Assembly: GCA_017469885.1 (NCBI GenBank)
Contig: JAFUFO010000015.1
Coordinates: 1-64,000 of the forward strand
From: Solobacterium sp.
GTDB taxonomy: Bacteria > Bacillota_I > Bacilli_A > Erysipelotrichales > Erysipelotrichaceae
Reading direction: 5' to 3'
Length of the DNA stretch: 64,000 nt
Shown: positions 1 to 64,000 of the stretch, piece after piece
How positions within the stretch are numbered: the first letter of the stretch is position 1
Layout: each line of letters begins with the position of its first letter
The notes under the pieces: model-generated
Database searches by the model: none
What the model was told of the DNA's origin: nothing
Seen by the model: only the letters and a program-made list of their open reading frames with translations
Position numbers and translations under genes: made by a program

Positions 1-29
1 CCTGCCGCAGTCATACCCGAAACAAAAGT

Positions 30-53
30 AAAACGACCGTTCGCGGTCGTTTT
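30..53. terminator. Bidirectional rho-independent terminator
   Basis: The halves AAAACGACCG and CGGTCGTTTT form a perfect 10-bp stem around a TTCG tetraloop, with an A run on one side and a T run on the other. It can end transcription of the minus-strand gene that stops at 73 and of any gene entering from the left. Confidence 0.85.
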
Positions 54-72
54 CTTCTGTTTCCGTCCCGTC

Positions 73-1050
73 TTACCAGAAGCGGGATACCTTCATGAAA
101 CTGTGTTGTTTACTGATCGACAGCGTCTTTGTCTTCCGGTCAAAGAGGAAGACATCGTTCGAGAAGATCAGATACGGGGTTTCCTTCTGATTCTGTTCAT
201 ACATGTCCTTTGCCATCCGGAACATCTTCTTTACCCGTCCGGAATCACCGGCGGCGGTATAGAACACAATGTCCTTGGTCGGTACACAGATCAGTACATC
301 ATCATTCAGCTCATCGGAGACCTGTTCCCAGATGCTGTTGATGCATAAGCTCTCCGCCTCAAAGTCTCCGCCTGCCAGAATGCCGCAGATGCCCGGTTCC
401 TTTGACTTCGCACTGCGGTAGGTAATATCCCGGGCAAGATTCTCAAATGCCTTCTTCTGTAATTCCATGACATCCGTATCTTCCGGCAGAAGGTCATAGG
501 TGATATAGGTCAGTACATTGCCCATATCCTGTACAAACATTCCGATGTAGCTGTCCATCCAGCGGATCATGACCATCTGGTCCGGATAGTTGGGAGAAGA
601 GGCATCCGGCGGTGTCATGGCTACGGATTCCAACGGGTTATCTGCCCAGTTCTTCTTTAATCTCGGGTAGATCTTTGTGGCGTCATAGACAAAGTCATCC
701 GACCAGCCGTCCTCAAACGGACCATCTTCTGCAGAATGGGTCCACTCAATGTCACAGATATCATCCTTCTGTTTTACAAATGCCTTTACCCGCTCCAGAT
801 AGTCAATCGCATACTGACTGTAGGCATATTTGGCCAGCACGCGGATGACCGGACGGAGTCCGGGCTTTGCCTGTGCAGCCTGCCCGCTGCCGATATAACT
901 CAGATAATCATTGATCTTGTCCTGCAGGAGTCTGACATGGTTCTGACGCTTGTCAAAACCCCACTCCATATCATCCGCAATGATCAGGATATACTTCCCG
1001 TCTTCTTCCAGTGTGATATCAATCACACCCCGGTCTCTGATATTTGACAT
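73..1050 (-). CDS. Hypothetical protein, possible DUF6572/DUF1444-like
   Basis: A 325-residue soluble protein with no signal peptide or membrane segment. It opens with MSNIRDRGVIDITLEEDGKY, which I associate with the DUF6572 family. The last third (DVLICVPTKDIVFYT, then KKMFRMAKDMY and a final IFSNDVFLFDR) resembles the end of DUF1444 (YtpQ-like) proteins. Both links are from memory. It is acidic and rich in Asp and Tyr. It stands alone on its strand, ends just before a strong terminator, and lies in an accessory region beside Rpn-type and TnpB genes, so it may be variable between strains. No function is assigned. Confidence 0.7.
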   Translation of the reverse strand: MSNIRDRGVIDITLEEDGKYILIIADDMEWGFDKRQNHVRLLQDKINDYLSYIGSGQAAQAKPGLRPVIRVLAKYAYSQYAIDYLERVKAFVKQKDDICDIEWTHSAEDGPFEDGWSDDFVYDATKIYPRLKKNWADNPLESVAMTPPDASSPNYPDQMVMIRWMDSYIGMFVQDMGNVLTYITYDLLPEDTDVMELQKKAFENLARDITYRSAKSKEPGICGILAGGDFEAESLCINSIWEQVSDELNDDVLICVPTKDIVFYTAAGDSGRVKKMFRMAKDMYEQNQKETPYLIFSNDVFLFDRKTKTLSISKQHSFMKVSRFW

Positions 1051-1158
1051 ACGTTACATTTCCTTCAGATACATTCTAACGGATACCGGTTATTCTGACC
1101 GTATGTTTCTGTCAGAATTGCGCATCGCCCTCATTGATTATCGATGTTCAGAGATCCC

Positions 1159-1470
1159 TTACGAGAGCTTCTTTACTTCTTCCAGTACCGCTTCCTGAAG
1201 GTCTGTTGGAATCTTCAATGCGGAAACAGCATCTTCATACGAAAGATGTAATGTTTCCATCAGATTCAGCACACATGCGGCAAAGTTCTTCACGGCAACG
1301 TCCGCGGTCACCTTCTTTGTAACATCTTTTGTTACTTTCTTTGTGACATCAGCGGTTACCTTATCATTGATCTCTTTCTTTTCTGCTTCTGACAGTAAGC
1401 TCTTCATCGTTATCTTCTTACGCCTCTTAACTGGGGGATTGCTGGCGGTGATACAGATCCATGATAACAT
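1159..1470 (-). pseudogene. Truncated C-terminal copy of an Rpn-type nuclease gene
   Basis: The frame encodes about 100 residues. From KRRKKITMKSLLSEAEKKEI to the end (LQEAVLEEVKKLS) it is a near copy of the C-terminus of the complete Rpn-like gene at 1553-2437. The nuclease domain is absent and the N-terminal 20 residues look unrelated, so this is most likely a relic of a tandem duplication. It might be made as a short product from the ATG at 1405-1407, but no good ribosome binding site is present there. Between the two conserved blocks sits an expansion of KVTADVTKK-type repeats that the full copy lacks. Confidence 0.6.
1309..1362. repeat. Short 24-bp tandem repeats inside the truncated Rpn copy
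   Basis: Two and a quarter imperfect 24-bp units, each centred on ACTTTCTTTGT or ACCTTCTTTGT followed by an ACATC block, encode alternating VTKKVTKD and VTADV segments on the minus strand. This in-frame expansion separates the truncated copy from its full-length neighbour. Confidence 0.6.
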
Positions 1471-1499
1471 AATATTCGTTTATTCGTATTACGCATTAT

Positions 1500-1525
1500 G
1501 AAAATGGGCGGGGCTTCCCCCGCCC
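1500..1525 (-). terminator. Terminator of the Rpn-type gene
   Basis: GGGCGGGG and CCCCGCCC form an 8-bp GC stem with a CTTC loop. Read on the minus strand it is followed by ATTTTC, a weak T tract. It lies 28 bp beyond the stop of the Rpn-like gene. Confidence 0.6.
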
Positions 1526-1552
1526 GGATTGAATGTCGATGCGCAGAGATCC

Positions 1553-2437
1553 TTACGAAAGTCTCCTGACTTCTTCCAGTACCGCTTCCTGAAGTTCTGT
1601 GGGAATTTCAAGAGTTTCAAATATGTCCTCAATCGACATGTGCTTTTTCTTCATCAGATTCAGCACATATGCGGCAGAAGTCTTTACAGTAGCCTCATCA
1701 AGGATCTCTTTCTTCTCTGCTTCTGACAGTAAGCTCTTCATCGTTATCTTCTTACGCCTCTTACGTAATGATTGTACCGCACTCGAATAATTAATACCTG
1801 TGTATTCACTCATAAACGCTCCTACCTCCTCTGCGTGAACGATTCTTCTTGTGTCATCCGGCTGATAGTCTCTCCGGTTTCCATTCTGTATGTACTCCGT
1901 GATTACCCGGAAATCTGACTGTAATCGTTGTATTGTTTCTTTATCCATCCGCTTCACATCAATCAGATTCATCTGATAGTCATTCACATAATGTTTCAGT
2001 TCTTCGGGTATGTTCCCCAGTGTCTCATACAGGGTCAACGGTTTATTCCATGGCTTATCTCCGTAATACAGAACGAAGGTAATCACCGGATACCGTTCCT
2101 TTCCCCGGTTTAGTTCTTCCCGATAGGTAACACCGTCATAACCGATATTGCGGAACAGCATATCCGGGTCAATCTCATTCTGGTTTTCCGCACCCAGAAA
2201 GCAGAGTGTCGTCTTTCCCTTTACCCAGCGCTTTACGATATCCCGCTCCAGCTGACGGAAATCCCCTTCACTGTATGCGGAAACCGGATGTACCTCTCTC
2301 AGATCCTCCGGTCGGATAACCGGTTTCCCCTGAAACACGACTGCGTTTATGATATCCGCAAAGACATCGTTACAGTCGAGCAGTTTTTTCTCGGCGAGAT
2401 CTTTCTGTTTTCGTTGTTTTTTCTGTTGTTTTGGCAT
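1553..2437 (-). CDS. Rpn family recombination-promoting nuclease/putative transposase
   Basis: A 294-residue protein of the Rpn/PD-(D/E)XK transposase-like family. The typical block is YPVITFVLYYGDKPWNKP (about residues 116-133), preceded by GAENQNEIDPDMLFRNIGYD. The C-terminus is a helical tail (KSLLSEAEKKEI to EEVRRLS). The N-terminus is a Lys/Gln-rich stretch (MPKQQKKQRKQK) that could bind nucleic acid. Family members are linked to RecA-independent recombination and occur in multiple, often decayed copies. That fits the truncated duplicate immediately downstream, which shares the last ~60 codons almost identically. Its cellular role here is unknown. Confidence 0.75.
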   Translation of the reverse strand: MPKQQKKQRKQKDLAEKKLLDCNDVFADIINAVVFQGKPVIRPEDLREVHPVSAYSEGDFRQLERDIVKRWVKGKTTLCFLGAENQNEIDPDMLFRNIGYDGVTYREELNRGKERYPVITFVLYYGDKPWNKPLTLYETLGNIPEELKHYVNDYQMNLIDVKRMDKETIQRLQSDFRVITEYIQNGNRRDYQPDDTRRIVHAEEVGAFMSEYTGINYSSAVQSLRKRRKKITMKSLLSEAEKKEILDEATVKTSAAYVLNLMKKKHMSIEDIFETLEIPTELQEAVLEEVRRLS

Positions 2438-2520
2438 CGGTATTTTTCAATCTCCTGCTTATCTTTTAGGAAGGGAAGTCAGAATTTACGCGCGCAAAAT
2501 CAGAAAAAGTTTATTCCAAA

Positions 2521-2579
2521 CGCGAGAATACACCAACCAAAGCCTTTCGGGTACCGCATGGGTGGTGATGAATCGCGCT
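2521..2579 (+). repeat. Structured element matching the TnpB element right end (relic end)
   Basis: The segment folds on paper as nested arms: CGCGA...TCGCG outside, CACCAACC...GGGTGGTG inside, and a small hairpin GCCTTTCGGGT in the middle. The core at 2542-2566, GCC-T-TTCGGG-T-ACCGCATGGGTG, matches 4285-4309 downstream of tnpB with two base changes inside the small hairpin. This suggests a solo or degraded end of a related IS200/IS605-type element upstream of the present tnpB. Confidence 0.5.
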
Positions 2580-2647
2580 TTATCTTTTGAATAGATGACA
2601 ATCGGTATTCACTTGTTAGACAATGTGCGGATTGTGTACTGCTGTAC

Positions 2648-2675
2648 TTGAAGTATTCGTAATATCAGATATAAT
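2648..2675 (+). promoter_or_regulatory. Candidate promoter for tnpB
   Basis: TTGAAG (2648-2653) and TATAAT (2670-2675) are separated by 16 bp, 86 bp upstream of the tnpB start. The 2438-2761 gap holds this promoter and the structured element at 2521-2579; no other gene was seen in it. Confidence 0.5.
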
Positions 2676-2761
2676 ATCCGTATTATCGTTGGTGTGGCAT
2701 AATTTTTGTAAGTGTTCTCTGTTACTCTTTGCTTGTATTCAGAAGAAGGGAGGCTCCTCTT

Positions 2762-4141
2762 ATGTACGGTATCGTAAAGATCTGTATCACTGAGAATCGT
2801 TATCCTGCTTTGTATGAATACTGTGCAGATATGACTGCCCGCTATAAGAACCTTAAGAATGCCTCCCTTTTCATCCTGCGTCAGTGGTATACCGCATGCG
2901 GAAGATCCAACCTTCAGCCCAATCAGATTGAAGTGATCAATCTCGTGGAAGATACCTGCCGTTTCACCGGAAAGAAGAAGCCGGGAAGGATCATTCCATG
3001 GCCGTTCATTGAGAAAATGATGCGCTTAACAGAGAATCCGGATTACTATGCTCATCTTCCAAGGCATTGCGCCCAGCACGCCATCAAGGAAGCTGTAAAT
3101 GACTTCAGGAGCTGGAAGGCTGCTTTGGAGGCATATTTCCGTGATCCTTCCAGATTCACCGGAAAGCCAAAGATGCCGAAGTATATCAAACGGGATGTGA
3201 CTACTCTTACCTCAAGCAATCAGGAGTGCGTCATCAAGGAAATCGATGATTCTTATTATCTGAAGCTTCCCTTAACGAAGGAAATGGTCAAAGTGCATAT
3301 TCCAGATGACGCACGGCTCATGGAGGTAAAGATCAAGCCATTCTATGGGAATTATGTCATCGTCTTAACATATCAGTCCGATACTGTGATCAACAGTCCC
3401 TCTTCCTTTCAGCCTGTCTATGAAGGTGCCATCGATCCTGGCGTAAACAACCTCGCAGCTCTCGTAAGCAATGACGGTAGAGAACCGCTGCTGTACAAAG
3501 GCGAAGTGCTTAAGTCAAGGAACCAGTGGTACAACAAACAGAAGGCCATGCACATCTCGTGCCTTACAAAGGGACATGATCCAAAGACTGTAAGTATAGA
3601 TTCAAAACTGTTAAGACGGTTGTCCCGTTACCGGTCTGACTTCATCCGGGATTATCTGCACAAAGTCAGCAGTCATATCGTAAAAATATGCTTGAAGCGT
3701 AATATCGGTTTCCTGTATATCGGAAAGAACGATCAGTGGAAGACAAAGGCAAATATGTCAAAAGCATCCAATCAGGAATTCGTATCCATTCCGCACAGCA
3801 CACTGATCTGGATGATCCGGTATAAGGCAGAACGGTATGGTATCTCTGTCATTGAACAGGAAGAATCATATACTTCAAAGGCAAGCTTCCTGGATGATGA
3901 TGCATTACCGGTATACGGAGAGAAAGATGAAGAACAGAAGTTCAGCGGTAGACGCATCTCCAGAGGACTGTATCGCACAGCAAATGGCACCGTATTGAAT
4001 GCGGATGTCAACGGCAGTGCAAACATCTTACGAAAGGCATCACCGAATGCCTTTGAAGGGGTCACAGACTACCGATTCCTTCAAAAAGTGAAAACAGTAC
4101 CATTCCGGGCATTATACCCAGCTGGTACTGTTTCGGTATAA
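2762..4141 (+). CDS. tnpB: TnpB-like RNA-guided nuclease, IS200/IS605 family, no zinc ribbon
   Basis: About 459 residues from the ATG at 2762, chosen because GGGAGG lies 8 bp upstream; an in-frame TTG at 2729 has no such site. The RuvC-like catalytic core is visible: IDPGVNNLAALVS (first Asp), EQEESYTSKASF (Glu) and NADVNGSANILRK (final Asp). TnpB proteins are RuvC nucleases guided by an RNA from the element's 3' end, and they are ancestors of Cas12. The CxxC zinc-ribbon pairs usually found between the Glu and last Asp motifs are absent; the interval FLDDDALPVYGEKDEEQKFS carries no cysteine. No tnpA transposase is nearby, so this is a tnpB-only element. Its sequence differs in style from the surrounding core genes. 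Confidence 0.9.
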   Translation: MYGIVKICITENRYPALYEYCADMTARYKNLKNASLFILRQWYTACGRSNLQPNQIEVINLVEDTCRFTGKKKPGRIIPWPFIEKMMRLTENPDYYAHLPRHCAQHAIKEAVNDFRSWKAALEAYFRDPSRFTGKPKMPKYIKRDVTTLTSSNQECVIKEIDDSYYLKLPLTKEMVKVHIPDDARLMEVKIKPFYGNYVIVLTYQSDTVINSPSSFQPVYEGAIDPGVNNLAALVSNDGREPLLYKGEVLKSRNQWYNKQKAMHISCLTKGHDPKTVSIDSKLLRRLSRYRSDFIRDYLHKVSSHIVKICLKRNIGFLYIGKNDQWKTKANMSKASNQEFVSIPHSTLIWMIRYKAERYGISVIEQEESYTSKASFLDDDALPVYGEKDEEQKFSGRRISRGLYRTANGTVLNADVNGSANILRKASPNAFEGVTDYRFLQKVKTVPFRALYPAGTVSV

Positions 4142-4316
4142 CATGTATTCCCAAGTCAGAATATTTACTGACAAGGGATAGCGGGCGTGTGTTCGTCCCT
4201 GAGTATCACGGAAAGCCTGGATACCCGTATTCAGGTCTGAAAGGGGTAACTTTCACGGATCTCAGAAGCCATCGTCCATAGGATGCCCTTCGGGCACCGC
4301 ATGGGTGTGGTAATTC
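4142..4316 (+). ncRNA. Candidate guide-RNA scaffold (omega RNA) and right end of the TnpB element
   Basis: In TnpB elements the guide RNA comes from the tnpB 3' end running to the right boundary. This 175-bp stretch has no gene but contains several stems, notably the GCCC-TTC-GGGC hairpin at 4285-4295 followed by ACCGCATGGGTGTGG. The same core occurs upstream of tnpB. If the element ends near 4316, the bases after it would be the guide. The exact boundary cannot be fixed from one copy. Confidence 0.4.
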
Positions 4317-4352
4317 ACATCTCCGTCAAAAAGCGAGTATGATGGAGGACAT

Positions 4353-5690
4353 ATGACGAACGATATGACAAAAGGCCCGATCCTGCCTGCCCTGATCCGC
4401 TTTACGGTGCCGCTGATTGCGGGAAATCTGCTTCAGCTGACCTACAATGCGGTCGACAGTATGATTGTCGGACGGTATGTAGGCAAGGAGGCCCTTGCGG
4501 CAGTCGGCACCAGCAATCCCCTGATGACACTGGTACTGCTGTTTACCAACGGTATCTGCCTTGGCGCAGGGCTGCTTGTCAGCTATCACTACGGCGCGGA
4601 AGACCATGAAACCCTGCAGCGGCAGGTCAGCACTGGCCTGTGTGCCGGATCGGTCTTCTCCATTGCGGCAGGACTTCTGATCACTGTGCTGAGCACTGCG
4701 ATCATGAGACTTCTGCGGGCGGATCCTGCCATTCTTGCGGAAGCATCCGGTTATCTACAGATCATCATGATGGGGCTTATCTTCAGCTTCATGTACAACT
4801 ACTTCGCAAGCATGTTACGGGCAATGGGAGATTCCCGGTCGCCGCTGATCTTCCTTGCGATCAGCACGGTGCTCAATATTGCGGGCGATCTGATCCTTGT
4901 GGCGGGACTGAAGCTTGGCATCGTCGGCGCCGCAGTCAGTACGGTCATCTGCGAAGCACTGTCCGCAATTCTCTGCTGGATCTACATCTATCGGAAGATT
5001 CCGATTCTGCGGCTTGGAAAGAAGTGGCTGGTCATTGACTACCGCCTGTTGAAAAAGACACTGTCCTTCGGTATTGTCAGTGCCCTCCAGCAGTCTTCCG
5101 TACAGCTTGGCAAACTGGTCATCCAGGCGTTCGTCAATACGCTCGGCGTAACGGCAACCGCCGCATTCAATGCGGTCAACCGCACGGATGACTTTGCGAT
5201 CGTTCCGGAACAGAACATTGCCCATGCGATGAGTTCTGTCATGGCGCAGAATGCCGGCGCACATCATTCCAACCGGATGAAACAGACCTTCCGGTACGGC
5301 ATTTATCTCGAACTTGGCTTTTCGCTCGTGATCGCAGTTCTGCTCTATGGATTTGCGGAACCGATCATGCGGTTATTTACGGCAGACGCCGGTGTTATCA
5401 AAGAGGGTGCGGATTACCTGCATCTGATTGCGTTCATGTATCCTGCGCCGGCGCTGACCAACGGCATTCAGGGATATTTCCGCGGCACCGGAGATCTGCG
5501 CATCACCCTGATCAGCTCCATCATCAATATGGCCTTCCGCTGTATCAGCTGCTATATCCTGCTGTATCACATGGGCTTTACGTTCTCCGTTCTGCCATGG
5601 TCGTATCTTGCCGGATGGATTGCCATGATGGTATATGAAGTGCCGATCCTGTTATCCCGTCAGGCACGGAAGAACGGATTCGAAGCATAA
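4353..5690 (+). CDS. MATE family multidrug efflux transporter
   Basis: A 445-residue inner-membrane protein with about twelve hydrophobic segments. The opening MTKGPILPALIRFTVPLIAG, followed by NLLQLTYNAVDSMIVGRYVG, is the classic start of MATE-family (NorM/DinF-like) exporters, which extrude drugs or metabolites in exchange for Na+ or H+. The second repeat shows the matching pattern (LLKKTLSFGIVSALQQSSVQ and PAPALTNGIQGYFRGTGDLR). Length is normal for the family. GGAGG lies 6 bp before the ATG. It is monocistronic, bracketed by the TnpB element end upstream and a terminator downstream. The substrate cannot be predicted. Confidence 0.92.
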   Translation: MTNDMTKGPILPALIRFTVPLIAGNLLQLTYNAVDSMIVGRYVGKEALAAVGTSNPLMTLVLLFTNGICLGAGLLVSYHYGAEDHETLQRQVSTGLCAGSVFSIAAGLLITVLSTAIMRLLRADPAILAEASGYLQIIMMGLIFSFMYNYFASMLRAMGDSRSPLIFLAISTVLNIAGDLILVAGLKLGIVGAAVSTVICEALSAILCWIYIYRKIPILRLGKKWLVIDYRLLKKTLSFGIVSALQQSSVQLGKLVIQAFVNTLGVTATAAFNAVNRTDDFAIVPEQNIAHAMSSVMAQNAGAHHSNRMKQTFRYGIYLELGFSLVIAVLLYGFAEPIMRLFTADAGVIKEGADYLHLIAFMYPAPALTNGIQGYFRGTGDLRITLISSIINMAFRCISCYILLYHMGFTFSVLPWSYLAGWIAMMVYEVPILLSRQARKNGFEA

Positions 5691-5693
5691 CGA

Positions 5694-5743
5694 AAAAACC
5701 ATTCTCCAATCCGCTTATCGCAGACATGCGGGAATGGTTTTCT
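5694..5743. terminator. Terminator between MATE gene and convergent nucleoside hydrolase
   Basis: AAAACCATTC and GAATGGTTTT form a 10-bp stem around a roughly 25-base loop, with A and T runs on both sides, so it can serve both converging genes. Confidence 0.65.
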
Positions 5744-5754
5744 TATGCATCGTT

Positions 5755-6753
5755 TCAATGGTTTGCGGCAGAAGACAGAATGTCATACAGCCAGTGAAAG
5801 AAATAATCACGGTCTGCTTTCCTTGCATAATGCACATTTTTCGCTAGGTCATGAAGCATACCGTCTTCTCCCTTTACCTGCATGTAATTTCTTCCAAGGA
5901 CTGTTTCACCATAAGCATATCCGCGGCCAAGATCAATGTGGCAGCTCGTATCCCATACATCGGTAAGCACTTCCAGATGGGCCGCTGCACATAGGGCAAG
6001 CGGATCATGCAGGGCGGCGCCGGCGTTATTGCCGGAAGCCTTCAGACGCTGATCGATCATATCTGCGACAAAGACTGCCGGAACCGTACCGATGGCACGA
6101 ATCATCTGCGACTGTTCTTCCGTAAGCAGAACATCCGACGTTGCGTCCAGAGAAACCATTGTGATATCCAGTCCGCTTGTGAGCAGGATCTCTGCGGCTT
6201 CCGGATCTGCCCAGATATTGAATTCGGCCGCCTGTGTCGGATAGTACGTGTCATGGCTTCCGCCCATCAGAACAACCCGTTTGATCTTTTTCAGAATGCG
6301 GTCATCCGCCCGGATTGCCAGTGCGATATTCGTTTCCGGTCCCACCGGGATCAGCGTAACAGAATGATCCGGCTGGGCCAGCAGGGTTTCAACCAGCCAG
6401 AGGGCTGCCCGTGGCTCCTGAACGTTTGAAACCGGGTCGGGCAGGGAAAGCCGGTCGGGGTGAAAGGAATTGAATGCATTGTTTTTCTCATAATGCGGCA
6501 GCGTCATACCCTGAATGCCCCATGGCACCAGCGTGGACGCAAGGGGAAGTTCGCTTCCCATATGAACGGAGACACCGCCTCCGCATGCGTCAACGACCCG
6601 CAGGGTGTTGTCTGTCGTATTCTTCAGCTCGCAGTTTCCGCCGACAGTGGTAATGCCGAGCAGATCATATTCCTTTCCCAGCATCGCGCAGACAATCGCG
6701 ACTGCATCATCTGAGCCGGTATCCACATCGAGTATGATTCTTTCCTGTTTCAT
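5755..6753 (-). CDS. Inosine-uridine preferring nucleoside hydrolase family (IUNH)
   Basis: A 332-residue cytosolic enzyme that would cleave the N-glycosidic bond of ribonucleosides to give ribose and a free base. All family signatures are present: DVDTGSDDA near residue 9 (calcium-binding Asp cluster), VGPETNIALAI about residue 137, LMGGS, EFNIWADPEAA, and HDPLALCAA near residue 248 supplying the active-site His. Length is typical. The start has only a weak ribosome binding site, but no better start exists. The gene stands alone and converges on the MATE gene. It probably feeds nucleoside salvage; purine versus pyrimidine preference cannot be read from sequence. Confidence 0.9.
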   Translation of the reverse strand: MKQERIILDVDTGSDDAVAIVCAMLGKEYDLLGITTVGGNCELKNTTDNTLRVVDACGGGVSVHMGSELPLASTLVPWGIQGMTLPHYEKNNAFNSFHPDRLSLPDPVSNVQEPRAALWLVETLLAQPDHSVTLIPVGPETNIALAIRADDRILKKIKRVVLMGGSHDTYYPTQAAEFNIWADPEAAEILLTSGLDITMVSLDATSDVLLTEEQSQMIRAIGTVPAVFVADMIDQRLKASGNNAGAALHDPLALCAAAHLEVLTDVWDTSCHIDLGRGYAYGETVLGRNYMQVKGEDGMLHDLAKNVHYARKADRDYFFHWLYDILSSAANH

Positions 6754-6912
6754 GATTGATTTTTTATGTTTCTATTTGCCGGATTCGAATCAATCGCAAT
6801 AATTGAGTGCTTCCTGCAGTGTTTCATCTTTGATGTTTTTGGACATAACAGATACCTCTCTTTCCACTCATTATACATACGAAACAGAAACCGAAGATTC
6901 TCTGAAAAAGTG

Positions 6913-6951
6913 AAAAAGCATATGCTATCCGCTGGGGCAGACAGCATATGC
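6913..6951 (-). terminator. Strong minus-strand terminator without an obvious gene
   Basis: Read on the minus strand, GCATATGCTGTC and GATAGCATATGC pair as a 12-bp stem (one G-T pair) with a 10-base loop and a following TTTTT. The expected gene upstream (6952 onward) is only a degraded frame, so this is probably the terminator of a lost gene. Confidence 0.65.
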
Positions 6952-7267
6952 CATTTAACAACAAGGATATAGATTTCAGGCGTTCATCTGTGAGTTCCGT
7001 CGAAACCACAGCTTCTTTTCGTTTCGGCCGGGAATCCGACCCTTCGTCTATTGTGTCTTCTTCCGCAAACTTATAATCAGACACGCCTTCTTCCTGAAGC
7101 TGATTGATGGTGTTTTTGATACTGACATTCTTTCTTCACAAGACAGGGAGATTATTGTTAAGATTCAGGAGATATCTGTCCTTCTCAGCGCAGGCAAAGA
7201 AGAACAGCAAATAACGCGTTGAACAATTGCTGAATTTCCGACTCTCGTTTAACCGCATACTATCGAA
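6952..7267. other. Gene-poor stretch with decayed coding remnants
   Basis: No intact gene is supported between the nucleoside hydrolase start (6753) and 7280. On the minus strand an open stretch from about 7129 to 6960 encodes a protein-like segment including INQLQEEGVSDYKFAEEDTI and TELTDERLKSI, running into the terminator at 6913-6951. On the plus strand about 7087-7221 reads LIDGVFDTDILSSQDREIIV and ends at TGA. Neither has a convincing start; these look like relics of one or two former genes. Confidence 0.4.
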
Positions 7268-7279
7268 ATGAGGGACTAT

Positions 7280-7951
7280 ATGACAGAACCTTTTACCGCG
7301 AAAGAAAATCAGAAGGAATCAATCTTCCTCAATGAATCCTTTATGGCGGCGATATGCTTCCTTGCGACTGCTACAGGGCTTGTTTTCCTGTTTCTGTGCA
7401 TTTCTGACAGGGATTATTTCGGAATGTTTGAAATCGTGGTAAAGCTGACAACCGCTGTTTCCATGTTCATCGCATTCCGTTCCTATAAATGGGATGTAGC
7501 CAAAGGTCTCATGGGCGGTGTTCTTTTCTGCCTCATGTATCAGGAGGCGCATCTGGCACTGGCACAGCTTTGGAGCGAACAGGATTTCAACGTTTATCTG
7601 ATGGCCGGCGTACAGGGCAGTGTTTATCTTGCGGCGGCAGGAATGTCATGTCTTATGACGGTTGTCATTACCCTCAACCACTTTTTCATTAACTACGCAT
7701 CGCACGGCAATCCAAAGGAAGTGATTTTCAACCGTATTGCGCTTATCTTTAAATTCGCTGTGTATCTTCTCCTTCTCGCGGCAAACAGCCAGCTTGGATT
7801 CGCGCCATCCATTCTGTGGAAAAATGCGGTCCGTTATCTGACAGATATCTCACTGCTTCTTCTGCTGGTCAGTGTTGAATCACAGATTGACTCGTTCAAG
7901 ACGATTCGCGGGGAACTTCTGCAGCTGAGGAAGGGAAGAGAAAATGAGTAA
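7280..7951 (+). CDS. Hypothetical polytopic membrane protein
   Basis: About 223 residues with roughly six hydrophobic helices: FMAAICFLATATGLVFLFL, IVVKLTTAVSMFIAF, GLMGGVLFCLMY, YLAAAGMSCLMTVVI, a helix near FKFAVYLLLLAAN and ISLLLLLVSV. The start is set at the second ATG because GAGGG sits 6 bp before it; the ATG at 7268 would add four residues and has no site. The charged C-terminal tail overlaps the start of the next gene by 8 bp, so the two are co-transcribed and probably act together in the membrane. I do not recognise the family. Confidence 0.7.
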   Translation: MTEPFTAKENQKESIFLNESFMAAICFLATATGLVFLFLCISDRDYFGMFEIVVKLTTAVSMFIAFRSYKWDVAKGLMGGVLFCLMYQEAHLALAQLWSEQDFNVYLMAGVQGSVYLAAAGMSCLMTVVITLNHFFINYASHGNPKEVIFNRIALIFKFAVYLLLLAANSQLGFAPSILWKNAVRYLTDISLLLLLVSVESQIDSFKTIRGELLQLRKGRENE

Positions 7952-8918
7952 ACGGGAACTTCTGACCGGAATCTGGCTGATGTCCATGGCACTGCTCTCT
8001 CTGTTTACCTTTACCGTGTTTTTTGTCGCGCAGATGTCCCCGGATATTCTTGACATCATATGTCCGATTCTCGCCGCAGTGCAATGCATTACGCTTGTGA
8101 TCTATCTGTGGGGTCCTGAAAAACTGAAGTCCAAGCCGCTGAAAATCCTTTACCGGCTGATGTATGCAACGTCCATACTGGTGATCCCTGTTTTTGTCTT
8201 TTCATTCTCAGGGCTTGTTTCCCAGTATCATGTTCGCATTCCCGACAGTATCGATGCATCTGACATGCCGGTTCAGGAAATTCTTCCGGCAGATCGGACA
8301 ACGGTTTACAATACCGGAACGGTCTATGTCATCTTTCCGGAGTATTCCAATGTTGAGCTGGTATGTGAGAAACGCCCATCCAAATCCGATACCTCCATCA
8401 CCTGGTGCAGCGGAGCGGCATTCCAGCATACGATCAGTCTTGGATTTATCCAGGAAAATGTTGAGGGGGATCATGCGGTCAACGGCACGCTGTATCACAG
8501 CCCGTACAATCATGATGAGTTTGCGGCATTTGTATTCCATGACGGTAAATATGCATTTGAATTTGAAAACCCTTCAGAGGCAATTGCCCGCGCCGCAGAT
8601 GCAGGCGGAAACGGATTCATGCAGTTTGGTCTGATCAAAGACGGGGTAACTGTCACAAGCTTCAGACGGCTGAGAGCCCGCTGTTACCGGGCGCTTGCAG
8701 AACTGAACGGAAACCTCTGCATCATCGATTCCGCCAATATGATGCATTTTGACGGATTTATGGATGAACTTCGACGGCTCGGTGTAACCAATGCCCTGTA
8801 TCTGGATATGGGAGCGGGCTGGAATTACTCCTGGTATCGGAATGCATCCGAAAAAGTAATTACACTTTTCGGTCTGCCGGTGCCCTGGTCACATAACTGG
8901 GTGGTGTTCCGGAAATAA
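7944..8918 (+). CDS. Membrane-anchored protein with phosphodiester-glycosidase-like (DUF2233/NAGPA) domain
   Basis: A 324-residue protein. Three hydrophobic helices fill the first ~95 residues (IWLMSMALLSLFTFTVFFVA; IICPILAAVQCITLVIYLW; ILVIPVFVFSFSGLVSQ). About 230 residues then follow, presumably outside the membrane. The C-terminal part holds LNGNLCIIDSANMMHFDGF and LGVTNALYLDMGAGWNYSWY. These recall the phosphodiester glycosidase family, in which a shared block ends in an LDGG-type motif, here LDMGAG. This link is inferred from motif shape only. It overlaps the upstream membrane gene, suggesting a two-protein envelope unit, perhaps for sugar-phosphate removal or glycopolymer editing. Confidence 0.6.
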   Translation: MSKRELLTGIWLMSMALLSLFTFTVFFVAQMSPDILDIICPILAAVQCITLVIYLWGPEKLKSKPLKILYRLMYATSILVIPVFVFSFSGLVSQYHVRIPDSIDASDMPVQEILPADRTTVYNTGTVYVIFPEYSNVELVCEKRPSKSDTSITWCSGAAFQHTISLGFIQENVEGDHAVNGTLYHSPYNHDEFAAFVFHDGKYAFEFENPSEAIARAADAGGNGFMQFGLIKDGVTVTSFRRLRARCYRALAELNGNLCIIDSANMMHFDGFMDELRRLGVTNALYLDMGAGWNYSWYRNASEKVITLFGLPVPWSHNWVVFRK

Positions 8919-8979
8919 CCACCGTTAATGCGTTGCAGATTGCGAGGATAATAAATTTGCTTTTCCGGTCGGAATTTCG

Positions 8980-9876
8980 TTATTGTGCAGTGCCCGCATC
9001 CCGCAGCGGATCCTGCAGATGGACAGCCTGATACTCTTTCGGAGAAATGAAATATTCTTTTTTAAATGCGCGGTAAAAGGAAGAGTAATCATTGAATCCA
9101 TGATCGCTGTATACCCGGCTGATGGACTTACCCGAGGCGATATCCACAGCGCATCGCTCCAGCCGTTTCTTCAATATATATTGATGTACGGAAACGCCGA
9201 TCCTGTCCTGAAACAGATGGGCGATATGGTATTTCGACAGAAAGAACACTTTACCGATCTTTGACAATGACAGGTCTTCATCAAGATGCTGTTCAATATA
9301 TTCCACGATGCCCTGAAATACATCCTTCTGTGCTTCGGTCTTTTTCGGATGATCCTGTTCATACGCAAGGCGGCTGATTGTAAGCAGAAGATCCCGGATG
9401 CAGAGGGTGACAAAAACGTCGCTTCCAAAGCGGCTGGAGCGGTCCTCTTCCATGAGCCGCAGAATCTTTGACTGAATCACAGCGTACTCATTTTCGCTGA
9501 AATGATGAATGAACTTCTGGTTCTTCTCTGCCGCTTCCGTGATGTACCAGCAGTCCGGGTCTTCCGAACGGAGCCGGTTCAGATACGCGGCGGAGATCCA
9601 GAAAATATACCGGCAGTAGGAACGCTCACTGCTGGTGAGTGCCCGGTGTGAGGTGTATGGCGGAACGGCGACTACATCCCGATGGCTGAGGGGTGTTTTC
9701 CGGCCATTGATTTCCATCGCGATTTCACCGGCCACCGGAAAATAGAATTCATAATAATCGTGCGTATGCGCATTGACATTCTGAAAGTGGGAGTCACTGT
9801 AGTAGAAGATTTCATAGGTCTTGTTTTCCCGCATTTTCTGACGGCGGTCGAACTCGGATCTCAGTCGTGTTTTCAT
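8980..9876 (-). CDS. AraC family transcriptional regulator with cupin sensor domain
   Basis: A 298-residue regulator. Residues ~25-110 form an AraC-type cupin (VNAHTHDYYEFYFPVAGEI, then a PPYTSHRA block) expected to bind a small sugar-derived effector. Residues ~185-285 are the double helix-turn-helix AraC domain (LSLSKIGKVFFLSKYHIAHL and the second helix SISRVYSDHGFNDYSSFYRA). It is transcribed divergently from uxuA-uxuB across a 104-bp gap that contains two CAATGT half-sites exactly 21 bp apart. The natural reading is a local activator of the hexuronate genes responding to an intermediate such as mannonate or fructuronate. Confidence 0.88.
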   Translation of the reverse strand: MKTRLRSEFDRRQKMRENKTYEIFYYSDSHFQNVNAHTHDYYEFYFPVAGEIAMEINGRKTPLSHRDVVAVPPYTSHRALTSSERSYCRYIFWISAAYLNRLRSEDPDCWYITEAAEKNQKFIHHFSENEYAVIQSKILRLMEEDRSSRFGSDVFVTLCIRDLLLTISRLAYEQDHPKKTEAQKDVFQGIVEYIEQHLDEDLSLSKIGKVFFLSKYHIAHLFQDRIGVSVHQYILKKRLERCAVDIASGKSISRVYSDHGFNDYSSFYRAFKKEYFISPKEYQAVHLQDPLRDAGTAQ

Positions 9877-9898
9877 AATTTTATTCTACCGCAATATT

Positions 9899-9930
9899 TG
9901 CAATGTATTTACCAATCTGCACAATGTTTG
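9899..9930 (+). promoter_or_regulatory. Direct-repeat operator candidate for the AraC regulator
   Basis: CAATGT occurs at 9901-9906 and again at 9922-9927, each followed by a T-rich tail (ATTT and TTG). The 21-bp centre-to-centre distance puts both on one face of the helix, as expected for tandem AraC-type binding, 50-80 bp before uxuA. Confidence 0.45.
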
Positions 9931-9980
9931 AACAGATATTTTCTTCTTAAACTGAACCTGTAAACAAGGAGAAAACAATT

Positions 9981-11057
9981 ATGGAAATGACCCTTCGCTG
10001 GTACGGTTCCAAGCATGACACCGTAACGCTCGAACAGATCCGCCAGATTCCGGGAGTCACCGGAGTCATCACAACCCTTTATGACAAACAGCCGGGCGAT
10101 CTCTGGACAAGAGAAGAGATCCGCAGTCTGATCGACGAAGTTGAGGCATCCGGCCTTCACATCGCCGGCATCGAATCCGTCAACGTATCCGATGCGATCA
10201 AGACCGGTTCTGCCGACCGTGACAAGGACATTGCGACCTATATCGAATGCCTGCGCAACCTCGGTGAAGAGGGCATTCATCTTGTCTGCTATAACTTCAT
10301 GCCGGTATTTGACTGGACAAGAACTGAGCTGGCAAGAAAGCGTGCTGACGGTTCCACTGTTCTCGCCTATACCCAGGAAGCAGTCGACAACCTGGATCCC
10401 GCCAAGATGTTCGACAGCATCGCCGGCGATATGAACGGCACGGTCATGCCGGGCTGGGAGCCGGAGCGCATGGCAAAGGTCAAAGAGCTCTTCGAGCTGT
10501 ACAAGGATATCGACAACGAAAAGCTGTTCGAAAACCTCGTGTACTTCCTGAAGGCAATCATGCCGGTATGCAATGAATATGACATCAAGATGGCAATTCA
10601 TCCGGATGATCCTGCATGGAGCGTATTCGGACTTCCGCGCATCATCATAAACAAGGAAAACATCCTGCGCCTGATGCATGCGGTTGACGATGTACACAAC
10701 GGCGTCACCTTCTGCTCAGGCAGCTACGGCACCAACCTGAACAACGATCTGCCGGAGATGATCCGGGCACTGAAGGGCAGAATTCACTTCGCGCATGTCC
10801 GCAACCTGAAGTTCCATTCCCCGACAAACTTCGAGGAAGCTGCGCATCTGTCCAGCGACGGAACATTCGATATGTATGAAATCATGAAGGCACTGTATGA
10901 AACAGGCTTCAGCGGACCGATCCGTCCGGATCACGGAAGAATGATCTGGGGCGAAGTTGCCATGCCGGGCTACGGTCTCTATGACCGCGCACTCGGCGCA
11001 ACCTATCTCAACGGTCTCTGGGAAGCAATCGATAAAAGTCATAAAAGAGGAGTGTAA
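9981..11057 (+). CDS. uxuA: Mannonate dehydratase
   Basis: A 358-residue UxuA enzyme, which dehydrates D-mannonate to 2-keto-3-deoxygluconate in glucuronate catabolism. Family hallmarks are MTLRWYGSKHDTVTLEQIRQ at the start, GVITTLYDKQPGDLW, MAIHPDDPAW (metal-binding His and Asp), VTFCSGSYG, FAHVRNLK and the closing RPDHGRMIWGE. It is a TIM-barrel enzyme requiring Mn2+ or Fe2+. AAGGAG lies 8 bp upstream of the ATG. It is followed 5 bp later by the mannonate oxidoreductase that makes its substrate, so two successive steps share one mRNA. The isomerase (uxaC) and KDG kinase/aldolase are not in the window. Confidence 0.96.
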   Translation: MEMTLRWYGSKHDTVTLEQIRQIPGVTGVITTLYDKQPGDLWTREEIRSLIDEVEASGLHIAGIESVNVSDAIKTGSADRDKDIATYIECLRNLGEEGIHLVCYNFMPVFDWTRTELARKRADGSTVLAYTQEAVDNLDPAKMFDSIAGDMNGTVMPGWEPERMAKVKELFELYKDIDNEKLFENLVYFLKAIMPVCNEYDIKMAIHPDDPAWSVFGLPRIIINKENILRLMHAVDDVHNGVTFCSGSYGTNLNNDLPEMIRALKGRIHFAHVRNLKFHSPTNFEEAAHLSSDGTFDMYEIMKALYETGFSGPIRPDHGRMIWGEVAMPGYGLYDRALGATYLNGLWEAIDKSHKRGV

Positions 11058-11062
11058 CTGAC

Positions 11063-11917
11063 ATGGAAAAGAATGTAATCAACACAGATCTGACCGGTAA
11101 GGTCGCAGTCGTAACCGGCGCAGGCGGAGTTCTCTGTTCGTACTTCGCAAAAGTTCTCGCACGGGCCGGCGCAAAGGTCGCTCTGCTCGACCTCAATGAG
11201 GAATCCGCACAGAAGTTCGCGGATGAAATCAACGCAGAAGGCGGAATTGCGAAGGCATACAAGTGCAACGTGCTCGACAAGGACAACTGCTATGCGGTTG
11301 CGGATGCGGTAAAGGCAGACCTCGGTGACTGCGACATTCTGCTCAACGGTGCCGGCGGAAACAACCCGAAGGCAACCACGGACAAGGAATACTATGAGGA
11401 CGGCGATATTGAAGCAGATACGAAGAGCTTCTTCGATCTCGACAAGAGCGGCGTTGAATTTGTCTTCAACCTGAACTTCATCGGAACCCTTCTTCCGACA
11501 CAGGCATTTGCCCGTCAGATGGTAGGCCGTCCTGGCTGCAACATCCTCAACATCTCCAGCATGAACGCATACACTCCGCTGACCAAGATTCCGGCATACT
11601 CCGGCGCAAAGGCTGCGGTAACCAACTTCACACAGTGGCTTGCGGTGCATTTCTCCAAAGCCGGCATCCGCGTCAACGCAATCGCTCCGGGATTCTTCGC
11701 AACCAAGCAGAATGCGGCACTGCTGTTCAATCCGGACGGCACACCGACTGCCCGCACCGGCAAGATTCTTGCGGCGACACCGATGGGACGCTTCGGTGAC
11801 AGTGAAAAGGAACTCTGCGGCGCTGTGCTCTTCCTGCTGAACAACGATGCGGCATCCTTCATCACCGGTGTAACCATCCCCATCGACGGCGGCTTCTCCG
11901 CTTACTCCGGCGTATAA
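11063..11917 (+). CDS. uxuB: D-mannonate oxidoreductase (fructuronate reductase), SDR type
   Basis: A 284-residue short-chain dehydrogenase that would interconvert D-fructuronate and D-mannonate with NAD(H). It has the Rossmann glycine motif VTGAGGVLCSYFAK (residues ~17-30), the NGAGGN segment, the catalytic ISSMNAYTPL with Tyr-x-x-x-Lys in YSGAKAA, and a C-terminal GVTIPIDGGFSAYSGV. The long insert after NPKATTDKEYYEDGD is typical of the Bacillota UxuB-type SDRs (YjmF-like), which differ from the long-chain UxuB of enterobacteria. Position directly after uxuA and the AraC regulator supports this over a generic SDR. A strong terminator follows. Confidence 0.9.
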   Translation: MEKNVINTDLTGKVAVVTGAGGVLCSYFAKVLARAGAKVALLDLNEESAQKFADEINAEGGIAKAYKCNVLDKDNCYAVADAVKADLGDCDILLNGAGGNNPKATTDKEYYEDGDIEADTKSFFDLDKSGVEFVFNLNFIGTLLPTQAFARQMVGRPGCNILNISSMNAYTPLTKIPAYSGAKAAVTNFTQWLAVHFSKAGIRVNAIAPGFFATKQNAALLFNPDGTPTARTGKILAATPMGRFGDSEKELCGAVLFLLNNDAASFITGVTIPIDGGFSAYSGV

Positions 11918-11954
11918 GCAAGCATCCCGGATAATATCCAGAATACCTTTCAGT

Positions 11955-11991
11955 AACTGCAGGTTCTCTCCCCTTGGACCTGCAGTTTTTT
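11955..11991 (+). terminator. Terminator of uxuA-uxuB
   Basis: AACTGCAGGT and ACCTGCAGTT form a perfect 10-bp stem with a 13-base loop followed by TTTTTT. Confidence 0.88.
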
Positions 11992-12063
11992 GTACATAAG
12001 CAGTGCAGCAGTACGCGGAAAACGTTTACATGTCTTTACAGGTGGAAATTTATTGAAACTTGG

Positions 12064-12093
12064 TGAACACAGCACGGCGATTCCGTTTATAAT
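12064..12093 (+). promoter_or_regulatory. Candidate promoter of the PurF-like gene
   Basis: A perfect TATAAT box at 12088-12093 lies 23 bp before the ATG; TGAACA 18 bp upstream is a poor -35. AAGGAG at about 12104 is the ribosome binding site. Confidence 0.5.
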
Positions 12094-12116
12094 GTACCGC
12101 GTTAAGGAGAACGACC

Positions 12117-13532
12117 ATGAGCGGATATTTTGCGGCAACGCTGACTGAAGACTGTGTATTCGATCTGTTCTACGGCACGGACTATCATTCCCACCTCGGC
12201 ACCCGGCGTGCAGGCATGGCAGTCTACGGCAAGGATGGATTCAACCGCGCGATTCACAACATTGAGAATTCCCCATTCCGTACCAAGTTCACATACGATG
12301 TGGCTGAGATGAAAGGCTACATGGGTGTCGGCATCATTTCCGACTATGATCCCCAGCCGCTTCTGGTACGCTCGCACCACGGTACCTATGCAATTGTCAC
12401 CATCGGAAAGATCAACAACTCCGATGAGCTGATTGAAAAACTCTTCAACAACGGCCGCGGTCACTTCATGGAAATGACCAACGGCGAACTGAACAAGACG
12501 GAGATCGTCGCCGCCCTGATCAACCAGCAGGACAACATCATCAGCGGCATCAAGTATGCCCAGCAGATGATCGACGGCTCGATGTCGATCATGATGCTTA
12601 CCGAAAAGGGAATCTACTGCGCAAGAGATGCGCTGGGCAGAACCCCGATTCATATCGGCGTCAAGCCGGAAGGATACTGCGCAAGCTTTGAGTCCTTTGC
12701 CTACGAAAAGCTTGGCTACAGCCAGTACAAGGAGCTTGGCCCGGGTGAGATTGTCATCATCACCCCGCATTCCTGCACAGTGCTCTCCGATCCGGGAAAA
12801 AAGAAGAAGATCTGTACGTTCCTGTGGACCTACTACGGATATCCGCCCAGCCGCTATGAAGGCACGACCGTTGAGAAGATGCGTTATGACTGCGGAAAAT
12901 TCATGGCGCAGCGGGATAATCTCACCAGTGATGATATCGATATCGTTGCCGGTGTTCCCGACAGCGGAATTGCCCATGCGATCGGTTATTCCAACGAAAG
13001 CCATGTGCCGTATTCCCGTCCGTTCATCAAATATACGCCGACCTGGCCGCGTTCCTTCATGCCCACCATGCAGACAAAACGTGACCTGATCGCCCGGATG
13101 AAGCTGATTCCGGTCGCCGAACTGATTGAGAATAAAAGGATGCTGCTGATCGACGACTCGATCGTCCGCGGCACTCAGCTGCGTGAAACAACCGAGTTCC
13201 TGTATGAAAGCGGCGCCCGGGAAGTGCATGTCCGTCCGGCATGCCCGCCGATTCTCTTCGGCTGTAAGTACATCAACTTCTCCCGGTCCACGGATGATAT
13301 GGAGCTGATTGCCCGCCGCATCATTGCCCGCGAAGAGGGACAGGATGTGGAACGGGTCATCCTTGATGACTACGCGAACCCGGACAGCGACCGCTATCAC
13401 CGGATGCTGGACCTCATGAGAGAAGAGATGAACTTCTCTTCCCTGAGCTTCAACCGTCTCGATGACATGATCAAGGCAACGGGTCTTACCGAAGATGAGG
13501 TGTGCACCTACTGCTGGAACGGTAAAGAATAA
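12117..13532 (+). CDS. PurF-like phosphoribosyltransferase with degenerate glutaminase domain
   Basis: A 471-residue homologue of amidophosphoribosyltransferase (PurF), which normally hydrolyses glutamine and transfers the ammonia to PRPP. The C-terminal phosphoribosyltransferase half is intact, with MLLIDDSIVRGTQ at ~342-354 and GVPDSGIAHAIGYS, and the terminal CTYCWNGKE resembles other PurF tails. The N-terminal glutaminase half keeps its fold (GTDYHSHLGTRRAGMAVYG) but lacks its catalytic residues: it begins MSGYFA where PurF has the Cys nucleophile (MCG.. after processing). The oxyanion-hole NGN is IGK, and the usual SDSE is NKTE. The start is firm (AAGGAG 7 bp upstream). It is monocistronic, away from other pur genes. 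It may be ammonia-dependent or have a regulatory role. Confidence 0.85.
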   Translation: MSGYFAATLTEDCVFDLFYGTDYHSHLGTRRAGMAVYGKDGFNRAIHNIENSPFRTKFTYDVAEMKGYMGVGIISDYDPQPLLVRSHHGTYAIVTIGKINNSDELIEKLFNNGRGHFMEMTNGELNKTEIVAALINQQDNIISGIKYAQQMIDGSMSIMMLTEKGIYCARDALGRTPIHIGVKPEGYCASFESFAYEKLGYSQYKELGPGEIVIITPHSCTVLSDPGKKKKICTFLWTYYGYPPSRYEGTTVEKMRYDCGKFMAQRDNLTSDDIDIVAGVPDSGIAHAIGYSNESHVPYSRPFIKYTPTWPRSFMPTMQTKRDLIARMKLIPVAELIENKRMLLIDDSIVRGTQLRETTEFLYESGAREVHVRPACPPILFGCKYINFSRSTDDMELIARRIIAREEGQDVERVILDDYANPDSDRYHRMLDLMREEMNFSSLSFNRLDDMIKATGLTEDEVCTYCWNGKE

Positions 13533-13536
13533 ATCT

Positions 13537-13561
13537 GAAAAAGCGCTTCGGCGCTTTTTTC
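13537..13561 (+). terminator. Terminator of the PurF-like gene
   Basis: AAAAGCGC and GCGCTTTT pair around a TTCG tetraloop and are followed by more T residues. Confidence 0.9.
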
Positions 13562-13746
13562 GTTTATCGCAGAAGAAAATGCATAAAGATGCGATTTGGT
13601 TTTCCACAGATGCATAAAAATAATAAAATTATAGTCAGATGGCTGCTTCTGCGGCTGCACATGCCGGAGACCCTCCGGTACATAAACAACAATGATCTGA
13701 GGACAGGTCTTTTATTGACAGTCTTATATTGAGAGGAATTCAGCGT

Positions 13747-14703
13747 ATGAAATTGTTCTTATGCAGTAATCTGCGGCTCGGTGTCTCCTGCACCGGGAAT
13801 CTGAGTGTTCCGCTTTCGCATCAGTGGGCACAGAAACGGAATGAAAAGTTCGGCGAACTGTTGGATACGGCAGACCGTGAGGAAGCACAGTGTGCTGTGC
13901 TTGCGGGCAGGCTGTTCGGAACCGCGTATGTACCGGAATCGCTTGTGGACGTGCTGTTTGACGCAGTACGGGCGCATGAAGACCTTCCGGTGATTGCCTG
14001 CGTCAATGAGCCGGAATATCGCCGGCTGACCTCTCGCAGCGATATACCCGCAAACCTGCATCTGCTTACCCAGGAAGGGGAAGCTGTCTATTCGGACGGA
14101 GCGGTCGAGGTGGCATCTGCGGAAGAAGGAATTCTTTTCCGGACTTCGGATATTTCCGAGGCATTCCTGATCAAGGATGTCGCCGGTACATTCTTTGACG
14201 GCGCAAAACGCCTGCCGGCGTTTGAACCGTCCGGTTTTGAAGATGCGTCTGACGGCAAATACGGATATACCCTCATCACAACCGACGGCGGCGGATATAT
14301 TACGGAAGCGAAGGGAGGCCCGCTGTTTTCCTATCGGACAGTCACCGTGGAGAGTCAGCCGGAGGATACCGCAGAGGATCTGATGCGGATGGCAGACCGC
14401 CGGCTTGCGGATACGGATGAAAATACGTTTGTGCGCCTGGTTGTCACCGGCGCAACCGCGTTCGCAGAGACACTGGATACCGAAGCGCTGAAGGAACACC
14501 TGCAGGAAAAGGTATTCTTTGCGGAAGTGTTCGACAATACCGCAATGGAAGTTGACCGGAACGCACTTGAGAATGATATTTCGCTCCAGAGTGAATTTGT
14601 ACGTCTTGTTCTGCAGGATGAATCACTCAGTGAAACCGAGCGCAGCCGGCTGATCAGCTGCGGCTGGAATGCACTGAACGGAAAAGAGGTGGCCGGAAAA
14701 TGA
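13747..14703 (+). CDS. YhaO/SbcD-like metallophosphoesterase-fold protein lacking metal ligands
   Basis: A 318-residue protein that aligns by eye with the SbcD/YhaO nuclease family but has lost its active site. Where intact SbcD at 20285 has HLSDLHLG, AGDVYD and GNHDS, this protein has LCSNLRLG (5-12), AGRLFG (53-58) and CVNEPE (85-90). The later GHIHG block is missing. So every metal-binding His/Asp is replaced while the spacing is kept. The C-terminal part (DENTFVRLVVTG, AEVFDNTAMEVDRNALEND, LISCGWNALNGKE) resembles the YhaO partner domain. Its stop overlaps the start of the giant SMC-like ATPase (ATGA), the usual YhaO-YhaN arrangement. I infer a structural or DNA-binding partner, not a nuclease. 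The start at 13747 follows GAGAGG by 10 bp. Confidence 0.75.
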   Translation: MKLFLCSNLRLGVSCTGNLSVPLSHQWAQKRNEKFGELLDTADREEAQCAVLAGRLFGTAYVPESLVDVLFDAVRAHEDLPVIACVNEPEYRRLTSRSDIPANLHLLTQEGEAVYSDGAVEVASAEEGILFRTSDISEAFLIKDVAGTFFDGAKRLPAFEPSGFEDASDGKYGYTLITTDGGGYITEAKGGPLFSYRTVTVESQPEDTAEDLMRMADRRLADTDENTFVRLVVTGATAFAETLDTEALKEHLQEKVFFAEVFDNTAMEVDRNALENDISLQSEFVRLVLQDESLSETERSRLISCGWNALNGKEVAGK

Positions 14704-17700
14704 AACTTCTGAATATGCATGTCGATAATTTCGGCGGACTTCATGACTATACCTGCAACTTTGACGAAGGACTGAATGTCATTCTGGAAGATAACGGCTG
14801 GGGAAAGACAACCATGGCCGCCTTCCTCAAGGCGATGCTTTACGGATTTGAATCCGGTTTAAGCAAGGACATCAAGGAAAATGAGCGCAGACGTTATTAT
14901 CCGTGGCAGGGCGGCACCTACGGCGGCACGCTTGATTTTGAGGCGGACGGTGTACGTTACCGCGTAAAGCGGACGTTCGGGGAAAACCCGCGGTTTGACA
15001 GCGTTAAAATCACAAATCTTGATACCGATACACCGGTGCGGATCACTGCAGATTCGCTTGGTGAAGAACTTTTCAAACTGGATGCGGGCGCATTCCAGCG
15101 CAGTGTTTTCATCAATCAGAACTCTGCAGGATCCGACGGCAGTGCCGCAGGCATTCAGGCACGTCTCAATGCACTGGTCAGCCAGGCAAACAATACTGCC
15201 GCATATGACAATGCGATTGGTAATCTTTCCCAGCTGGTGCGGACGTATGAAAAGAACGACGGCCGCGGTCAGCTCGATACCATCAGCCGGAACCTTGCGG
15301 AGAAGCAGTCGCAGAAGGATCTGATGGAGCGGGAAATCCGTGAACAGGAAGACGCAAGGATCCGGATTTCCGACATCGGAAACGAACTGGAGACACTCGG
15401 CGCAGAACTGGAAGAACAGAAGCTCGCATATGATCAGGCTGTCAGTGACCGACGCAGACTGGAAACGCTGGAAAAACATCTCAGTGATGTTAACGAAGAA
15501 ATCGGAGTCCTGCAGGACCAGCAGGACAGAATACGTGCAGAGTTTGGCGGCAGTGTGCCGGAGAGTGACGCAATCGAAGAAACACGCACGAGCATACAGA
15601 CCATTGCGTCCATGGATGCTCTGATGACAGAACTTTCCGGAGACCGTGCAGTGAATGATGCGGAGTATCAGAAGATTGCCGGAAGATATGAAGGTGCCAT
15701 TCCGGAAGTTTCCCGGATGGACGAAATTCAGCAGATCTTCAGTGAACTGCAGGCAATCCGCGCCGCATCCAAAGAAGATGCGGACCGTATGGCAGAGACC
15801 GAGGAGCCGGCAGGCTATACCGCAGTCGCAAAAGCACTGCAGGAAGACAACAGTTACACGGATACGCTTAAGGCAGTCATCCAGTCAAAGAATTCCGTTC
15901 AGGAACTGATCCGCATGCGTGATTTCAATACGCAGTCCACTACGCACGAAACGGAATCCTGGGACGCCACAAAGAAGCGCTATACGGCACTGACCGATGA
16001 AATCCAGGAACACCAGGATGAGCTTGAACGCATGCAGGCATACAATCCGTCCGTCATTGAGACGCCGATCCGGCATCTGAATGAGCTGCTTGTCCGCCGC
16101 CAGGATCTCGAGCGGGAAAAGAAGTCGCTTGAGACCGTGCTGGAAAAGGAATCTGCGGACTGGGAAACCCTGAAGAAAAAGTTTGCCGGACTTCGGGAAG
16201 AAACCGAAGCACGGCAGAAGGTTCTTGACGATGACAGCTCCGCAGCGCCGGAACGGATCCGTCCGCGGATTGAGAAACTCAATGAACTGCAGAAACTCGA
16301 ACAGGCCATAAAGATCAAGCAGGAGGCCATTGACCGCAACCGGATCACCGAAGAGGAAAAGGGCATCCTGAACGCAAATACCGGAGATCTTCCGGAACCT
16401 GGTGAAGCGGACCGGATGAAGGAAATGTACCGTTCGCTTCTGAAGGAACAGCAGGAAAAGCAGAGTGTTGCGGCCTCCATCACAGAGGAACAGAAAAAGT
16501 CTGATGATCTGAAGAAATCGCTGAACGAACTGGAAGGCACCGAACTGGTTCTTGAACATGCGCCGGTTGAGGAACCCTCAAAGGGAATGAGCACCGTGTT
16601 AATGATTCTCGGCGTGCTTCTGATTATCGGCGGCGGAATCGCTGCGGCTGTGGTGAACCCGATGCTTGCGGCACTTGCGGTTCTTGGTCTGATTCTTCTG
16701 GTGCTCGGCTTCTTGGGCAGCCGGAAGTACCGCCAGTTGTATCAGGAATATCAGGCATATGTCACTGAAAAGAATCAGAAAGAAGCAGAGGCAAACCAGA
16801 AGAAAGAGGATCTCAGAAAGCAGATCGATGACGTGGAAAGCGGCATCCGGAATCTGACCGGAGAACTCGAAAGCAACAGCACCCAGATGAAGAACAGTCA
16901 GAAGGAGATTGTCGGCTGGGTAAAGAGATACGGAAGAAATGAGAAGCAGGTCACGGAAGAGGTCATCTCCCGCATCGGCATCAATTCCGATCGTCTGCGC
17001 AATCTGCGTGCGAAATCCAAGGAGATCGCAGATACCCGGAAATTTATTGATGATGAAACTGCATATATCCGCCAGATTCTGATCAATCTGAAAGCAGAGT
17101 ATCCGGAAACAGACGGCATGAATGTTGATCAGGCGGCAGAAGCACTGCGGAAACGCGAAACCGCGTATCAGCTTGAAGCGGAGAAACTCTCCGCTGCACA
17201 TGAAGCGGAAGCCCGGTTCCTTGAGGAATCCGGATGTACCGAAGATCAGCTGCTTGGCAGAACACCGACCGAACCGAGTGAAGTTCGTCAGAAACTTGCC
17301 TCCCTCAGTGCGGATTTTGAAGCAGTGGATGAAGAACGCAGTACATTGGACAGCGAGTTTGACGGACTTGCGGGGCTCCCGTATGAAGATGCGATCGAGC
17401 AGCTGCGCAAACGTGCCCAGGAATATCAGGTTACGGAAGGACAGCTCCGTGCTGCCCGGCATAACGAAGTCCGCTATCTGATGGAAGCCGGTGTAACGCG
17501 TGACAGCCTTGCGATGCAGGATTCCGAGAAACTTGCATCACTGAAAAAAGCCGGCAGAGAACTCGATGAAAAGTTCAATGAGATCGTAACCCGGATCCGG
17601 AAGGCACTCGCACCGATCGGTATTGAGGTCAACCGTGACAATGTGGTTGATTCTCTGGAAAAAGCGGAAGTTTTTGAGAATGAGTATGATCAGTATTCAC

Positions 17701-19175
17701 GCATGCGGAGGGAACAGTCTGAACGTGAGACCAGACGTCTTGCCCAGATCGCTTCGTTTGAGGAAATCCTTTCCGAACAGATTCGTGATCTGAAGGGGAA
17801 CTATGCGGATGAAGAACTTCCGAAACGGATTTCCCTTGTCCGCAGCGATGTGAATGAAGCGAATCACCTGCAGGAGAAGATTGCAAGCCTTGACCAGCGA
17901 ATCGAAGATGCGCATAAGGAACGCACCACCCGACTCGCGGAAGTCAATGCGTTTGAACGGAAATTCGGACAATTCGTACCGGAAGGGGAAGATGTGTTCG
18001 CCGGTATCTGCCGGAAAACGGAAGAATATAACCGTCTTCAGACTGAGATGGCACCGCTGGTACGGCAGCGTGACGCCATCCTCGAAGAACAAAAGGAAAT
18101 TCCGGATGACGGCGGGACGCAGGAAAACCAGCTCCGTCATTCCATTGAGACAATGGAAACACGGAAAGAATCACTGCTTGCGGAGCGTTCCGAAAAGAAG
18201 GAACTGATCCGTCAGGCAAACCGTTCCGTTGAGGCATATCCCGACATGATACGGGAAATCCGTCAGCTGTATGAACAGCGCGATGCGGTGCGCAATGAAG
18301 AACGCACACTGAAGCGCGCGATTCAGCTGATCGGACAGGCAAAGGATAATCTTGCAAATCGTTATCTCGGCAAGGTCGAGAAGCTGTTCAATGATTACAT
18401 GCATATCTGGCTTGGCAATGAGGCGGTCAGAGGAATCCTTGATGTCGACTTCAATGTCTCGATTGAGGAGAATGACAAGGTACATGTGGCAGAAGGCTAC
18501 AGCACCGGCTATTGCGATCTGATGGATTTCTGCATGCGGCTTGCGCTGATTGATACGCTGTTTGAAAACGAACAGCCGTTCCTCATTCTGGATGACCCGT
18601 TTGTCAACCTGGATGAAACGCATCTGGAAAAGGCACTGGAGCTGCTCGGCGCAATGTCTGCGTCCAAGCAGATCGTCTACTTCGTCTGCCATCCGGTCCG
18701 TGCCGTCAAAGCCACGGGAACCGAACGCGAGAAGGCACAGTTCCGTGCACTTGCGGAACGGCAGAAGGAACTTCTCGACCGGCGCATTGCGGAAATGAAG
18801 CCGCAGGAAGCGGAACCGGAACGATCGCCGAAGGACCGCTACCAGGTGGTCGAAGGCAGCATTGGAATGTCCGTCGCACCGGTGAATACCAGTGTGCCGG
18901 CGGGAGAACGAGTCGTCCGGATGAAATTTGCCATCCGGGGCGGCGGAATCCATCCGGATAAGATGTATGAACTGTTCTTTGTCGATGAGACCGGAACGGT
19001 TGTCAGTGAACGGCGCCTGCTGGAGCTGCGCAATGACCGACTGTATCCGGAGGAAGTGCAGTTCCGTCTGAACCGTGAAGTGTACACGGGTGACCGTTAT
19101 GAGCTGATGGTTCAGGAAACCGGAAGCGACGACTTTGATGTCGCCGCAAGATTTCCGATCCCGGCAGCTGCCTGA
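14700..19175 (+). CDS. Giant YhaN/SbcC-like AAA ATPase with coiled coils and membrane hairpin
   Basis: A 1491-residue SMC/Rad50-type ATPase, well above the ~960 usual for YhaN. The N-terminus has MKLLNMHVDNFGGLHDYTCN and Walker A NGWGKTT (32-38). Long Glu/Gln/Arg-rich coiled coils follow to ~625. Two adjacent hydrophobic helices at ~630-675 (MILGVLLIIGGGIAAAVVNP; LAALAVLGLILLVLGFLG) form a membrane hairpin, as in YhaN. More coiled coil runs to ~1190, then the C-terminal ATPase lobe with STGYCDLMDFCMRLAL and Walker B FLILDDPFVNLDE (~1292). An extra 115-residue domain (1375-1491) beginning RYQVVEGSIGMSVAPVNTSV looks beta-rich. It overlaps the dead phosphoesterase gene and probably forms a membrane-tethered complex acting on DNA ends, with its nuclease partner inactive. 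Confidence 0.85.
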   Translation: MKLLNMHVDNFGGLHDYTCNFDEGLNVILEDNGWGKTTMAAFLKAMLYGFESGLSKDIKENERRRYYPWQGGTYGGTLDFEADGVRYRVKRTFGENPRFDSVKITNLDTDTPVRITADSLGEELFKLDAGAFQRSVFINQNSAGSDGSAAGIQARLNALVSQANNTAAYDNAIGNLSQLVRTYEKNDGRGQLDTISRNLAEKQSQKDLMEREIREQEDARIRISDIGNELETLGAELEEQKLAYDQAVSDRRRLETLEKHLSDVNEEIGVLQDQQDRIRAEFGGSVPESDAIEETRTSIQTIASMDALMTELSGDRAVNDAEYQKIAGRYEGAIPEVSRMDEIQQIFSELQAIRAASKEDADRMAETEEPAGYTAVAKALQEDNSYTDTLKAVIQSKNSVQELIRMRDFNTQSTTHETESWDATKKRYTALTDEIQEHQDELERMQAYNPSVIETPIRHLNELLVRRQDLEREKKSLETVLEKESADWETLKKKFAGLREETEARQKVLDDDSSAAPERIRPRIEKLNELQKLEQAIKIKQEAIDRNRITEEEKGILNANTGDLPEPGEADRMKEMYRSLLKEQQEKQSVAASITEEQKKSDDLKKSLNELEGTELVLEHAPVEEPSKGMSTVLMILGVLLIIGGGIAAAVVNPMLAALAVLGLILLVLGFLGSRKYRQLYQEYQAYVTEKNQKEAEANQKKEDLRKQIDDVESGIRNLTGELESNSTQMKNSQKEIVGWVKRYGRNEKQVTEEVISRIGINSDRLRNLRAKSKEIADTRKFIDDETAYIRQILINLKAEYPETDGMNVDQAAEALRKRETAYQLEAEKLSAAHEAEARFLEESGCTEDQLLGRTPTEPSEVRQKLASLSADFEAVDEERSTLDSEFDGLAGLPYEDAIEQLRKRAQEYQVTEGQLRAARHNEVRYLMEAGVTRDSLAMQDSEKLASLKKAGRELDEKFNEIVTRIRKALAPIGIEVNRDNVVDSLEKAEVFENEYDQYSRMRREQSERETRRLAQIASFEEILSEQIRDLKGNYADEELPKRISLVRSDVNEANHLQEKIASLDQRIEDAHKERTTRLAEVNAFERKFGQFVPEGEDVFAGICRKTEEYNRLQTEMAPLVRQRDAILEEQKEIPDDGGTQENQLRHSIETMETRKESLLAERSEKKELIRQANRSVEAYPDMIREIRQLYEQRDAVRNEERTLKRAIQLIGQAKDNLANRYLGKVEKLFNDYMHIWLGNEAVRGILDVDFNVSIEENDKVHVAEGYSTGYCDLMDFCMRLALIDTLFENEQPFLILDDPFVNLDETHLEKALELLGAMSASKQIVYFVCHPVRAVKATGTEREKAQFRALAERQKELLDRRIAEMKPQEAEPERSPKDRYQVVEGSIGMSVAPVNTSVPAGERVVRMKFAIRGGGIHPDKMYELFFVDETGTVVSERRLLELRNDRLYPEEVQFRLNREVYTGDRYELMVQETGSDDFDVAARFPIPAAA

Positions 19176-19190
19176 TCACAAAGGAGTGAC

Positions 19191-19953
19191 ATGCGTATGA
19201 CCACGAAACGAATGCTCATCCGCGCCGATGATCTCGGCTACAGCGAGGGTCAACCTCGGTATCGCAAAGTCGGTCAATGAAGGCCTGATCCGCAATATCG
19301 GTGTGATGCCGAATATGCCGCTGGCAAAGCAGGGACTGGATCTTCTGAAACGGGACGATCTCTGCCTCGGCCAGCATACCAATGTATGCGTCGGAAGACC
19401 CCTCAGTAATCCTGCGGATATCCCCAGCATTACCGATGAAAACGGCATGTTTGTCTCAAGCAGAACCTATCGGACCGCGGACCATGACTTTGTGGTGCTG
19501 GACGAAGTGGTGCTGGAAATTGAAGCACAGTATCAGAAGTTTAAGGAGCTGACCGGCCGGGAGCCGGAATACTTTGAAGCGCATGCGGTAAGCAGTGTCA
19601 ATCTTGCGAAAGGACTGGAAATCGTTGCGCAGCGGCATAACCTGCCGTTACTGCAGTTTTCCACCACAGAACCCGTTGCCTTCCGCAATACACAGATGAT
19701 CGTTTCCATGGAAAGCATGGGTCCGGATTATGACCCGTTTGAATCCCTGAAGCGCTGTGCGCAGAAAGACTATGCGGCGAATGAATGCCCGATGTTTGTC
19801 TGCCATCCCGGCTATCTTGACTGGTATCTGCTTCAGACATCGAGTCTCACGGTTCCGCGGGCGATGGAAGTGGAAATGCTGTGCAGCCCGAAGACCCGGC
19901 AGTGGCTGGACGAACAGGGAATTCAGCTGGTCACCTACAACGATATTCACTGA
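19191..19953 (+). pseudogene. Frameshifted YdjC/ChbG family carbohydrate deacetylase
   Basis: The gene starts at 19191, 5 bp after AAAGGAG, and encodes MRMTTKRMLIRADDLGYSEG, the family's N-terminus with the catalytic/metal-binding DD pair. Then the frame breaks: after GAGG near 19246-19249 the continuing family sequence VNLGIAKSVNEGLIRNIGVM is read only in another frame. Two bases appear to be missing. From there the protein is intact to the TGA at 19953 (LGQHTNVCVGRPLSNP, EAHAVSSVN, CHPGYLDWYLL). YdjC enzymes deacetylate chito-oligosaccharides or similar N-acetyl sugars. Either the gene is recently inactivated or a sequencing error removed two bases; everything else is free of damage, so an error is quite possible. 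Confidence 0.8.
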
Positions 19954-19962
19954 TATATGCAG

Positions 19963-20001
19963 ACAGCCGGAAACGCAGTTCTTCATGCGCCGGCTGTTTT
20001 T
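19963..20001 (+). terminator. Terminator of ydjC and the YhaN-like operon
   Basis: ACAGCCGG and CCGGCTGT form an 8-bp stem with a 19-base loop, followed by TTTTT. Confidence 0.8.
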
Positions 20002-20027
20002 ATCCCTTTATATAAAGTGGAATATTT

Positions 20028-20056
20028 TTTGCATGTCGGATACGCGACAATAGAAT
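20028..20056 (+). promoter_or_regulatory. Candidate promoter for the sbcD-sbcC operon
   Basis: TTTGCA (20028-20033) and TAGAAT (20051-20056) are spaced by 17 bp, 20 bp before the first start codon of the operon. Confidence 0.5.
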
Positions 20057-20075
20057 CAGAAGAAGGAGGCAGGCA

Positions 20076-20270
20076 ATGGGCAATAATGAATACCTGTACC
20101 GACCGGATGAAACGGAGCAGGATACCGAAGAACTTCGTGAGAAACTGCGTGACTACTACGGAACTGCGATGACAGGCGGTTTTCCGATGGCAGTGACTGA
20201 CCTTGGACGTGTTGAGACAATGAGCGATGAAGAGCTGCGCAGAGAAGCAGAGAAGAACGGAATCCGCTGA
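20076..20270 (+). CDS. Small acidic hypothetical protein upstream of sbcD
   Basis: A 64-residue protein, charged and soluble, with 11 Glu and 5 Asp, a PDETEQDTEELREKLRDYYG helix, a central TAMTGGFPMAVTDLG and a helical end SDEELRREAEKNGI. GAAGGAGGC provides a strong ribosome binding site 6-9 bp upstream, and the stop is 14 bp before sbcD, so translation is very likely. The closing MSDEELRREAEKNGI pattern appears in small Bacillota proteins of unknown role. Its fixed place ahead of sbcD may mean a regulatory link, but no function is assigned. Confidence 0.75.
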   Translation: MGNNEYLYRPDETEQDTEELREKLRDYYGTAMTGGFPMAVTDLGRVETMSDEELRREAEKNGIR

Positions 20271-20284
20271 AAGGGGAACGACCG

Positions 20285-21424
20285 ATGAAACTGATTCATT
20301 TATCCGATCTCCATCTTGGAAAAAACGTGAACGGTTATTCCATGATTGAAGATCAGACATACATCCTGACGGAGATTCTCAGGATACTCGAAGAGGAACA
20401 GCCGGACGGCGTCCTCATTGCGGGCGATGTGTATGACAAGTCCATACCGTCCGCAGAGGCGGTTGAGCTGTTCGATGATTTCCTGGTGAAGCTCTCCAAA
20501 CGTCATCTGGAAACTTTTATCATCAGCGGAAACCATGATTCTGCGGAGCGCCTCGCATTCGGAAATCGTCTGATGGACGCGTCGGGCATTCATCTGTCTC
20601 CGGCATATGACGGAACTGTCACGCCGTTTATCTGGAGCGATGAATTCGGCGAAACCGCAATCTGGTGTCTGCCGTTTATCAAACCCGCACATGTACGGCG
20701 GTTTTATCCCGATGCGGAAATCGCATCCTATACGGATGCGGTCAAGGAAGCGATCGCGCATATGGACATTGATCCGGACCGTCGGAATGTTCTGATCACC
20801 CACCAGTTCGTGACCGGCGCCGTCCGTTCGGATTCCGAAGAGATTTCCGTCGGCGGAACTGACAACGTGGACTCTTCGGTGTTTGAGCCGTTTGACTATG
20901 TGGCGCTCGGCCATATTCACGGTCCGCAGAATATCGTGGAAAACCGGATCCGTTACTGCGGAACACCGCTGAAGTATTCCTTCTCCGAGGCGAATCATCA
21001 TAAATCGGTCAGTGTCGTGGAACTGAGGGAAAAGGGGAACGTCACGGTGCGGACGATTCCGCTTGCGCCGAAACATGACATGAAGGAAATCCGCGGCACG
21101 TATGAGGAACTGACGCGGAAGGATTATTACGACAATACGTCTTACCGGACGGATTACATGCATATCACCCTGACGGATGAGGAAGATATTCCCGATGCGG
21201 TTTCAAAACTGAAGGTGATCTATACGAACCTCATGAAGCTGGATTATGACAACCGCCGGACAAGAACGCAGGCATCCGCCGAAGGACCGGCAGATGTGGA
21301 ACGCAAATCACCGCTGGAACTGTTTGAGGATCTGTATGTCATGCAGAACGGGACAGAACTGAGCGATGAACAGAAAACATTCCTGCAGGGAATGATCGAG
21401 ACGATCTGGGAGGAGGAAAAATGA
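20285..21424 (+). CDS. sbcD: Exonuclease SbcCD subunit D
   Basis: A 379-residue Mre11-type Mn2+-dependent nuclease that, with SbcC, cleaves DNA hairpins and protein-blocked ends. All phosphoesterase motifs are intact: HLSDLHLG (5-12), AGDVYD (46-51), SGNHDS (81-86), the ITHQF block and LGHIHGPQ near 217. The C-terminal capping region (LPDDTFLQGMIETIWEEE-like end) binds SbcC. GGGGAACG lies before the start, and the TGA overlaps the sbcC ATG. Useful here as the intact reference for the degenerate homologue at 13747. Confidence 0.96.
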   Translation: MKLIHLSDLHLGKNVNGYSMIEDQTYILTEILRILEEEQPDGVLIAGDVYDKSIPSAEAVELFDDFLVKLSKRHLETFIISGNHDSAERLAFGNRLMDASGIHLSPAYDGTVTPFIWSDEFGETAIWCLPFIKPAHVRRFYPDAEIASYTDAVKEAIAHMDIDPDRRNVLITHQFVTGAVRSDSEEISVGGTDNVDSSVFEPFDYVALGHIHGPQNIVENRIRYCGTPLKYSFSEANHHKSVSVVELREKGNVTVRTIPLAPKHDMKEIRGTYEELTRKDYYDNTSYRTDYMHITLTDEEDIPDAVSKLKVIYTNLMKLDYDNRRTRTQASAEGPADVERKSPLELFEDLYVMQNGTELSDEQKTFLQGMIETIWEEEK

Positions 21425-24192
21425 GACCGCTGAAACTGGTGATGTCCGCATTCGGACCGTATTCCGGTATAACCGAACTCGATTTTGAAACCTTCGGGAC
21501 AAGCGGACTGTATCTGATTACCGGCGATACCGGTGCCGGAAAGACAACGATTTTTGACGCGATCACCTATGCACTGTACGGAAAACCCTCCGGAAACAAC
21601 CGGACGGCAGACATGCTGAGATCAAAGTATGCGTCTGCGGATACACCGACCGAAGTCGATCTCACATTTGCGTACGGCGGAAAGACCTATCGGGTCCGCC
21701 GCAGCCCGGCTTATGACCGGCCGAAACTGCGCGGCACGGGCATGGCAAAGAAAGGCGCAGAACAGGAACTCTATTATCCGGACGGACGCGTTCTTACAAA
21801 AGGACGGGAAGTCGATGCCGCAATCATTGAGATCATCGGGATTGACCGTGATCAGTTTGCCCAGATTGCGATGATTGCACAGGGAGATTTCCTGAAGCTT
21901 TTAACCTCATCGACGGAAGAACGGAAAGGCATCCTGCGCAAGCTGTTTCAGACACGTCCGTATCTGGATCTCCAGGATCGGCTGAAGAGCCGGTCGAATG
22001 AGCTGCTTCGAAACAATGAGCGTGCATCTGCCAGTATCCGGCAGTATATCGGTGACATCGCATGCGAAGAGAGTGACGTGCTTCACCTTGAAATTGAAAA
22101 GGCATTGAACAATGAACTGACACTGGCAGAGATTACCGCAGTACTGGATAAACTGATTGCCAACGACAAAGCACAGTACAATGCTCTGAAAGAAACGTCG
22201 GATGACCTGAATAAACAGTCCGATGAACTGACAAAGATTCTGACGGAAGCTGAAGCCCGCCGGAATGCCAAAAAGGAACTGGCCAGCCTGAAAGCACAGC
22301 TGAAAGAGCGTAATGGCTCACTGAAGTCTCTTGAAGCAGCCCGTACAACACAGGCAGCCCGTAAACCGGACGTGCAGAAGCTTCGGGATGAAATCGCAAA
22401 GGAATCCGTAGTTCTGCCGGAATATACCGAACTGGATGAGAAAACGAAACATTCCGTGAAACTCAGAAATCAGCTGGCAGAAACAGAAACTTCCATCAGC
22501 GTCAGTGATACGCAGATCAAACAGCTGGAAGCGGAGATCGCACAGCTGAAGAAGGAAGCGGAGACACTGTCCTCAGCAGATGCGGCTCTTGTGAAAAAAG
22601 AGTCACTCCTGGAAAAGAGCCGGGACGACTATCGGAAGCTGAACGGATTGAATACGATTCTGAAGACGGTCGCGGAAATTGAAAAAGAACTTGCGGAAAA
22701 GCAGGCGGAGTATCAGAAAAAACAGGCCGACGCAAAGAAACGTAAGGAAACGTTTGAACAGCGTCAGACAGCCTATCTGAATGAACAGGCCGGTATTCTT
22801 GCGGAAACCCTGCAGGAAGGTGTTCCGTGTCCGGTGTGCGGTTCCGTACATCATCCTTCCAAAGCGCATAAGTCTGAACATGCGCCGACAAAGGAAGAAC
22901 TGGAGCTGCTGAAAACGGACAGTGAAAAAGCAGACGAAGCGATGCGCAAGGCGAGTGAAGAAGCCGGTGCACTGCGGACCAGAAAAGAAGAAAACGAGAC
23001 TGCTGCGGTTCGGGAAGCGGAAGCGCTGCTTGGCGTATTGGAATACAGCGCCGTCAAACCGGCACTTACCGCAAAACAGAGCGAACTGGAGGGAGCCGGG
23101 AAGGCACTGAGACAGGAAGTTGAGCAGCTCAAAGCGGCGACCAGACGGCATAAGGAAATCACGGAAACACTTCTGCCGAAAGCAGAAAAAAGCAAGACAG
23201 CTGTGAATGAAAAACAGACCGCGCTGAAGGCATCCCTTTCCGGCATGAACGTCGAAATCAAAAACACATCGGATCGTATCGATGCGCTGAAGAAGAAACT
23301 TCCGTTTAGCTCAAAAGCAGAAGCACAGCAGAAGATCAATGAACTCCGCAGACAGGCGGATACGATTGAAAAAGAAATCGAGCAGGCAGAAGAGGCATAC
23401 CGCAAAGCCGGCGAAGAAATCGTGAAACTGGAAACCGCTGCCGGCGAACAGAAGAAGCTGATTGAAGGCAAAGAAGACATCGACATTGCGAAGGAAACCG
23501 CACGGCAGAATGCATTGCGTGATGCGATCAAAGAAACAAATGACAAACTGGTAACCGTCCAGACCCGCCGGAACATCAATGAAGGCGTGCGTGACAAAAT
23601 TCAGTCACAGTCCGGGGAACAGGAGAAAATCGAAGCGGAGCTGAAGTGGGTAAAGGCGCTGTCCGACACCGCCAATGGCAATGTGTCCGGCAAGGACAAG
23701 ATCATGCTGGAGACGTACATCCAGATGACCTATTTTGACCGGATCATTTCCCGGGCAAATGTACGCCTCATGACCATGTCCGACGGGCAGTATGAACTGG
23801 TGCGCCGGAAAGAAGCGTCCGACCGGGTTCATCAGAGCGGCCTGGATCTGGATGTCATTGATCATTACAACGGCAGTGTCCGCAGCGTCAATTCGCTGTC
23901 CGGCGGTGAGTCATTCAAAGCATCGCTGTCACTGGCACTTGGCCTGTCGGATGAGATTCAGTCTTCGGCCGGCGGCATCCATCTGGATACCATGTTTGTG
24001 GATGAAGGATTCGGATCGCTGGATGAGGAGTCGCTGGAAAATGCAATGAAGGCATTGAACAGCCTGACGGAAGGAAACCGTCTGGTCGGGATCATCTCGC
24101 ATGTGGCAGCGCTCAAGGAACGGATCGATGATCAGATCATTGTAAAGAAAGACCGTACCGGAGGAAGCCGGATTATCATTCAGAAGCGATGA
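21421..24192 (+). CDS. sbcC: Exonuclease SbcCD subunit C (SMC-like ATPase)
   Basis: A 923-residue Rad50-type protein. Walker A GDTGAGKTTIFDA lies near residues 36-48 and the N-terminal lobe shows the IAMIAQGDFLKLL motif. Two coiled-coil arms flank a zinc hook CPVCGSVHHP at about 469-478. The C-terminal lobe has the ABC signature NSLSGGESFKASLSLALGLS and Walker B MFVDEGFGSLDEESL. The ATG overlaps the sbcD stop by 4 bp, giving coupled translation of the complex. Length is usual for Bacillota SbcC. It ends in a terminator shared with the convergent lipoprotein gene. Confidence 0.96.
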   Translation: MRPLKLVMSAFGPYSGITELDFETFGTSGLYLITGDTGAGKTTIFDAITYALYGKPSGNNRTADMLRSKYASADTPTEVDLTFAYGGKTYRVRRSPAYDRPKLRGTGMAKKGAEQELYYPDGRVLTKGREVDAAIIEIIGIDRDQFAQIAMIAQGDFLKLLTSSTEERKGILRKLFQTRPYLDLQDRLKSRSNELLRNNERASASIRQYIGDIACEESDVLHLEIEKALNNELTLAEITAVLDKLIANDKAQYNALKETSDDLNKQSDELTKILTEAEARRNAKKELASLKAQLKERNGSLKSLEAARTTQAARKPDVQKLRDEIAKESVVLPEYTELDEKTKHSVKLRNQLAETETSISVSDTQIKQLEAEIAQLKKEAETLSSADAALVKKESLLEKSRDDYRKLNGLNTILKTVAEIEKELAEKQAEYQKKQADAKKRKETFEQRQTAYLNEQAGILAETLQEGVPCPVCGSVHHPSKAHKSEHAPTKEELELLKTDSEKADEAMRKASEEAGALRTRKEENETAAVREAEALLGVLEYSAVKPALTAKQSELEGAGKALRQEVEQLKAATRRHKEITETLLPKAEKSKTAVNEKQTALKASLSGMNVEIKNTSDRIDALKKKLPFSSKAEAQQKINELRRQADTIEKEIEQAEEAYRKAGEEIVKLETAAGEQKKLIEGKEDIDIAKETARQNALRDAIKETNDKLVTVQTRRNINEGVRDKIQSQSGEQEKIEAELKWVKALSDTANGNVSGKDKIMLETYIQMTYFDRIISRANVRLMTMSDGQYELVRRKEASDRVHQSGLDLDVIDHYNGSVRSVNSLSGGESFKASLSLALGLSDEIQSSAGGIHLDTMFVDEGFGSLDEESLENAMKALNSLTEGNRLVGIISHVAALKERIDDQIIVKKDRTGGSRIIIQKR

Positions 24193-24195
24193 CAT

Positions 24196-24230
24196 GAAAA
24201 AAGAGAGTTCATGACGAGCTCTCTTTTCCT
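24196..24230. terminator. Bidirectional terminator after sbcC
   Basis: AAAAGAGAG and CTCTCTTTT form the stem, with A-rich and T-rich flanks serving sbcC and the convergent hydrolase gene. Confidence 0.85.
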
Positions 24231-24243
24231 TTGGGTTTCTGGC

Positions 24244-25161
24244 TCAGTGTTTGTCCAGGAATTCCTTTACGCGGGACAGATAGTCCGGCGCTTCATCATA
24301 GACACCGTGTCCCTTGCCTTCATAGATGTAACCATCGCAATGCAGTAAATCCATGAGGTCTCTGGAGGCCTGCACGCCAAGTACGCGGTCTTTCCCGGCG
24401 CCGAGTACGAATGCCGGGCAGGTTACCGCACCAAGCTGATCGCGGATATCAAAGTCCTTCATCCCGTTCAGGGAAATCAGGAAGTTACGGAACTCTTCAT
24501 CCGTCACACCTTCTGCCTGCGCAAGGATTGCGTCTTTGAACTGTTCAAAGAATTCCGGCGTATAGACATACCGGCCGAAGGATTCGACCAGTCCGGCAGC
24601 GTCTTTTTTCTCCGCAAATGCCTGCCATTCTGCAAGCGCTTCGGAATTACCGGATGCAATATTCGGAGAGGTGGAACAGAGAATCAGATGTGAAATCAGT
24701 TCCGGTTTCTGTACGGCAATGATCTGTGCAATCATGCCGCCCTGGGATACGCCCATTACGTTGATATCCTTCAGGCCAAGCTGATCAAATGCCGCAAGGG
24801 TATCTTCGGCCATGCCGTAGATGTCATAGCCATCCGGATACGTTGTGATGCGGTCAAACAGATACATGTCATAGTCTTCCGCAAGCAGGGCATACGCACC
24901 GGCAACCGCATCCGCGGCACCCATAACGCTTTTCAGGGAAAGGCCGGGCAGAATGACATATGGTTTTCCTTCCGGATTTCCAAACCGGAAATACTGCATT
25001 TCACCATGCGGTGTTGTGAGTGTCTGAATCATGGATACCTCGTTTTCAGGCTCCGGCTTCGGTTCTTCCGCCGGCGCTGTCCGGCATGCGGTAAATGAAC
25101 CAAGAACCAGAGCTGCTGTCACAATGGACAGCAGTTTTCTGTATACCGTCATATACCTCAT
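24244..25161 (-). CDS. Alpha/beta hydrolase lipoprotein
   Basis: A 305-residue exported hydrolase. The N-terminus is a lipoprotein signal (KLLSIVTAALVLGSFTAC, lipid-anchored Cys near residue 26), then a Pro/Glu linker EEPKPEPENE. The catalytic domain has the nucleophile elbow GVSQGG (Ser about residue 140), an acid in GAGKDRVLG and the His in GKGHGVYDE, a complete triad of the alpha/beta-hydrolase fold. So it is probably an esterase, lipase or related hydrolase facing outward on the membrane; substrate unknown. The lipobox FTAC is slightly atypical at position -3. It lies 24 bp after the GH13 gene on the same strand and may be co-transcribed with it. Confidence 0.85.
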   Translation of the reverse strand: MRYMTVYRKLLSIVTAALVLGSFTACRTAPAEEPKPEPENEVSMIQTLTTPHGEMQYFRFGNPEGKPYVILPGLSLKSVMGAADAVAGAYALLAEDYDMYLFDRITTYPDGYDIYGMAEDTLAAFDQLGLKDINVMGVSQGGMIAQIIAVQKPELISHLILCSTSPNIASGNSEALAEWQAFAEKKDAAGLVESFGRYVYTPEFFEQFKDAILAQAEGVTDEEFRNFLISLNGMKDFDIRDQLGAVTCPAFVLGAGKDRVLGVQASRDLMDLLHCDGYIYEGKGHGVYDEAPDYLSRVKEFLDKH

Positions 25162-25185
25162 TCTAATCCTGAGATATGGGTTTTG

Positions 25186-26883
25186 TTAATTCTCTGGAAG
25201 GTCCGACTGAATCACTACCGCCTGGTAGGGTGACAGATGCATGGTATTTTCGTCGGAGGACAGATTCGGATAATTGCTGAGGAGGACCGCACTGATGCGG
25301 ATATCTTCCGGAAGCGAGTAGTCCTTTGTCCTGTTTGAGAAGTTGGCGAAGACAAAGACGCGCTGATTCTCATACGTACGGCTGTAGGCAATGATGTTTT
25401 TATTCGCGTGATCATATTCCATGGTTCTTCCGTGGATGATGACCGGATTGTCTTTCCGGAAGGCAAGGAGCTTCTGATAGAAGCGGTAGACGGACTTCTC
25501 TGCCTCCATGTCACTCTTCACATTGATCTTTTTATACAGCGGGTTGATGCACTGCCATGGCGTATGGCCGGTATTGAATCCGCCGTTGACGGAATCATCC
25601 CACTGCATCGGCACTCTTGCATGGTCACGTGCGCCGTACCGGATGAAGCGGAAGGCCAGCGGTTTCGGGATGCCGTAACCGCACATCAGATCATAGACGA
25701 AGTGACTGACCGGATCTTTCATTTCATTGATCGACCGGAAGGCGGTATTGGTAAGACCGGCTTCCTCTCCCATGTAAATGAACGGGGTTCCGTAGCCAAG
25801 GAAGGTGATCATCGCCAGCATCGTTGCGGCTTCATAGCGGTAATGCTTTACATCAATGGAGAAACGGTTCAGACTGCGGGGATTGTCATGGTTCTCCAGA
25901 ACCAGGGTATTCCAGCCGATGCCATAATTGGTGATCTGCGGATCCAGCAGACCTTTTTTGAACTGGAGAAGATCAAACGGCTTCCAGAAGAATTTCTTTC
26001 CGGCAATGTTGTCGGAGTCGAGATGGCCGAAGCTGAAGATGGAATCCAGTTCATGGTTTTCTGTTCGGACATATTCCCGTGCATTTTCTTCGGACGGATG
26101 AAAGGATTCGCCGACCGTAAAGGTATCATAGCGAGAGAGCGCCTGTTCATTCAGCTCTTTCAGGAATTCATGCATGCGCGGACCGTCAACGTAGTACTGC
26201 GCGCCTTTCTGGAAGGTTTTCTTCTGGTGGTCATCCTGGAAAGGATAAACCTTGGAGAACATGTTGAAGACATCGAAGCGGAATCCATCCACGCCCTTGT
26301 CCAGCCAGAAGTTCAGGATATCAACCAGTTCTTTCCGGACGGACGGATTCTCCCAGTTGAGATCCGCCTGTTCCTTTGCGAACAGATGAAGATAGAATTC
26401 ATCGGTTTCTCCGATCCGTTCCCATGCACTGCCGGTAAAGGTAGACTCCCAGTTGGTGGGAGGCAGAAGCTTATCTTTTTTCCGTCTTCCCGGACGGATA
26501 ATGTAGTAATCCCGATAGGGAGAATCCGGGGAGGAAAGCGCGGCTTTAAACCAGGGATGCTCGGTCGAGGTATGGTTGATTACCATGTCCATGATGACCT
26601 TAAGTTCCCGTTTATGACATTCTTCGACAAGCCGGTCAAAATCTTCCATCGTGCCGAACTTTTCATCGATAGCACGATAATCACTGATGTCATAGCCGTA
26701 GTCATAATCCGGAGAACGGTACAGGGGTGAGAACCAGATCGCGGTGACGCCGAGATCTTTGATGTAATCGAGTTTTGAAATAATGCCGGGAATATCACCC
26801 CAGCCGTCATTGTCGGAATCCATGAAGCTGAACGGATACACCTGGTATACGACAGCGTTCTTGTACCAATCACTTTTCTGCAT
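25186..26883 (-). CDS. GH13 alpha-glucosidase (oligo-1,6-glucosidase/dextran glucosidase type)
   Basis: A 565-residue cytosolic GH13 enzyme without signal peptide. It shows VYQVYPFSFMDSDNDGWGDI, MDMVINHTSTEHPWF, the nucleophile Asp in GVDGFRFDVFN, the acid Glu in FTVGESFHP and the stabilising Asp in VLENHDNPRSL. The VINHTS form and GDIPGI calcium-like loop are typical of the GH13_31 exo-acting group that cuts alpha-1,6 or alpha-1,4 glucosidic bonds at non-reducing ends. Trehalose-6-phosphate hydrolase and sucrose isomerase are related alternatives. AGAGGA lies 7 bp upstream. No sugar transporter adjoins it, so the physiological sugar is not indicated. Confidence 0.88.
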   Translation of the reverse strand: MQKSDWYKNAVVYQVYPFSFMDSDNDGWGDIPGIISKLDYIKDLGVTAIWFSPLYRSPDYDYGYDISDYRAIDEKFGTMEDFDRLVEECHKRELKVIMDMVINHTSTEHPWFKAALSSPDSPYRDYYIIRPGRRKKDKLLPPTNWESTFTGSAWERIGETDEFYLHLFAKEQADLNWENPSVRKELVDILNFWLDKGVDGFRFDVFNMFSKVYPFQDDHQKKTFQKGAQYYVDGPRMHEFLKELNEQALSRYDTFTVGESFHPSEENAREYVRTENHELDSIFSFGHLDSDNIAGKKFFWKPFDLLQFKKGLLDPQITNYGIGWNTLVLENHDNPRSLNRFSIDVKHYRYEAATMLAMITFLGYGTPFIYMGEEAGLTNTAFRSINEMKDPVSHFVYDLMCGYGIPKPLAFRFIRYGARDHARVPMQWDDSVNGGFNTGHTPWQCINPLYKKINVKSDMEAEKSVYRFYQKLLAFRKDNPVIIHGRTMEYDHANKNIIAYSRTYENQRVFVFANFSNRTKDYSLPEDIRISAVLLSNYPNLSSDENTMHLSPYQAVVIQSDLPEN

Positions 26884-27004
26884 GATAAATCCTCTTATAT
26901 TTTTCTGATTTCATTATATCGGGATTAAGTGCATTGCGCGGTTCCGGAATCCCGTGCGGATGATCAGGCAAAACGAAAAATCATTTGTTTTTTTGTGCAG
27001 ATAC

Positions 27005-27049
27005 TTGACACGAAACTCTGGTTCGTTAGACTGTAGTTGTAAGACAACT
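27005..27049 (+). promoter_or_regulatory. Promoter with GntR-type palindromic operator ahead of the split transketolase
   Basis: TTGACA (27005-27010), 16 bp, TAGACT (27027-27032), followed at once by the perfect palindrome AGTTGTAAGACAACT (27035-27049). The core TTGTAAGACAA fits the TNGTNNNACNA pattern of FadR-subfamily GntR operators. A weaker outer pair GACTGT/ACAGTC (27029 and 27054) surrounds it. The position just after the -10 suggests repression. Confidence 0.6.
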
Positions 27050-27094
27050 GACAACAGTCAGCAAACAGCACAATCGGAAGGACAGGAAAACGAC

Positions 27095-27916
27095 ATGAAT
27101 GAGAACAGAAAACGGATTTCTGAATTGGAATCCAAAGCGAAGATTCTGCGTCAGGACGTGATCAAATGCATCGGCGTCGGCGTTGCCGGCCATGTGGGCG
27201 GCAGCTGCTCAGCCGCAGATCTCGTTACCGCACTTTACTTTTACAAGATGAAGTATGATCCGAAAAACCCGCACTGGGAGGGCAGAGACTATTTCCTGCT
27301 TTCCAAGGGGCATGTGGCAATTCTGCAGTATGCCGCACTGGCCGAGGCAGGGTTCTTCCCGGTGGAAGATCTTCCCCGCTGTAAGGAAGTCGGATTCCAC
27401 CTGCAGGGACATCCGCATCTGTCCACTCCGGGTATCGAAGTCGGTACCGGCTCCCTCGGTCAGGGACTGAGCCTTGGCCTCGGCATGGCAATCGGTCTGA
27501 AACTGGATGATAAGCCAAACCGTGTCTATGTCCTGGTCGGTGACGGCGAACAGAATGAAGGCCAGATCTGGGAAGCTGCCATGGCGGCAGCTGCCAAACA
27601 GATGGACAACCTCTGTGCAATCATCGACAACAACACCCTGCAGGCACAGGGACCGATTGCAGAACGGCTGCCGAGTGAACCGATTGCGGAGAAGTGGAAG
27701 GCATTCGGCTGGAATGTTATTGAAATCGATGGTCACAACATGGAAGAGATCATCACAGCACTTGATCAGGCAGAAACCATAAAGGGAAAACCGACCGCAA
27801 TCATTGCCCATACCGTAAAGGGAAAAGGAATCAGTTTTGCGGAGAATGTCACCGGATTTCACAACCGGGCACTCACCCAGGAAGAATATGATCAGGCGCT
27901 TGCGGAACTTGCCTGA
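27095..27916 (+). CDS. Transketolase, N-terminal (thiamine diphosphate-binding) subunit
   Basis: A 273-residue subunit of a split transketolase. The start at 27095 follows GGAAGGACAGGAAAACGAC; longer in-frame starts would run through the promoter. It carries HVGGSCSAADLVTALYF, the LSKGHVAILQYA block, TGSLGQGLSLGLGMA and the thiamine diphosphate motif GDGEQNEGQIWEAAMAAAA ending in NN (IIDNNTLQ). Transketolases move two-carbon ketol units between sugar phosphates. Split enzymes also include apulose-4-phosphate transketolase (AptAB) and other specialised forms. The neighbourhood (GntR regulator, tartronate semialdehyde reductase) hints at sugar-acid or unusual pentose catabolism rather than the housekeeping pentose phosphate pathway. 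Confidence 0.9.
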   Translation: MNENRKRISELESKAKILRQDVIKCIGVGVAGHVGGSCSAADLVTALYFYKMKYDPKNPHWEGRDYFLLSKGHVAILQYAALAEAGFFPVEDLPRCKEVGFHLQGHPHLSTPGIEVGTGSLGQGLSLGLGMAIGLKLDDKPNRVYVLVGDGEQNEGQIWEAAMAAAAKQMDNLCAIIDNNTLQAQGPIAERLPSEPIAEKWKAFGWNVIEIDGHNMEEIITALDQAETIKGKPTAIIAHTVKGKGISFAENVTGFHNRALTQEEYDQALAELA

Positions 27917-27939
27917 GGACACAGGAGGAAAACAATACA

Positions 27940-28869
27940 ATGGCTGAAACAAATCAGAGAACCGTATACGGACAGACCCTTGTGGAACTGTGCCGTGAGA
28001 ACCCCAATATTCTCGTTCTGGACGCTGACCTCGGCGGATCAACCATGGGAAAGATGGTTGAGCAGGCACTGCCGGACCAGCATATTGAGATGGGTATCGC
28101 AGAGGCAAACATGGCGTCGGTCGCAGGCGGACTTGCCCAGGTCGGCAAGATTCCGTTCATCAACTCCTTTGCCGTCTTTGCGGCAGGCAGAGCATATGAT
28201 CAGATCCGTCAGAGTATTTCCATCGGAAAACTGAATGTCAAGATCGTCGGATCCTCCGCAGGATGTTCCGACTTCGGCGACGGATCGACACATCAGTCCA
28301 TAGAGGACATCGCCATCATGCGTGCAATTCCGAACATGACGGTTATCGTTCCCGCGGATGCCAATGAGACCGCTGCCGCAACCCGTTACATGGCGGAAAA
28401 CAAAGGTACCATGTACATGCGTCTCAACCGCAACAGTTATGACAATGTGACAGAGGAAGGTACACCGTTCCGCTTCAATGAGCCGGCAGTGGTAAGAGAA
28501 GGCAGTGATGTTACGGTCTTTGCCTGCGGCATCATGGTAGGCAAGGCACTCGAAGCTGCCGAGCAGCTGGCGGACCGGATTTCTGTCCGGGTCGTGAATG
28601 TCAGTACAATCAAGCCGCTCAATGCGGAAAAGATAAAGGAATACGCAAAGGATGTCCGGGGTATCGTGACTGCGGAAGAACACAGCATCGTCGGCGGACT
28701 CGGCGGAGCCGTTGCGGAATGCCTGCGCCGGGAACGCATTCCGATGGAATTTGTCGGTGTGAATGACCGGTTCGGTGAATCCGCACACTGCTATGCGGAT
28801 ATCCTGGAGCGCCTCGGTCTTACCGCGGCACATATCGCAGAAGCTGTGGAAAGCATTTACAACGGCTGA
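27940..28869 (+). CDS. Transketolase, C-terminal (pyrimidine-binding) subunit
   Basis: A 309-residue second half of the split transketolase. It shows TVYGQTLVELCRENPNILVL, the catalytic-Glu region HIEMGIAEANMASVAGGLA, the GSSAGCSDFGDGSTHQSIED loop and the C-terminal VTAEEHSIVGGLGGAVAE. AGGAGG lies 14 bp before the ATG at 27940 and the gap to the first subunit is 23 bp, so the two are co-expressed in a 1:1 complex with the active site at their interface. A 1-deoxyxylulose-5-phosphate synthase identity is excluded by size and by the missing DXS motifs. Confidence 0.9.
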   Translation: MAETNQRTVYGQTLVELCRENPNILVLDADLGGSTMGKMVEQALPDQHIEMGIAEANMASVAGGLAQVGKIPFINSFAVFAAGRAYDQIRQSISIGKLNVKIVGSSAGCSDFGDGSTHQSIEDIAIMRAIPNMTVIVPADANETAAATRYMAENKGTMYMRLNRNSYDNVTEEGTPFRFNEPAVVREGSDVTVFACGIMVGKALEAAEQLADRISVRVVNVSTIKPLNAEKIKEYAKDVRGIVTAEEHSIVGGLGGAVAECLRRERIPMEFVGVNDRFGESAHCYADILERLGLTAAHIAEAVESIYNG

Positions 28870-28876
28870 GCGCGGC

Positions 28877-28918
28877 TTGACAGTGTCAGAACCTGTTCGG
28901 TAGTATGCTGTATGACAG
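28877..28918 (+). promoter_or_regulatory. Promoter with matching operator ahead of the GntR gene
   Basis: TTGACA (28877-28882), 18 bp, TAGTAT (28901-28906), then the palindrome CTGTATGACAG (28908-28918). It shares TGTAnGACA with the site before the transketolase genes and has the same position just after the -10. This indicates autoregulation of the GntR-garR part by the same protein. Confidence 0.6.
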
Positions 28919-28942
28919 GAATACAACCGGAGGAGTTCAGCT

Positions 28943-29638
28943 ATGGCAATCCGTAAGATAAAAAAAGTACGCATCGGAGATCAGGTCTTCGAGCAGCTGA
29001 AACAGATGATCGCAGAAGGAGAATGGAAACCGGGTGACCGGCTTCCGTCGGAAACCGATCTTGCGGAACAGTTCGGCATCAGCCGTGTTACCGTACGTCA
29101 GGCCCTGCAGAGGCTCAGCGCCCTTGGCCTCATTGAGACAAGGCTTGGCGAGGGATCGTTTGTCCGCAAGGCGGAAATTGAGGAAACCCTCGACCAGTTG
29201 ATTCCAACGGTATACCTCTCGCATGATTCCATCGAACAGGTGTTTGAATTTCGTGAAATCATCGAAACTGCAAGTGCACGGCTGGCCGCAAAACGTGCGG
29301 AACCGGATGATATCCGGGAACTTCGGAACGCGCATAAGCGCTGTGAAGAAGCAGCGCAGAAGGATGATCAGAACGCATTCTCCGAAGCAGACCTCGCCTT
29401 TCATTTCCGGATCGGTGAGATCAGCCGGAATCCGATGATCATCCGCACCAATCAGATCCTGCAGGAAACCCTGCGGGCGACGATGAGCGAAGTGATCAGC
29501 CGGATGGGATATGAACATGCACTGCATTATCACGAACAGATCATCGATGCGATTGAAGCACATGATGAAACGGCTGCCGCGGAAAGGATGGCAGAACATA
29601 TCGGAAAGAACCGGGATTATTTTCCGGAGAGAAAATAA
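28943..29638 (+). CDS. GntR family (FadR/FCD subfamily) transcriptional regulator
   Basis: A 231-residue repressor. The N-terminal winged helix (KPGDRLPSETDLAEQFGISR, then VTVRQALQRL and the wing TRLGEGSFV) binds DNA. The C-terminal helical FCD domain (FEFREIIETASARLAAKRAE) carries the metal-site residues in DLAFHFRIGEIS, HYHEQI and MAEHI. FCD regulators usually sense carboxylates or sugar acids. CGGAGGAGTT provides the ribosome binding site. It lies between the split transketolase and garR, and matching palindromes occur before both transcription units, so it probably controls all four genes. Confidence 0.92.
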   Translation: MAIRKIKKVRIGDQVFEQLKQMIAEGEWKPGDRLPSETDLAEQFGISRVTVRQALQRLSALGLIETRLGEGSFVRKAEIEETLDQLIPTVYLSHDSIEQVFEFREIIETASARLAAKRAEPDDIRELRNAHKRCEEAAQKDDQNAFSEADLAFHFRIGEISRNPMIIRTNQILQETLRATMSEVISRMGYEHALHYHEQIIDAIEAHDETAAAERMAEHIGKNRDYFPERK

Positions 29639-29650
29639 GGAGAAAATACT

Positions 29651-30535
29651 ATGAAAATCGGTTTTATCGGAATGGGCATCATGGGAAAACCCATGGCCAT
29701 CAATCTTCTCAGCAAAGGCTATGATGTGACAGTCAACACCCGTACGCAGGAAAAAGCGGCTGCGGTCGTCGAAAAAGGCGCAGGATACTGCGCAGATCAG
29801 AAACAGCTTGCGGAACAGGTCGATGTGCTTCTGACGATGCTGCCGAACGGACCGGATGTCGAAAAGGTCATGCTGGAAAACGGCGCTGCGGAACACATGA
29901 AACCCGGCGCAGTATTCATTGACATGAGCTCCATCAACCCGGTTACCAGCCAGAAACTTGCGGCTGTGCTCGAAGCACGCGGCGTGGACATGCTGGATGC
30001 GCCGGTTTCCGGCGGTGAGCCGAAGGCAATCGACGGAACACTCTCCTTCATGGTCGGCGGAAAACAGGAAGTCTTTGATAAGTGCAAGGACATTCTGCTC
30101 GCAATGGGAGCCTCTGCCGTACGCTGCGGTGAGATCGGTGCCGGCAACACCACAAAGCTTGCCAACCAGATCGTCGTTGCCGCAAATATCCAGGCAGTAT
30201 CCGAAGCGCTCACCATGGCAAAGAAAGCCGGCGTGGATCCGCAGCTGGTCTTTGAGGCAATCCGCGGCGGTCTTGCGGGAAGCACCGTCATGAACGCAAA
30301 GGCACCGATGATGCTGGCGGGAAATGATCAGCCGGGCTTCCGTATCGATCTGCACATCAAGGATCTGAACAATGCCATCAACTGTGCGCACGAAGTCGGC
30401 GCCTACATCCCGATGACAACGTCCGTAATGGAGATCATGCAGTGGCTCCATGAGACCGGAAACGGAGGCTGTGACCACAGTGCAATCGTGAAGTTCTACG
30501 AGCAGCTGGACAACATCAGCCTGAAACAGAACTGA
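29651..30535 (+). CDS. garR: 2-hydroxy-3-oxopropionate (tartronate semialdehyde) reductase
   Basis: A 294-residue beta-hydroxyacid dehydrogenase. It has the N-terminal nucleotide motif GFIGMGIMGKPMAINLL, the substrate motif DAPVSGGEPKAIDGTLSFMV, and GAGNTTKLANQIVVAAN containing the catalytic Lys (~residue 171). The C-terminal LHIKDLNNAINCA is typical of GarR/GlxR, which reduce tartronate semialdehyde to D-glycerate. Other family members (3-hydroxyisobutyrate dehydrogenase) are less likely given the GEPKA form. It follows the GntR gene by 12 bp, with AAGGAG upstream. With the split transketolase it suggests use of a sugar acid or hydroxypyruvate-derived carbon. Confidence 0.88.
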   Translation: MKIGFIGMGIMGKPMAINLLSKGYDVTVNTRTQEKAAAVVEKGAGYCADQKQLAEQVDVLLTMLPNGPDVEKVMLENGAAEHMKPGAVFIDMSSINPVTSQKLAAVLEARGVDMLDAPVSGGEPKAIDGTLSFMVGGKQEVFDKCKDILLAMGASAVRCGEIGAGNTTKLANQIVVAANIQAVSEALTMAKKAGVDPQLVFEAIRGGLAGSTVMNAKAPMMLAGNDQPGFRIDLHIKDLNNAINCAHEVGAYIPMTTSVMEIMQWLHETGNGGCDHSAIVKFYEQLDNISLKQN

Positions 30536-30540
30536 CACAG

Positions 30541-30598
30541 AAAAAAAGAGAGGCTCTGTAATTCACAGCGGTGTGAATTACAGAGCCTCTCTTTTTTA
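30541..30598. terminator. Long bidirectional terminator after garR
   Basis: A near-perfect stem of about 26 bp (arms beginning AAAAAAGAGAGGCTCTG and ending CAGAGCCTCTCTTTTTT) with a GCGG loop, symmetric A and T runs. It separates garR from the convergent CPBP gene. Confidence 0.92.
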
Positions 30599-30608
30599 TT
30601 GCGTTCTG

Positions 30609-31568
30609 TTATTTCTGTAGCAATGCACGCTGTGTCGCAAGCTCATTCGCTTCTGCTTCCTGCGCTGCCCAGAGGTCATGCGGCTGCAGATCATGCTTCT
30701 TAGCATAAACAATCAGAAGCACAAGAGCGATTCCGATCACGATGCAGGCACCGGGACTTCCTTCCACGCCGTTTCCGGCATCGAAGAAGAAACCGGTGGA
30801 TGACGCATTGATTTTGAAATTGGAATACGGTACGACAAGGCCGGAGTTGGGAAGACCGAACAGAATACTCTGGGTAAAGTTCCAAATGGCATGAACCCAG
30901 AAGGCAGCCCATGTGCTGTTGTAGTAATGAACCAGAACCGCCAGCAGTAAACCGATGATAACGATCTGTGTAAGACCCCATATGGTCATGTTCGGATTGC
31001 CGACATGCATTACGGAGAATCCGACGGAGGTGAACAGCAGTGCAATCAGCGGATTCCGGTAACGCCGGCGCAGCTTCTCATAGAAATAAATGCGCATGAC
31101 GATTTCTTCTGCCGCAGACTGCACAAATACCGTAAACAGCAGAAACAGGAAGATCACGATATCAAAGTCATAGAACGAGATGCTGAGATCCTTCAGCAGT
31201 ATGGACATCGCCACGCAGAAGGCGTTGGTGCAAAATCCGATCAGACAGCCCAGCAGTGTCATCTTCAGGTTGTTTCCGGAAAGCTTTGTGCCGAATGTCT
31301 TCAGCATCTCCCGGTTTTTCGGAAAAATTGCCATGACCAGAATCATTAAGATCCAGATACCGCTGAACATGAAATACATCATTCCAGTCTCAAACCAGGC
31401 AGGCACCGGTCCGGTCGGACCGAAACGCATGACCTTAAGCCGCGTGCAGATACCCTCGCCAAACAGCTGACCGAACGCCGTTAACAGGAAGGCCAGAAAA
31501 AAGCCGATGAAAAACTGATCGGTAACCTTTCTGCACGAGCGGAGGTGTTTGTTCAGAAAATTCCGCAT
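30609..31568 (-). CDS. CPBP family intramembrane metalloprotease
   Basis: About 319 residues from the ATG at 31568, preferred because AAGGGGA precedes it; an upstream in-frame ATG would add 16 residues. The protein has about eight membrane helices. The CPBP/Abi signature is present: QSAAEEIVMRIYFYEKLRRR (Glu-Glu and Arg), FSVMHVGN with the His, and HAIWNFTQS with the last His. Such proteases cleave within the membrane and are linked to prenyl-protein processing, bacteriocin immunity or maturation. No bacteriocin-like gene is seen nearby, so the substrate is unknown. The C-terminal tail is soluble and charged (HDLWAAQEAEANELATQRA). Confidence 0.88.
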   Translation of the reverse strand: MRNFLNKHLRSCRKVTDQFFIGFFLAFLLTAFGQLFGEGICTRLKVMRFGPTGPVPAWFETGMMYFMFSGIWILMILVMAIFPKNREMLKTFGTKLSGNNLKMTLLGCLIGFCTNAFCVAMSILLKDLSISFYDFDIVIFLFLLFTVFVQSAAEEIVMRIYFYEKLRRRYRNPLIALLFTSVGFSVMHVGNPNMTIWGLTQIVIIGLLLAVLVHYYNSTWAAFWVHAIWNFTQSILFGLPNSGLVVPYSNFKINASSTGFFFDAGNGVEGSPGACIVIGIALVLLIVYAKKHDLQPHDLWAAQEAEANELATQRALLQK

Positions 31569-31713
31569 AATAAAAATCCCCTTATGGGCACTATTATAAA
31601 CAATTTGCATATCCATAATATACAGAGATCGGGAGCGGAACAGCGCGGTGTGATAGAATTTCGGGGAAGAACAGCTGCCGGAATAATTTCCGGCAGAAGG
31701 GAAGGTGAATAAA

Positions 31714-32694
31714 ATGAGCTACGCAGATATGGTATTTATCGAAATGTGCAGAGATATTCTGGAGAACGGAACCTCAACCGAAGGACAGAAAGTACGCCCG
31801 CACTGGCCGGATGGAACGCCGGCATATACGATCATGAAATTCTGTGAGATCAACCGGTTTGATCTGCGGAAGGAATTTCCGATGCTGACGCTGCGGAAGA
31901 CCGGAATCAAGAGCGCGACCGATGAACTGTTATGGATCTGGCAGCGCAAGTCGAATAACATCAATGATCTCGGCCCGCATATCTGGGATGAATGGGCAGA
32001 CAAGGATGGTTCGATCGGAAAAGCCTATGGTTATCAGATGGGTGTCAAACATTCCTGCAAGGATGTAAATGACGAGGGTCTGAAGAATGCGTTCCCGGAA
32101 TACTATGAGTTTGCGGAAAATGAAAACGGCGAGACCGTATTCCGCGACAGGGAGACAAAGCGTGAAGCAGCTGTAAAGAAAAATGGCCGCTGGCATATGG
32201 ATCAGGTCGATAAGGTAATCTATGATCTGAAGAATGCGCCGTTTGGCCGCCGCATCATGACCACAATCTGGAATCCGGAAGATCTCGATGAAATGAATCT
32301 TCAGCCGTGCGCCTACAGTGTGACCTTCGTGGTAACACAGGATCCCGGCTGTGAGAAACTCACGCTGAATATGATTCTGAATCAGCGCTCGCAGGATATT
32401 CTCGCCGCATGGGCGTGGAATACCGCGCAGTATGCCGTCCTCCAGCATATGATGGCGCAGGTCTGCGATATGATTCCGGGCGAATTCGTACACATCGATG
32501 CCAATGCGCATATCTATGCGCCGCGTCATATCCCGGCAATCCAGGAGCTGATCTCCCGTACGCCGCAGCCGGCACCGGAATTCTGGCTGGACCCGGAGAT
32601 CCATGACTTCTACCGCTTTACAAAGGACAGTGTGAAACTGATCAACTACCAGGTGGCAGGTGATCAGATCACGAATATTGAGATTGCCATCTGA
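31714..32694 (+). CDS. thyA: Thymidylate synthase
   Basis: A 326-residue ThyA, converting dUMP to dTMP with methylene-tetrahydrofolate. The nucleophilic Cys is in NLQPCAYSVTF, the phosphate-binding Arg in GRRIMTTIWNP, and later NQRSQDI and HIDANAHIYAPRH complete the dUMP site. It is longer than E. coli ThyA (264) because of an insert around AFPEYYEFAENENGETVF, a form seen in Bacillota. The start at 31714 follows GAAGGTG by 5-9 bp; a GTG nine bases earlier would lie within this site. It heads a thyA-folA-def cluster, pairing the enzyme that makes dihydrofolate with the one that recycles it. Confidence 0.95.
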   Translation: MSYADMVFIEMCRDILENGTSTEGQKVRPHWPDGTPAYTIMKFCEINRFDLRKEFPMLTLRKTGIKSATDELLWIWQRKSNNINDLGPHIWDEWADKDGSIGKAYGYQMGVKHSCKDVNDEGLKNAFPEYYEFAENENGETVFRDRETKREAAVKKNGRWHMDQVDKVIYDLKNAPFGRRIMTTIWNPEDLDEMNLQPCAYSVTFVVTQDPGCEKLTLNMILNQRSQDILAAWAWNTAQYAVLQHMMAQVCDMIPGEFVHIDANAHIYAPRHIPAIQELISRTPQPAPEFWLDPEIHDFYRFTKDSVKLINYQVAGDQITNIEIAI

Positions 32695-32703
32695 GGAACG
32701 AAC

Positions 32704-33207
32704 ATGAAGGCAATTGTAAATGTTGATCAGAACTGGGGTATCGGAAAGCAGGGGAATCTGCTTGTACATATCCCGGCAGATATGAAGATGTTCCGCAGTG
32801 AAACAAGCGGAAAGATTGTTGTTTACGGACGTAAGACACTTGAAACTTTTCCCGGCGGAAAGCCGTTGAAGAATCGGGTGAATATCATCCTGTCCCGGAA
32901 TCCGGAATACACGGTGGAAGGGGCATACGTCGTTCATGATCCAGAAGAACTGATGCATCTTCTTAACACAGAACTTTCAGACTACAGCAGCGATGATGTA
33001 TGCATTATCGGCGGCGACAGTATCTACCGTCTGCTGGTTCCGTACTGCGATACGGCAATCGTGACGCGGACGGAAGCTTCCTTCGATGCGGACGCATGGT
33101 TTCCGAATCTTGATGAAGATCCTTCCTGGGAGCGCACGGACATCGGAGAACTCCAGGAGTATGAGGGACTGCGGTTTCACTTTGACCGCTATGAGCGCAG
33201 GAAATGA
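32704..33207 (+). CDS. folA: Dihydrofolate reductase
   Basis: A 167-residue DHFR, reducing dihydrofolate to tetrahydrofolate with NADPH. Seen are VNVDQNWGIGKQGNLLVHIP with Asp-equivalent PADMKMF, the NADPH-binding VVYGRKTLETFPGGKPL, RVNIILSRN and the DDVCIIGGDSIYRLL block. It starts 9 bp after thyA and its stop overlaps the def-like start (ATGA). The gene order supports coordinated thymidylate and folate supply. The N-terminus KAIVNVDQNWGIG is a minor variant of the usual WxxDxxxxIG pattern. Confidence 0.94.
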   Translation: MKAIVNVDQNWGIGKQGNLLVHIPADMKMFRSETSGKIVVYGRKTLETFPGGKPLKNRVNIILSRNPEYTVEGAYVVHDPEELMHLLNTELSDYSSDDVCIIGGDSIYRLLVPYCDTAIVTRTEASFDADAWFPNLDEDPSWERTDIGELQEYEGLRFHFDRYERRK

Positions 33208-33614
33208 TAAAGCCGATTGTTAAGGATGTCCTGTTTCTGAGTCAGAAGTCCGTACCGGCTGTGAAAGAAGATCTGACTGTCGGTATTGACCTGATGGATA
33301 CTCTGCAGGCAAACCGGGACCGCTGTGTCGGAATGGCCGCAAACATGATTGGTGTAAAAAAGCGCATCATTATTGCGAGCATCTCCGGAATCAGCCTGGT
33401 AATGTATAATCCGGTGATTCTGCGGAAAGCGGAACCGTATGAAACGGAAGAAGGCTGTCTTTCTCTGGAAGGCGTACGGAAGATGACACGGTACCGCAGA
33501 ATCACGGTGGAATATACCGATCAGCGATGGAAGAAACAGACCGGTACCTTTACCGGCTTTGACGCACAGATTCTCCAGCATGAACTGGATCATCTGGAAG
33601 GAATTCTGATCTGA
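33204..33614 (+). CDS. Peptide deformylase-like protein (variant motif 1)
   Basis: A 136-residue protein of the deformylase fold. Motif 2 EGCLSL (metal Cys) and motif 3 QHELDHLEGILI (HExxH) are intact, so an Fe2+ site and general base are present. Motif 1, normally G-L-A-A-P-Q-I-G, reads GMAANMIG here. The oxyanion-stabilising Gln is therefore Met. The protein is also shorter than housekeeping Def (~165). This subgroup is known as a second deformylase in clostridia-like bacteria; whether it removes formyl groups from nascent Met is unproven. It overlaps folA by 4 bp, linking it to the folate cluster, which supplies formyl groups. Confidence 0.82.
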   Translation: MIKPIVKDVLFLSQKSVPAVKEDLTVGIDLMDTLQANRDRCVGMAANMIGVKKRIIIASISGISLVMYNPVILRKAEPYETEEGCLSLEGVRKMTRYRRITVEYTDQRWKKQTGTFTGFDAQILQHELDHLEGILI

Positions 33615-33631
33615 AAAGGAACTGTATGTGA

Positions 33632-33817
33632 ATGAAAAAGAAATCGAGATTACAGAAGAATACTGCGAAAAAGAACCCGGGCAAGGCACGGCGTGAAGCG
33701 GAGAAGGAACTGTCAAATGCGCTGCGCGGCGAGCGGATTCCGGGCACCCGGGTGGTGAAGGACAAGCGCAGAAGTGAAACAAAAAAGCGCATGGAAAAGG
33801 AAATGCGGGAACAGTGA
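33632..33817 (+). CDS. Small highly basic hypothetical protein
   Basis: A 61-residue protein, about a third Lys or Arg (MKKKSRLQKNTAKKNPGKAR, KDKRRSETKKRMEKEM). It starts 17 bp after the deformylase stop; GGAAC 11 bp ahead is a poor ribosome binding site. A terminator hairpin overlaps its stop codon, which supports it being the last gene of the thyA operon. It may bind RNA or the ribosome, by composition only. Confidence 0.55.
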   Translation: MKKKSRLQKNTAKKNPGKARREAEKELSNALRGERIPGTRVVKDKRRSETKKRMEKEMREQ

Positions 33818-33834
33818 AAACTGTTCCTGTTTTC
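33808..33834 (+). terminator. Terminator overlapping the end of the small basic gene
   Basis: GGAACAG and CTGTTCC form a 7-bp stem around TGAAAA, followed by TGTTTTC. The TGA of the upstream gene forms the loop start, so the gene ends inside its own terminator. Confidence 0.65.
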
Positions 33835-33914
33835 ATTGAGTGAACATTCTGCGGTACGGCATGGCGGAAATAAAAATAGTCTGTTATGATTTGCGCGTTG
33901 AAAGAGGCTGATCA

Positions 33915-34565
33915 ATGAAAAAAGGCGCAATTTTTGATATGGACGGACTGATGTTCGATACGGAATCGATGTATCAGGAAGTCTGGAAGGAAATCGCAGC
34001 GGAGATGGGCATCACGCTGCCGGACACATTCGTGTATGAAATCTGCGGCACCAGCGGAGACCTGCTTCGCTCCGTTGTACGGAAGTATTATCATACGGAT
34101 GATCCGGACGCACTGTTTCACCGTGTTGTATACGGCGTAGAGGAAAAACTGAAAACTGCAGTGCCGGTCAAGCCGGGCCTGTTTGAAATTCTGGAATACT
34201 TTAAGGCGCAGGGCGTGAAAATCGCCGTTGCCAGTTCCTCCTGGCCGGAAATGATCCGGTCCAATCTTCAGGTATCCGGCACAGAACAGTACTTCGATGA
34301 AGTGGTCAGCGGAAGCTGGGTGGAACATGGAAAGCCGGCACCGGATATCTTCCTGCTGGCGGCGGAAAAACTCGGCCTGGATGCGAAAGACTGCTATGTC
34401 TTTGAGGATTCCACCAACGGCGTGCTCGCAGGTCTTGCGGCAGGATGCACAACGGTCATGGTTCCGGACTATGTGCAGCCCAATGAAACCATTCGAAAAA
34501 GCCAGGCGGTCGTCTGCACGTCGCTGAATGAAGCCCTTGAACGGATTCAGAACGGTCAGCTCTGA
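33915..34565 (+). CDS. HAD family phosphatase (beta-phosphoglucomutase-like)
   Basis: A 216-residue HAD hydrolase. Motif I is IFDMDGLMFDTE (catalytic Asp pair, ~7-18), motif II is VASSSW, the Lys is in EHGKPAPDIFLLAA and motif IV is CYVFEDSTNGVLAG. An alpha-helical cap follows motif I, placing it in subfamily I with sugar-phosphate phosphatases and beta-phosphoglucomutases. A TATGAT box lies about 30 bp upstream and AAAGAGG precedes the start. It is monocistronic or weakly linked to the next gene. The substrate cannot be told. Confidence 0.88.
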   Translation: MKKGAIFDMDGLMFDTESMYQEVWKEIAAEMGITLPDTFVYEICGTSGDLLRSVVRKYYHTDDPDALFHRVVYGVEEKLKTAVPVKPGLFEILEYFKAQGVKIAVASSSWPEMIRSNLQVSGTEQYFDEVVSGSWVEHGKPAPDIFLLAAEKLGLDAKDCYVFEDSTNGVLAGLAAGCTTVMVPDYVQPNETIRKSQAVVCTSLNEALERIQNGQL

Positions 34566-34611
34566 CTGTATGGTTTAAAACACATAATCAGAAAAAGGAG
34601 AACACAAGAGT

Positions 34612-35748
34612 ATGGAGTTCAAACCCGCTAAAAAGCTCGGATTCGGACTGATGCGTCTGCCCCTGAATGACAAATCCAATCCGGCTGACATCGACATGGA
34701 ACAGCTCAAACAGATGGTGGATCTGTTCATGGAAAACGGCTTCACCTATTTCGACACCGCATGGATGTACAACGCCTTTGCCAGTGAATCCGCCGCAAAG
34801 GAAGCACTTGTTTCCCGGTATCCGCGGGAAAGCTTCACCCTTGCGACAAAACTGCATGCCGGCTTCATTGAGACAAAGGAAGACCGCGACAAAATTTTCA
34901 ATACACAGCTGGAGCGGACCGGTGCCGGTTACTTTGACTACTATCTGATTCACGGGATCGAAGCGACCATGATTGAGAAATATGAGTCACTGGAATGCTT
35001 TGACTGGCTTCTGGAGAAGAAGGCGGCCGGTCTGGTAAAACACGCTGGTTTCTCCTTCCATGACACACCGGAGATGCTGGAAGAGATCCTGACAAAACAT
35101 CCGGAAATGGAATTCGTTCAGCTTCAGATCAACTATCTTGACTGGGAAAGCGAATGGATCCGTTCCCGGGCATGTTATGAAGTGGCGGAATGCCATGGCA
35201 AACCGGTTATCGTCATGGAGCCGGTCAAGGGCGGAACCCTCGCAAAGGTTCCTGCGGAAGCGGAGGCGCTGTTTAAAGAACACGATGCGTCAATGTCCGT
35301 TCCGAGCTGGGCGATCCGGTTCGCCGCAAGTCTTCCGAATGTCATGGTCGTACTGTCCGGTATGAGCTCCATTGACCAGATGAAAGACAATCTGAGTTAC
35401 ATGAAGGAGTTCCGTCCGCTGAGCGAAGAAGAACAGAAGATCTGTTTCAAAGCGGCGGATATTATTAACAGTCAGATTGCAATTCCCTGCACCGGATGCT
35501 CGTACTGTACGGAAGGCTGTCCGATGAATATTGCGATTCCGCAGTATTTCTCCATCTATAACGAGGACATGCGTGAACATCTCGAAGAGAAGGGATGGAC
35601 AATCAACTTTACAAACTATGAAATCATTTCCGGTACCCGCGGAAAGGCATCCGACTGTATTGCCTGCGGACAGTGCGAAGGCGTCTGTCCCCAGCATCTT
35701 TCCATCATTGATTATCTGAAGGATGTTGCGGCACATTACGAACACTGA
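34612..35748 (+). CDS. Aldo/keto reductase with C-terminal 2x[4Fe-4S] ferredoxin domain
   Basis: A 378-residue two-domain oxidoreductase. Residues 1-280 form the AKR barrel: LGFGLMRLPL, FDTAWMYN with the catalytic Tyr, a KLHAGF Lys and YYLIHGIEATM with the His. Residues ~285-370 hold two ferredoxin-type cysteine sets, CTGCSYCTEGCPM and CIACGQCEGVCPQ. Such fusions are common in anaerobes and move electrons between ferredoxin/NAD(P)H and a carbonyl substrate that has not been defined. A good AAGGAG is 11 bp before the ATG. It precedes hpt by 22 bp and may share its transcript. Confidence 0.9.
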   Translation: MEFKPAKKLGFGLMRLPLNDKSNPADIDMEQLKQMVDLFMENGFTYFDTAWMYNAFASESAAKEALVSRYPRESFTLATKLHAGFIETKEDRDKIFNTQLERTGAGYFDYYLIHGIEATMIEKYESLECFDWLLEKKAAGLVKHAGFSFHDTPEMLEEILTKHPEMEFVQLQINYLDWESEWIRSRACYEVAECHGKPVIVMEPVKGGTLAKVPAEAEALFKEHDASMSVPSWAIRFAASLPNVMVVLSGMSSIDQMKDNLSYMKEFRPLSEEEQKICFKAADIINSQIAIPCTGCSYCTEGCPMNIAIPQYFSIYNEDMREHLEEKGWTINFTNYEIISGTRGKASDCIACGQCEGVCPQHLSIIDYLKDVAAHYEH

Positions 35749-35770
35749 ACAAACGCAGAGGAGTGAACCT

Positions 35771-36313
35771 ATGTACAACGCAATGAATGAAATCGATGAA
35801 GTGCTCTTCACAAGAGACGATATCGCAAAACGGGTTGCGGAACTCGGCGCAGAGATTACCCGTGACTATGAGGGAAAGGACCTGATCGTAGTTGGCATTC
35901 TCAAAGGTGCCGGCATCTTCATGTGTGATCTGATCCGGGAAATCAATTCGCCGATCAGAATTGATTTCATGTCCGTTTCCAGTTACGGAAATTCAACCGA
36001 ATCCTCCGGCATCGTACGCATTACAAGCGACCTCCATCAGGATATTCAGGGCTGTTCCGTACTGATCGTGGAAGATATCATCGATACCGGATATACCCTG
36101 CATTATCTGCGTGAATATCTGAGGAACCGCGGCGCGGAAGATGTGAAAATCTGTGCACTGCTGGATAAGCCGTCCCGCAGACAGGTGGAGGTGCCGGTGG
36201 ATTATATCGGCTTTGAAGTCGAAGACAGGTTCATCATCGGCTATGGCATCGACTATGCGGAAAAATACCGTAACCTGCCGTTTATCGGCACGTTAAAACA
36301 GAGCGCTGAATAA
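35771..36313 (+). CDS. hpt: Hypoxanthine phosphoribosyltransferase
   Basis: About 180 residues from the ATG at 35771, which follows GAGGAG; an upstream ATG at 35723 overlaps the previous gene. It converts hypoxanthine or guanine plus PRPP to IMP or GMP. The PRPP loop VLIVEDIIDTGYTL, the early ILKGAGIFMCDLI, and the C-terminal DYIGFEVEDRFIIGYGIDYA define Hpt. Length is normal. It supports purine salvage together with the nucleoside hydrolase. A terminator follows. Confidence 0.94.
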   Translation: MYNAMNEIDEVLFTRDDIAKRVAELGAEITRDYEGKDLIVVGILKGAGIFMCDLIREINSPIRIDFMSVSSYGNSTESSGIVRITSDLHQDIQGCSVLIVEDIIDTGYTLHYLREYLRNRGAEDVKICALLDKPSRRQVEVPVDYIGFEVEDRFIIGYGIDYAEKYRNLPFIGTLKQSAE

Positions 36314-36326
36314 GCGGGCAAAAACA

Positions 36327-36361
36327 GAACCATCCACCGGCTCAGCCGATGGATGGTTTTA
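36327..36361. terminator. Terminator between hpt and the convergent small gene
   Basis: AACCATCCA and TGGATGGTT form the outer stem and CGGCT/AGCCG an inner stem, followed by TTTT; it can serve both strands. Confidence 0.82.
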
Positions 36362-36369
36362 GTCTGAGC

Positions 36370-36606
36370 TTATCCGAAGATCTTTTTCAGCTGTGCCCGC
36401 TTTGCGCGAATCAGCTGTTCTTCTTCCGTTGTGACATCTGCCCGCAGGAAATGGAAGTACCAGAAATCATAGGTGTCGTCCTTGAGCCGGAAGGCATGCG
36501 TGTGTATTCCTTCCTCATAGGTCACGCCGGTTTCCTCGAAGATGCGGGTGATGCGTTCCCATTCACGCAGATTGTAGGTTCCGTATACAAGCAGTGATGT
36601 TTTCAT
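36370..36606 (-). CDS. Small hypothetical protein
   Basis: A 78-residue protein from the ATG at 36606, chosen because AAGGAGG lies 8-12 bp upstream; longer readings extend into the divergent promoter zone. The sequence MKTSLLVYGTYNLREWERIT, YEEGIHTHAFRL and DTYDFWYFHFL, ending in Lys-rich KRAQLKKIFG, is compact, aromatic-rich and without membrane segment. No family is recognised. It faces hpt across a terminator and is divergent from the gene at 36817. Confidence 0.72.
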   Translation of the reverse strand: MKTSLLVYGTYNLREWERITRIFEETGVTYEEGIHTHAFRLKDDTYDFWYFHFLRADVTTEEEQLIRAKRAQLKKIFG

Positions 36607-36816
36607 ATGTAGCTCCTCCTTACGGCAGGTTACCGTTCCGCAGGGAACGGCTGTTTCTGCCGGATCATAATCGCTGTTTATTTTGCGAGGGGAAATGTCC
36701 AAAATCTTTCCAAAGGGTTCCCTGCCCATGAGAAACAACGCAGAAGAGGAGGGAATGAGGCGAAAGCCGCATACGGAAGGCGGCGAATGAGTATAATAGA
36801 CACGAGGTAAATAACT

Positions 36817-37689
36817 ATGAGTCTGATATTAAATCTGTTGCTGATCGCATTTTCCGTATACATGTTCTACCGGGTATTCCAGCTTTCCGGACGCGGAAGA
36901 CTGAACAAGGAGATGCTGAAGATTCTCGACAAGATGGATGATCGCGACGCGTTCTTTGCGAATGCGGATGAGTTCATCAATGTATCCAAGGATCCGGAAT
37001 ACGGACAGAAGGTCCGTGTCCTCCGCCTCTGGGGTGATGTTTTCTATGAGCGGGATGAGGAATTCAAGGAACATCTCGAAGACCTTGATATCGATATCCT
37101 TCTTCAGCCGGCAAAGAAGAATCAGGGCTTTGCGAACAATGAGGACAGCTTCTTCTATCTGTACATGGCAATTCCGAACCGCTTGAATTACCGCGGACGC
37201 AATGATCTGCGCAAGCTCCATGAGGAAAAGATTGCGGCATATGCAGAGGTCAACGGGGATACGCTTCTCAAGGCGATCCATGATGAAAATAAAAAGTATT
37301 ATGACCGCACGGATGATCTCGGAAAAGCGTTTATCAAACAGCTTCTGGCTGGTGAATATGCCGGATACCGTTATTCTAAGCAGTTGATCGGACTGTACAA
37401 GAACTGTGAAGAGGCAATTCTTGCGGCACAGTATCGGGACGAAGGAAATACGGAAGGTTATGAGGAATGCCTGAAGGACATTCACAACTTTGCGACAAAT
37501 ACCCGTCTCGGTATGCGCTGGCTGAAGGAACTCCATATTGAACTTCCGAAAGAGGAAGAAGAGTCGGAAGAGACCGAAGTCGAATCCGCAGAGACAGCAG
37601 AAACAGCGGAAGCGGAAGTTGTGGAAGCGGAAGCTGTGGAAACAGAAGAGCCGGCCGCTCCCGTTGAAGAAAAGGAAGATGCTGAATGA
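36817..37689 (+). CDS. Hypothetical membrane-anchored protein with acidic C-terminal tail
   Basis: A 290-residue protein with one N-terminal membrane helix (MSLILNLLLIAFSVYMFYRV) and a cytosolic helical domain (EMLKILDKMDDRDAFFANAD; AKKNQGFANNEDSFFYLYMA). The final ~45 residues are almost only Glu, Ala and Val (EEEESEETEVESAETAETA), a flexible acidic tail. A TATAAT box occurs about 25 bp upstream. Its stop overlaps the pth start by 4 bp, so it is translationally coupled to pth and mfd. No family recognised; the place in a translation/repair operon is a clue but not proof of role. Confidence 0.75.
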   Translation: MSLILNLLLIAFSVYMFYRVFQLSGRGRLNKEMLKILDKMDDRDAFFANADEFINVSKDPEYGQKVRVLRLWGDVFYERDEEFKEHLEDLDIDILLQPAKKNQGFANNEDSFFYLYMAIPNRLNYRGRNDLRKLHEEKIAAYAEVNGDTLLKAIHDENKKYYDRTDDLGKAFIKQLLAGEYAGYRYSKQLIGLYKNCEEAILAAQYRDEGNTEGYEECLKDIHNFATNTRLGMRWLKELHIELPKEEEESEETEVESAETAETAEAEVVEAEAVETEEPAAPVEEKEDAE

Positions 37690-38282
37690 AGCTGATCGCA
37701 GGACTCGGCAACCCGGGAAAGGAATACGAAAAGACCCGGCATAACAGCGGATACATGGCACTGGCAAAACTTGCGGAAAATGTCGGTGCTTCGGTTACCG
37801 TAAACAAATTCAACGCTTTGACCGCAACGGCAATGATCGGCGGAGAGAAGGTTCTTCTGATGGAGCCGCTCACATTCATGAACCTGTCCGGAAATGCCGT
37901 GCGCGCAGCCGCAGATTACTATAAGATTGACCCGCAGGATATTCTCATCCTGCATGATGACATGGATCTTCCGGTCGGCTCGGTACGAATCCGTCCGAAG
38001 GGAAGTTCCGGCGGTCAGAAGGGAATGAAACATATCATTTCCTGCATGGGCACGGATGAGATTGCCCGCATCCGCATCGGCGTCGGCCACAGTAAGCGCG
38101 GTGAACATGAGGAAGTGCCTGACTGGGTACTGTCTCCCGTCGCAAAGGCAGACCGTGATCTGTTTGAGACCGCGATCGATACCGCCGCAAAAGCTGCGGA
38201 GGCGTGGGTGAGTCAGCCGATGGACCGTGTCATGTCGCACTATAACCTGAAGGTGAAGCCGGAAGGAGAAAAGGAAGAATAA
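37686..38282 (+). CDS. pth: Peptidyl-tRNA hydrolase
   Basis: A 198-residue Pth, which frees tRNA from stalled or dropped-off peptidyl-tRNA. All features are present: AGLGNPGKEYEKTRHNSGYM with the catalytic His, the PLTFMNLSGNAV motif, LILHDDMDLPVGSVRIR with the Asp, and SSGGQKGMKHIISCMGTDEI. The start overlaps the preceding gene (ATGA). The order pth-mfd-rqcP is conserved in Bacillota and couples ribosome rescue with transcription-coupled repair. Confidence 0.96.
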   Translation: MKLIAGLGNPGKEYEKTRHNSGYMALAKLAENVGASVTVNKFNALTATAMIGGEKVLLMEPLTFMNLSGNAVRAAADYYKIDPQDILILHDDMDLPVGSVRIRPKGSSGGQKGMKHIISCMGTDEIARIRIGVGHSKRGEHEEVPDWVLSPVAKADRDLFETAIDTAAKAAEAWVSQPMDRVMSHYNLKVKPEGEKEE

Positions 38283-38287
38283 CCGTT

Positions 38288-41200
38288 TTGGAAGAGAACA
38301 GCAGCTTTCCGGTCAGTATCCTGGAAGAACTGGATACGAATCCGGCAGTTCAGAAACTTGACGCAGGGAAAGGACCGCTTCCGCTTTCCTCGCTGATTGA
38401 GGAAGCACTGGTGATTGCGGTATCCTACCGCAGAAAACCGCGGCCGATCCTGGTCGTCAAACACAGCTTATACAGCGCGCAGAGACTGTACGAACGTCTG
38501 TCGACCCTCCTGGGTGAGACAAATTGCGCGCTTTTCGGTGCGGATGAATCGCTCCGTGTTGAGGCAATCGCCGCCAGTCCGGAGATGACCGCATCGAAAG
38601 TGGAAACTCTCGCATCTCTGCTTTCCAATCCCTGTCAGATCGTTGTGACCTGCCCGAGCGGACTGCTTCGGCAGCTGCCGTCTCCGGAGACATTCCGTGA
38701 TGCATGCATTCATATCAAAACCGGCGACACGCTTGAGATGGAAGAGCTCAAGCGTAAGCTCCGGGCTGGCGGATACGCTGAGACCTCCCATATCGATCAG
38801 CCGCTTTCCTTTGCGGCCCGCGGCGGCATTGTCGATGTATATTCCATCAACTATGAACAGCCGGTGCGTATTGAATTCTTTGACAATGAAGTCGACAGTA
38901 TCCGCTTCTTTGACGCAACGACGCAGAAGACGGTGCTTCCGCTCAATGAAGTAACCGTTGTGCCGGCAAGTGATATTCTCTTTTCCGATGCGCAGAAGAA
39001 AGAGCTGCGTGCGGAGGCGGAGCGTATCCTGCAGGAAGAACATGACGCCATCCTGCAGTCCTCGGTGGAAGCCTCGCTTTCCCTGATTGAAAATTCCATC
39101 AGTGAACCGGGTATCTATCCATATGTTGCCTTACTGAAGGAAGCGTCTTCCATTGCGGACTATATGGATCATCCGCTGATCATCACCGGGGATGATGAAA
39201 CGATCCGCGGGGCAGTGAAGCGGCTGAATGATGAAACGCTTTCCTACCTGCAGGAAATGGTTCAGGAAAAGAAACTTCTGCCAAGATTTGCGGTCTTCCA
39301 TGACTATGACCGCATCGGCAAGGGCTGCAAGCGCATCAATGAAGATCCGCTCTATGACAATATTTCCGGCATTACGGAAGTGCATCTTCCGAATGAACCG
39401 CTGGATCTGCGGCTCCGCATCATAAGCAAAGAATACCGGGTGCTGTGCTGCCTGCACAGTTCCCAGATGAACAAGGTGATCAATACCTGTGTGGAAAACA
39501 CTCTTCCGTATCAGCTGATCACCGATGAGACTTCCCCGATCAGACCGGGTCTCAATGTCTGCCTGTCGGATTTCCCGGAGGGCTTTGTCCTGCAGGAAAG
39601 CGGACTGACGGTTGTGACGGACCGGGAACTGTTTGAGATCAGCCATCATACCGGACGGTATGAAAAGAAATTCCGCAGTGCGGAAGTGATTCACGGCTAT
39701 GACGAACTCGAACCCGGAGACTACATTGTCCATGCCAATCACGGTGTCGGACAGTATATCGGAATTGAAACACGCGAAGTACAGGGTGCCATGCGTGACT
39801 TCCTGCGCATTGTGTATAAGGGTAATGCCGAACTGCTGGTCCCGCTGGAACAGTTCCGCCTCGTGCGGAAGTTTGTCTCCCGGGAAGGTGTAGTGCCGCG
39901 TTTAAACAAACTCGGCGGACATGAATGGGAAAAGACCCGGCAGAAACTGGAAGAGAATGTCACGGATCTTGCGGAACGGTTAGTGAAACTGTATGCCGCA
40001 AGAGAAGATCATATCGGCTATGCCTATCAGCCGGACAGTGACCTGCAGAAACAGTTTGAGTCTGAGTTTGCCTATGAGCTGACGCCCGACCAGGCTTCCG
40101 CAGTCGCGGATGTCAAACGGGATATGGAAAGCGACAAGCCGATGGACCGTCTGGTGTGCGGCGATGTCGGCTTTGGAAAAACCGAGATCGCAGTGCGTGC
40201 GGCCTTCAAGGCAGCCGCAGAGAACAAGCAGGTCGCCGTGCTCTGTCCGACAACGATCCTTGCGGAACAGCACTTTCAGACCTTCCTGCAGCGATTCTCC
40301 GGCTATCCGTTCTGTATCCGGGTCCTCGACCGGTTTGTGGCGCCTTCCAATGTGCGCAGCACGCTTGCCGGTCTGAAGGACGGCACGGTGGATATCGTGA
40401 TCGGAACACACCGTATCCTCTCAAAGGATGTTGAATTCAAAGACCTCGGACTGCTTGTGGTGGATGAAGAACAGCGGTTCGGCGTCGAACATAAGGAAAA
40501 GATCAAGGAACTGAAATCCAATATCGATGTGCTGACCCTGAGCGCAACCCCGATTCCCCGGACCCTGCAGATGTCGCTGGTCGGCATCCGGTCGCTGTCT
40601 CAGCTCGAGACGCCGCCTGCCAACCGCTATAACGTGCAGATCTATGTGGCGGAAATGAACCGGGGGCTGATCACCGGCGCAATTGAAAAGGAACTGGCAC
40701 GGAACGGACAGGTGTTCTACCTGTGCAATTCCATTGATCAGATCTACAACACGGCACGGACACTGAAGAACTATGTCCATGACGCAAACGTCGGCATCGT
40801 GCACGGAAAGATGGACCGTGACTCCATTGAAGATGTGATGTTCCGGTTCAATCAGAAGGAGCTGAACGTGCTGGTATGCACGACGATTATTGAAAACGGC
40901 ATTGATATTCCAAATGCCAATACGATTCTCATTGAGAATGCGCAGAACTTCGGTCTTTCGCAGATCTATCAGATCAAAGGAAGAGTCGGCCGCAGCGACC
41001 GGGTAGCGTATGCATATCTGCTGATCCCGCCGCGCCGCCAGCTGACGGAAGTTGCGTCCAAGCGGCTTCAGGCGGTCAAGGAATTTGCGCGTCTTGGCTC
41101 CGGATACAAGATCGCGATGCGCGACCTGACGATCCGCGGTGCCGGCGACATGCTGGGACCGGAACAGTCCGGATTCATTGATACGGTCGGTATCGACATG

Positions 41201-41722
41201 TATATCGAGATGCTGGAGAAGGCAATCGAAAAGACAAAGGGCATCGTCCGGGAAGAAGAGCCGGAACGGGTTCATGTCATGACTTCTTCCAGCGGCTATA
41301 TTCCGGAACACTTTGCGCCGGATGACTTCGACAAGATCTCCATGTATCAGAAGATCGACGGTCTGAACGACATGGAATCACTGGAAGAATACCGGGAAGA
41401 AGTTACCGACCAGTACGGCAGACTGCCGGAGGAAGTGGCGTCGCTGTTTGAAAAGCGCCGCCTGGATATCGCGGTCAGTGAGCCGCAGGTGGCGTCCTAT
41501 AAGGAAATCCGAAACAACCACGTCGTGACATTCACGCAGGCGTTCTCCGAGACCCTGGACGGCGTAAAACTCTTCAAGCTGTTCTCCGACATCAGTAAGG
41601 ACATCCAGCTTCGTTATTCCAACAAACAGATCATCGCTGAGGTTCCCAATACGGCACGCTCGCTTCAGACGGTGATCGAACTGATCGAACGTTCACAGGA
41701 GGCTGTTAAACATGCGAATTGA
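38288..41722 (+). CDS. mfd: Transcription-repair coupling factor Mfd
   Basis: An 1144-residue DNA translocase that dislodges stalled RNA polymerase and recruits UvrA. The UvrB-like N-terminal modules (SFAARGGIVDVYSINYEQPV) are followed by the RNA-polymerase interaction domain (LEPGDYIVHANHGVGQYIGI). The helicase motor follows, with Walker A GDVGFGKTEIAVRAAF, the DEEQ box VVDEEQRFGVEHKE, LTLSATPIPRTL and the QIKGRVGRSDRVAYAYL motif VI. The C-terminal D7 domain ends before residue 1144. The start is a TTG, 5 bp after the pth stop; no ATG or GTG fits better, and a weak site overlaps the pth end. Length is standard. Confidence 0.96.
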   Translation: MEENSSFPVSILEELDTNPAVQKLDAGKGPLPLSSLIEEALVIAVSYRRKPRPILVVKHSLYSAQRLYERLSTLLGETNCALFGADESLRVEAIAASPEMTASKVETLASLLSNPCQIVVTCPSGLLRQLPSPETFRDACIHIKTGDTLEMEELKRKLRAGGYAETSHIDQPLSFAARGGIVDVYSINYEQPVRIEFFDNEVDSIRFFDATTQKTVLPLNEVTVVPASDILFSDAQKKELRAEAERILQEEHDAILQSSVEASLSLIENSISEPGIYPYVALLKEASSIADYMDHPLIITGDDETIRGAVKRLNDETLSYLQEMVQEKKLLPRFAVFHDYDRIGKGCKRINEDPLYDNISGITEVHLPNEPLDLRLRIISKEYRVLCCLHSSQMNKVINTCVENTLPYQLITDETSPIRPGLNVCLSDFPEGFVLQESGLTVVTDRELFEISHHTGRYEKKFRSAEVIHGYDELEPGDYIVHANHGVGQYIGIETREVQGAMRDFLRIVYKGNAELLVPLEQFRLVRKFVSREGVVPRLNKLGGHEWEKTRQKLEENVTDLAERLVKLYAAREDHIGYAYQPDSDLQKQFESEFAYELTPDQASAVADVKRDMESDKPMDRLVCGDVGFGKTEIAVRAAFKAAAENKQVAVLCPTTILAEQHFQTFLQRFSGYPFCIRVLDRFVAPSNVRSTLAGLKDGTVDIVIGTHRILSKDVEFKDLGLLVVDEEQRFGVEHKEKIKELKSNIDVLTLSATPIPRTLQMSLVGIRSLSQLETPPANRYNVQIYVAEMNRGLITGAIEKELARNGQVFYLCNSIDQIYNTARTLKNYVHDANVGIVHGKMDRDSIEDVMFRFNQKELNVLVCTTIIENGIDIPNANTILIENAQNFGLSQIYQIKGRVGRSDRVAYAYLLIPPRRQLTEVASKRLQAVKEFARLGSGYKIAMRDLTIRGAGDMLGPEQSGFIDTVGIDMYIEMLEKAIEKTKGIVREEEPERVHVMTSSSGYIPEHFAPDDFDKISMYQKIDGLNDMESLEEYREEVTDQYGRLPEEVASLFEKRRLDIAVSEPQVASYKEIRNNHVVTFTQAFSETLDGVKLFKLFSDISKDIQLRYSNKQIIAEVPNTARSLQTVIELIERSQEAVKHAN

Positions 41723-42002
41723 TAAATGGCTGAAAGTATCCCGAATTCTGAAGCGGCGTACCATTTCGCAGGAGCTGGCAAAAAACGACCGTGTGGAAAT
41801 CAACGGAAAAATGGTAAAGCCATCGAAGGAAGTACATGTCGGCGATGAAGTCAGCGTCCGGTTCGGAAGCCGCAGGATCACGGTGCGTGTCAATTCCGTC
41901 GAAGAAGTGAAGCGCAAGCAGGAAGCTTCCGAGATGTATGAGATCCTGAAAGAGGAATATGTGGAAGCTCCGGAAGAATCCCCGGAACAGCCGCTGATCT
42001 GA
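41712..42002 (+). CDS. rqcP: S4-domain RNA-binding ribosome quality control protein RqcP
   Basis: A 96-residue S4 protein (MRIDKWLKVSRILKRRTISQ, then ELAKNDRVEINGKMVKPSKE and VHVGDEVSVRFG). In Bacillota this small S4 protein next to mfd is RqcP (YabO), which works with RqcH in adding Ala tails to peptides on stalled 50S subunits. It overlaps mfd by 11 bp. The acidic C-terminal tail (LKEEYVEAPEESPEQPLI) is longer than usual. Hsp15 is a related alternative, but the gene order favours RqcP. Confidence 0.92.
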   Translation: MRIDKWLKVSRILKRRTISQELAKNDRVEINGKMVKPSKEVHVGDEVSVRFGSRRITVRVNSVEEVKRKQEASEMYEILKEEYVEAPEESPEQPLI

Positions 42003-42013
42003 CAATCAGCCAT

Positions 42014-42044
42014 AGCGGATATCACTCAATGATGTCCGCTTTTT
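42014..42044 (+). terminator. Terminator of the pth-mfd-rqcP operon
   Basis: AGCGGATATC and GATGTCCGCT pair with one mismatch around a short loop, followed by TTTTT. Confidence 0.75.
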
Positions 42045-42050
42045 GAATGC

Positions 42051-42084
42051 AAAAAAATCCCGCCATGCAGTCCATGGGCGGGAT
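42051..42084 (-). terminator. Terminator of the EutH-like operon
   Basis: ATCCCGCC and GGCGGGAT form an 8-bp stem. On the minus strand it is followed by a seven-T run, 19 bp past the EutH-like stop. Confidence 0.85.
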
Positions 42085-42102
42085 CAGGGGAGATATACGC
42101 CG

Positions 42103-43200
42103 TCATCTTGAGAAAACTGGCGCAGGTTGTTTTGCGTGGGAACGGACAGGTTTCAGAAGACAGATGACAATCATCAGAAATCCGGAAACAAGCCGTCCGA
42201 ACATCATCGGGAATGCAAGCTTCGGCGCAAACTGTATCGAGAATGCAAGGAAGTCTCCGATCGTATACGCCGCGGCCATAAGATAGGCTACATTTACGGT
42301 TATGCCGTCGTCCTCCAGTTCCTTCAGATTCATCAGCACGGGAATATCGTTGGAAGTAGACAGAATCAGATAGGAGATGCTCTTCGGAGAGAGCTGCACT
42401 TTCTCCGCAAGCCGTTCCAGCGGCTTTTTCAGCATGCGCTGAATCAGAGCGAAGATCGGAAGGATTCCTCCGAGGAAAACACCGATCCGTACGATCACCG
42501 GATAAATCTCATCAAGCGGGGTAAGTCCTTCCAGAATGACGGGTCCTCCGGCATCCTGGAAAACCGCAATGGCGAATGAGAGATATGCGGCTGTCCGTAC
42601 CGCGAAGGCCAGACCGGAGAAAACAGGAACCATGATCTGCGGCAGAAACAGAAGACCTGCGAGCAGGATCAGCGACAGAATCATGATCGGCCATGTGTTC
42701 CGCAGCATCATGTCCATGGGCATCCCGCAGAAGGAACCGGTAATCAGACAGTTGAGAGGCAGGGTAATAAAAGCGATGGATAGCCCTTTTACGGCTGCCT
42801 TTCGCTGTCTGCCTGCGGTGTTGGAGAGGGAAAGGGGTACTGCGCCGGTCACCGCAGTTCCGAAAAAGGACGAGACAATCAGTCCGTTGTACAGACCGGC
42901 TGTCGGATCGACGGCAATCTGTTTTGCCAGATAGGCTCCGCCGGCGTCGCAGCTGAAGAGAATACCTGCCAGCAGTGAGGGGTCGCAGCCGGCGGATTCC
43001 AGTAATGGTGTGACATGCGGGGCGATATGAACGGCAATCCACGGAGATAACGCCATAAAGCCCGTCATTAACAGTAATAATTCGACGATGACACCGAGCC
43101 CTTCCTTCAGTGCATCGCCAAGTCCGAGATGCCCTCCGGTCAGAAGATCGGTTGCCGCAATTCCGAAGAATACCGCCGCCGCAATACTCATGATCTGCAT
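42103..43200 (-). CDS. EutH-like ethanolamine transporter family protein
   Basis: A 365-residue membrane protein with about ten helices. The segments SLLAGILFSCDAGGAYLAKQ and YLILSTSNDIPVLMNLKELE, and the ending AYTIGDFLAFSIQFAPKLAF, match the pattern of EutH, the ethanolamine permease of the eut operon. No other eut gene is present. It is instead second in a minus-strand unit with an SIS-domain gene, divergent from a PTS/deglycase operon. It is a little shorter than EutH (~400), missing part of the N-terminus, and its start has a poor ribosome binding site. It may carry an amine released by the deglycases; that is inference. Confidence 0.8.
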   Translation of the reverse strand: MQIMSIAAAVFFGIAATDLLTGGHLGLGDALKEGLGVIVELLLLMTGFMALSPWIAVHIAPHVTPLLESAGCDPSLLAGILFSCDAGGAYLAKQIAVDPTAGLYNGLIVSSFFGTAVTGAVPLSLSNTAGRQRKAAVKGLSIAFITLPLNCLITGSFCGMPMDMMLRNTWPIMILSLILLAGLLFLPQIMVPVFSGLAFAVRTAAYLSFAIAVFQDAGGPVILEGLTPLDEIYPVIVRIGVFLGGILPIFALIQRMLKKPLERLAEKVQLSPKSISYLILSTSNDIPVLMNLKELEDDGITVNVAYLMAAAYTIGDFLAFSIQFAPKLAFPMMFGRLVSGFLMIVICLLKPVRSHAKQPAPVFSR

Positions 43201-43220
43201 TGATCAGAACGTACCGCCGC

Positions 43221-44345
43221 TTATCTGCGGCCGGGCGTATCCTCGCTGAAGGGACTGTTGATATAATTCTCGGATTTTGAGGAAACGTATTTTTCCATCT
43301 GACGCTGAAGCGGATGCTTGTTCCAGCGGTCAAGATCGTCGGTGAGCTTCCACGCTGTAAGCTGGAAGAACGGAAGAATGCAGAGCGGAGTCATCTCCTC
43401 CGGAACACTGCAGGGAATATTGAAGATCTTATCTCCGGTGTAATCCGGATCGGTTGTCACAAGGAATGCATTCGGTGTCACAATCTTTGTGCCGTCATAG
43501 ATCTTGCGGATGCGCTCTGTGCCGATGCCGGCCTCAATCAGGAATACCGTATAGCGCGGCGTCATTTGAATGTTCGGACCGTGGATATATTCTTCAACTT
43601 CATAGGCGCCTGTAGGGATACTGACGGTTTCGCCGAATTTGAGCGCGCCTTCCATCGCTGTGCCGATATTGGCGCCGACGCCGCATACATAAGCATTTGT
43701 GAGACCGGACAGAGCCTGGAAGTTTTTCTCATAGAAGGAAGTCCAGTTTTTCTGTGCCGCTTCATTGATATCCGCACAGCTGCGGAGCTGTTCCTTCAGG
43801 GTATCGGCTTCTTCTTTTGTCAGCTTTCCGGACGCCAGGCCTGCTTCAACCGCAAACAGCATGAAGAACAGTGCAAGCGTTGTGACACCACGGGTAACAT
43901 AACCGACGGTTTCCCGTCCGACGCCGTAATTTGCGGCAACGTCGCACTTCTTTGCAAGATCGCTTTCCAGATCGCCGGTAAGCGCAATGCAGCGGCGTCC
44001 TTTGCTTTTAACAACATCAGCTGCTTCAAGTGCGTTCAGGCTGTATCCGCTCTGGGAAACAATTACGACCATGTCGTCTTCACGAATGTCGTTTTCAGAA
44101 GTCACAAATGTGAACGGCGCAACGATCTTCACTTCGACGCCGAGATACCGGCGGACAAATGCGCGCGCACATGTGGATCCGTTCATCGATGAACCGCAGG
44201 CAATGATCCAGATCGTCCGGAAGCTGCCGCTCATGAATTCTTCTACGACCGGCTTTGTGAGTTCTGCGCTCTGTTCAACATTGGCGCGGATGTATTCCGG
44301 GCATGATGCGATGTAGTCCTGCATGGTTTTCCTGTGTTCTGTCAT
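43221..44345 (-). CDS. SIS domain protein, GlmS-like sugar-phosphate isomerase/deglycase
   Basis: A 374-residue protein made of two SIS domains, as in the isomerase half of GlmS. Seen are ACGSSMNGSTCARAF near residue 49, VSQSGYSLNALEAADVV near 98, a second-domain CGVGANIGTAMEGALKFGET and the catalytic-type EVEEYIHGPNIQMTP. It lacks a glutaminase domain. In PTS operons for fructoselysine and glucoselysine such proteins split the 6-phosphorylated Amadori compound into hexose 6-phosphate and the amine (GfrE/GfrF type). GGAGG lies 7-8 bp before the ATG. It heads the minus-strand arm and faces the EIIB gene across an operator-rich gap. Confidence 0.82.
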   Translation of the reverse strand: MTEHRKTMQDYIASCPEYIRANVEQSAELTKPVVEEFMSGSFRTIWIIACGSSMNGSTCARAFVRRYLGVEVKIVAPFTFVTSENDIREDDMVVIVSQSGYSLNALEAADVVKSKGRRCIALTGDLESDLAKKCDVAANYGVGRETVGYVTRGVTTLALFFMLFAVEAGLASGKLTKEEADTLKEQLRSCADINEAAQKNWTSFYEKNFQALSGLTNAYVCGVGANIGTAMEGALKFGETVSIPTGAYEVEEYIHGPNIQMTPRYTVFLIEAGIGTERIRKIYDGTKIVTPNAFLVTTDPDYTGDKIFNIPCSVPEEMTPLCILPFFQLTAWKLTDDLDRWNKHPLQRQMEKYVSSKSENYINSPFSEDTPGRR

Positions 44346-44409
44346 CCTGTTAAATCCTCCAATCTTAATGACTCGGGTACAGAGGAGATGTCATAAAACT
44401 CCCTGTAGC

Positions 44410-44444
44410 AATTACAATATAGCACATGTTTGTAATATTGTAAT
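44410..44444. promoter_or_regulatory. Inverted-repeat operator candidate in the divergent region
   Basis: ATTACAATAT (44411-44420) and ATATTGTAAT (44435-44444) are exact inverse copies 14 bp apart, 65-100 bp upstream of the SIS gene start. The ATTGTAAT core recurs in the palindrome at 44611. The 370-bp gap 44346-44715 holds these sites and promoters but no gene. Confidence 0.55.
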
Positions 44445-44583
44445 AACAAATAACAAAAATTTTCGTTTTTGTGTGCAGATCCTGAACGGATCATTCGAAA
44501 ATGAAGAAAAATGGCTATTTAATAAGGCTTTTTAATAGTTATAAGCAGGCTCTGAAGCAGCGCACAATTTGTGAAAATGCTTA

Positions 44584-44622
44584 TTGACAACAAAATTACA
44601 GGTGATTATATTGTAATTACAA
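44584..44622 (+). promoter_or_regulatory. PTS operon promoter overlapped by a palindromic operator
   Basis: TTGACA (44584-44589), 17 bp, TATATT (44607-44612). The perfect 12-bp palindrome TTGTAATTACAA (44611-44622) overlaps the end of the -10 and the expected start point, an ideal repressor position. GTAATTAC resembles the GTnTAnAC-like sites of HutC-type GntR regulators such as the one at 48781. Confidence 0.68.
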
Positions 44623-44715
44623 CATAACAAAATCCTGCGTCAGATGGAGACGGCCGCTCTTCTGGCAACGGATGGTGTCAGATGAAACTGAACAGTTTCA
44701 GGAAAGGAGAGATAT

Positions 44716-45192
44716 ATGCCGGATATTCTGCTGACAAGAATCGACAACAGACTCGTGCATGGCCAGGTCGGCGTTGCATGGACAAGTTCTCTTGCCGGCT
44801 GCAACCTCATCGTAGTTGCGGATGATCTGGTGGCGAAGGATGAAGTACAGCAGTCTCTGATGCGGGCAACCGCACAGAATGCCGGATGCGGAATCCGCTT
44901 CTTCACGCTTGAGAAAACCATCAACGTGATTCACAAAGCTTCACCCGCCCAGCACATCTTCCTGGTCGTGCGCAACCCGCAGAGTGCCAGAACTCTCCTC
45001 GAGGGGGGCGTGCCGATCGACAAACTCTGCATCGGAAACATGCACGTCGGACCGGGAAAGAGAGTATCCAACGAAACCCATGTCTATGTAGATGACAAAG
45101 ATCTTGAAGATCTGCGCTTCATCCGCAGCATGGGCACAGACGTTTACATCCAGATTGCTCCGGGTGACCGGAAGTATGACTTCGAAATTTAA
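44716..45192 (+). CDS. PTS mannose/fructose/sorbose family EIIB component
   Basis: A 158-residue cytosolic EIIB. The phosphorylated His lies in TRIDNRLVHGQVGVAW (about residue 15), the family signature. FLVVRNPQSARTLLEGG and LCIGNMHVGPGKR are typical later blocks. It takes phosphate from EIIA (49576) and passes it to the incoming sugar. GGAAAGGAGAG precedes the start. It opens the plus-strand arm: EIIB, EIIC, EIID, SIS deglycase, PfkB kinase, GntR, EIIA, HAD. Confidence 0.94.
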   Translation: MPDILLTRIDNRLVHGQVGVAWTSSLAGCNLIVVADDLVAKDEVQQSLMRATAQNAGCGIRFFTLEKTINVIHKASPAQHIFLVVRNPQSARTLLEGGVPIDKLCIGNMHVGPGKRVSNETHVYVDDKDLEDLRFIRSMGTDVYIQIAPGDRKYDFEI

Positions 45193-45231
45193 TTAGAAAC
45201 ATCTTTTACAAAAGAGGAAGGAAAACCAGAA

Positions 45232-46023
45232 ATGCAAATTACGCTTATGCAGGGCATATTGATCATGATCGTGGTCTTCATCTGTGCCTTTGACAAACAC
45301 ATGGAAGCGTTCATGTGGTTCAGACCGCTTGTTGTTGCGTTCTTTACCGGAATCATGCTGGGCGATGTACAGCTCGGCCTGAAGGCAGGCGCAGTTACAG
45401 AGCTCTCTTATCTTGGACTTCTCACGGTCGGCGGAACCGTTCCGCCCGATCCTCTGTTCGCCGGTCTTATGACAACCGTTCTTGCCTACACGACCGGTCA
45501 GGACGTTACCGCTGCCATGGGTCTTGCGATTCCGTTTGCGCTCATCGGTCAGTGGATCGGTATCGCGACAAACACACTGTATGCAGGTTTCCTGCCGGCA
45601 GTTGACAAGGCTGCTCAGGAAGGTGATGAAAAGAAGATCGGACGCATCATGTTCACCGGTCAGTTCATCTACGCGATCGCATTCGCAATTGCGGCATTCC
45701 TGTCCGTATATGCATTCCAGAGCGGCATCGCAGCGTTTGTCAATTCATTCCCTGCATGGCTGATTCACGGCTTCGAAGTAGCCGGCGGTCTGATGCCTGC
45801 AGTAGGTCTTGCGCTCCTGCTGGTTGTCATGCTGAAGGGTGAGAACATTCCTTACCTGCTCGCAGGATTTGTCATCATGATCATTACCAACTGCCAGAAC
45901 ATTCTCCCGGTTGCGATTCTTGCCGGTGCGATTGCCTGGATCGGTTACACGAATGATGTAAAGAAAAACAAGGAAACTGTTACGGCAGAGCCGGCAGAGG
46001 AGGATTATTCCGATGGCATCTGA
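45232..46023 (+). CDS. PTS mannose/fructose/sorbose family EIIC component
   Basis: A 263-residue integral membrane subunit with about seven hydrophobic helices, forming the sugar channel with EIID. It shows MQGILIMIVVFICAFDKHME, then GIMLGDVQLGLKAGAVTELS and LGLLTVGGTVPPDPLFAGLM, classical for this family. The C-terminal tail is charged. It starts 40 bp after EIIB with AGAGGAAGG, and its last 11 bp overlap the EIID start, giving coupled translation. Confidence 0.93.
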   Translation: MQITLMQGILIMIVVFICAFDKHMEAFMWFRPLVVAFFTGIMLGDVQLGLKAGAVTELSYLGLLTVGGTVPPDPLFAGLMTTVLAYTTGQDVTAAMGLAIPFALIGQWIGIATNTLYAGFLPAVDKAAQEGDEKKIGRIMFTGQFIYAIAFAIAAFLSVYAFQSGIAAFVNSFPAWLIHGFEVAGGLMPAVGLALLLVVMLKGENIPYLLAGFVIMIITNCQNILPVAILAGAIAWIGYTNDVKKNKETVTAEPAEEDYSDGI

Positions 46024-46804
46024 AAACAAGATTACAAAAAAAGATCTCAATAAAATGGCGTATATGTCGCTGTTTGAACAGTCCTGCTTCAGCTTTGAGC
46101 GTATGCAGGCGGTTGGATTCGCCTGGGGTATGTCCGACTGCTTCCGCAAGATCTTCGGAAAGAACAACGAAGAGATGGGAAAAGCGCTTCAGAACAACCT
46201 CGACTTTATCAACACAGAGCCGCATATGGCCGCAATCCTGCAGGGTCTCGTTGTTTCGATGGAGGAATCCGGTCAGGACCGCGAACTGATTCACAGCCTC
46301 AAGACCGGTCTCTTCGGTCCGCTGGCAGGTCTCGGTGATGCGATCTGGTGGTATACCGCAATGCCGATCGTAGCGGCAATCTGCTGCTCGCTGGCAGGTC
46401 AGGGAAGTGTTCTCGGACCGATCATCTACATTGCATTCTGGGCAATCACCGCTATCGTTACACGTATCTGGTTTGTACGCATGGGTTACAACGCAGGCCT
46501 TACAGCCGTCAAGTACATCGGCGACAATGCGGCAGCGCTCACCAAAGCTGCAGGCATCCTCGGCGTTATGGTTGTCGGCGGTCTGATTCCGTCCTATGTA
46601 TCCTTCGCATTCCCGGAGAGCCTTGTCGTAGCCGGCAACGTTTCGATCCAGGGTATCTTCGATTCCATTCTTCCGAGCCTGCTGCCGCTGGTATTCGTAT
46701 TCGTGCTGTACTGGCTCTTCAAGAAGAAGAACGTCAACACCATGAAGCTCATCATCGCCGTTATCGTATTCTCGATCATCATGGCGGCGATCGGCATCAT
46801 GTAA
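46013..46804 (+). CDS. PTS mannose/fructose/sorbose family EIID component
   Basis: A 263-residue EIID. It shows the family opening SLFEQSCFSFERMQAVGFAW, the FINTEPHMAAILQGLVVSME block, the GLFGPLAGLGDAIWWYT motif and C-terminal helices. With EIIC it forms the membrane part of the permease. GAGGAGG lies within the EIIC gene 8-12 bp before the start. A hairpin follows 41 bp later, before the deglycase gene. Confidence 0.94.
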   Translation: MASENKITKKDLNKMAYMSLFEQSCFSFERMQAVGFAWGMSDCFRKIFGKNNEEMGKALQNNLDFINTEPHMAAILQGLVVSMEESGQDRELIHSLKTGLFGPLAGLGDAIWWYTAMPIVAAICCSLAGQGSVLGPIIYIAFWAITAIVTRIWFVRMGYNAGLTAVKYIGDNAAALTKAAGILGVMVVGGLIPSYVSFAFPESLVVAGNVSIQGIFDSILPSLLPLVFVFVLYWLFKKKNVNTMKLIIAVIVFSIIMAAIGIM

Positions 46805-46844
46805 TCGCATTACATCCTTATTAGAGAACATAAAGAACAACCGG

Positions 46845-46880
46845 GAAAGCCTGCTTGCGCTGTGTGGGCAGGCTTTCTTT
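46845..46880 (+). terminator. Intra-operon hairpin between EIID and the deglycase gene
   Basis: GAAAGCCTGC and GCAGGCTTTC form a perfect 10-bp stem with a 13-base loop, but only CTTTG follows. It is likely a leaky terminator or an mRNA-stabilising element that lowers expression of downstream genes relative to the permease. Confidence 0.6.
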
Positions 46881-46914
46881 GAAACAGAATGAAGACAGAA
46901 AGGCGGGAAAAAAC

Positions 46915-47913
46915 ATGATTAATTTTGATGAAGCACAGATTATTGCCAACGGAGCACTGATCAGCTCTCAGCGGGCAGACATTGAAGCAATTGCCGACCG
47001 TATCTATGACAGCGGATTTGATCTTCTGCTGTTTACATCCAGCGGCGGTTCACAGGCAATGCTGGATCCGTTTCCGTTCTATATCCGTCACATGTCCGCG
47101 CTGCCGGTCGAAAACATCCTGGCTGCGGATCTGATGCTCGGCGGTTCAAACCGGATCAGTGATAAAACGGTCGCCTTTCTGACTTCCAAATCCGGTGATA
47201 CCGGTGAGACTGTGAAAGCCGCAAACTGGCTGAAAGAACGGGGTGTCCGGATCGTCAGTGTATGCGGAAAGGCGGATTCCGTACTGGAATCCATCAGTGA
47301 TGACTGTGTTGTCTACGGCGAGGGACGCCCGCAGGAACTTGTGTTCTATTACCTGATCGGCCGGATCCTGTACCGCAACGGAGACTTTGCGGATTATCCG
47401 AAGTTTGCGGATGAGCTGAACGGTCTTGCATATGCGCTTGCGCAGGTCCGCAAGCAGGCAGATGAAAAGTGCCGTCAGTACGCGCTGGATTACCACAAGG
47501 AGCCGTACAACATCTGGGTCGGATCAGGCGACCTCTGGCCGACCGCATACTCCTACAGCATGTGTGTTCTGGAGGAGAGCCAGTGGATCCGCACCAAGAG
47601 CGTATCCAGCCCGGAATTCTTCCACGGAACACTGGAGCTTCTGGAAGACGATGTATGCATGACACTGCTTCTTACCGAAGGACCGACGCGCGTTCTGGAT
47701 GAACGGGTAAAGGAATTCGCGCAGCGTCATACAAAGAAACTCACCTGCTTTGACACAAAAGATTATGAGCTTCCCGGAATCAGCGATGAATTCCGGAAGT
47801 ATCTGAGTCCGGTGGTCATGGCCGCAGTGCTGCAGAGAATAAGTAAGAATATCGAGGAAATCACAGGGCACTCCCTGGATATCCGCCGCTATTACCGGAA
47901 AGAGAATTACTGA
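46915..47913 (+). CDS. SIS domain fructoselysine/glucoselysine 6-phosphate deglycase-like protein
   Basis: About 332 residues from the ATG at 46915, which follows AAGGCGGGA; an ATG 60 bp earlier lies in the upstream hairpin. It has two SIS domains: LLLFTSSGGSQAMLDPF, AFLTSKSGDTGETVKAANWL, and the FrlB-like SQWIRTKSVSSPEFFHGTLE with the catalytic-region Glu. FrlB-type enzymes cleave fructoselysine 6-phosphate to glucose 6-phosphate and lysine. Here the PTS would deliver the phosphorylated substrate. It precedes a PfkB kinase by 1 bp, the frlB-frlD order. The exact amine and sugar are not readable. Confidence 0.85.
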   Translation: MINFDEAQIIANGALISSQRADIEAIADRIYDSGFDLLLFTSSGGSQAMLDPFPFYIRHMSALPVENILAADLMLGGSNRISDKTVAFLTSKSGDTGETVKAANWLKERGVRIVSVCGKADSVLESISDDCVVYGEGRPQELVFYYLIGRILYRNGDFADYPKFADELNGLAYALAQVRKQADEKCRQYALDYHKEPYNIWVGSGDLWPTAYSYSMCVLEESQWIRTKSVSSPEFFHGTLELLEDDVCMTLLLTEGPTRVLDERVKEFAQRHTKKLTCFDTKDYELPGISDEFRKYLSPVVMAAVLQRISKNIEEITGHSLDIRRYYRKENY

Positions 47914-47914
47914 G

Positions 47915-48754
47915 ATGAAACTGATTGCGCTTGGAGACAACTGTGTCGATGTTTACTGCAATAAGAATGAAGTGCATCCCGGCGGGAATGCGGTGAATGT
48001 TTCAGTACATGCGGCGCGCTGCGGAGCACAGTCGGAGTATATCGGTAATCTCGCTGATGATGATTATGCAGCGCATCTGATCAAAGCACTGAAAAAGAAC
48101 GGGGTCCGGTATGACCGCTGTCCGGTGATTCCGAATTCCGTCACAAAACAATGCGTCTATGAGGTGACAGACGGCGAACGCAGTTTCGTGAAAGTTGTGA
48201 CCGGTGATGCATGGGCGGGACCGGTTACGGTCAGCGAAGAACTGAAGGAGGTTCTTTCGCAGGCAGATGTAATTGTCAGCTCATGCAATGCCAAAATTCC
48301 CGAACAGCTGTCTCTTGTGGAGGAGCTTCCGCCGGTATTTGTATTTGATTTCGGCGAGAAGGATAAATACCGCACCGATGAATACTGCGATATGGTCTGC
48401 AAAGCGATCGATCTTGCGATGTTTTCCTGCAGTCCGATGTCGGAAGAGGAATTTGCGGCGTTTGCCCGTCCGTATCATGAACGCGGCGTCATTCATGTGC
48501 TTGCGACCATGGGCGGCGAGGGGCAGATCATCTCCAACGGATCACAGATTCTCCGCAGGCGGATTCGCCAGGTAACACCTCATGATACAATGGGAGCTGG
48601 AGATTCCTTCCTCGCGGGATTTGTCTGCACATTGCAGAAATCCGGCTGGAAAAAGGGCATGCGGATGCCGTCCGGCGCGCTGGAGGAAGCACTTCTGGCA
48701 GGCCAGAATGTATCCAGAGAAAATGTTCTTTCTCCCGGAGGATTCGGCGACTGA
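47915..48754 (+). CDS. PfkB family fructoselysine kinase-like protein
   Basis: A 279-residue ribokinase-type sugar kinase. It shows MKLIALGDNCVDVYCNKNEV with HPGGNAVNVSVHAARCG (PfkB signature 1) and TPHDTMGAGDSFLAGFVCTL with the catalytic Asp (signature 2). It resembles FrlD, which phosphorylates fructoselysine taken up unphosphorylated. Its presence beside a PTS, which already phosphorylates during transport, is odd. It may handle a second, non-PTS substrate or an intracellular product. It starts immediately after the deglycase stop. Confidence 0.85.
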   Translation: MKLIALGDNCVDVYCNKNEVHPGGNAVNVSVHAARCGAQSEYIGNLADDDYAAHLIKALKKNGVRYDRCPVIPNSVTKQCVYEVTDGERSFVKVVTGDAWAGPVTVSEELKEVLSQADVIVSSCNAKIPEQLSLVEELPPVFVFDFGEKDKYRTDEYCDMVCKAIDLAMFSCSPMSEEEFAAFARPYHERGVIHVLATMGGEGQIISNGSQILRRRIRQVTPHDTMGAGDSFLAGFVCTLQKSGWKKGMRMPSGALEEALLAGQNVSRENVLSPGGFGD

Positions 48755-48780
48755 CAGTAACACACTACGGAGATACAGAT

Positions 48781-49530
48781 ATGAGCGCAATTAAGGGATT
48801 ACGACTGGATAAAGGCATTCCGATGCCGTTATATGAACAGCTGCGGCAGGGACTTCTGTCCGCAATCATGGACGGCACGCTTCCCGCCGGCAGTAAGATG
48901 CCGACGGAAGAGGAACTGTGTGCGGCCTATGGAATCTCGCGGCCGGTTGTCCGGCAGGCGTACAATGCCCTGATTGAGTCCGGTCATGTCGAGCGTAAGC
49001 GCGGAGTCGGCACCTTTGTGCTGGCATCCAACAGCCGCGGGCGCTTTATTGACAAGCAGTACAGTTTCGAAAAGGAAATGTCCATTCTCGGTCTTCCTCA
49101 TGAAACACGGCTTGTCCGTGAAGAGTGGCTTGACGGCGCAGAGGTATTCTTCAAGGATCAGACACCCTATGCGGGGCGTGTCCGTCATATCGTGAGAATG
49201 CGCTACGCAGCCGAAAAACCGTTTGTGCTTGTGGAAAACTATGTTCCGGAATCTGTATTTCCGGGAATCGATACCTATGACTTTGCCGTACGTTCGCTCT
49301 ATAACGTCATGGAAACGGAGTACGGTGTGCACATTGCCCGCTCGCACCGCAGACTCGCGGCGATTCTTGCGGATGAGCGGATTGCGGCAGCGCTCGGAAT
49401 TGAACAGAACGCACCGGTCATGATGGTTGAAAACCTCGTTTATGACCAGTATGAACGCGCGGTTGATCTCAGCCGTGAATATCTCGACGGTGCCACAAAG
49501 ACATTTGAATTTCAGGTTTTTAATTCGTAA
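48781..49530 (+). CDS. GntR family (HutC/UTRA) transcriptional regulator
   Basis: A 249-residue repressor of the HutC subfamily. The winged helix is MPTEEELCAAYGISRPVVRQ with the wing KRGVGTFV. The C-terminal UTRA domain (RVRHIVRMRYAAEKPFVLVE; VVHIARSHRRLAAILADE-like) binds a phosphorylated sugar effector. It sits inside the PTS operon, so it is probably self-regulating. The palindromes TTGTAATTACAA (44611) and ATTACAATAT/ATATTGTAAT (44411-44444) are its likely sites. It is the counterpart of FrlR in known fructoselysine operons. Confidence 0.9.
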   Translation: MSAIKGLRLDKGIPMPLYEQLRQGLLSAIMDGTLPAGSKMPTEEELCAAYGISRPVVRQAYNALIESGHVERKRGVGTFVLASNSRGRFIDKQYSFEKEMSILGLPHETRLVREEWLDGAEVFFKDQTPYAGRVRHIVRMRYAAEKPFVLVENYVPESVFPGIDTYDFAVRSLYNVMETEYGVHIARSHRRLAAILADERIAAALGIEQNAPVMMVENLVYDQYERAVDLSREYLDGATKTFEFQVFNS

Positions 49531-49575
49531 CAGAGAGGCTGACTTCAAAAAAACCGGTCGGCCGATGGAGGCAGA

Positions 49576-50019
49576 ATGATAGGAATTATCATTACCGGAC
49601 ACGGTAATTTCGCAACCGGAATGGAAGCCAATGCAAAACTGCTCGCAGGCAACAGTATTCAGCTGACTGCGATTGACTTCACCGATACATCCACGCCGGA
49701 TGAGCTGGAACAGAAACTTGCGGACGCACTGGATCAGTACAGCAGCTGCCCGGTCACAATCGTTCTTACGGACATCATGGGCGGAACCCCCTATATGAAG
49801 GCTGCGGCGCTCAGCGTGAAACGGCCGGGTGTGCGGGTTATCTCCGGCGCCAACGCTCCGCTTCTGCTGGATCTTGTCATCAAAAACATGGCGGAAAACG
49901 ATCCGGGTGATGCCGATGCGCTCGCAGAATCGCTTCTTGAAACGGGAAAGGAAGCACTGACGATCTTCCGCATGGAAGCTCCGGTCAATGATGAGCCGGA
50001 AGACGGAGACGGAATCTGA
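49576..50019 (+). CDS. PTS mannose/fructose/sorbose family EIIA component
   Basis: A 147-residue EIIA. The phosphorylated His is in IIITGHGNFATGMEANAKLL (His about residue 9), and TIVLTDIMGGTPYMKAAAL is the second signature. It receives phosphate from HPr and passes it to EIIB (44716). Separation from B, C and D by the deglycase, kinase and regulator is unusual but occurs in related loci. GGAGG lies 7 bp before the start. The tail is acidic (VNDEPEDGDG). Confidence 0.93.
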   Translation: MIGIIITGHGNFATGMEANAKLLAGNSIQLTAIDFTDTSTPDELEQKLADALDQYSSCPVTIVLTDIMGGTPYMKAAALSVKRPGVRVISGANAPLLLDLVIKNMAENDPGDADALAESLLETGKEALTIFRMEAPVNDEPEDGDGI

Positions 50020-50025
50020 CACCGT

Positions 50026-50688
50026 ATGATCAAAGCTGTAATCTTTGATATGGACGGTGTGTTGATTGACAGTGAGATTGTTTATCTCCGCTATCAGGCG
50101 GAGAAACTTCGGGAGTCCTATCCCTGGATCAAAGACGAACATCTTTATCCATTGGTGGGTATGGACAACAAGGAAGATAAGATTTATCTTGCCGATCTGC
50201 TGGGTCATGATGCAAATGACCCGGCTTTTCTGAAGGAAATGAAGGAACTGTCAGACGGAATCTGTGTAAACTACCGTTCCATCATGCGGGAAACGGTGCC
50301 GGAACTTCTGGAAACGCTGCGCCGGAACGGATACCGGATCGGTCTTGCATCAAGCAGTTCACGCTCCAATATCATGCAGGTGCTTGGTGAATGCGGCATT
50401 GGTCCCTACTTTGAATGCGTTGTCAGCGGCGAACAGTTCGCCCGCAGTAAGCCGGATCCGGAAATCTATCGCTTTGCGATGCGTCAGATGGGTATGCAGC
50501 CGGACGAATGCCTGGTCGTGGAAGACTCCACTTACGGCGTGCAGGCAGGCTATGCGGCAGGTGTCTATATTGCCGCGCTCAGGGATACCCGCTTTCCCTT
50601 TGATCAGTCTCTGGCAGATTTCCACATTGAATCACTGGATGAAATTCCGCATGTTCTGACGAAGCTGCGAACACAGGAATTACACTGA
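50026..50688 (+). CDS. HAD family hydrolase (beta-phosphoglucomutase-like)
   Basis: A 220-residue subfamily I HAD enzyme. Motif I is VIFDMDGVLIDSE (~5-17), motif II GLASSSSR, then a Lys in RSKPDPEIYRFAMRQMG and motif IV CLVVEDSTYGVQAGYAAG. The cap helices match phosphoglucomutase/sugar-phosphatase members. It starts 6 bp after EIIA and is the last gene of the PTS operon, so it may dephosphorylate or isomerise a sugar phosphate from the same pathway. It is similar in type, but not identical, to the enzyme at 33915. Confidence 0.88.
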   Translation: MIKAVIFDMDGVLIDSEIVYLRYQAEKLRESYPWIKDEHLYPLVGMDNKEDKIYLADLLGHDANDPAFLKEMKELSDGICVNYRSIMRETVPELLETLRRNGYRIGLASSSSRSNIMQVLGECGIGPYFECVVSGEQFARSKPDPEIYRFAMRQMGMQPDECLVVEDSTYGVQAGYAAGVYIAALRDTRFPFDQSLADFHIESLDEIPHVLTKLRTQELH

Positions 50689-50746
50689 AAACAGGGTGTG
50701 CCGGTATATCGGGACACCAATCATTTATGGATCACAAACTTTTCAG

Positions 50747-50775
50747 TTGAACAGTACAGGGTGTCGTGATAATAT
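50747..50775 (+). promoter_or_regulatory. pyrCp: Promoter of the pyr operon
   Basis: TTGAAC (50747-50752), 17 bp, TAATAT (50770-50775). Transcription would start near 50782, giving a leader of about 145 nucleotides ahead of pyrC. Confidence 0.65.
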
Positions 50776-50837
50776 ACTGAAGAAATCTTTAAATCGATAC
50801 GAGATATCGGCAAGATCGCACTGCTTCACCTATATAA

Positions 50838-50911
50838 AAAGAAACGCCCGCAAACGGCGCGTCTTTGAACGGATTGTGACATCGACCTTGCCGTTACGGT
50901 AAGGTTTTTTG
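50838..50911 (+). promoter_or_regulatory. Transcription attenuator in the pyr leader
   Basis: An intrinsic terminator, ACCTTGCCG TTA CGGTAAGGT with TTTTTT (50885-50910), lies 16 bp before pyrC. Its CCGTT (50891-50895) can alternatively pair with AACGG at 50868-50872, an antiterminator. A further hairpin (AAAGA..CGCC with GGCG..TCTTT, 50838-50866) precedes it. This is the layout of a pyrimidine-controlled attenuator. I do not see a convincing PyrR-binding consensus, so the sensing partner is open. Confidence 0.65.
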
Positions 50912-50926
50912 TTTCAGGAGGTACCT

Positions 50927-52087
50927 ATGGAACAGATGAAACAGAAAGTTATCCCGAATCAGTCAACAGAACAGCGTGCTGTTCGTCTTCCCGGTTTTTG
51001 CGATGTACATGTACATCTGCGAGAGCCGGGTTTTTCTTATAAAGAGACGATCAAAACCGGTTCACAGGCAGCTGCGCGGGGCGGCTACACGGCAGTCTGC
51101 ACGATGCCGAACCTGAACCCGGTGCCCGATTCGCTCGAGCATCTCAAGGTCCAGCAGGACATCATCGATGCGGATGCGGTCATTCACGTATATCCCTACG
51201 CCGCAATTACGGTAAAGGAAGAAGGAAAAGAGCTCGCGGATATGGAGGCGCTGGCTGATCATGTCATTGCCTTCTCCGATGACGGACATGGCGTGCAGTC
51301 AGACGAGATGATGGAAGAGGCCATGAAGCGGGCGAAGAAACTGAACAAGCTGATCGTCGCGCACTGCGAAGACAACCGCCTGTTAAAGGGCGGATACATC
51401 CATGACGGACGCTACGCAAAGGAACACGGTCACCGCGGCATCTGCTCGGAAAGCGAGTGGGGTCAGATCGCGCGTGATCTGGAGCTTGCGGAAAAGACCG
51501 GCTGCGGCTATCACGTATGCCATATCTCCACAAAGGAGAGTGTGGAAGTGATCCGCCAGGCAAAAGCCCGCGGCGTGGATGTGACCTGCGAGACCGCTCC
51601 GCACTATCTGTTATTGTGTGAGGACGACCTGCAGGAAGACGGTTGGTGGAAGATGAATCCGCCGCTGCGCTCGAAGGAAGACCATGATGCGCTGATCGAG
51701 GGTATCAAGGACGGAACGATCGATGTGATCGCGACCGACCATGCGCCCCACAGCGAAGAAGAAAAGAGCAGGGGTCTTGAAAAGAGCGCGTTTGGAATCG
51801 TCGGTATCGAAACGGCATTCCCGCTGCTCTACACCTACCTGGTAAAGCCGGGTGTGATCACCATGGAACGGCTGATGGAACTGCTGGTATATAAACCGAG
51901 AGAACGGTTCAACATTCCGCTTGGCGAAGAGGATTACTCCATCTGGGATCTTGAAGCGGAGACCGTGATCGATCCGAAGGACTTCCTGTCAAAGGGAAAG
52001 GCCACACCGTTTGCCGGATGGAAGGTAAACGGCATCTGCAGAAAAACAGTTATGAACGGCATCACCGTATACGAGGAGGGCAAGTAA
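50927..52087 (+). CDS. pyrC: Dihydroorotase
   Basis: A 386-residue class I dihydroorotase, forming dihydroorotate from carbamoyl aspartate. Zinc-site motifs are FCDVHVHLREPG, an AFSDDGHGVQ segment, LIVAHCEDN, CGYHVCHISTKESVE and VIATDHAPHSEEEK. The start at 50927 has AGGAGG 5-6 bp upstream. It is the first gene of the pyr operon and the nearest to the attenuator. The N-terminal extension MEQMKQKVIPNQSTEQRAVR is unusual compared with family members that begin at the second motif region. Confidence 0.94.
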   Translation: MEQMKQKVIPNQSTEQRAVRLPGFCDVHVHLREPGFSYKETIKTGSQAAARGGYTAVCTMPNLNPVPDSLEHLKVQQDIIDADAVIHVYPYAAITVKEEGKELADMEALADHVIAFSDDGHGVQSDEMMEEAMKRAKKLNKLIVAHCEDNRLLKGGYIHDGRYAKEHGHRGICSESEWGQIARDLELAEKTGCGYHVCHISTKESVEVIRQAKARGVDVTCETAPHYLLLCEDDLQEDGWWKMNPPLRSKEDHDALIEGIKDGTIDVIATDHAPHSEEEKSRGLEKSAFGIVGIETAFPLLYTYLVKPGVITMERLMELLVYKPRERFNIPLGEEDYSIWDLEAETVIDPKDFLSKGKATPFAGWKVNGICRKTVMNGITVYEEGK

Positions 52088-52088
52088 T

Positions 52089-55000
52089 ATGGCAAAACGT
52101 ACAGACCTTAAGAAGATTCTCATCATCGGCTCCGGACCGATCGTCATCGGTCAGGCAGCGGAATTCGACTATGCCGGCACCCAGGCGTGTCTTGCGCTGA
52201 AGGAGGAAGGCTATCAGGTCATTCTCTGCAACTCCAACCCGGCGACGATCATGACCGATACATCGATCGCGGACAAGGTATACATGGAGCCGCTGACACT
52301 GGAATATATCGCAAAGATCCTGCGCTATGAGCGCCCGGATGCGATCCTGCCGGGCATCGGCGGACAGACCGGTCTGAATCTCGCGATGCAGCTGGAGAAG
52401 AAGGGCATTCTGAAAGAGTGCGGTGTCGAACTGATCGGCACCAGCAGCCGCAGTATTGAACGTGCGGAAGACCGTGAGCTCTTCAAGGAAATGTGCCAGT
52501 CGATCGGCGAGCCGGTTATTCCTTCCGAGATCACCTACTCGATCGAAGAGGCAAAGAAGGCAGCGCTGGACATCGGTTACCCGGTCGTACTCCGTCCTGC
52601 ATTTACACTCGGCGGCACCGGCGGCGGCTTTGCGAACAATGAAGAGGAGCTCGTTGAAATCGGAAACAATGCCTTCAAGCTTTCCCCGGTTCATCAGGTT
52701 CTCGTTGAGAAGTCCGTCAAGGGATACAAGGAAATTGAATTTGAAGTCATGCGTGACTCCAATGACCATGCGATCACGATCTGCGGCATGGAGAACGTTG
52801 ATCCGGTCGGCGTGCATACCGGTGACAGTATCGTCGTTGCGCCGATCCTTTCGCTCAATGATCATGATCTGAAGATGCTGAATGACAGCGCAATCAAGAT
52901 CATCCGTGAGCTTCAGATCGCCGGCGGCTGTAACGTGCAGTTTGCGCTGAACCCGAATTCCAGCGAATACTATCTGATCGAAGTTAATCCGCGTGTATCG
53001 CGTTCCTCTGCGCTGGCTTCCAAGGCAAGCGGCTATCCGATCGCAAGGGTTACCGCTAAGATCGCAGTCGGCATGGCGCTTGAGGACATTCCGGTCGCAG
53101 GCGGAACCGCCGCGATCGAACCGTCGCTCGATTACCTTGTCGCAAAGTTCCCGCGCTTTCCGTTCGACAAGTTCCCGCTGGCACCGAATGTGCTCGGCAC
53201 CCAGATGAAGGCAACCGGCGAAGTCATGGGCATCGGCTCCACGCTGGAAGAATGCTTCCTGAAGTCGGTCCGTTCGCTTGAAACCGGTGTCTGCCACTTC
53301 CACATGGCAAAGTTTGACGAGATGCCGGATGAAGACATTCATGCATATCTGAAGGAATTCCGCGCCGACGGCATCTTTGCGGTGGCGGAATTGCTTCGCA
53401 GAGGTGAAAGCATCGAGTCGCTCTATAAGCTGACAATGATCACACCGCTCTTCCTTGAGACGCTGAAGAAGATCATCGACTTCGAGCAGACCCTGAAGGA
53501 AAACGTAAAGGATGTGAAGATCCTCCGTGAGGCAAAGATCATGGGCTTCTCCGACCGGGCAATTGCCCACCTCTGGGGATGCAGTGAGATCGATGTATAT
53601 CACATGCGCAAAGCGGAAAAGATCACCCCGGTATTCCGCATGGTCGATACGCTTCATACCGGAACGTACATTGCATATCTCTATTCCTCCTATACCGGAG
53701 AAAACGAGTCCCGTCTTTCTGACCGGAAGAAGGTAATCGTCATCGGCGCCGGTCCGATCCGTATCGGACAGGGTGTTGAGTTTGACTACTCCTCCGTCCA
53801 TGCAGTACAGACGATCCGCCGTGCCGGCTATGAGGCAATCATTATCAATAACAACCCGGAGACAGTTTCCACTGACTATACAACAGCGGACAAGCTCTAC
53901 TTTGAACCGCTGACCACGGAAGATGTCATGGAGATCATCGACTTCGAACAGCCGATCGGCGTCATCGCCTCCCTCGGCGGACAGACGGCGATCAACCTCG
54001 CAGAACCGCTCCGTGCCCGCGGCGTCAAGCTGATCGGAACTGACTGCGATGCGATCGAGCGTGCGGAAAACCGCGACAGCTTTGAAAAGGTCCTGCAGCG
54101 CCTGAACATCCCGCAGCCGCAGGGCAAGGCGGTCACCAACATCGAAGACGGTGTCGCGGCCGCAAAGGAAATCGGCTATCCGGTTCTCGTGCGTCCTTCC
54201 TTCGTCCTCGGCGGACGTGCCATGCAGATTGTCGCGGATGAAGAACATCTGCGCAGATATCTGCGTGACGCCGTTGAAATCGATGCGGACAAGCCGGTCC
54301 TCGTTGACCATTACATCCAGGGTAAGGAGCTCGAAGTTGACGCGATCTGCGACGGCATCGACGTTTTCGTGCCGGGCATTATGGAACTGGTAGAACGTAC
54401 CGGTATTCACTCCGGTGACTCGATCTCCGTCTATCCGACCTTCAGCGTTTCGGACAAGGTGAAGGGCATCATCCTGCAGTATGCAAAGAAGCTCGGTCTT
54501 GAGATCGGCATCGTCGGTCTCTACAACATCCAGTTCATCGTTGATGAAAATGAGGATGTCTATATCATCGAAGTCAATCCGCGTTCTTCCCGTACGGTAC
54601 CGTTCCTATCCAAGGCAACCGGTTACTCCCTTGCGGATATCGCAACGGAAGTGATCCTGGGCAAGAGCCTGAAGGAACAGGGCATCTTCTGCCTGTATCC
54701 GGAAGAGAAGAAGCGCCACTACGTCAAGGTTCCGGTCTTCTCCTTCAACAAGATCAAAGGTCTTGACGCATATCTCTCGCCGGAGATGAAGTCCACCGGT
54801 GAAGCGATCGGCTATGACGACAAGCTCAACCGCGCGCTGTTCAAAGCCCTGCAGGCAAGCGGCACCCGCCTGCAGAATTACGGAACCGTATTCGTGACCG
54901 TCGCCAAGAAGGACAAGGAAGAGGCGCTCCCGCTGGTCCGCCGTTTCTACAACCTTGGCTTCAACATTCAGGCAACTCCGGGAACCGCAGAGTTCCTGAA

Positions 55001-55262
55001 GGAAAACGGCATCCGCACGCATGTCCTGCAGAAGATCAAGGAAGGCAGCGACGATATCCCCAACGCGATCCGTCAGGGACATCTTGCCTATGTGATCAAT
55101 ACCCAGGATCCGGGATCCATGTCCACCGCAAGTGACGGTGCAAAGATCCGTACGCTGGCAACGGAAAACAATGTGACGATCTTCACCTCGCTGGATACCG
55201 TATCCGTACTGCTGGATGTTCTTGAGGAGACCACACTGACGATCTCGACGATCGATGCGTGA
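52089..55262 (+). CDS. carB: Carbamoyl phosphate synthase large subunit
   Basis: A 1057-residue CarB, making carbamoyl phosphate from bicarbonate, ammonia and two ATP. Two homologous ATP-grasp halves are evident: IGSGPIVIGQAAEFDYAGTQ at the start and IGAGPIRIGQGVEFDYSSVH near residue 556, plus VLRPAFTLGGTGGGFANNEE and VLVRPSFVLGGRAMQIV. The C-terminal allosteric MGS-like domain ends SDGAKIRTLATENNVTI. Length is standard. It follows pyrC with one base between them. The small glutaminase subunit carA is not next to it or anywhere in the window, so it must be encoded elsewhere. Confidence 0.96.
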   Translation: MAKRTDLKKILIIGSGPIVIGQAAEFDYAGTQACLALKEEGYQVILCNSNPATIMTDTSIADKVYMEPLTLEYIAKILRYERPDAILPGIGGQTGLNLAMQLEKKGILKECGVELIGTSSRSIERAEDRELFKEMCQSIGEPVIPSEITYSIEEAKKAALDIGYPVVLRPAFTLGGTGGGFANNEEELVEIGNNAFKLSPVHQVLVEKSVKGYKEIEFEVMRDSNDHAITICGMENVDPVGVHTGDSIVVAPILSLNDHDLKMLNDSAIKIIRELQIAGGCNVQFALNPNSSEYYLIEVNPRVSRSSALASKASGYPIARVTAKIAVGMALEDIPVAGGTAAIEPSLDYLVAKFPRFPFDKFPLAPNVLGTQMKATGEVMGIGSTLEECFLKSVRSLETGVCHFHMAKFDEMPDEDIHAYLKEFRADGIFAVAELLRRGESIESLYKLTMITPLFLETLKKIIDFEQTLKENVKDVKILREAKIMGFSDRAIAHLWGCSEIDVYHMRKAEKITPVFRMVDTLHTGTYIAYLYSSYTGENESRLSDRKKVIVIGAGPIRIGQGVEFDYSSVHAVQTIRRAGYEAIIINNNPETVSTDYTTADKLYFEPLTTEDVMEIIDFEQPIGVIASLGGQTAINLAEPLRARGVKLIGTDCDAIERAENRDSFEKVLQRLNIPQPQGKAVTNIEDGVAAAKEIGYPVLVRPSFVLGGRAMQIVADEEHLRRYLRDAVEIDADKPVLVDHYIQGKELEVDAICDGIDVFVPGIMELVERTGIHSGDSISVYPTFSVSDKVKGIILQYAKKLGLEIGIVGLYNIQFIVDENEDVYIIEVNPRSSRTVPFLSKATGYSLADIATEVILGKSLKEQGIFCLYPEEKKRHYVKVPVFSFNKIKGLDAYLSPEMKSTGEAIGYDDKLNRALFKALQASGTRLQNYGTVFVTVAKKDKEEALPLVRRFYNLGFNIQATPGTAEFLKENGIRTHVLQKIKEGSDDIPNAIRQGHLAYVINTQDPGSMSTASDGAKIRTLATENNVTIFTSLDTVSVLLDVLEETTLTISTIDA

Positions 55263-55267
55263 TAACC

Positions 55268-56002
55268 ATGAAACAGAGTTTACTGACTGTTATTTCCAAC
55301 AGCGCTCTTACATCCAATGTGTATGAGCTCAAACTGTCCGGCATTGAAGGGATGAACATCCGTCCCGGACAGTTCGTTAACGTGAAAACCGACGGAAACT
55401 ATCTGCGCCGTCCGATTTCGGTATGCGATGCGGAAGGAGATATTCTGACGCTGGTGTATCGTGTTGCCGGGGCAGGTACAGCAGAGATGAGCACCTGGCA
55501 GGTCGGAAAGAAAGCCGATGTTCTGACGGAACTTGGAAACGGCTATGATCTTTCCGCTGCCGGAGACCATCCGGTTCTGATCGGAGGCGGTGTCGGCATT
55601 CCGCCGCTGTACTATCTGGCAAAGGAACTGAAGAAACAGGGGAAAACGGTTTCCGCAGTCCTTGGCTTCAATACCGCATCCGAACGGTTCTACGAGGAAG
55701 CGTTTCGCGAAGTATGCGATGATGTATGTGTAACGACGGCCGACGGCTCGTACGGCATCAAAGGATTTGTGACGGATGCGCTGCCGCAGAATCCGACATG
55801 TTCGTACGCCTGCGGACCGACGCCGATGATGAAGGCGCTGTACCGCAGCCTTGCATGTGACGGACAGTTCAGTCTGGAGGAGCGCATGGGATGCGGCTTC
55901 GGCGCATGCATGGGCTGTTCGATTCAGACAAAGTCCGGCAATAAGCGTGTCTGCAAGGACGGTCCGGTATTCCGGAAGGAGGATCTCTTATGGGAAGACT
56001 GA
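55268..56002 (+). CDS. pyrK: Dihydroorotate dehydrogenase electron transfer subunit
   Basis: About 244 residues from the ATG at 55268; a GTG at 55259 overlapping carB is possible, and neither has a clear ribosome binding site. PyrK passes electrons from dihydroorotate (via PyrD) to NAD+. It shows the FAD-binding motif YLRRPISVCDAEGDIL, the NAD-binding GGGVGIPPLYYLAKEL, the ACGPTPMMKALYR block and the [2Fe-2S] ligands in CGFGACMGCSIQ with a final KRVCKDGPVF. Overlap with pyrD (13 bp) matches their obligate heterotetramer. Confidence 0.93.
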   Translation: MKQSLLTVISNSALTSNVYELKLSGIEGMNIRPGQFVNVKTDGNYLRRPISVCDAEGDILTLVYRVAGAGTAEMSTWQVGKKADVLTELGNGYDLSAAGDHPVLIGGGVGIPPLYYLAKELKKQGKTVSAVLGFNTASERFYEEAFREVCDDVCVTTADGSYGIKGFVTDALPQNPTCSYACGPTPMMKALYRSLACDGQFSLEERMGCGFGACMGCSIQTKSGNKRVCKDGPVFRKEDLLWED

Positions 56003-56898
56003 GTGTTGAACTGTGCGGGATCGAACTGGACAACCCGGTTATTCCGGCTTCCGGAACGTTTGGCTTTGGCTATGAGTTTGCGGAGCTGTATGACATCAAC
56101 TGTCTTGGAACGTTCTCGTTCAAGGGAACGACAAAAGATCCCCGCTTCGGCAATCCGACCCCGCGCATCGCAGAGTGCTCTATGGGCATGTTAAATGCGG
56201 TAGGTCTGCAGAACCCGGGCGTTGAGGCAGTCATTAACGAAGAACTTCCGAAACTGAAGCCGGTATTCCATAAACCGGTGATGGCAAATATCAGCGGCTT
56301 CTCCGTGGACGATTATGTCTATACCGCAAAGAAGCTGGACGCGGAAGATCAGGTCGGCTGGCTGGAGATCAACATCAGCTGTCCGAATGTGCACGGCGGA
56401 GGAATGAGCTTCGGCACAGATCCCGATGCGGCATATGAAGTGATCCATGCGGTGCGTCAGGTGACGAAAAAACCGCTGATCGCAAAGCTTTCGCCGAATG
56501 TTACAGACATCACAGCCATCGCAAAGGCATGCGAGAATGCAGGCGCAGATGCGGTGAGCCTAATCAATACGCTGCTTGGCATGCGCATTGATCTGAAGAC
56601 AAAAAAACCGGTTCTGGCAAATACAACCGGCGGACTGTCCGGACCGGCGGTATTCCCGGTTGCGGTCCGTATGGTATATCAGGTTCATAAGGCAGTCTCC
56701 ATTCCGGTCATCGGAATGGGCGGTGTCTCGAGCGCACAGGACGTGATCGAGATGATGATGGCCGGCGCTACCGCAGTGGAGATCGGCGCCGCCAATCTTG
56801 TTGATCCGTTTGCCTGCCCGAAGATCATTGAAGAGCTGCCGGCGGTAATGGACAGATGCGGCATTGAAAATCTCACCGATATCATCGGTATTGCATAA
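55990..56898 (+). CDS. pyrD: Dihydroorotate dehydrogenase, NAD-type catalytic subunit (class 1B)
   Basis: A 302-residue PyrDB. It has the NPVIPASGTFGFGYEF opening, VGLQNPGVEAVI, the NISCPNVHGGGMSFG motif with the class 1 catalytic Cys, AKLSPNVTDITAIA and the FMN-phosphate site GMGGVSSAQDVIEMMMAGAT. The paired PyrK confirms class 1B rather than fumarate-dependent 1A or membrane class 2. AAGGAGG inside pyrK provides the ribosome binding site. Confidence 0.96.
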   Translation: MGRLSVELCGIELDNPVIPASGTFGFGYEFAELYDINCLGTFSFKGTTKDPRFGNPTPRIAECSMGMLNAVGLQNPGVEAVINEELPKLKPVFHKPVMANISGFSVDDYVYTAKKLDAEDQVGWLEINISCPNVHGGGMSFGTDPDAAYEVIHAVRQVTKKPLIAKLSPNVTDITAIAKACENAGADAVSLINTLLGMRIDLKTKKPVLANTTGGLSGPAVFPVAVRMVYQVHKAVSIPVIGMGGVSSAQDVIEMMMAGATAVEIGAANLVDPFACPKIIEELPAVMDRCGIENLTDIIGIA

Positions 56899-56913
56899 CA
56901 GGAGGATAACGTT

Positions 56914-57615
56914 ATGGCAAAAGATGTAATCATTGCCTGCGATTTTGCGGGCGAAGCAGAGACACTGAAGTTTCTTGATCAGTTTACAGAGGAGCGTCCG
57001 TTTGTAAAGATCGGCATGGAGCTGTTCTATTCGGCAGGACCTTCCATCGTAAAGAAGATCAAGGAGCGCGGACATCCGATCTTCCTTGATCTCAAACTCC
57101 ATGACATTCCCAATACCGTAAAGAAGACCATGGCAGTGCTTTCGTCCCTGGATGTGGATATCTGCAATCTCCACGCCTCCGGCACAACGCCGATGATGAA
57201 GGCTGCGCTGGAAGGTCTCACAAGACCGGACGGCACACGTCCGCTGCTCATTGCGGTAACCCAGCTTACCTCAACCGACCAGGAAGCGCTGGAAAACGAT
57301 CTGCTCATTCACGAGCCGATCGATAAAGTGGTCATGCATTATGCCCTGACCGCAAAGAATGCGGGACTTGACGGCGTGGTATGTTCGCCGCTGGAAGCCG
57401 CAAAGGTTCATGAAGTATGCGGTGAATCATTCCTGACGGTAACACCGGGCGTGCGTTTCGCCGACAGTAAGGCGGATGATCAGAAACGTGTCATGACACC
57501 GGAGAAGGCAAGGGAAGCCGGCTCCGACTACATTGTGGTCGGACGTCCGATCACCCAGGCGCCTGACCCCGTTGCGGCATACCGCAGATGTGTAAAGGAA
57601 TTTCTCGGAAAGTAA
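56914..57615 (+). CDS. pyrF: Orotidine 5'-phosphate decarboxylase
   Basis: A 233-residue PyrF converting OMP to UMP. The catalytic Asp-Lys-Asp cluster is in IFLDLKLHDIPNT. IIACDFAGEAETLKFLDQF at the start and VTPGVRFADSKADDQKRVMT, then GSDYIVVGRPITQA, complete the phosphate site. AGGAGG is 8-9 bp before the ATG. It is a standard group I enzyme. The order pyrD-pyrF-pyrE follows the reaction order of the final steps. Confidence 0.96.
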   Translation: MAKDVIIACDFAGEAETLKFLDQFTEERPFVKIGMELFYSAGPSIVKKIKERGHPIFLDLKLHDIPNTVKKTMAVLSSLDVDICNLHASGTTPMMKAALEGLTRPDGTRPLLIAVTQLTSTDQEALENDLLIHEPIDKVVMHYALTAKNAGLDGVVCSPLEAAKVHEVCGESFLTVTPGVRFADSKADDQKRVMTPEKAREAGSDYIVVGRPITQAPDPVAAYRRCVKEFLGK

Positions 57616-57632
57616 TAAGGAGGACTAACCAT

Positions 57633-58271
57633 ATGGAACTGAATCAGAAAATTGCGGAAGATCTTCTGAAAATCAAGGCAGTATTCTTCCGTCCGGATGA
57701 ACCGTTCATCTGGGCAAGCGGAATCAAGAGTCCGGTCTACTGCGACAACCGTCTGACTCTGACGGCACCGGAAGTAAGAACGGATGTGGAAACCGGTCTT
57801 GCGGAGCTGATCCGCACCTACTATCCGGAAGCGGAAGTTCTGATGGGAACCTCCACGGCAGGTATCGCCCACGCCGCAATCACGGCGCATCTGATGGGAC
57901 TGCCGATGGGTTATGTCCGTGGCGGAAACAAGGACCACGGCCGGAAGAACCAGATCGAGGGAAAACTCGAGGCAGGACAGAAAGTCGTTGTTGTGGAGGA
58001 TCTGATCTCCACCGGCGGAAGCGTCATTGAAGTCGTCAATGTGCTCCGTGAGGCAGGCGCGGAAGTGCTCGGTGTCGTATCGATTTTCACCTACGGCATG
58101 GAAAAGGGTAAGCAGCGTCTGGCAGACGCAAATGTCATCAACCACTCCCTGACCGACTTTGACTGCATCGCGGAAGTTGCGGCGAAGACCGGTTATATCA
58201 GCGAGGCGGATATAAAGCGTCTGATCGCGTTCCGCAACAACCCGTCCGATGAGTCGTGGATCGCATTATGA
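57633..58271 (+). CDS. pyrE: Orotate phosphoribosyltransferase
   Basis: About 212 residues from 57633, chosen because AAGGAGG precedes it; an in-frame ATG at 57588 is inside pyrF. It joins orotate and PRPP to make OMP. The PRPP motif [18 protein letters not shown] is clear, as are [16 protein letters not shown] and the flexible loop [14 protein letters not shown]. The stop overlaps the pyrB start. Confidence 0.95.
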
Positions 58272-59191
58272 GAAGCGTCATCGATGTGCTCGATCTCAGC
58301 GTTGAGGAGATCGATGAACTGATTGAAACGGCAGAGGACATCATTGCCGATCCGGACAAATACGCGCATGTATGTGACCGGAAGAAACTGGCAACCCTGT
58401 TCTTTGAGCCGTCCACCCGGACAAGAATGAGTTTTGAGGCGGCGATGTATGAACTCGGCGGACATGTCATTTCCATGTCCGAGGCAAATTCCTCCAGCGC
58501 CGCAAAGGGAGAGTCTGTCGCGGATACGGTAAAGACGGTATCCAACTATGTGGATATCATTGCGATGCGCCATCCCAAGGAGGGCGCTGCGCTTGTCGCC
58601 GCAAACAATGCGTCGATTCCGGTCATCAATGCCGGAGACGGCGGACACTGCCATCCGACGCAGACCCTGGCTGATCTGCTTACGATCCACCGGGAGAAGA
58701 AGCACTTCGACAACCTGACGATCGGCTTCTGCGGCGACCTGAAGTTCGGCCGTACCGTGCATTCGCTCTGCGGGGCGATGGCACGCTATCCGGGATCGAA
58801 GTTTGTGCTGATTTCACCGGAAGAGCTGAAGCTTCCAAGCTATGTGAAGCGGAATGTGCTGGACCCGGCAGGCATCCAGTACACCCAGACCACGGATCTT
58901 GAAGATTCCATGGAGAATCTCGACATCCTGTATATGACCCGTGTGCAGCGGGAGCGCTTCTTCAATGAGGAAGACTACCTGCGTCTCAAGGACCGTTACA
59001 TCCTGACGGCAGAGAAGATGAAGAAGGCACCGGAAAGCATGATCGTCATGCATCCGCTGCCGAGAGTCAACGAAATCTCTGTTGCGGTGGATGATGATCC
59101 GCGGGCATGTTACTTCAAGCAGGTGCTCAACGGCAAATACATGCGCATGGCACTGATCATGAAGCTTCTGAAGGAGGCAGGCAGACTATGA
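58268..59191 (+). CDS. pyrB: Aspartate carbamoyltransferase catalytic subunit
   Basis: About 307 residues from the ATG at 58268, which overlaps the pyrE stop (ATGA). The carbamoyl-phosphate site [15 protein letters not shown] and [12 protein letters not shown] with NAGDGG are canonical, as is [12 protein letters not shown] near the C-terminus. Its stop overlaps pyrI, so a PyrBI dodecamer with allosteric control is expected. Confidence 0.95.
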
Positions 59192-59595
59192 ATATCGACA
59201 GTATCCGAAACGGCATTGTCATCGACCACATCTCTGCCGGCAAGGGCATGAAACTGGTCAGCCTGCTGGAGCTGGACCGCGATGATGTGTCGGTCGCGAT
59301 CATCAAGAACGTGCACAGCCAGAAGATGGGCAAGAAGGACATCATCAAGATCGATGCGGATATTCCGGTCAATCTGGATGTCATCGGCTATGTGGATCCT
59401 GATGCGACGGTCAATGTGATCAAGGACGGCGTGCTGGTGGAAAAGAAGACCATCGAGCGGCCGAAGATCCTGACCGGCGTCATCCGCTGCAAAAATCCCC
59501 GCTGCATCACCACAACCGAGCAGGAGCTGAAACATGTCTTCTGCCTGCGGGATGACGGCTACCGCTGCATGTACTGCGAAACCAAAGCAGAATAA
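59188..59595 (+). CDS. pyrI: Aspartate carbamoyltransferase regulatory subunit
   Basis: About 135 residues from 59188 (AAGGAGGC upstream), a short PyrI. It has [37 protein letters not shown] and the zinc site CKNPRC with CMYC (four Cys). Bacillus-type bacteria lack PyrI, so its presence gives nucleotide feedback (CTP/ATP) to the first committed step. It is the last gene of the pyr operon and is followed by a terminator. Confidence 0.95.
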
Positions 59596-59602
59596 CGAAT
59601 GT

Positions 59603-59644
59603 AAACAGATTACGGACGGAACAGTCGGTAATCTGTTTTTTCTT
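59603..59644 (+). terminator. Terminator of the pyr operon
   Basis: AAACAGATTAC and GTAATCTGTTT form an 11-bp stem with a 14-base loop followed by further T residues. Confidence 0.9.
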
Positions 59645-59664
59645 TACCCTGTTGGGTTTTCTGA

Positions 59665-59715
59665 AACGGAATTATCGAATTCCGTTACAAAAGGGGGAAG
59701 GTTCATTGTTATAAT
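59665..59715 (+). promoter_or_regulatory. Palindromic operator and promoter of the CooC-dehydratase operon
   Basis: A 22-bp perfect palindrome at 59665-59686 (AACGGAATT, ATCG, AATTCCGTT) ends one base before the expected -35 window. TATAAT (59710-59715) is the -10, 42 bp before the first ATG; no good -35 is present, which suggests an activated promoter. The palindrome is a likely regulator site. Confidence 0.6.
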
Positions 59716-59756
59716 GTTTTCAGCTATAGATTCAACAGAAAGGTAACCTATACATA

Positions 59757-60518
59757 ATGGAGAACAAAGTGATAGCACTGTGCGGAAAAGGAGGGGTCGG
59801 AAAGACCTCTGTTTCGGCAGTGATCGTAAGGACACTCTGCCAGTCCTGCCCGGGCAAACGGATCCTTGCGATAGACGGCGATCCTTCGGTCGGACTTGCG
59901 ACGGCGCTCGGCGTGTCGGAGAAGGGAACGATCAATGATATCCGTGAGGATTTCATCCGGCTTGCGGATCAGCGGAAGGACGCCGAGGCAATTGAGATGT
60001 TGCATGAAGCGAGAGATCGTATTTTCGACTCTCTGGTGGAAACTGATGCCTTCTCGTTTCTTGCGATCGGACGGCCGGAGTCAGCCGGCTGTTATTGCTC
60101 GGTGAATGATTATCTGCGCGACCTGATCACGATCGTCGCAGATCATTTTGACTATGTCGTGATCGACGGCGAAGCGGGCATTGAACAGATCAACCGGAGA
60201 GTCATGGAGAAAGTGAATCATCTGGTATTTGTTTCGGATGCCTCCAGGAAAGGTCTGGATGTGATCCGGACCATCGACACCGTCGCTAAGGAACTTGTCG
60301 TCTATGACAAGGCGGGCGTGATCCTGAACCGCCTTCACGATCCGAAGGTCGCAGAGAATCTGGACCTTGGCGGTCTGGAACTGCTTGCGGCGATCGGCGA
60401 AGACCCGCTTGTTCAAAGCTACGATATTGAAGGAAAATCACTGCTTACACTGCCGGATGACACCCCGCTCTGTCAGGGCGTCCGGGCTGCGTTACAGAAA
60501 ATGGAGATTATCGCATGA
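59757..60518 (+). CDS. CooC-type metal-insertion P-loop ATPase
   Basis: A 253-residue MinD/ParA-fold ATPase of the CooC group. It has the deviant Walker A GKGGVGKTSVS (10-20), IDGDPSVGLATALGV, and the CooC hallmark CYC at residues 112-114 (SAGCYCSVND), where two Cys bind metal across the dimer. It also has the CooC-type DGEAGIEQINRR at 137-148. CooC loads nickel into carbon monoxide dehydrogenase. No cooS/acs gene is nearby; it is the first gene of an operon with two 2-hydroxyacyl-CoA-dehydratase-like subunits and their activase. Its stop overlaps the next gene by 4 bp. The metal and the target protein here are unknown. Confidence 0.85.
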   Translation: MENKVIALCGKGGVGKTSVSAVIVRTLCQSCPGKRILAIDGDPSVGLATALGVSEKGTINDIREDFIRLADQRKDAEAIEMLHEARDRIFDSLVETDAFSFLAIGRPESAGCYCSVNDYLRDLITIVADHFDYVVIDGEAGIEQINRRVMEKVNHLVFVSDASRKGLDVIRTIDTVAKELVVYDKAGVILNRLHDPKVAENLDLGGLELLAAIGEDPLVQSYDIEGKSLLTLPDDTPLCQGVRAALQKMEIIA

Positions 60519-61702
60519 GAGACCTGAAACATCTTTATGAGCTGGAGAAGCTGCTGCTGAATGTTTCGAATGATTACATCAGCGCTGCCCAGCAGGAAGG
60601 AAAACTGTGTATCGGCACCGTATGCGACAATGTGCCGGAACCGCTTCTGAATCTTCCCGGATGTTTTTCCATCCGGCTTCGCGCACCGCGCACCGGCTCG
60701 ATGGAAATCGGCACCTACTACATGACGAATTTCCTGTGCGAGTATACCCGGGCGCTTCTCGAGCGTGCCATTGAAGGCGGCTTCAATTTCCTGGATGCGC
60801 TGATTGCGCCGGACGGATGTTCGATGCTGAACCGCTGTGTTGAAAACATGGAACTTCTGAAGACCATGAAGAAGGATCACTTCTTCAATGAATTCATGGA
60901 AATTCCGATGAAGGCGGATGACAACGGACTGTTCCTGTACAAGCTTCAGTGCACGAATCACATTCTGAAACCGCTGAAGGAACACTTTGCCATCGATATT
61001 TCCGATGATGCGATGCGTCAGGCGGTAAAGGAACATAACCGTGTCTGTGATCTCATTCAGGAGATCGGACAGTTCCGCAAGGCGGACAATCCGGTCATTA
61101 CCGGATATGAATTCCACATCCTGACACTTGCGACCTACGTCATGCCGAAGCGGGACATCATCCCGATTCTCGAGGAGACGCTCGAAGAGCTGAAGACCCG
61201 TGAGCCGGATGAGAAGTCCCCGTGGAAAGTACGCGTTGAATTTGTCGGCTCCGAAGTGGATGACTCCGACATCATCAAGGCGATCGAGGAATGCGGCGCC
61301 TATGTATGCGCGGACCGCTTCTGTTACGGATCCTTCCCGGGCCGCACCAGAATCGAGATGTCCGATGACGAAGATCCGCTGACCGCGATCTGCCGCAAAT
61401 ACATGTATGACTGCCAGTGCGCAAGAATGATGAACAAGGACAAGATCCTCGGGCGCCGGCAGTATGTGGCGGACCTTGCGAAGGAATACAAGGCGGATGG
61501 AATCATTTACGAACAGATGAAATTCTGTGATCCGTGGGCATATGAACGCATGGTCGGAACCGTTGTCCTGCGTCAGGACTACGGCTATCCGGTGCTCTCT
61601 GTTGACCGCCCGTACGCAAACGGCGGCAGCGGACAGATGCGGACACGAGTACAGGCGTTTGTCGAATCGATTGAAATCAAGAAACTGGCGAAAGACAGGT
61701 AA
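60515..61702 (+). CDS. 2-hydroxyacyl-CoA dehydratase-like subunit (HgdB/double-cubane family)
   Basis: A 395-residue member of the 2-hydroxyglutaryl-CoA dehydratase D-component family. Typical iron-sulfur cysteines are visible: APDGCSMLNRC (102, 108), the ADRFCYGS segment (C270) and the family motif MKFCDPWAYE (C338). Such subunits bind [4Fe-4S] or double-cubane [8Fe-9S] clusters and use one electron supplied by an ATP-driven activase to do difficult reductions or dehydrations. The adjacent CooC-like ATPase is not a usual partner. It overlaps that gene (ATGA) and lies 5 bp before the second subunit. Confidence 0.85.
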   Translation: MRDLKHLYELEKLLLNVSNDYISAAQQEGKLCIGTVCDNVPEPLLNLPGCFSIRLRAPRTGSMEIGTYYMTNFLCEYTRALLERAIEGGFNFLDALIAPDGCSMLNRCVENMELLKTMKKDHFFNEFMEIPMKADDNGLFLYKLQCTNHILKPLKEHFAIDISDDAMRQAVKEHNRVCDLIQEIGQFRKADNPVITGYEFHILTLATYVMPKRDIIPILEETLEELKTREPDEKSPWKVRVEFVGSEVDDSDIIKAIEECGAYVCADRFCYGSFPGRTRIEMSDDEDPLTAICRKYMYDCQCARMMNKDKILGRRQYVADLAKEYKADGIIYEQMKFCDPWAYERMVGTVVLRQDYGYPVLSVDRPYANGGSGQMRTRVQAFVESIEIKKLAKDR

Positions 61703-61707
61703 GGAAT

Positions 61708-63270
61708 ATGGCAAAGGAAATCGGAAAAGATAAATTCGGGTCATTCTATACCGGCGGAAAAGTCAGAAGCCGCAGAGAATGGCGCGGTGTGAAAGATACA
61801 CTGTATGACTATTCCAGATGGCTGTACATCATGGCGCAGCTTGGAAAGTTCATGGTGAAGCCGCGGAATGTGAAGGGCTTCTTCCGTTACCGCTGGATGT
61901 CAAACTATCTGGCAGTGCCGATGATGGTGGACCGCTTCTCACAGGGATTACGGGGACCGCAGCTGCGGATCCTGCATGAGGAATTCGACATCATCGTCTA
62001 TGACGTCGCAAAACTTCTGGACGGACTGTTCCGGGGTGACCGTCACCTTGGAAATGACAAGGCGTACTCCGACAAGGTTGTACTCCTTGATGAAAATGAA
62101 ATGACGACCTTCATGATGGGCTTCCCGACACTGAAGGGACTCTCGCGTGAAACTCCGGCTGCCTATGTTTCGGTGCTGCTCAACCAGCATGCGGCGGAGC
62201 GTTATATCGATGTCGCACAGGAATTCGGACTTGCGGGTGACGTCTGCCCGATGCCGGAAACCGAAGCGGGCATCTCGATCGCGGATGATTTCCCGGTACT
62301 TGGCGCCTGCGCGGTCCAGTGCAATACGACCTGCGACGGCTCCCTGCTTGGAAACGGCGTCATCTCCAAACGTCTGGAACTGGAAGAAGGCATTCCGTGC
62401 TTCCAGCTCGGCACGCCGCTGCGTCACCGCGAGGATGACGTGCAGGAATATGCCGCAAACGAAATGAAGGCATGCATCAAATTCATTGAAGAACATACCG
62501 GCGAGAAGTGGGACTGGAAATACTACTTTGAATGCATGCACAGAGTAAACATCGCAACCCGCTCCCGTCAGGAATGGCTGGATATGAACAAGACCGATTA
62601 CCCGCAGGTAGTCGGCGGAAACCTGGCGCTGTATACGGAAACCAACTATATGGCAATCAGCGGAAAGGTGGATCTGTTCCGGAAAGCGGATGAAAAGATC
62701 ACAAAGATCGCCCGCAAGGCCTGGGAAGACAAGGTCATGGTTGCGAAGGAATACCGTCACCGTGCCATCATCTGGGGCGTGCAGTCGCACTTCTACATGG
62801 ACTTCCTGGTATGGATTCTGAACTGCTGGGGCATCGTGCCGCTGACGGATATGCTGTCGATGATCAATACCCGCATCTTTGCGGAGACAGATACCCCGGA
62901 AAACCGTGAACAGGCATACTACGACATGGCATGGCTGAATGAAAACATGATCATGCGCAACCGCACCCACGGCGGCTATAAAGTCCTGCTCGATGAGCTG
63001 TGGGAGTTCTGCGAAGAATTCAATGCCGATATGGTCATTCTCTGGGAACACATGGCCTGCAAGGCGCTGGACGGCATGCACGGACAGTTTGAGGAAAAGG
63101 CCCGTGAAAAGGGTATTCACCTGATCTGGGTCAACCACGACCTGTTTGACCCGCGCATTACATCCCGTCAGGGTGTACGTGACCAGGTCAACCAGTACAT
63201 GCGTACGGTTCTGCGGGAAGAACCGCTGGATCCGTCGCTTGAGATTCTCGATGACGACAAATCCTGGTAA
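61708..63270 (+). CDS. 2-hydroxyacyl-CoA dehydratase family partner subunit, long form
   Basis: A 520-residue protein, longer than HgdA/HgdB (~400-480). The body shows VSVLLNQHAAERYIDVAQEF, GDVCPMPETEAGISIADDF, and a Cys cluster GACAVQCNTTCDGSLLGNG, then a C-terminal half with FNADMVILWEHMACKALDG. The N-terminal ~100 residues (DKFGSFYTGGKVRSRREWRG) are an extra segment. It pairs with the HgdB-like gene and probably forms the second half of a heterodimer with its own or a shared iron-sulfur cluster. Membership rests on gene context and motif style; substrate unknown. Confidence 0.75.
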   Translation: MAKEIGKDKFGSFYTGGKVRSRREWRGVKDTLYDYSRWLYIMAQLGKFMVKPRNVKGFFRYRWMSNYLAVPMMVDRFSQGLRGPQLRILHEEFDIIVYDVAKLLDGLFRGDRHLGNDKAYSDKVVLLDENEMTTFMMGFPTLKGLSRETPAAYVSVLLNQHAAERYIDVAQEFGLAGDVCPMPETEAGISIADDFPVLGACAVQCNTTCDGSLLGNGVISKRLELEEGIPCFQLGTPLRHREDDVQEYAANEMKACIKFIEEHTGEKWDWKYYFECMHRVNIATRSRQEWLDMNKTDYPQVVGGNLALYTETNYMAISGKVDLFRKADEKITKIARKAWEDKVMVAKEYRHRAIIWGVQSHFYMDFLVWILNCWGIVPLTDMLSMINTRIFAETDTPENREQAYYDMAWLNENMIMRNRTHGGYKVLLDELWEFCEEFNADMVILWEHMACKALDGMHGQFEEKAREKGIHLIWVNHDLFDPRITSRQGVRDQVNQYMRTVLREEPLDPSLEILDDDKSW

Positions 63271-63293
63271 ACAGAAGAGGAGAAACGAAAACT

Positions 63294-64000
63294 ATGAAAT
63301 TTTATGGCGGATGTGATTCCGGATCGACGTATACCAAGTGCGTCATCATGGACGAAACCGGAAAGATACGGTCCGATGTGACACTGCGTTCCAAGATCCG
63401 GACAGTGGAAAGCTGTCAGGACGCAATCAATCAGGCGGTAGAGAAAGTGCCGGAGCTGAACAGTCCGGCAGATCTCTCTTACCTTGTCGGTACAGGCTAC
63501 GGCCGAAACAAGGTTCCTTCAGCGGATGAGAATATCTCGGAGATTTCCTGTCATGCGATGGGCGTTCACGTTGTGGACCCGACCGTCCATGCGATCATCG
63601 ATATCGGCGGACAGGACGTCAAGGGAATTGCGGTCGATACCGACGGAACGGTATTGAACTTTGCGATGAATGACAAGTGCTCTGCCGGAACCGGACGCTT
63701 CTTTGAGGCAATGTCCAGAGCGTTTGAAATGAGCCTCGAGGATTTCTCGAAGCTGTCCCTCAGCGCGAAGAATACGATTCCCATCACCTCGCAGTGCACC
63801 GTATTTGCGGAATCCGAAGTTATCTCCCTGGTCGGTGAAGGAAAGCCGACCGATGAGATCGCCGCAGGTATTGAACTCTCTGTCGCAAAGCGCTGCTTTG
63901 TCATGGCAAAGAAGGCCGGCGCAACCGACCGCATCACCCTGACCGGCGGATGCGCAAAGAATGACGGTCTGAAGAAGGCAATCGAACAGGTGCTCAACCT
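63294..64000 (+). CDS. Acyl-CoA dehydratase activase (HgdC-like), cut by window end
   Basis: The first 235 residues of an ASKHA-fold ATPase; the gene continues past 64000. It has the phosphate-1 motif GGCDSGSTYTKCVIMD, IIDIGGQDVKGI, and the two cluster-ligand cysteines in NDKCSAGTGRFFE (C129) and SQCTVFAESEV (C168). These bridge a [4Fe-4S] cluster between two subunits in HgdC. Hydrolysis of two ATP lowers the potential of the electron passed to the dehydratase. AGAGGAG lies 9-12 bp before the ATG, 23 bp after the previous gene. Confidence 0.9.
   Translation, partial: MKFYGGCDSGSTYTKCVIMDETGKIRSDVTLRSKIRTVESCQDAINQAVEKVPELNSPADLSYLVGTGYGRNKVPSADENISEISCHAMGVHVVDPTVHAIIDIGGQDVKGIAVDTDGTVLNFAMNDKCSAGTGRFFEAMSRAFEMSLEDFSKLSLSAKNTIPITSQCTVFAESEVISLVGEGKPTDEIAAGIELSVAKRCFVMAKKAGATDRITLTGGCAKNDGLKKAIEQVLN

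Follow-up and report, generated by a model that had tools for sequence, protein, structure and literature searches.

To our knowledge, nickel enzymes are few in number, and only a handful of proteins represent the double-cubane reductases. DCCP/DCCP-R has six double-cubane cysteines and a single activase, with DCCP forming a homodimer, and its sole reported activity is small-molecule reduction; DCCP is not known to have a CooC, an ACS-like protein or a microprotein as a partner. The nickel-insertion ATPases of the CODH/ACS systems are CooC and AcsF, and AcsF loads acetyl-CoA synthase (ACS). Class I benzoyl-CoA reductase of the Bzd type consists of the HGD-D heterodimer BzdNO and the activase BzdPQ, and the ligands of the [8Fe–9S] double-cubane cluster of BzdN have been listed (PMC11971306). 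For the CooC-1 protein of C. hydrogenoformans, the residues numbered C112 and C114 are the Zn/Ni ligands; tight nickel binding is not universal among CooC proteins, some of which bind little nickel (PMC6006190). A further relevant system is the isr operon, which encodes the putative isoprene reductase IsrA. A published neighbour analysis lists HypA, HypB, TetR and DUF5692, not HGD-D, and HypA/HypB are associated with IsrA there without an operon of the kind described below (Kronen et al. 2023, PMC10134865).

Here, we describe an operon of six genes in Solobacterium sp., in the order cooC-hgdB-hgdA-activase-microprotein-ACS-like. Its products probably (we estimate a probability of roughly 0.55) make up a double-cubane reductase of the class I benzoyl-CoA-reductase/DCCP type, driven by ATP, and a module dedicated to nickel maturation and to docking at the membrane. 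In the open-access PMC literature on CooC or HypA in connection with nickel or 2-hydroxyacyl-CoA dehydratases, no account of this gene set was found.

Gene content and layout of the operon

The window analysed, 64,000 nucleotides of contig JAFUFO010000015.1, ends within gene 4, the activase, and two further coupled genes lie beyond it (Table 1). A preliminary description had reported a system of four translationally coupled genes, the first with the full CooC signature. All four genes are present at the locus, their coupling is borne out by an ATGA overlap between cooC and hgdB and by gaps of 5 nt (hgdB/hgdA) and 23 nt (hgdA/activase), and the CooC motifs (C112 and C114, GKGGVGKT, DGEAGIE) are indeed complete. 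The count of four, however, was too low, since a 55-aa ORF overlapping the activase gene is followed by a 236-aa ORF that overlaps the 55-aa ORF in turn. Neither promoter nor terminator scans of the operon's surroundings gave a signal above shuffles.

Table 1. Positions of the six genes of the Solobacterium sp. operon
Gene product	Position	Strand	Features
cooC-type P-loop ATPase, 253 aa	59757..60518	+	C112-x-C114, GKGGVGKT, DGEAGIE; 3kje match
HGD-D subunit 1 ("HgdB-like"), 395 aa	60515..61702	+	BzdN/DCCP-like; six double-cubane ligand cysteines
HGD-D subunit 2 ("long HgdA-like"), 520 aa	61708..63270	+	BzdO/HadB/DCCP-like core
HgdC/BcrAD-type ATPase activase, 264 aa in full	63294..64000 in window, ends at contig position 64088	+	
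Membrane microprotein, 55 aa	64085-64252, contig numbering past window (L003:12086-12253)		
Acetyl-CoA-synthase-like protein, ~236 aa	ends 64959, past window (L003:12250 or 12253-12960)		

The activase is of the HgdC/BcrAD type and carries the Pfam domain CoA_E_activ. The microprotein (about 55 aa) has one predicted membrane helix; its ORF is found in nearly all gaps between the activase gene and the ACS-like gene, with a codon third-position excess of 0.58, compared with 0.17–0.25 at second positions.

The two putative reductase subunits

The two subunits match the HGD-D profile with 297 and 121 bits (cut-off 28.4). The best PDB match of the HgdB-like subunit is BzdN (E 2.5e-32), and its cysteines C37, C75, C102, C270, C302 and C338 align with BzdN Cys 36, 73, 100, 263, 293 and 327, respectively, each being conserved in 67 or 68 of 68 sequences. 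The dehydratase subunit HadC has no equivalents of BzdN C36 and C263 in the alignment. Since the HgdB-like subunit has all six double-cubane ligands and HadC is without two of them, the operon looks like a reductase, and the HgdA/HgdB dehydratase is the wrong model. The name "2-hydroxyacyl-CoA dehydratase-type" given earlier to the operon fails for this reason, and the double-cubane cluster proposed along with it fits the complete ligand set. The curated family models all score below their cut-offs: HadB and HadC (87.4 bits vs. 700 and 24.1 vs. 750), BcrC and BzdN (85.4 vs. 421 and 82.2 vs. 454) and NCBIfam double_cubane, NF040772 (148.8 and 35.4 vs. 350).

The HgdA-like subunit carries about 80 additional, helical residues N-terminal to its core, and its predicted model matches BzdO, DCCP and HadB alike (Z about 25). 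Four of its cysteines, C180, C209, C373 and C451, are invariant (74/74). In a weak alignment, C180 corresponds to BzdO C95, C209 lies within one residue of C128, and C451 falls on the SC cysteine of MbdO.

While the operon resembles the Bzd type in its HGD-D heterodimer, its ASKHA-type ATPase activase and the placement of all six [8Fe–9S] ligands in one subunit, and may, by the weak alignment, also keep three [4Fe–4S] ligand positions in the other, we note several differences. The HgdA-like subunit is only 13–16% identical by structural alignment and has the additional N-terminal part; there is one activase gene rather than two; CooC, the microprotein and the ACS-like protein are added; and no CoA-ligase neighbour was seen in the clusters inspected. 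With DCCP/DCCP-R, the operon has in common the six double-cubane cysteines and the single activase, and small-molecule reduction would be a further likeness, whereas the operon encodes a heterodimer rather than a homodimer and its NCBIfam double_cubane score is under the cut-off.

CooC and the ACS-like protein

The best PDB match of the CooC protein is the CooC structure 3kje (E 1e-12), and it combines the CooC fold, the GKGGVGKT motif and the CxC at 112/114, which all of the 21 aligned copies retain without change. Profile matches indicate that the P-loop family of CooC also takes in non-nickel ATPases. With the CODH/ACS ATPases CooC and AcsF, it shares the fold, the deviant Walker A, the CxC and an ACS-derived neighbour, whereas here cooC lies within a reductase operon, in a genome without CODH or a full ACS. 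Searches of the whole Solobacterium sp. genome found no CO dehydrogenase/CooS (PF03063), no full-length ACS and no [NiFe]-hydrogenase, which extends to the genome the absence of CO dehydrogenase that the preliminary description had reported. No local CODH/ACS partner for CooC was found, and a hydrogenase is rejected as the target of HypA/HypB in this genome. The case of a cooS/acs operon just outside the window had also been raised; there is neither cooS nor a full acs, but an ACS-derived gene does start about 250 bases past the window end.

This ACS-like protein (236 aa) consists of one domain (A2) of acetyl-CoA synthase and an invariant C-x2-C-x5-C tail. Its A2 fold is indicated by a profile match to 1oao_C 309–506 (E 1.7e-6), by Foldseek, in which the top 23 matches are all ACS/CdhC (E 6e-11), and by a structural alignment with ACS that spans 172 residues at Z 17.7. 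The invariant CxxC starts at the position at which Cys506-x2-Cys509 of ACS begin, and the spacing is x2, x5 compared with x2, x8 in the A-cluster. The protein ends about 20 residues past the CxxC, with three conserved cysteines only, in a tail that is of low confidence in the predicted model (pLDDT about 50). A complete A3 domain with the A-cluster ligands C506/509/518/528/595/597 is absent, and with it the distal Ni ligands of ACS, C595/C597. Compared with acetyl-CoA synthase and the ACDS beta subunit (AcsB/CdhC), the protein thus keeps the A2 fold and the CxxC at the A-cluster start, but it is only about 240 aa long, has no A1 domain, has lost most of A3 together with its CGC nickel ligands, and has gained the new cysteine tail.

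Distribution and linkage

The full gene order recurs in about 20 distinct related loci. The system is widespread among bacteria of the gut and rumen, namely Lachnospiraceae, Oscillospiraceae, Mogibacterium, Butyrivibrio and relatives of Solobacterium, and cultured carriers include Butyrivibrio sp. MC2021, VCB2006, XPD2006 and Su6. Of 299 genomes of one family, 24 encode the long HgdA-like subunit, and precisely these 24 encode the ACS-like protein (Fisher P 6e-36, a value which overstates the strength, because the genomes are related and not independent). Together, this synteny and co-occurrence rule out chance co-location of cooC, and the gene belongs to the operon, as had been proposed. Relatives of the long HgdA-like subunit are encoded at at least 538 loci. 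The ACS-like gene is present in a single copy per genome, alongside several HgdBA pairs (one to four), and 40 of the 43 genomes whose fetched hgdBA locus was without it carry it elsewhere. In two genomes, cooC adjoins the ACS-like gene and neither has a reductase gene beside it, and at locus L095 cooC, the activase gene and the ACS-like gene form one block. Background searches for the ACS-like protein used a 15-sequence profile, and the genes in two GC-rich loci were located by tblastn.

Proposed function and alternatives

The reading as a reductase with a maturation module draws on features that can be recognized in the sequence, i.e., the predicted heterodimer, its putative cluster-ligand cysteines, the activase, CooC, the ACS-derived protein, the microprotein, their fixed order and their co-occurrence. 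The metal-loading step envisaged in the preliminary description fits the retained CxC, the ACS-derived partner and the presence of HypA/HypB in the genome and near the operon in relatives, from which we infer that nickel is involved. The activase would use ATP to drive low-potential electrons into the [8Fe–9S] cluster of the HgdB-like subunit, which would pass them to a three-cysteine cluster of the HgdA-like subunit, the presumed site of substrate reduction. CooC would hold nickel on its dimeric CxC site for loading. The most likely acceptor is the C-x2-C-x5-C of the ACS-like protein, and this protein may either retain the nickel as a working Ni–Fe–S centre or pass it to the reductase. The microprotein may act as the membrane tether of the complex. 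The one to four HgdB/HgdA pairs of a genome would share a single copy of this accessory module. A likely redox partner is an NAD(P)H flavoprotein, either IsrA-like with HypA/HypB or an OYE-type Fe–S flavoenzyme, and the system is likely to serve as an electron sink by reducing a gut or rumen compound that is unsaturated or hard to reduce. We tentatively go one step further, at somewhat below even odds, and suggest a nickel-dependent redox system of a new kind, in which double-cubane reductase activity needs CooC-loaded nickel in or through a minimal ACS-derived protein, the microprotein assembles the system at the membrane, and several reductases, each specific for its substrate, share the platform in bacteria of the gut and rumen.

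An alternative, which we consider unlikely, is that the ACS-like protein is the catalytic subunit rather than a maturation scaffold, carrying a minimal A-cluster-derived Ni–Fe–S centre that is loaded by CooC and kept reduced by the activase and HgdBA as electron supplier. The two loci where cooC adjoins the ACS-like gene apart from reductase genes are consistent with this, as are the invariant cysteines at the A-cluster start and the single ACS-like copy per genome. However, the presence of several HgdBA paralogues for each ACS-like copy points to HgdBA as the part that selects the substrate, the rest of A3 and the distal nickel ligands are missing, and the tail is not confidently folded in the model. 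Those missing ligands would instead agree with a system without nickel, in which CooC is an ATPase for the assembly of Fe–S clusters or of the double cubane, and the ACS-like protein has lost nickel binding and has a role in redox chemistry or docking; the low nickel binding of some CooC proteins (PMC6006190) and the non-nickel ATPases within the family point the same way. This too seems improbable, as the CxC ligands are invariant, the partner is ACS-derived, and HypA/HypB stand beside an IsrA-like gene 3′ of the operon in many relatives, and the Solobacterium sp. genome has no hydrogenase.

It is very improbable that the operon encodes an ordinary (R)-2-hydroxyacyl-CoA dehydratase to which CooC is a mere hitch-hiker. 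Such dehydratases also combine two HGD-D subunits with a CoA_E activase, as the Pfam domains HGD-D and CoA_E_activ reflect, and HadB is structurally as close to the HgdA-like subunit as BzdO is. HadC, however, is without the full set of double-cubane ligands found in the HgdB-like subunit, the conserved order and the 24/24 co-occurrence exclude hitch-hiking, and in the clusters inspected neither a CoA-transferase nor a CoA-ligase was seen as a conserved neighbour.

Should nickel and a double cubane indeed meet in this operon, it would represent a new type of metalloenzyme that is common among bacteria of the gut and rumen, and in which a piece of acetyl-CoA synthase is reused outside the Wood–Ljungdahl pathway. 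Compounds from the diet or the host could be reduced by such a system in a reaction yet to be characterised, and the operon may point to a nickel-using reduction of this sort in gut microbes. The small ACS-like gene would be a cheap genomic marker for such reductases.

The IsrA-like flavoprotein

A hypB-isrA-like-hypA cluster is present elsewhere in the Solobacterium sp. genome. The IsrA-like gene occurs in 19 of the 24 genomes carrying the system, and in about ten relatives it lies directly 3′ of the operon, usually with hypA. HypA/HypB may serve IsrA alone. The isr operon is without HgdBA, activase, CooC and an ACS-like protein, in contrast to the operon described here, and the flavoproteins themselves are alike in their domains, their six-cysteine site and their HypA and HypB neighbours. 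The IsrA-like protein of Solobacterium sp. (C47 gene, 937 aa) has the Fer4/DPD-II/Pyr_redox order of IsrA. Its six-cysteine site, C223/225, C244, C297/299 and C304, is invariant (27/27), with the CxC spacing (2, 74, 76) of IsrA 180/182/254/256.

Operon structure

All four genes named in the preliminary description were found where it placed them, with Pfam and PDB searches agreeing on their families. However, the operon is not confined to those four genes: it continues past the window (C16:1-64000 in a genome of 2.66 Mb and 49 contigs) with two further overlapping genes, encoding a 55-aa microprotein and a small protein resembling acetyl-CoA synthase (ACS-like; see table). A pyrimidine biosynthesis operon (pyrC, carB, pyrK, pyrD, pyrF, pyrE, pyrB and pyrI, named by eye; window:50927-59595) ends 161 bases before cooC, and the intervening DNA contains a hairpin-like stretch with Ts after it. 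At window:2762-4141, a 459-aa ORF resembles, by eye, an IS200/IS605-type TnpB.

Coordinates of the operon and related genes (window numbering, continued along the contig, unless a locus is given)
Feature	Position	Remark
cooC	59757-60518	
HgdB-like HGD-D protein	60515-61702	
Long HgdA-like HGD-D protein	61708-63270	
Activase	63294-64088	runs past window end
55-aa ORF MKDLWKVCLFLIKFLTGFFVITFIVYFFNLDMKLTAALEPTIQKLQERVPRDRHL	64085-64252	overlaps activase
236-aa gene (ACS-like)		overlaps 55-aa ORF; beyond window end
hypB, 937-aa IsrA-like flavoprotein, hypA	G000:C47 (L104:6618-10369)	window's genome, different contig from operon
OYE-like flavoenzyme, L019 copy	L019:2707-4758	further along same region than ACS-like gene
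OYE-like flavoenzyme	L138:6191-8245, L139:2955-5018, L140:9385-11448, L141:10110-12179, L142:7597-9678	56-59% identical to L019 copy

A probable reductase rather than a dehydratase

In the class I benzoyl-CoA reductase BzdNO, the [8Fe-9S] cluster is held by BzdN Cys36/73/100/263/293/327 and the [4Fe-4S] cluster by BzdO Cys95/128/380 (PMC11971306). Cysteines 37, 75, 102, 270, 302 and 338 of the HgdB-like protein fill all six BzdN positions in the alignment, and each is conserved in 67 or 68 of 68 sequences. The double-cubane cluster protein (DCCP) likewise has all six in this alignment, whereas the dehydratase subunit HadC lacks two of them, which argues against the dehydratase-type naming given previously. 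In a weak alignment of the HgdA-like protein, C180, C209 and C451 lie no more than one residue away from the [4Fe-4S] ligand positions, and C373 is an additional invariant cysteine; the protein's structural model is equally close to BzdO, DCCP and HadB (Z ~25). We thus favor a reductase of the BCR/DCCP type, with a probability of about 0.8. The operon's proteins reached none of the curated cut-offs for HAD, BCR or DCCP, so that, as judged from sequence, this reductase is a branch separate from all three.

The accessory proteins

Single-sequence searches with the ACS-like protein gave weak CdhC matches. A 15-sequence profile matched acetyl-CoA synthase 1oao_C over residues 309-506 (E 1.7e-6), the alignment stopping at Cys506, where the A-cluster cysteines begin. 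An AlphaFold2 model of the protein (mean pLDDT 83) had 23 significant PDB matches, all of them ACS/CdhC (best E 6e-11; Z 17.7, 2.4 Å over 172 residues). Profile and model together identify the protein as the A2 domain of acetyl-CoA synthase plus a tail, the remainder of that enzyme's active-site domain being missing. The tail, DCxxCx5CDxVEGxRELH, is modelled at low confidence; its cysteines are invariant.

The 55-aa ORF, which encodes a single hydrophobic segment (19 residues, mean hydropathy 2.5) and the motif VYFxNLDxKL, is present in nearly all activase-to-ACS-like gaps examined. Because its codons vary mostly at third positions (0.58 vs. 0.17-0.25 at second positions), it is a genuine gene.

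Both motifs previously ascribed to CooC, CxC at 112-114 and DGEAGIE, are present, the CxC being invariant in 21 aligned copies. CooC-1 of C. hydrogenoformans binds Zn/Ni through residues of the same numbers, 112/114 (PMC6006190). Two genomes have cooC immediately next to the ACS-like gene and no reductase gene beside them.

Distribution

A scan of genome contigs with the long HgdA-like protein returned at least 538 relatives, from which 80 loci were taken, mostly from ruminant or other gut Lachnospiraceae, Oscillospiraceae, Butyrivibrio, Mogibacterium and Solobacterium. In every examined locus where the set is together, its order is cooC-hgdB-hgdA-activase-ACS-like. Other loci have hgdBA pairs alone, and 40 of 43 such genomes carry the small ACS-like gene elsewhere (one being a partial match at a contig end). 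In the family to which L045's genome belongs, 299 genomes were searched with the HgdA-like profile and with the small ACS-like one (E <1e-30), and both picked the identical 24; the Fisher P of 6e-36 is too small owing to kinship of the genomes, but the match is nonetheless exact. Five further genomes gave weak ACS-like matches in ~720-aa frames, as would be expected of true acetyl-CoA synthases. A close HgdA-like relative occurs in only 2 of 148 sampled genomes of the window's own order, and the operon was therefore probably acquired horizontally there.

Each genome has one to four HgdA-like genes and a single ACS-like gene, and in the same-genus genome G116 the ACS-like gene is followed directly by one of three hgdBA pairs. 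This suggests that several reductases share one set of helpers: CooC, activase, microprotein and ACS-like protein. In G116, cooC is immediately preceded, on its own strand, by genes for a phytoene-desaturase-like FAD protein and a 2Fe-2S ferredoxin reductase (L019:16236-18976).

Possible role of nickel, and flavoprotein neighbors

In the proposed scheme, the activase would feed electrons to the HgdB-like subunit's double cubane, and these would then reach the active site in the HgdA-like partner; nickel would come from CooC and the ACS-like protein, and the microprotein would anchor the assembly. We regard the involvement of nickel as rather likely, and any single destination for it as doubtful. 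Suggestive pointers to nickel are the intact CooC metal site, the ACS-derived partner, whose conserved cysteines begin at the A-cluster position, and HypA/HypB. The last are weaker evidence, since they accompany the putative isoprene reductase IsrA elsewhere without the operon (PMC10134865). Neither a [NiFe]-hydrogenase nor CooS was found in the window's genome; the lack of CooS extends the earlier remark on a missing CO dehydrogenase to the whole genome.

The IsrA-like protein of the window's genome shares with IsrA its domain order and a six-cysteine site of identical spacing (PMC10134865), and is a candidate nickel-dependent alkene or other reductase. Such genes occur in 19 of the 24 system genomes vs. 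43 of 275 others, and in about ten relatives one directly follows the operon, usually with hypA. A second operon type, in Butyrivibrio and other loci, ends instead in a ~690-aa OYE/2-enoate-reductase-like Fe-S flavoenzyme after the ACS-like gene. Just upstream of the window-genome hypB lies a second hypB-like tblastn match (L104:5847-6497, 61% identity), opposite an other-strand ORF favored by a simple ORF caller.
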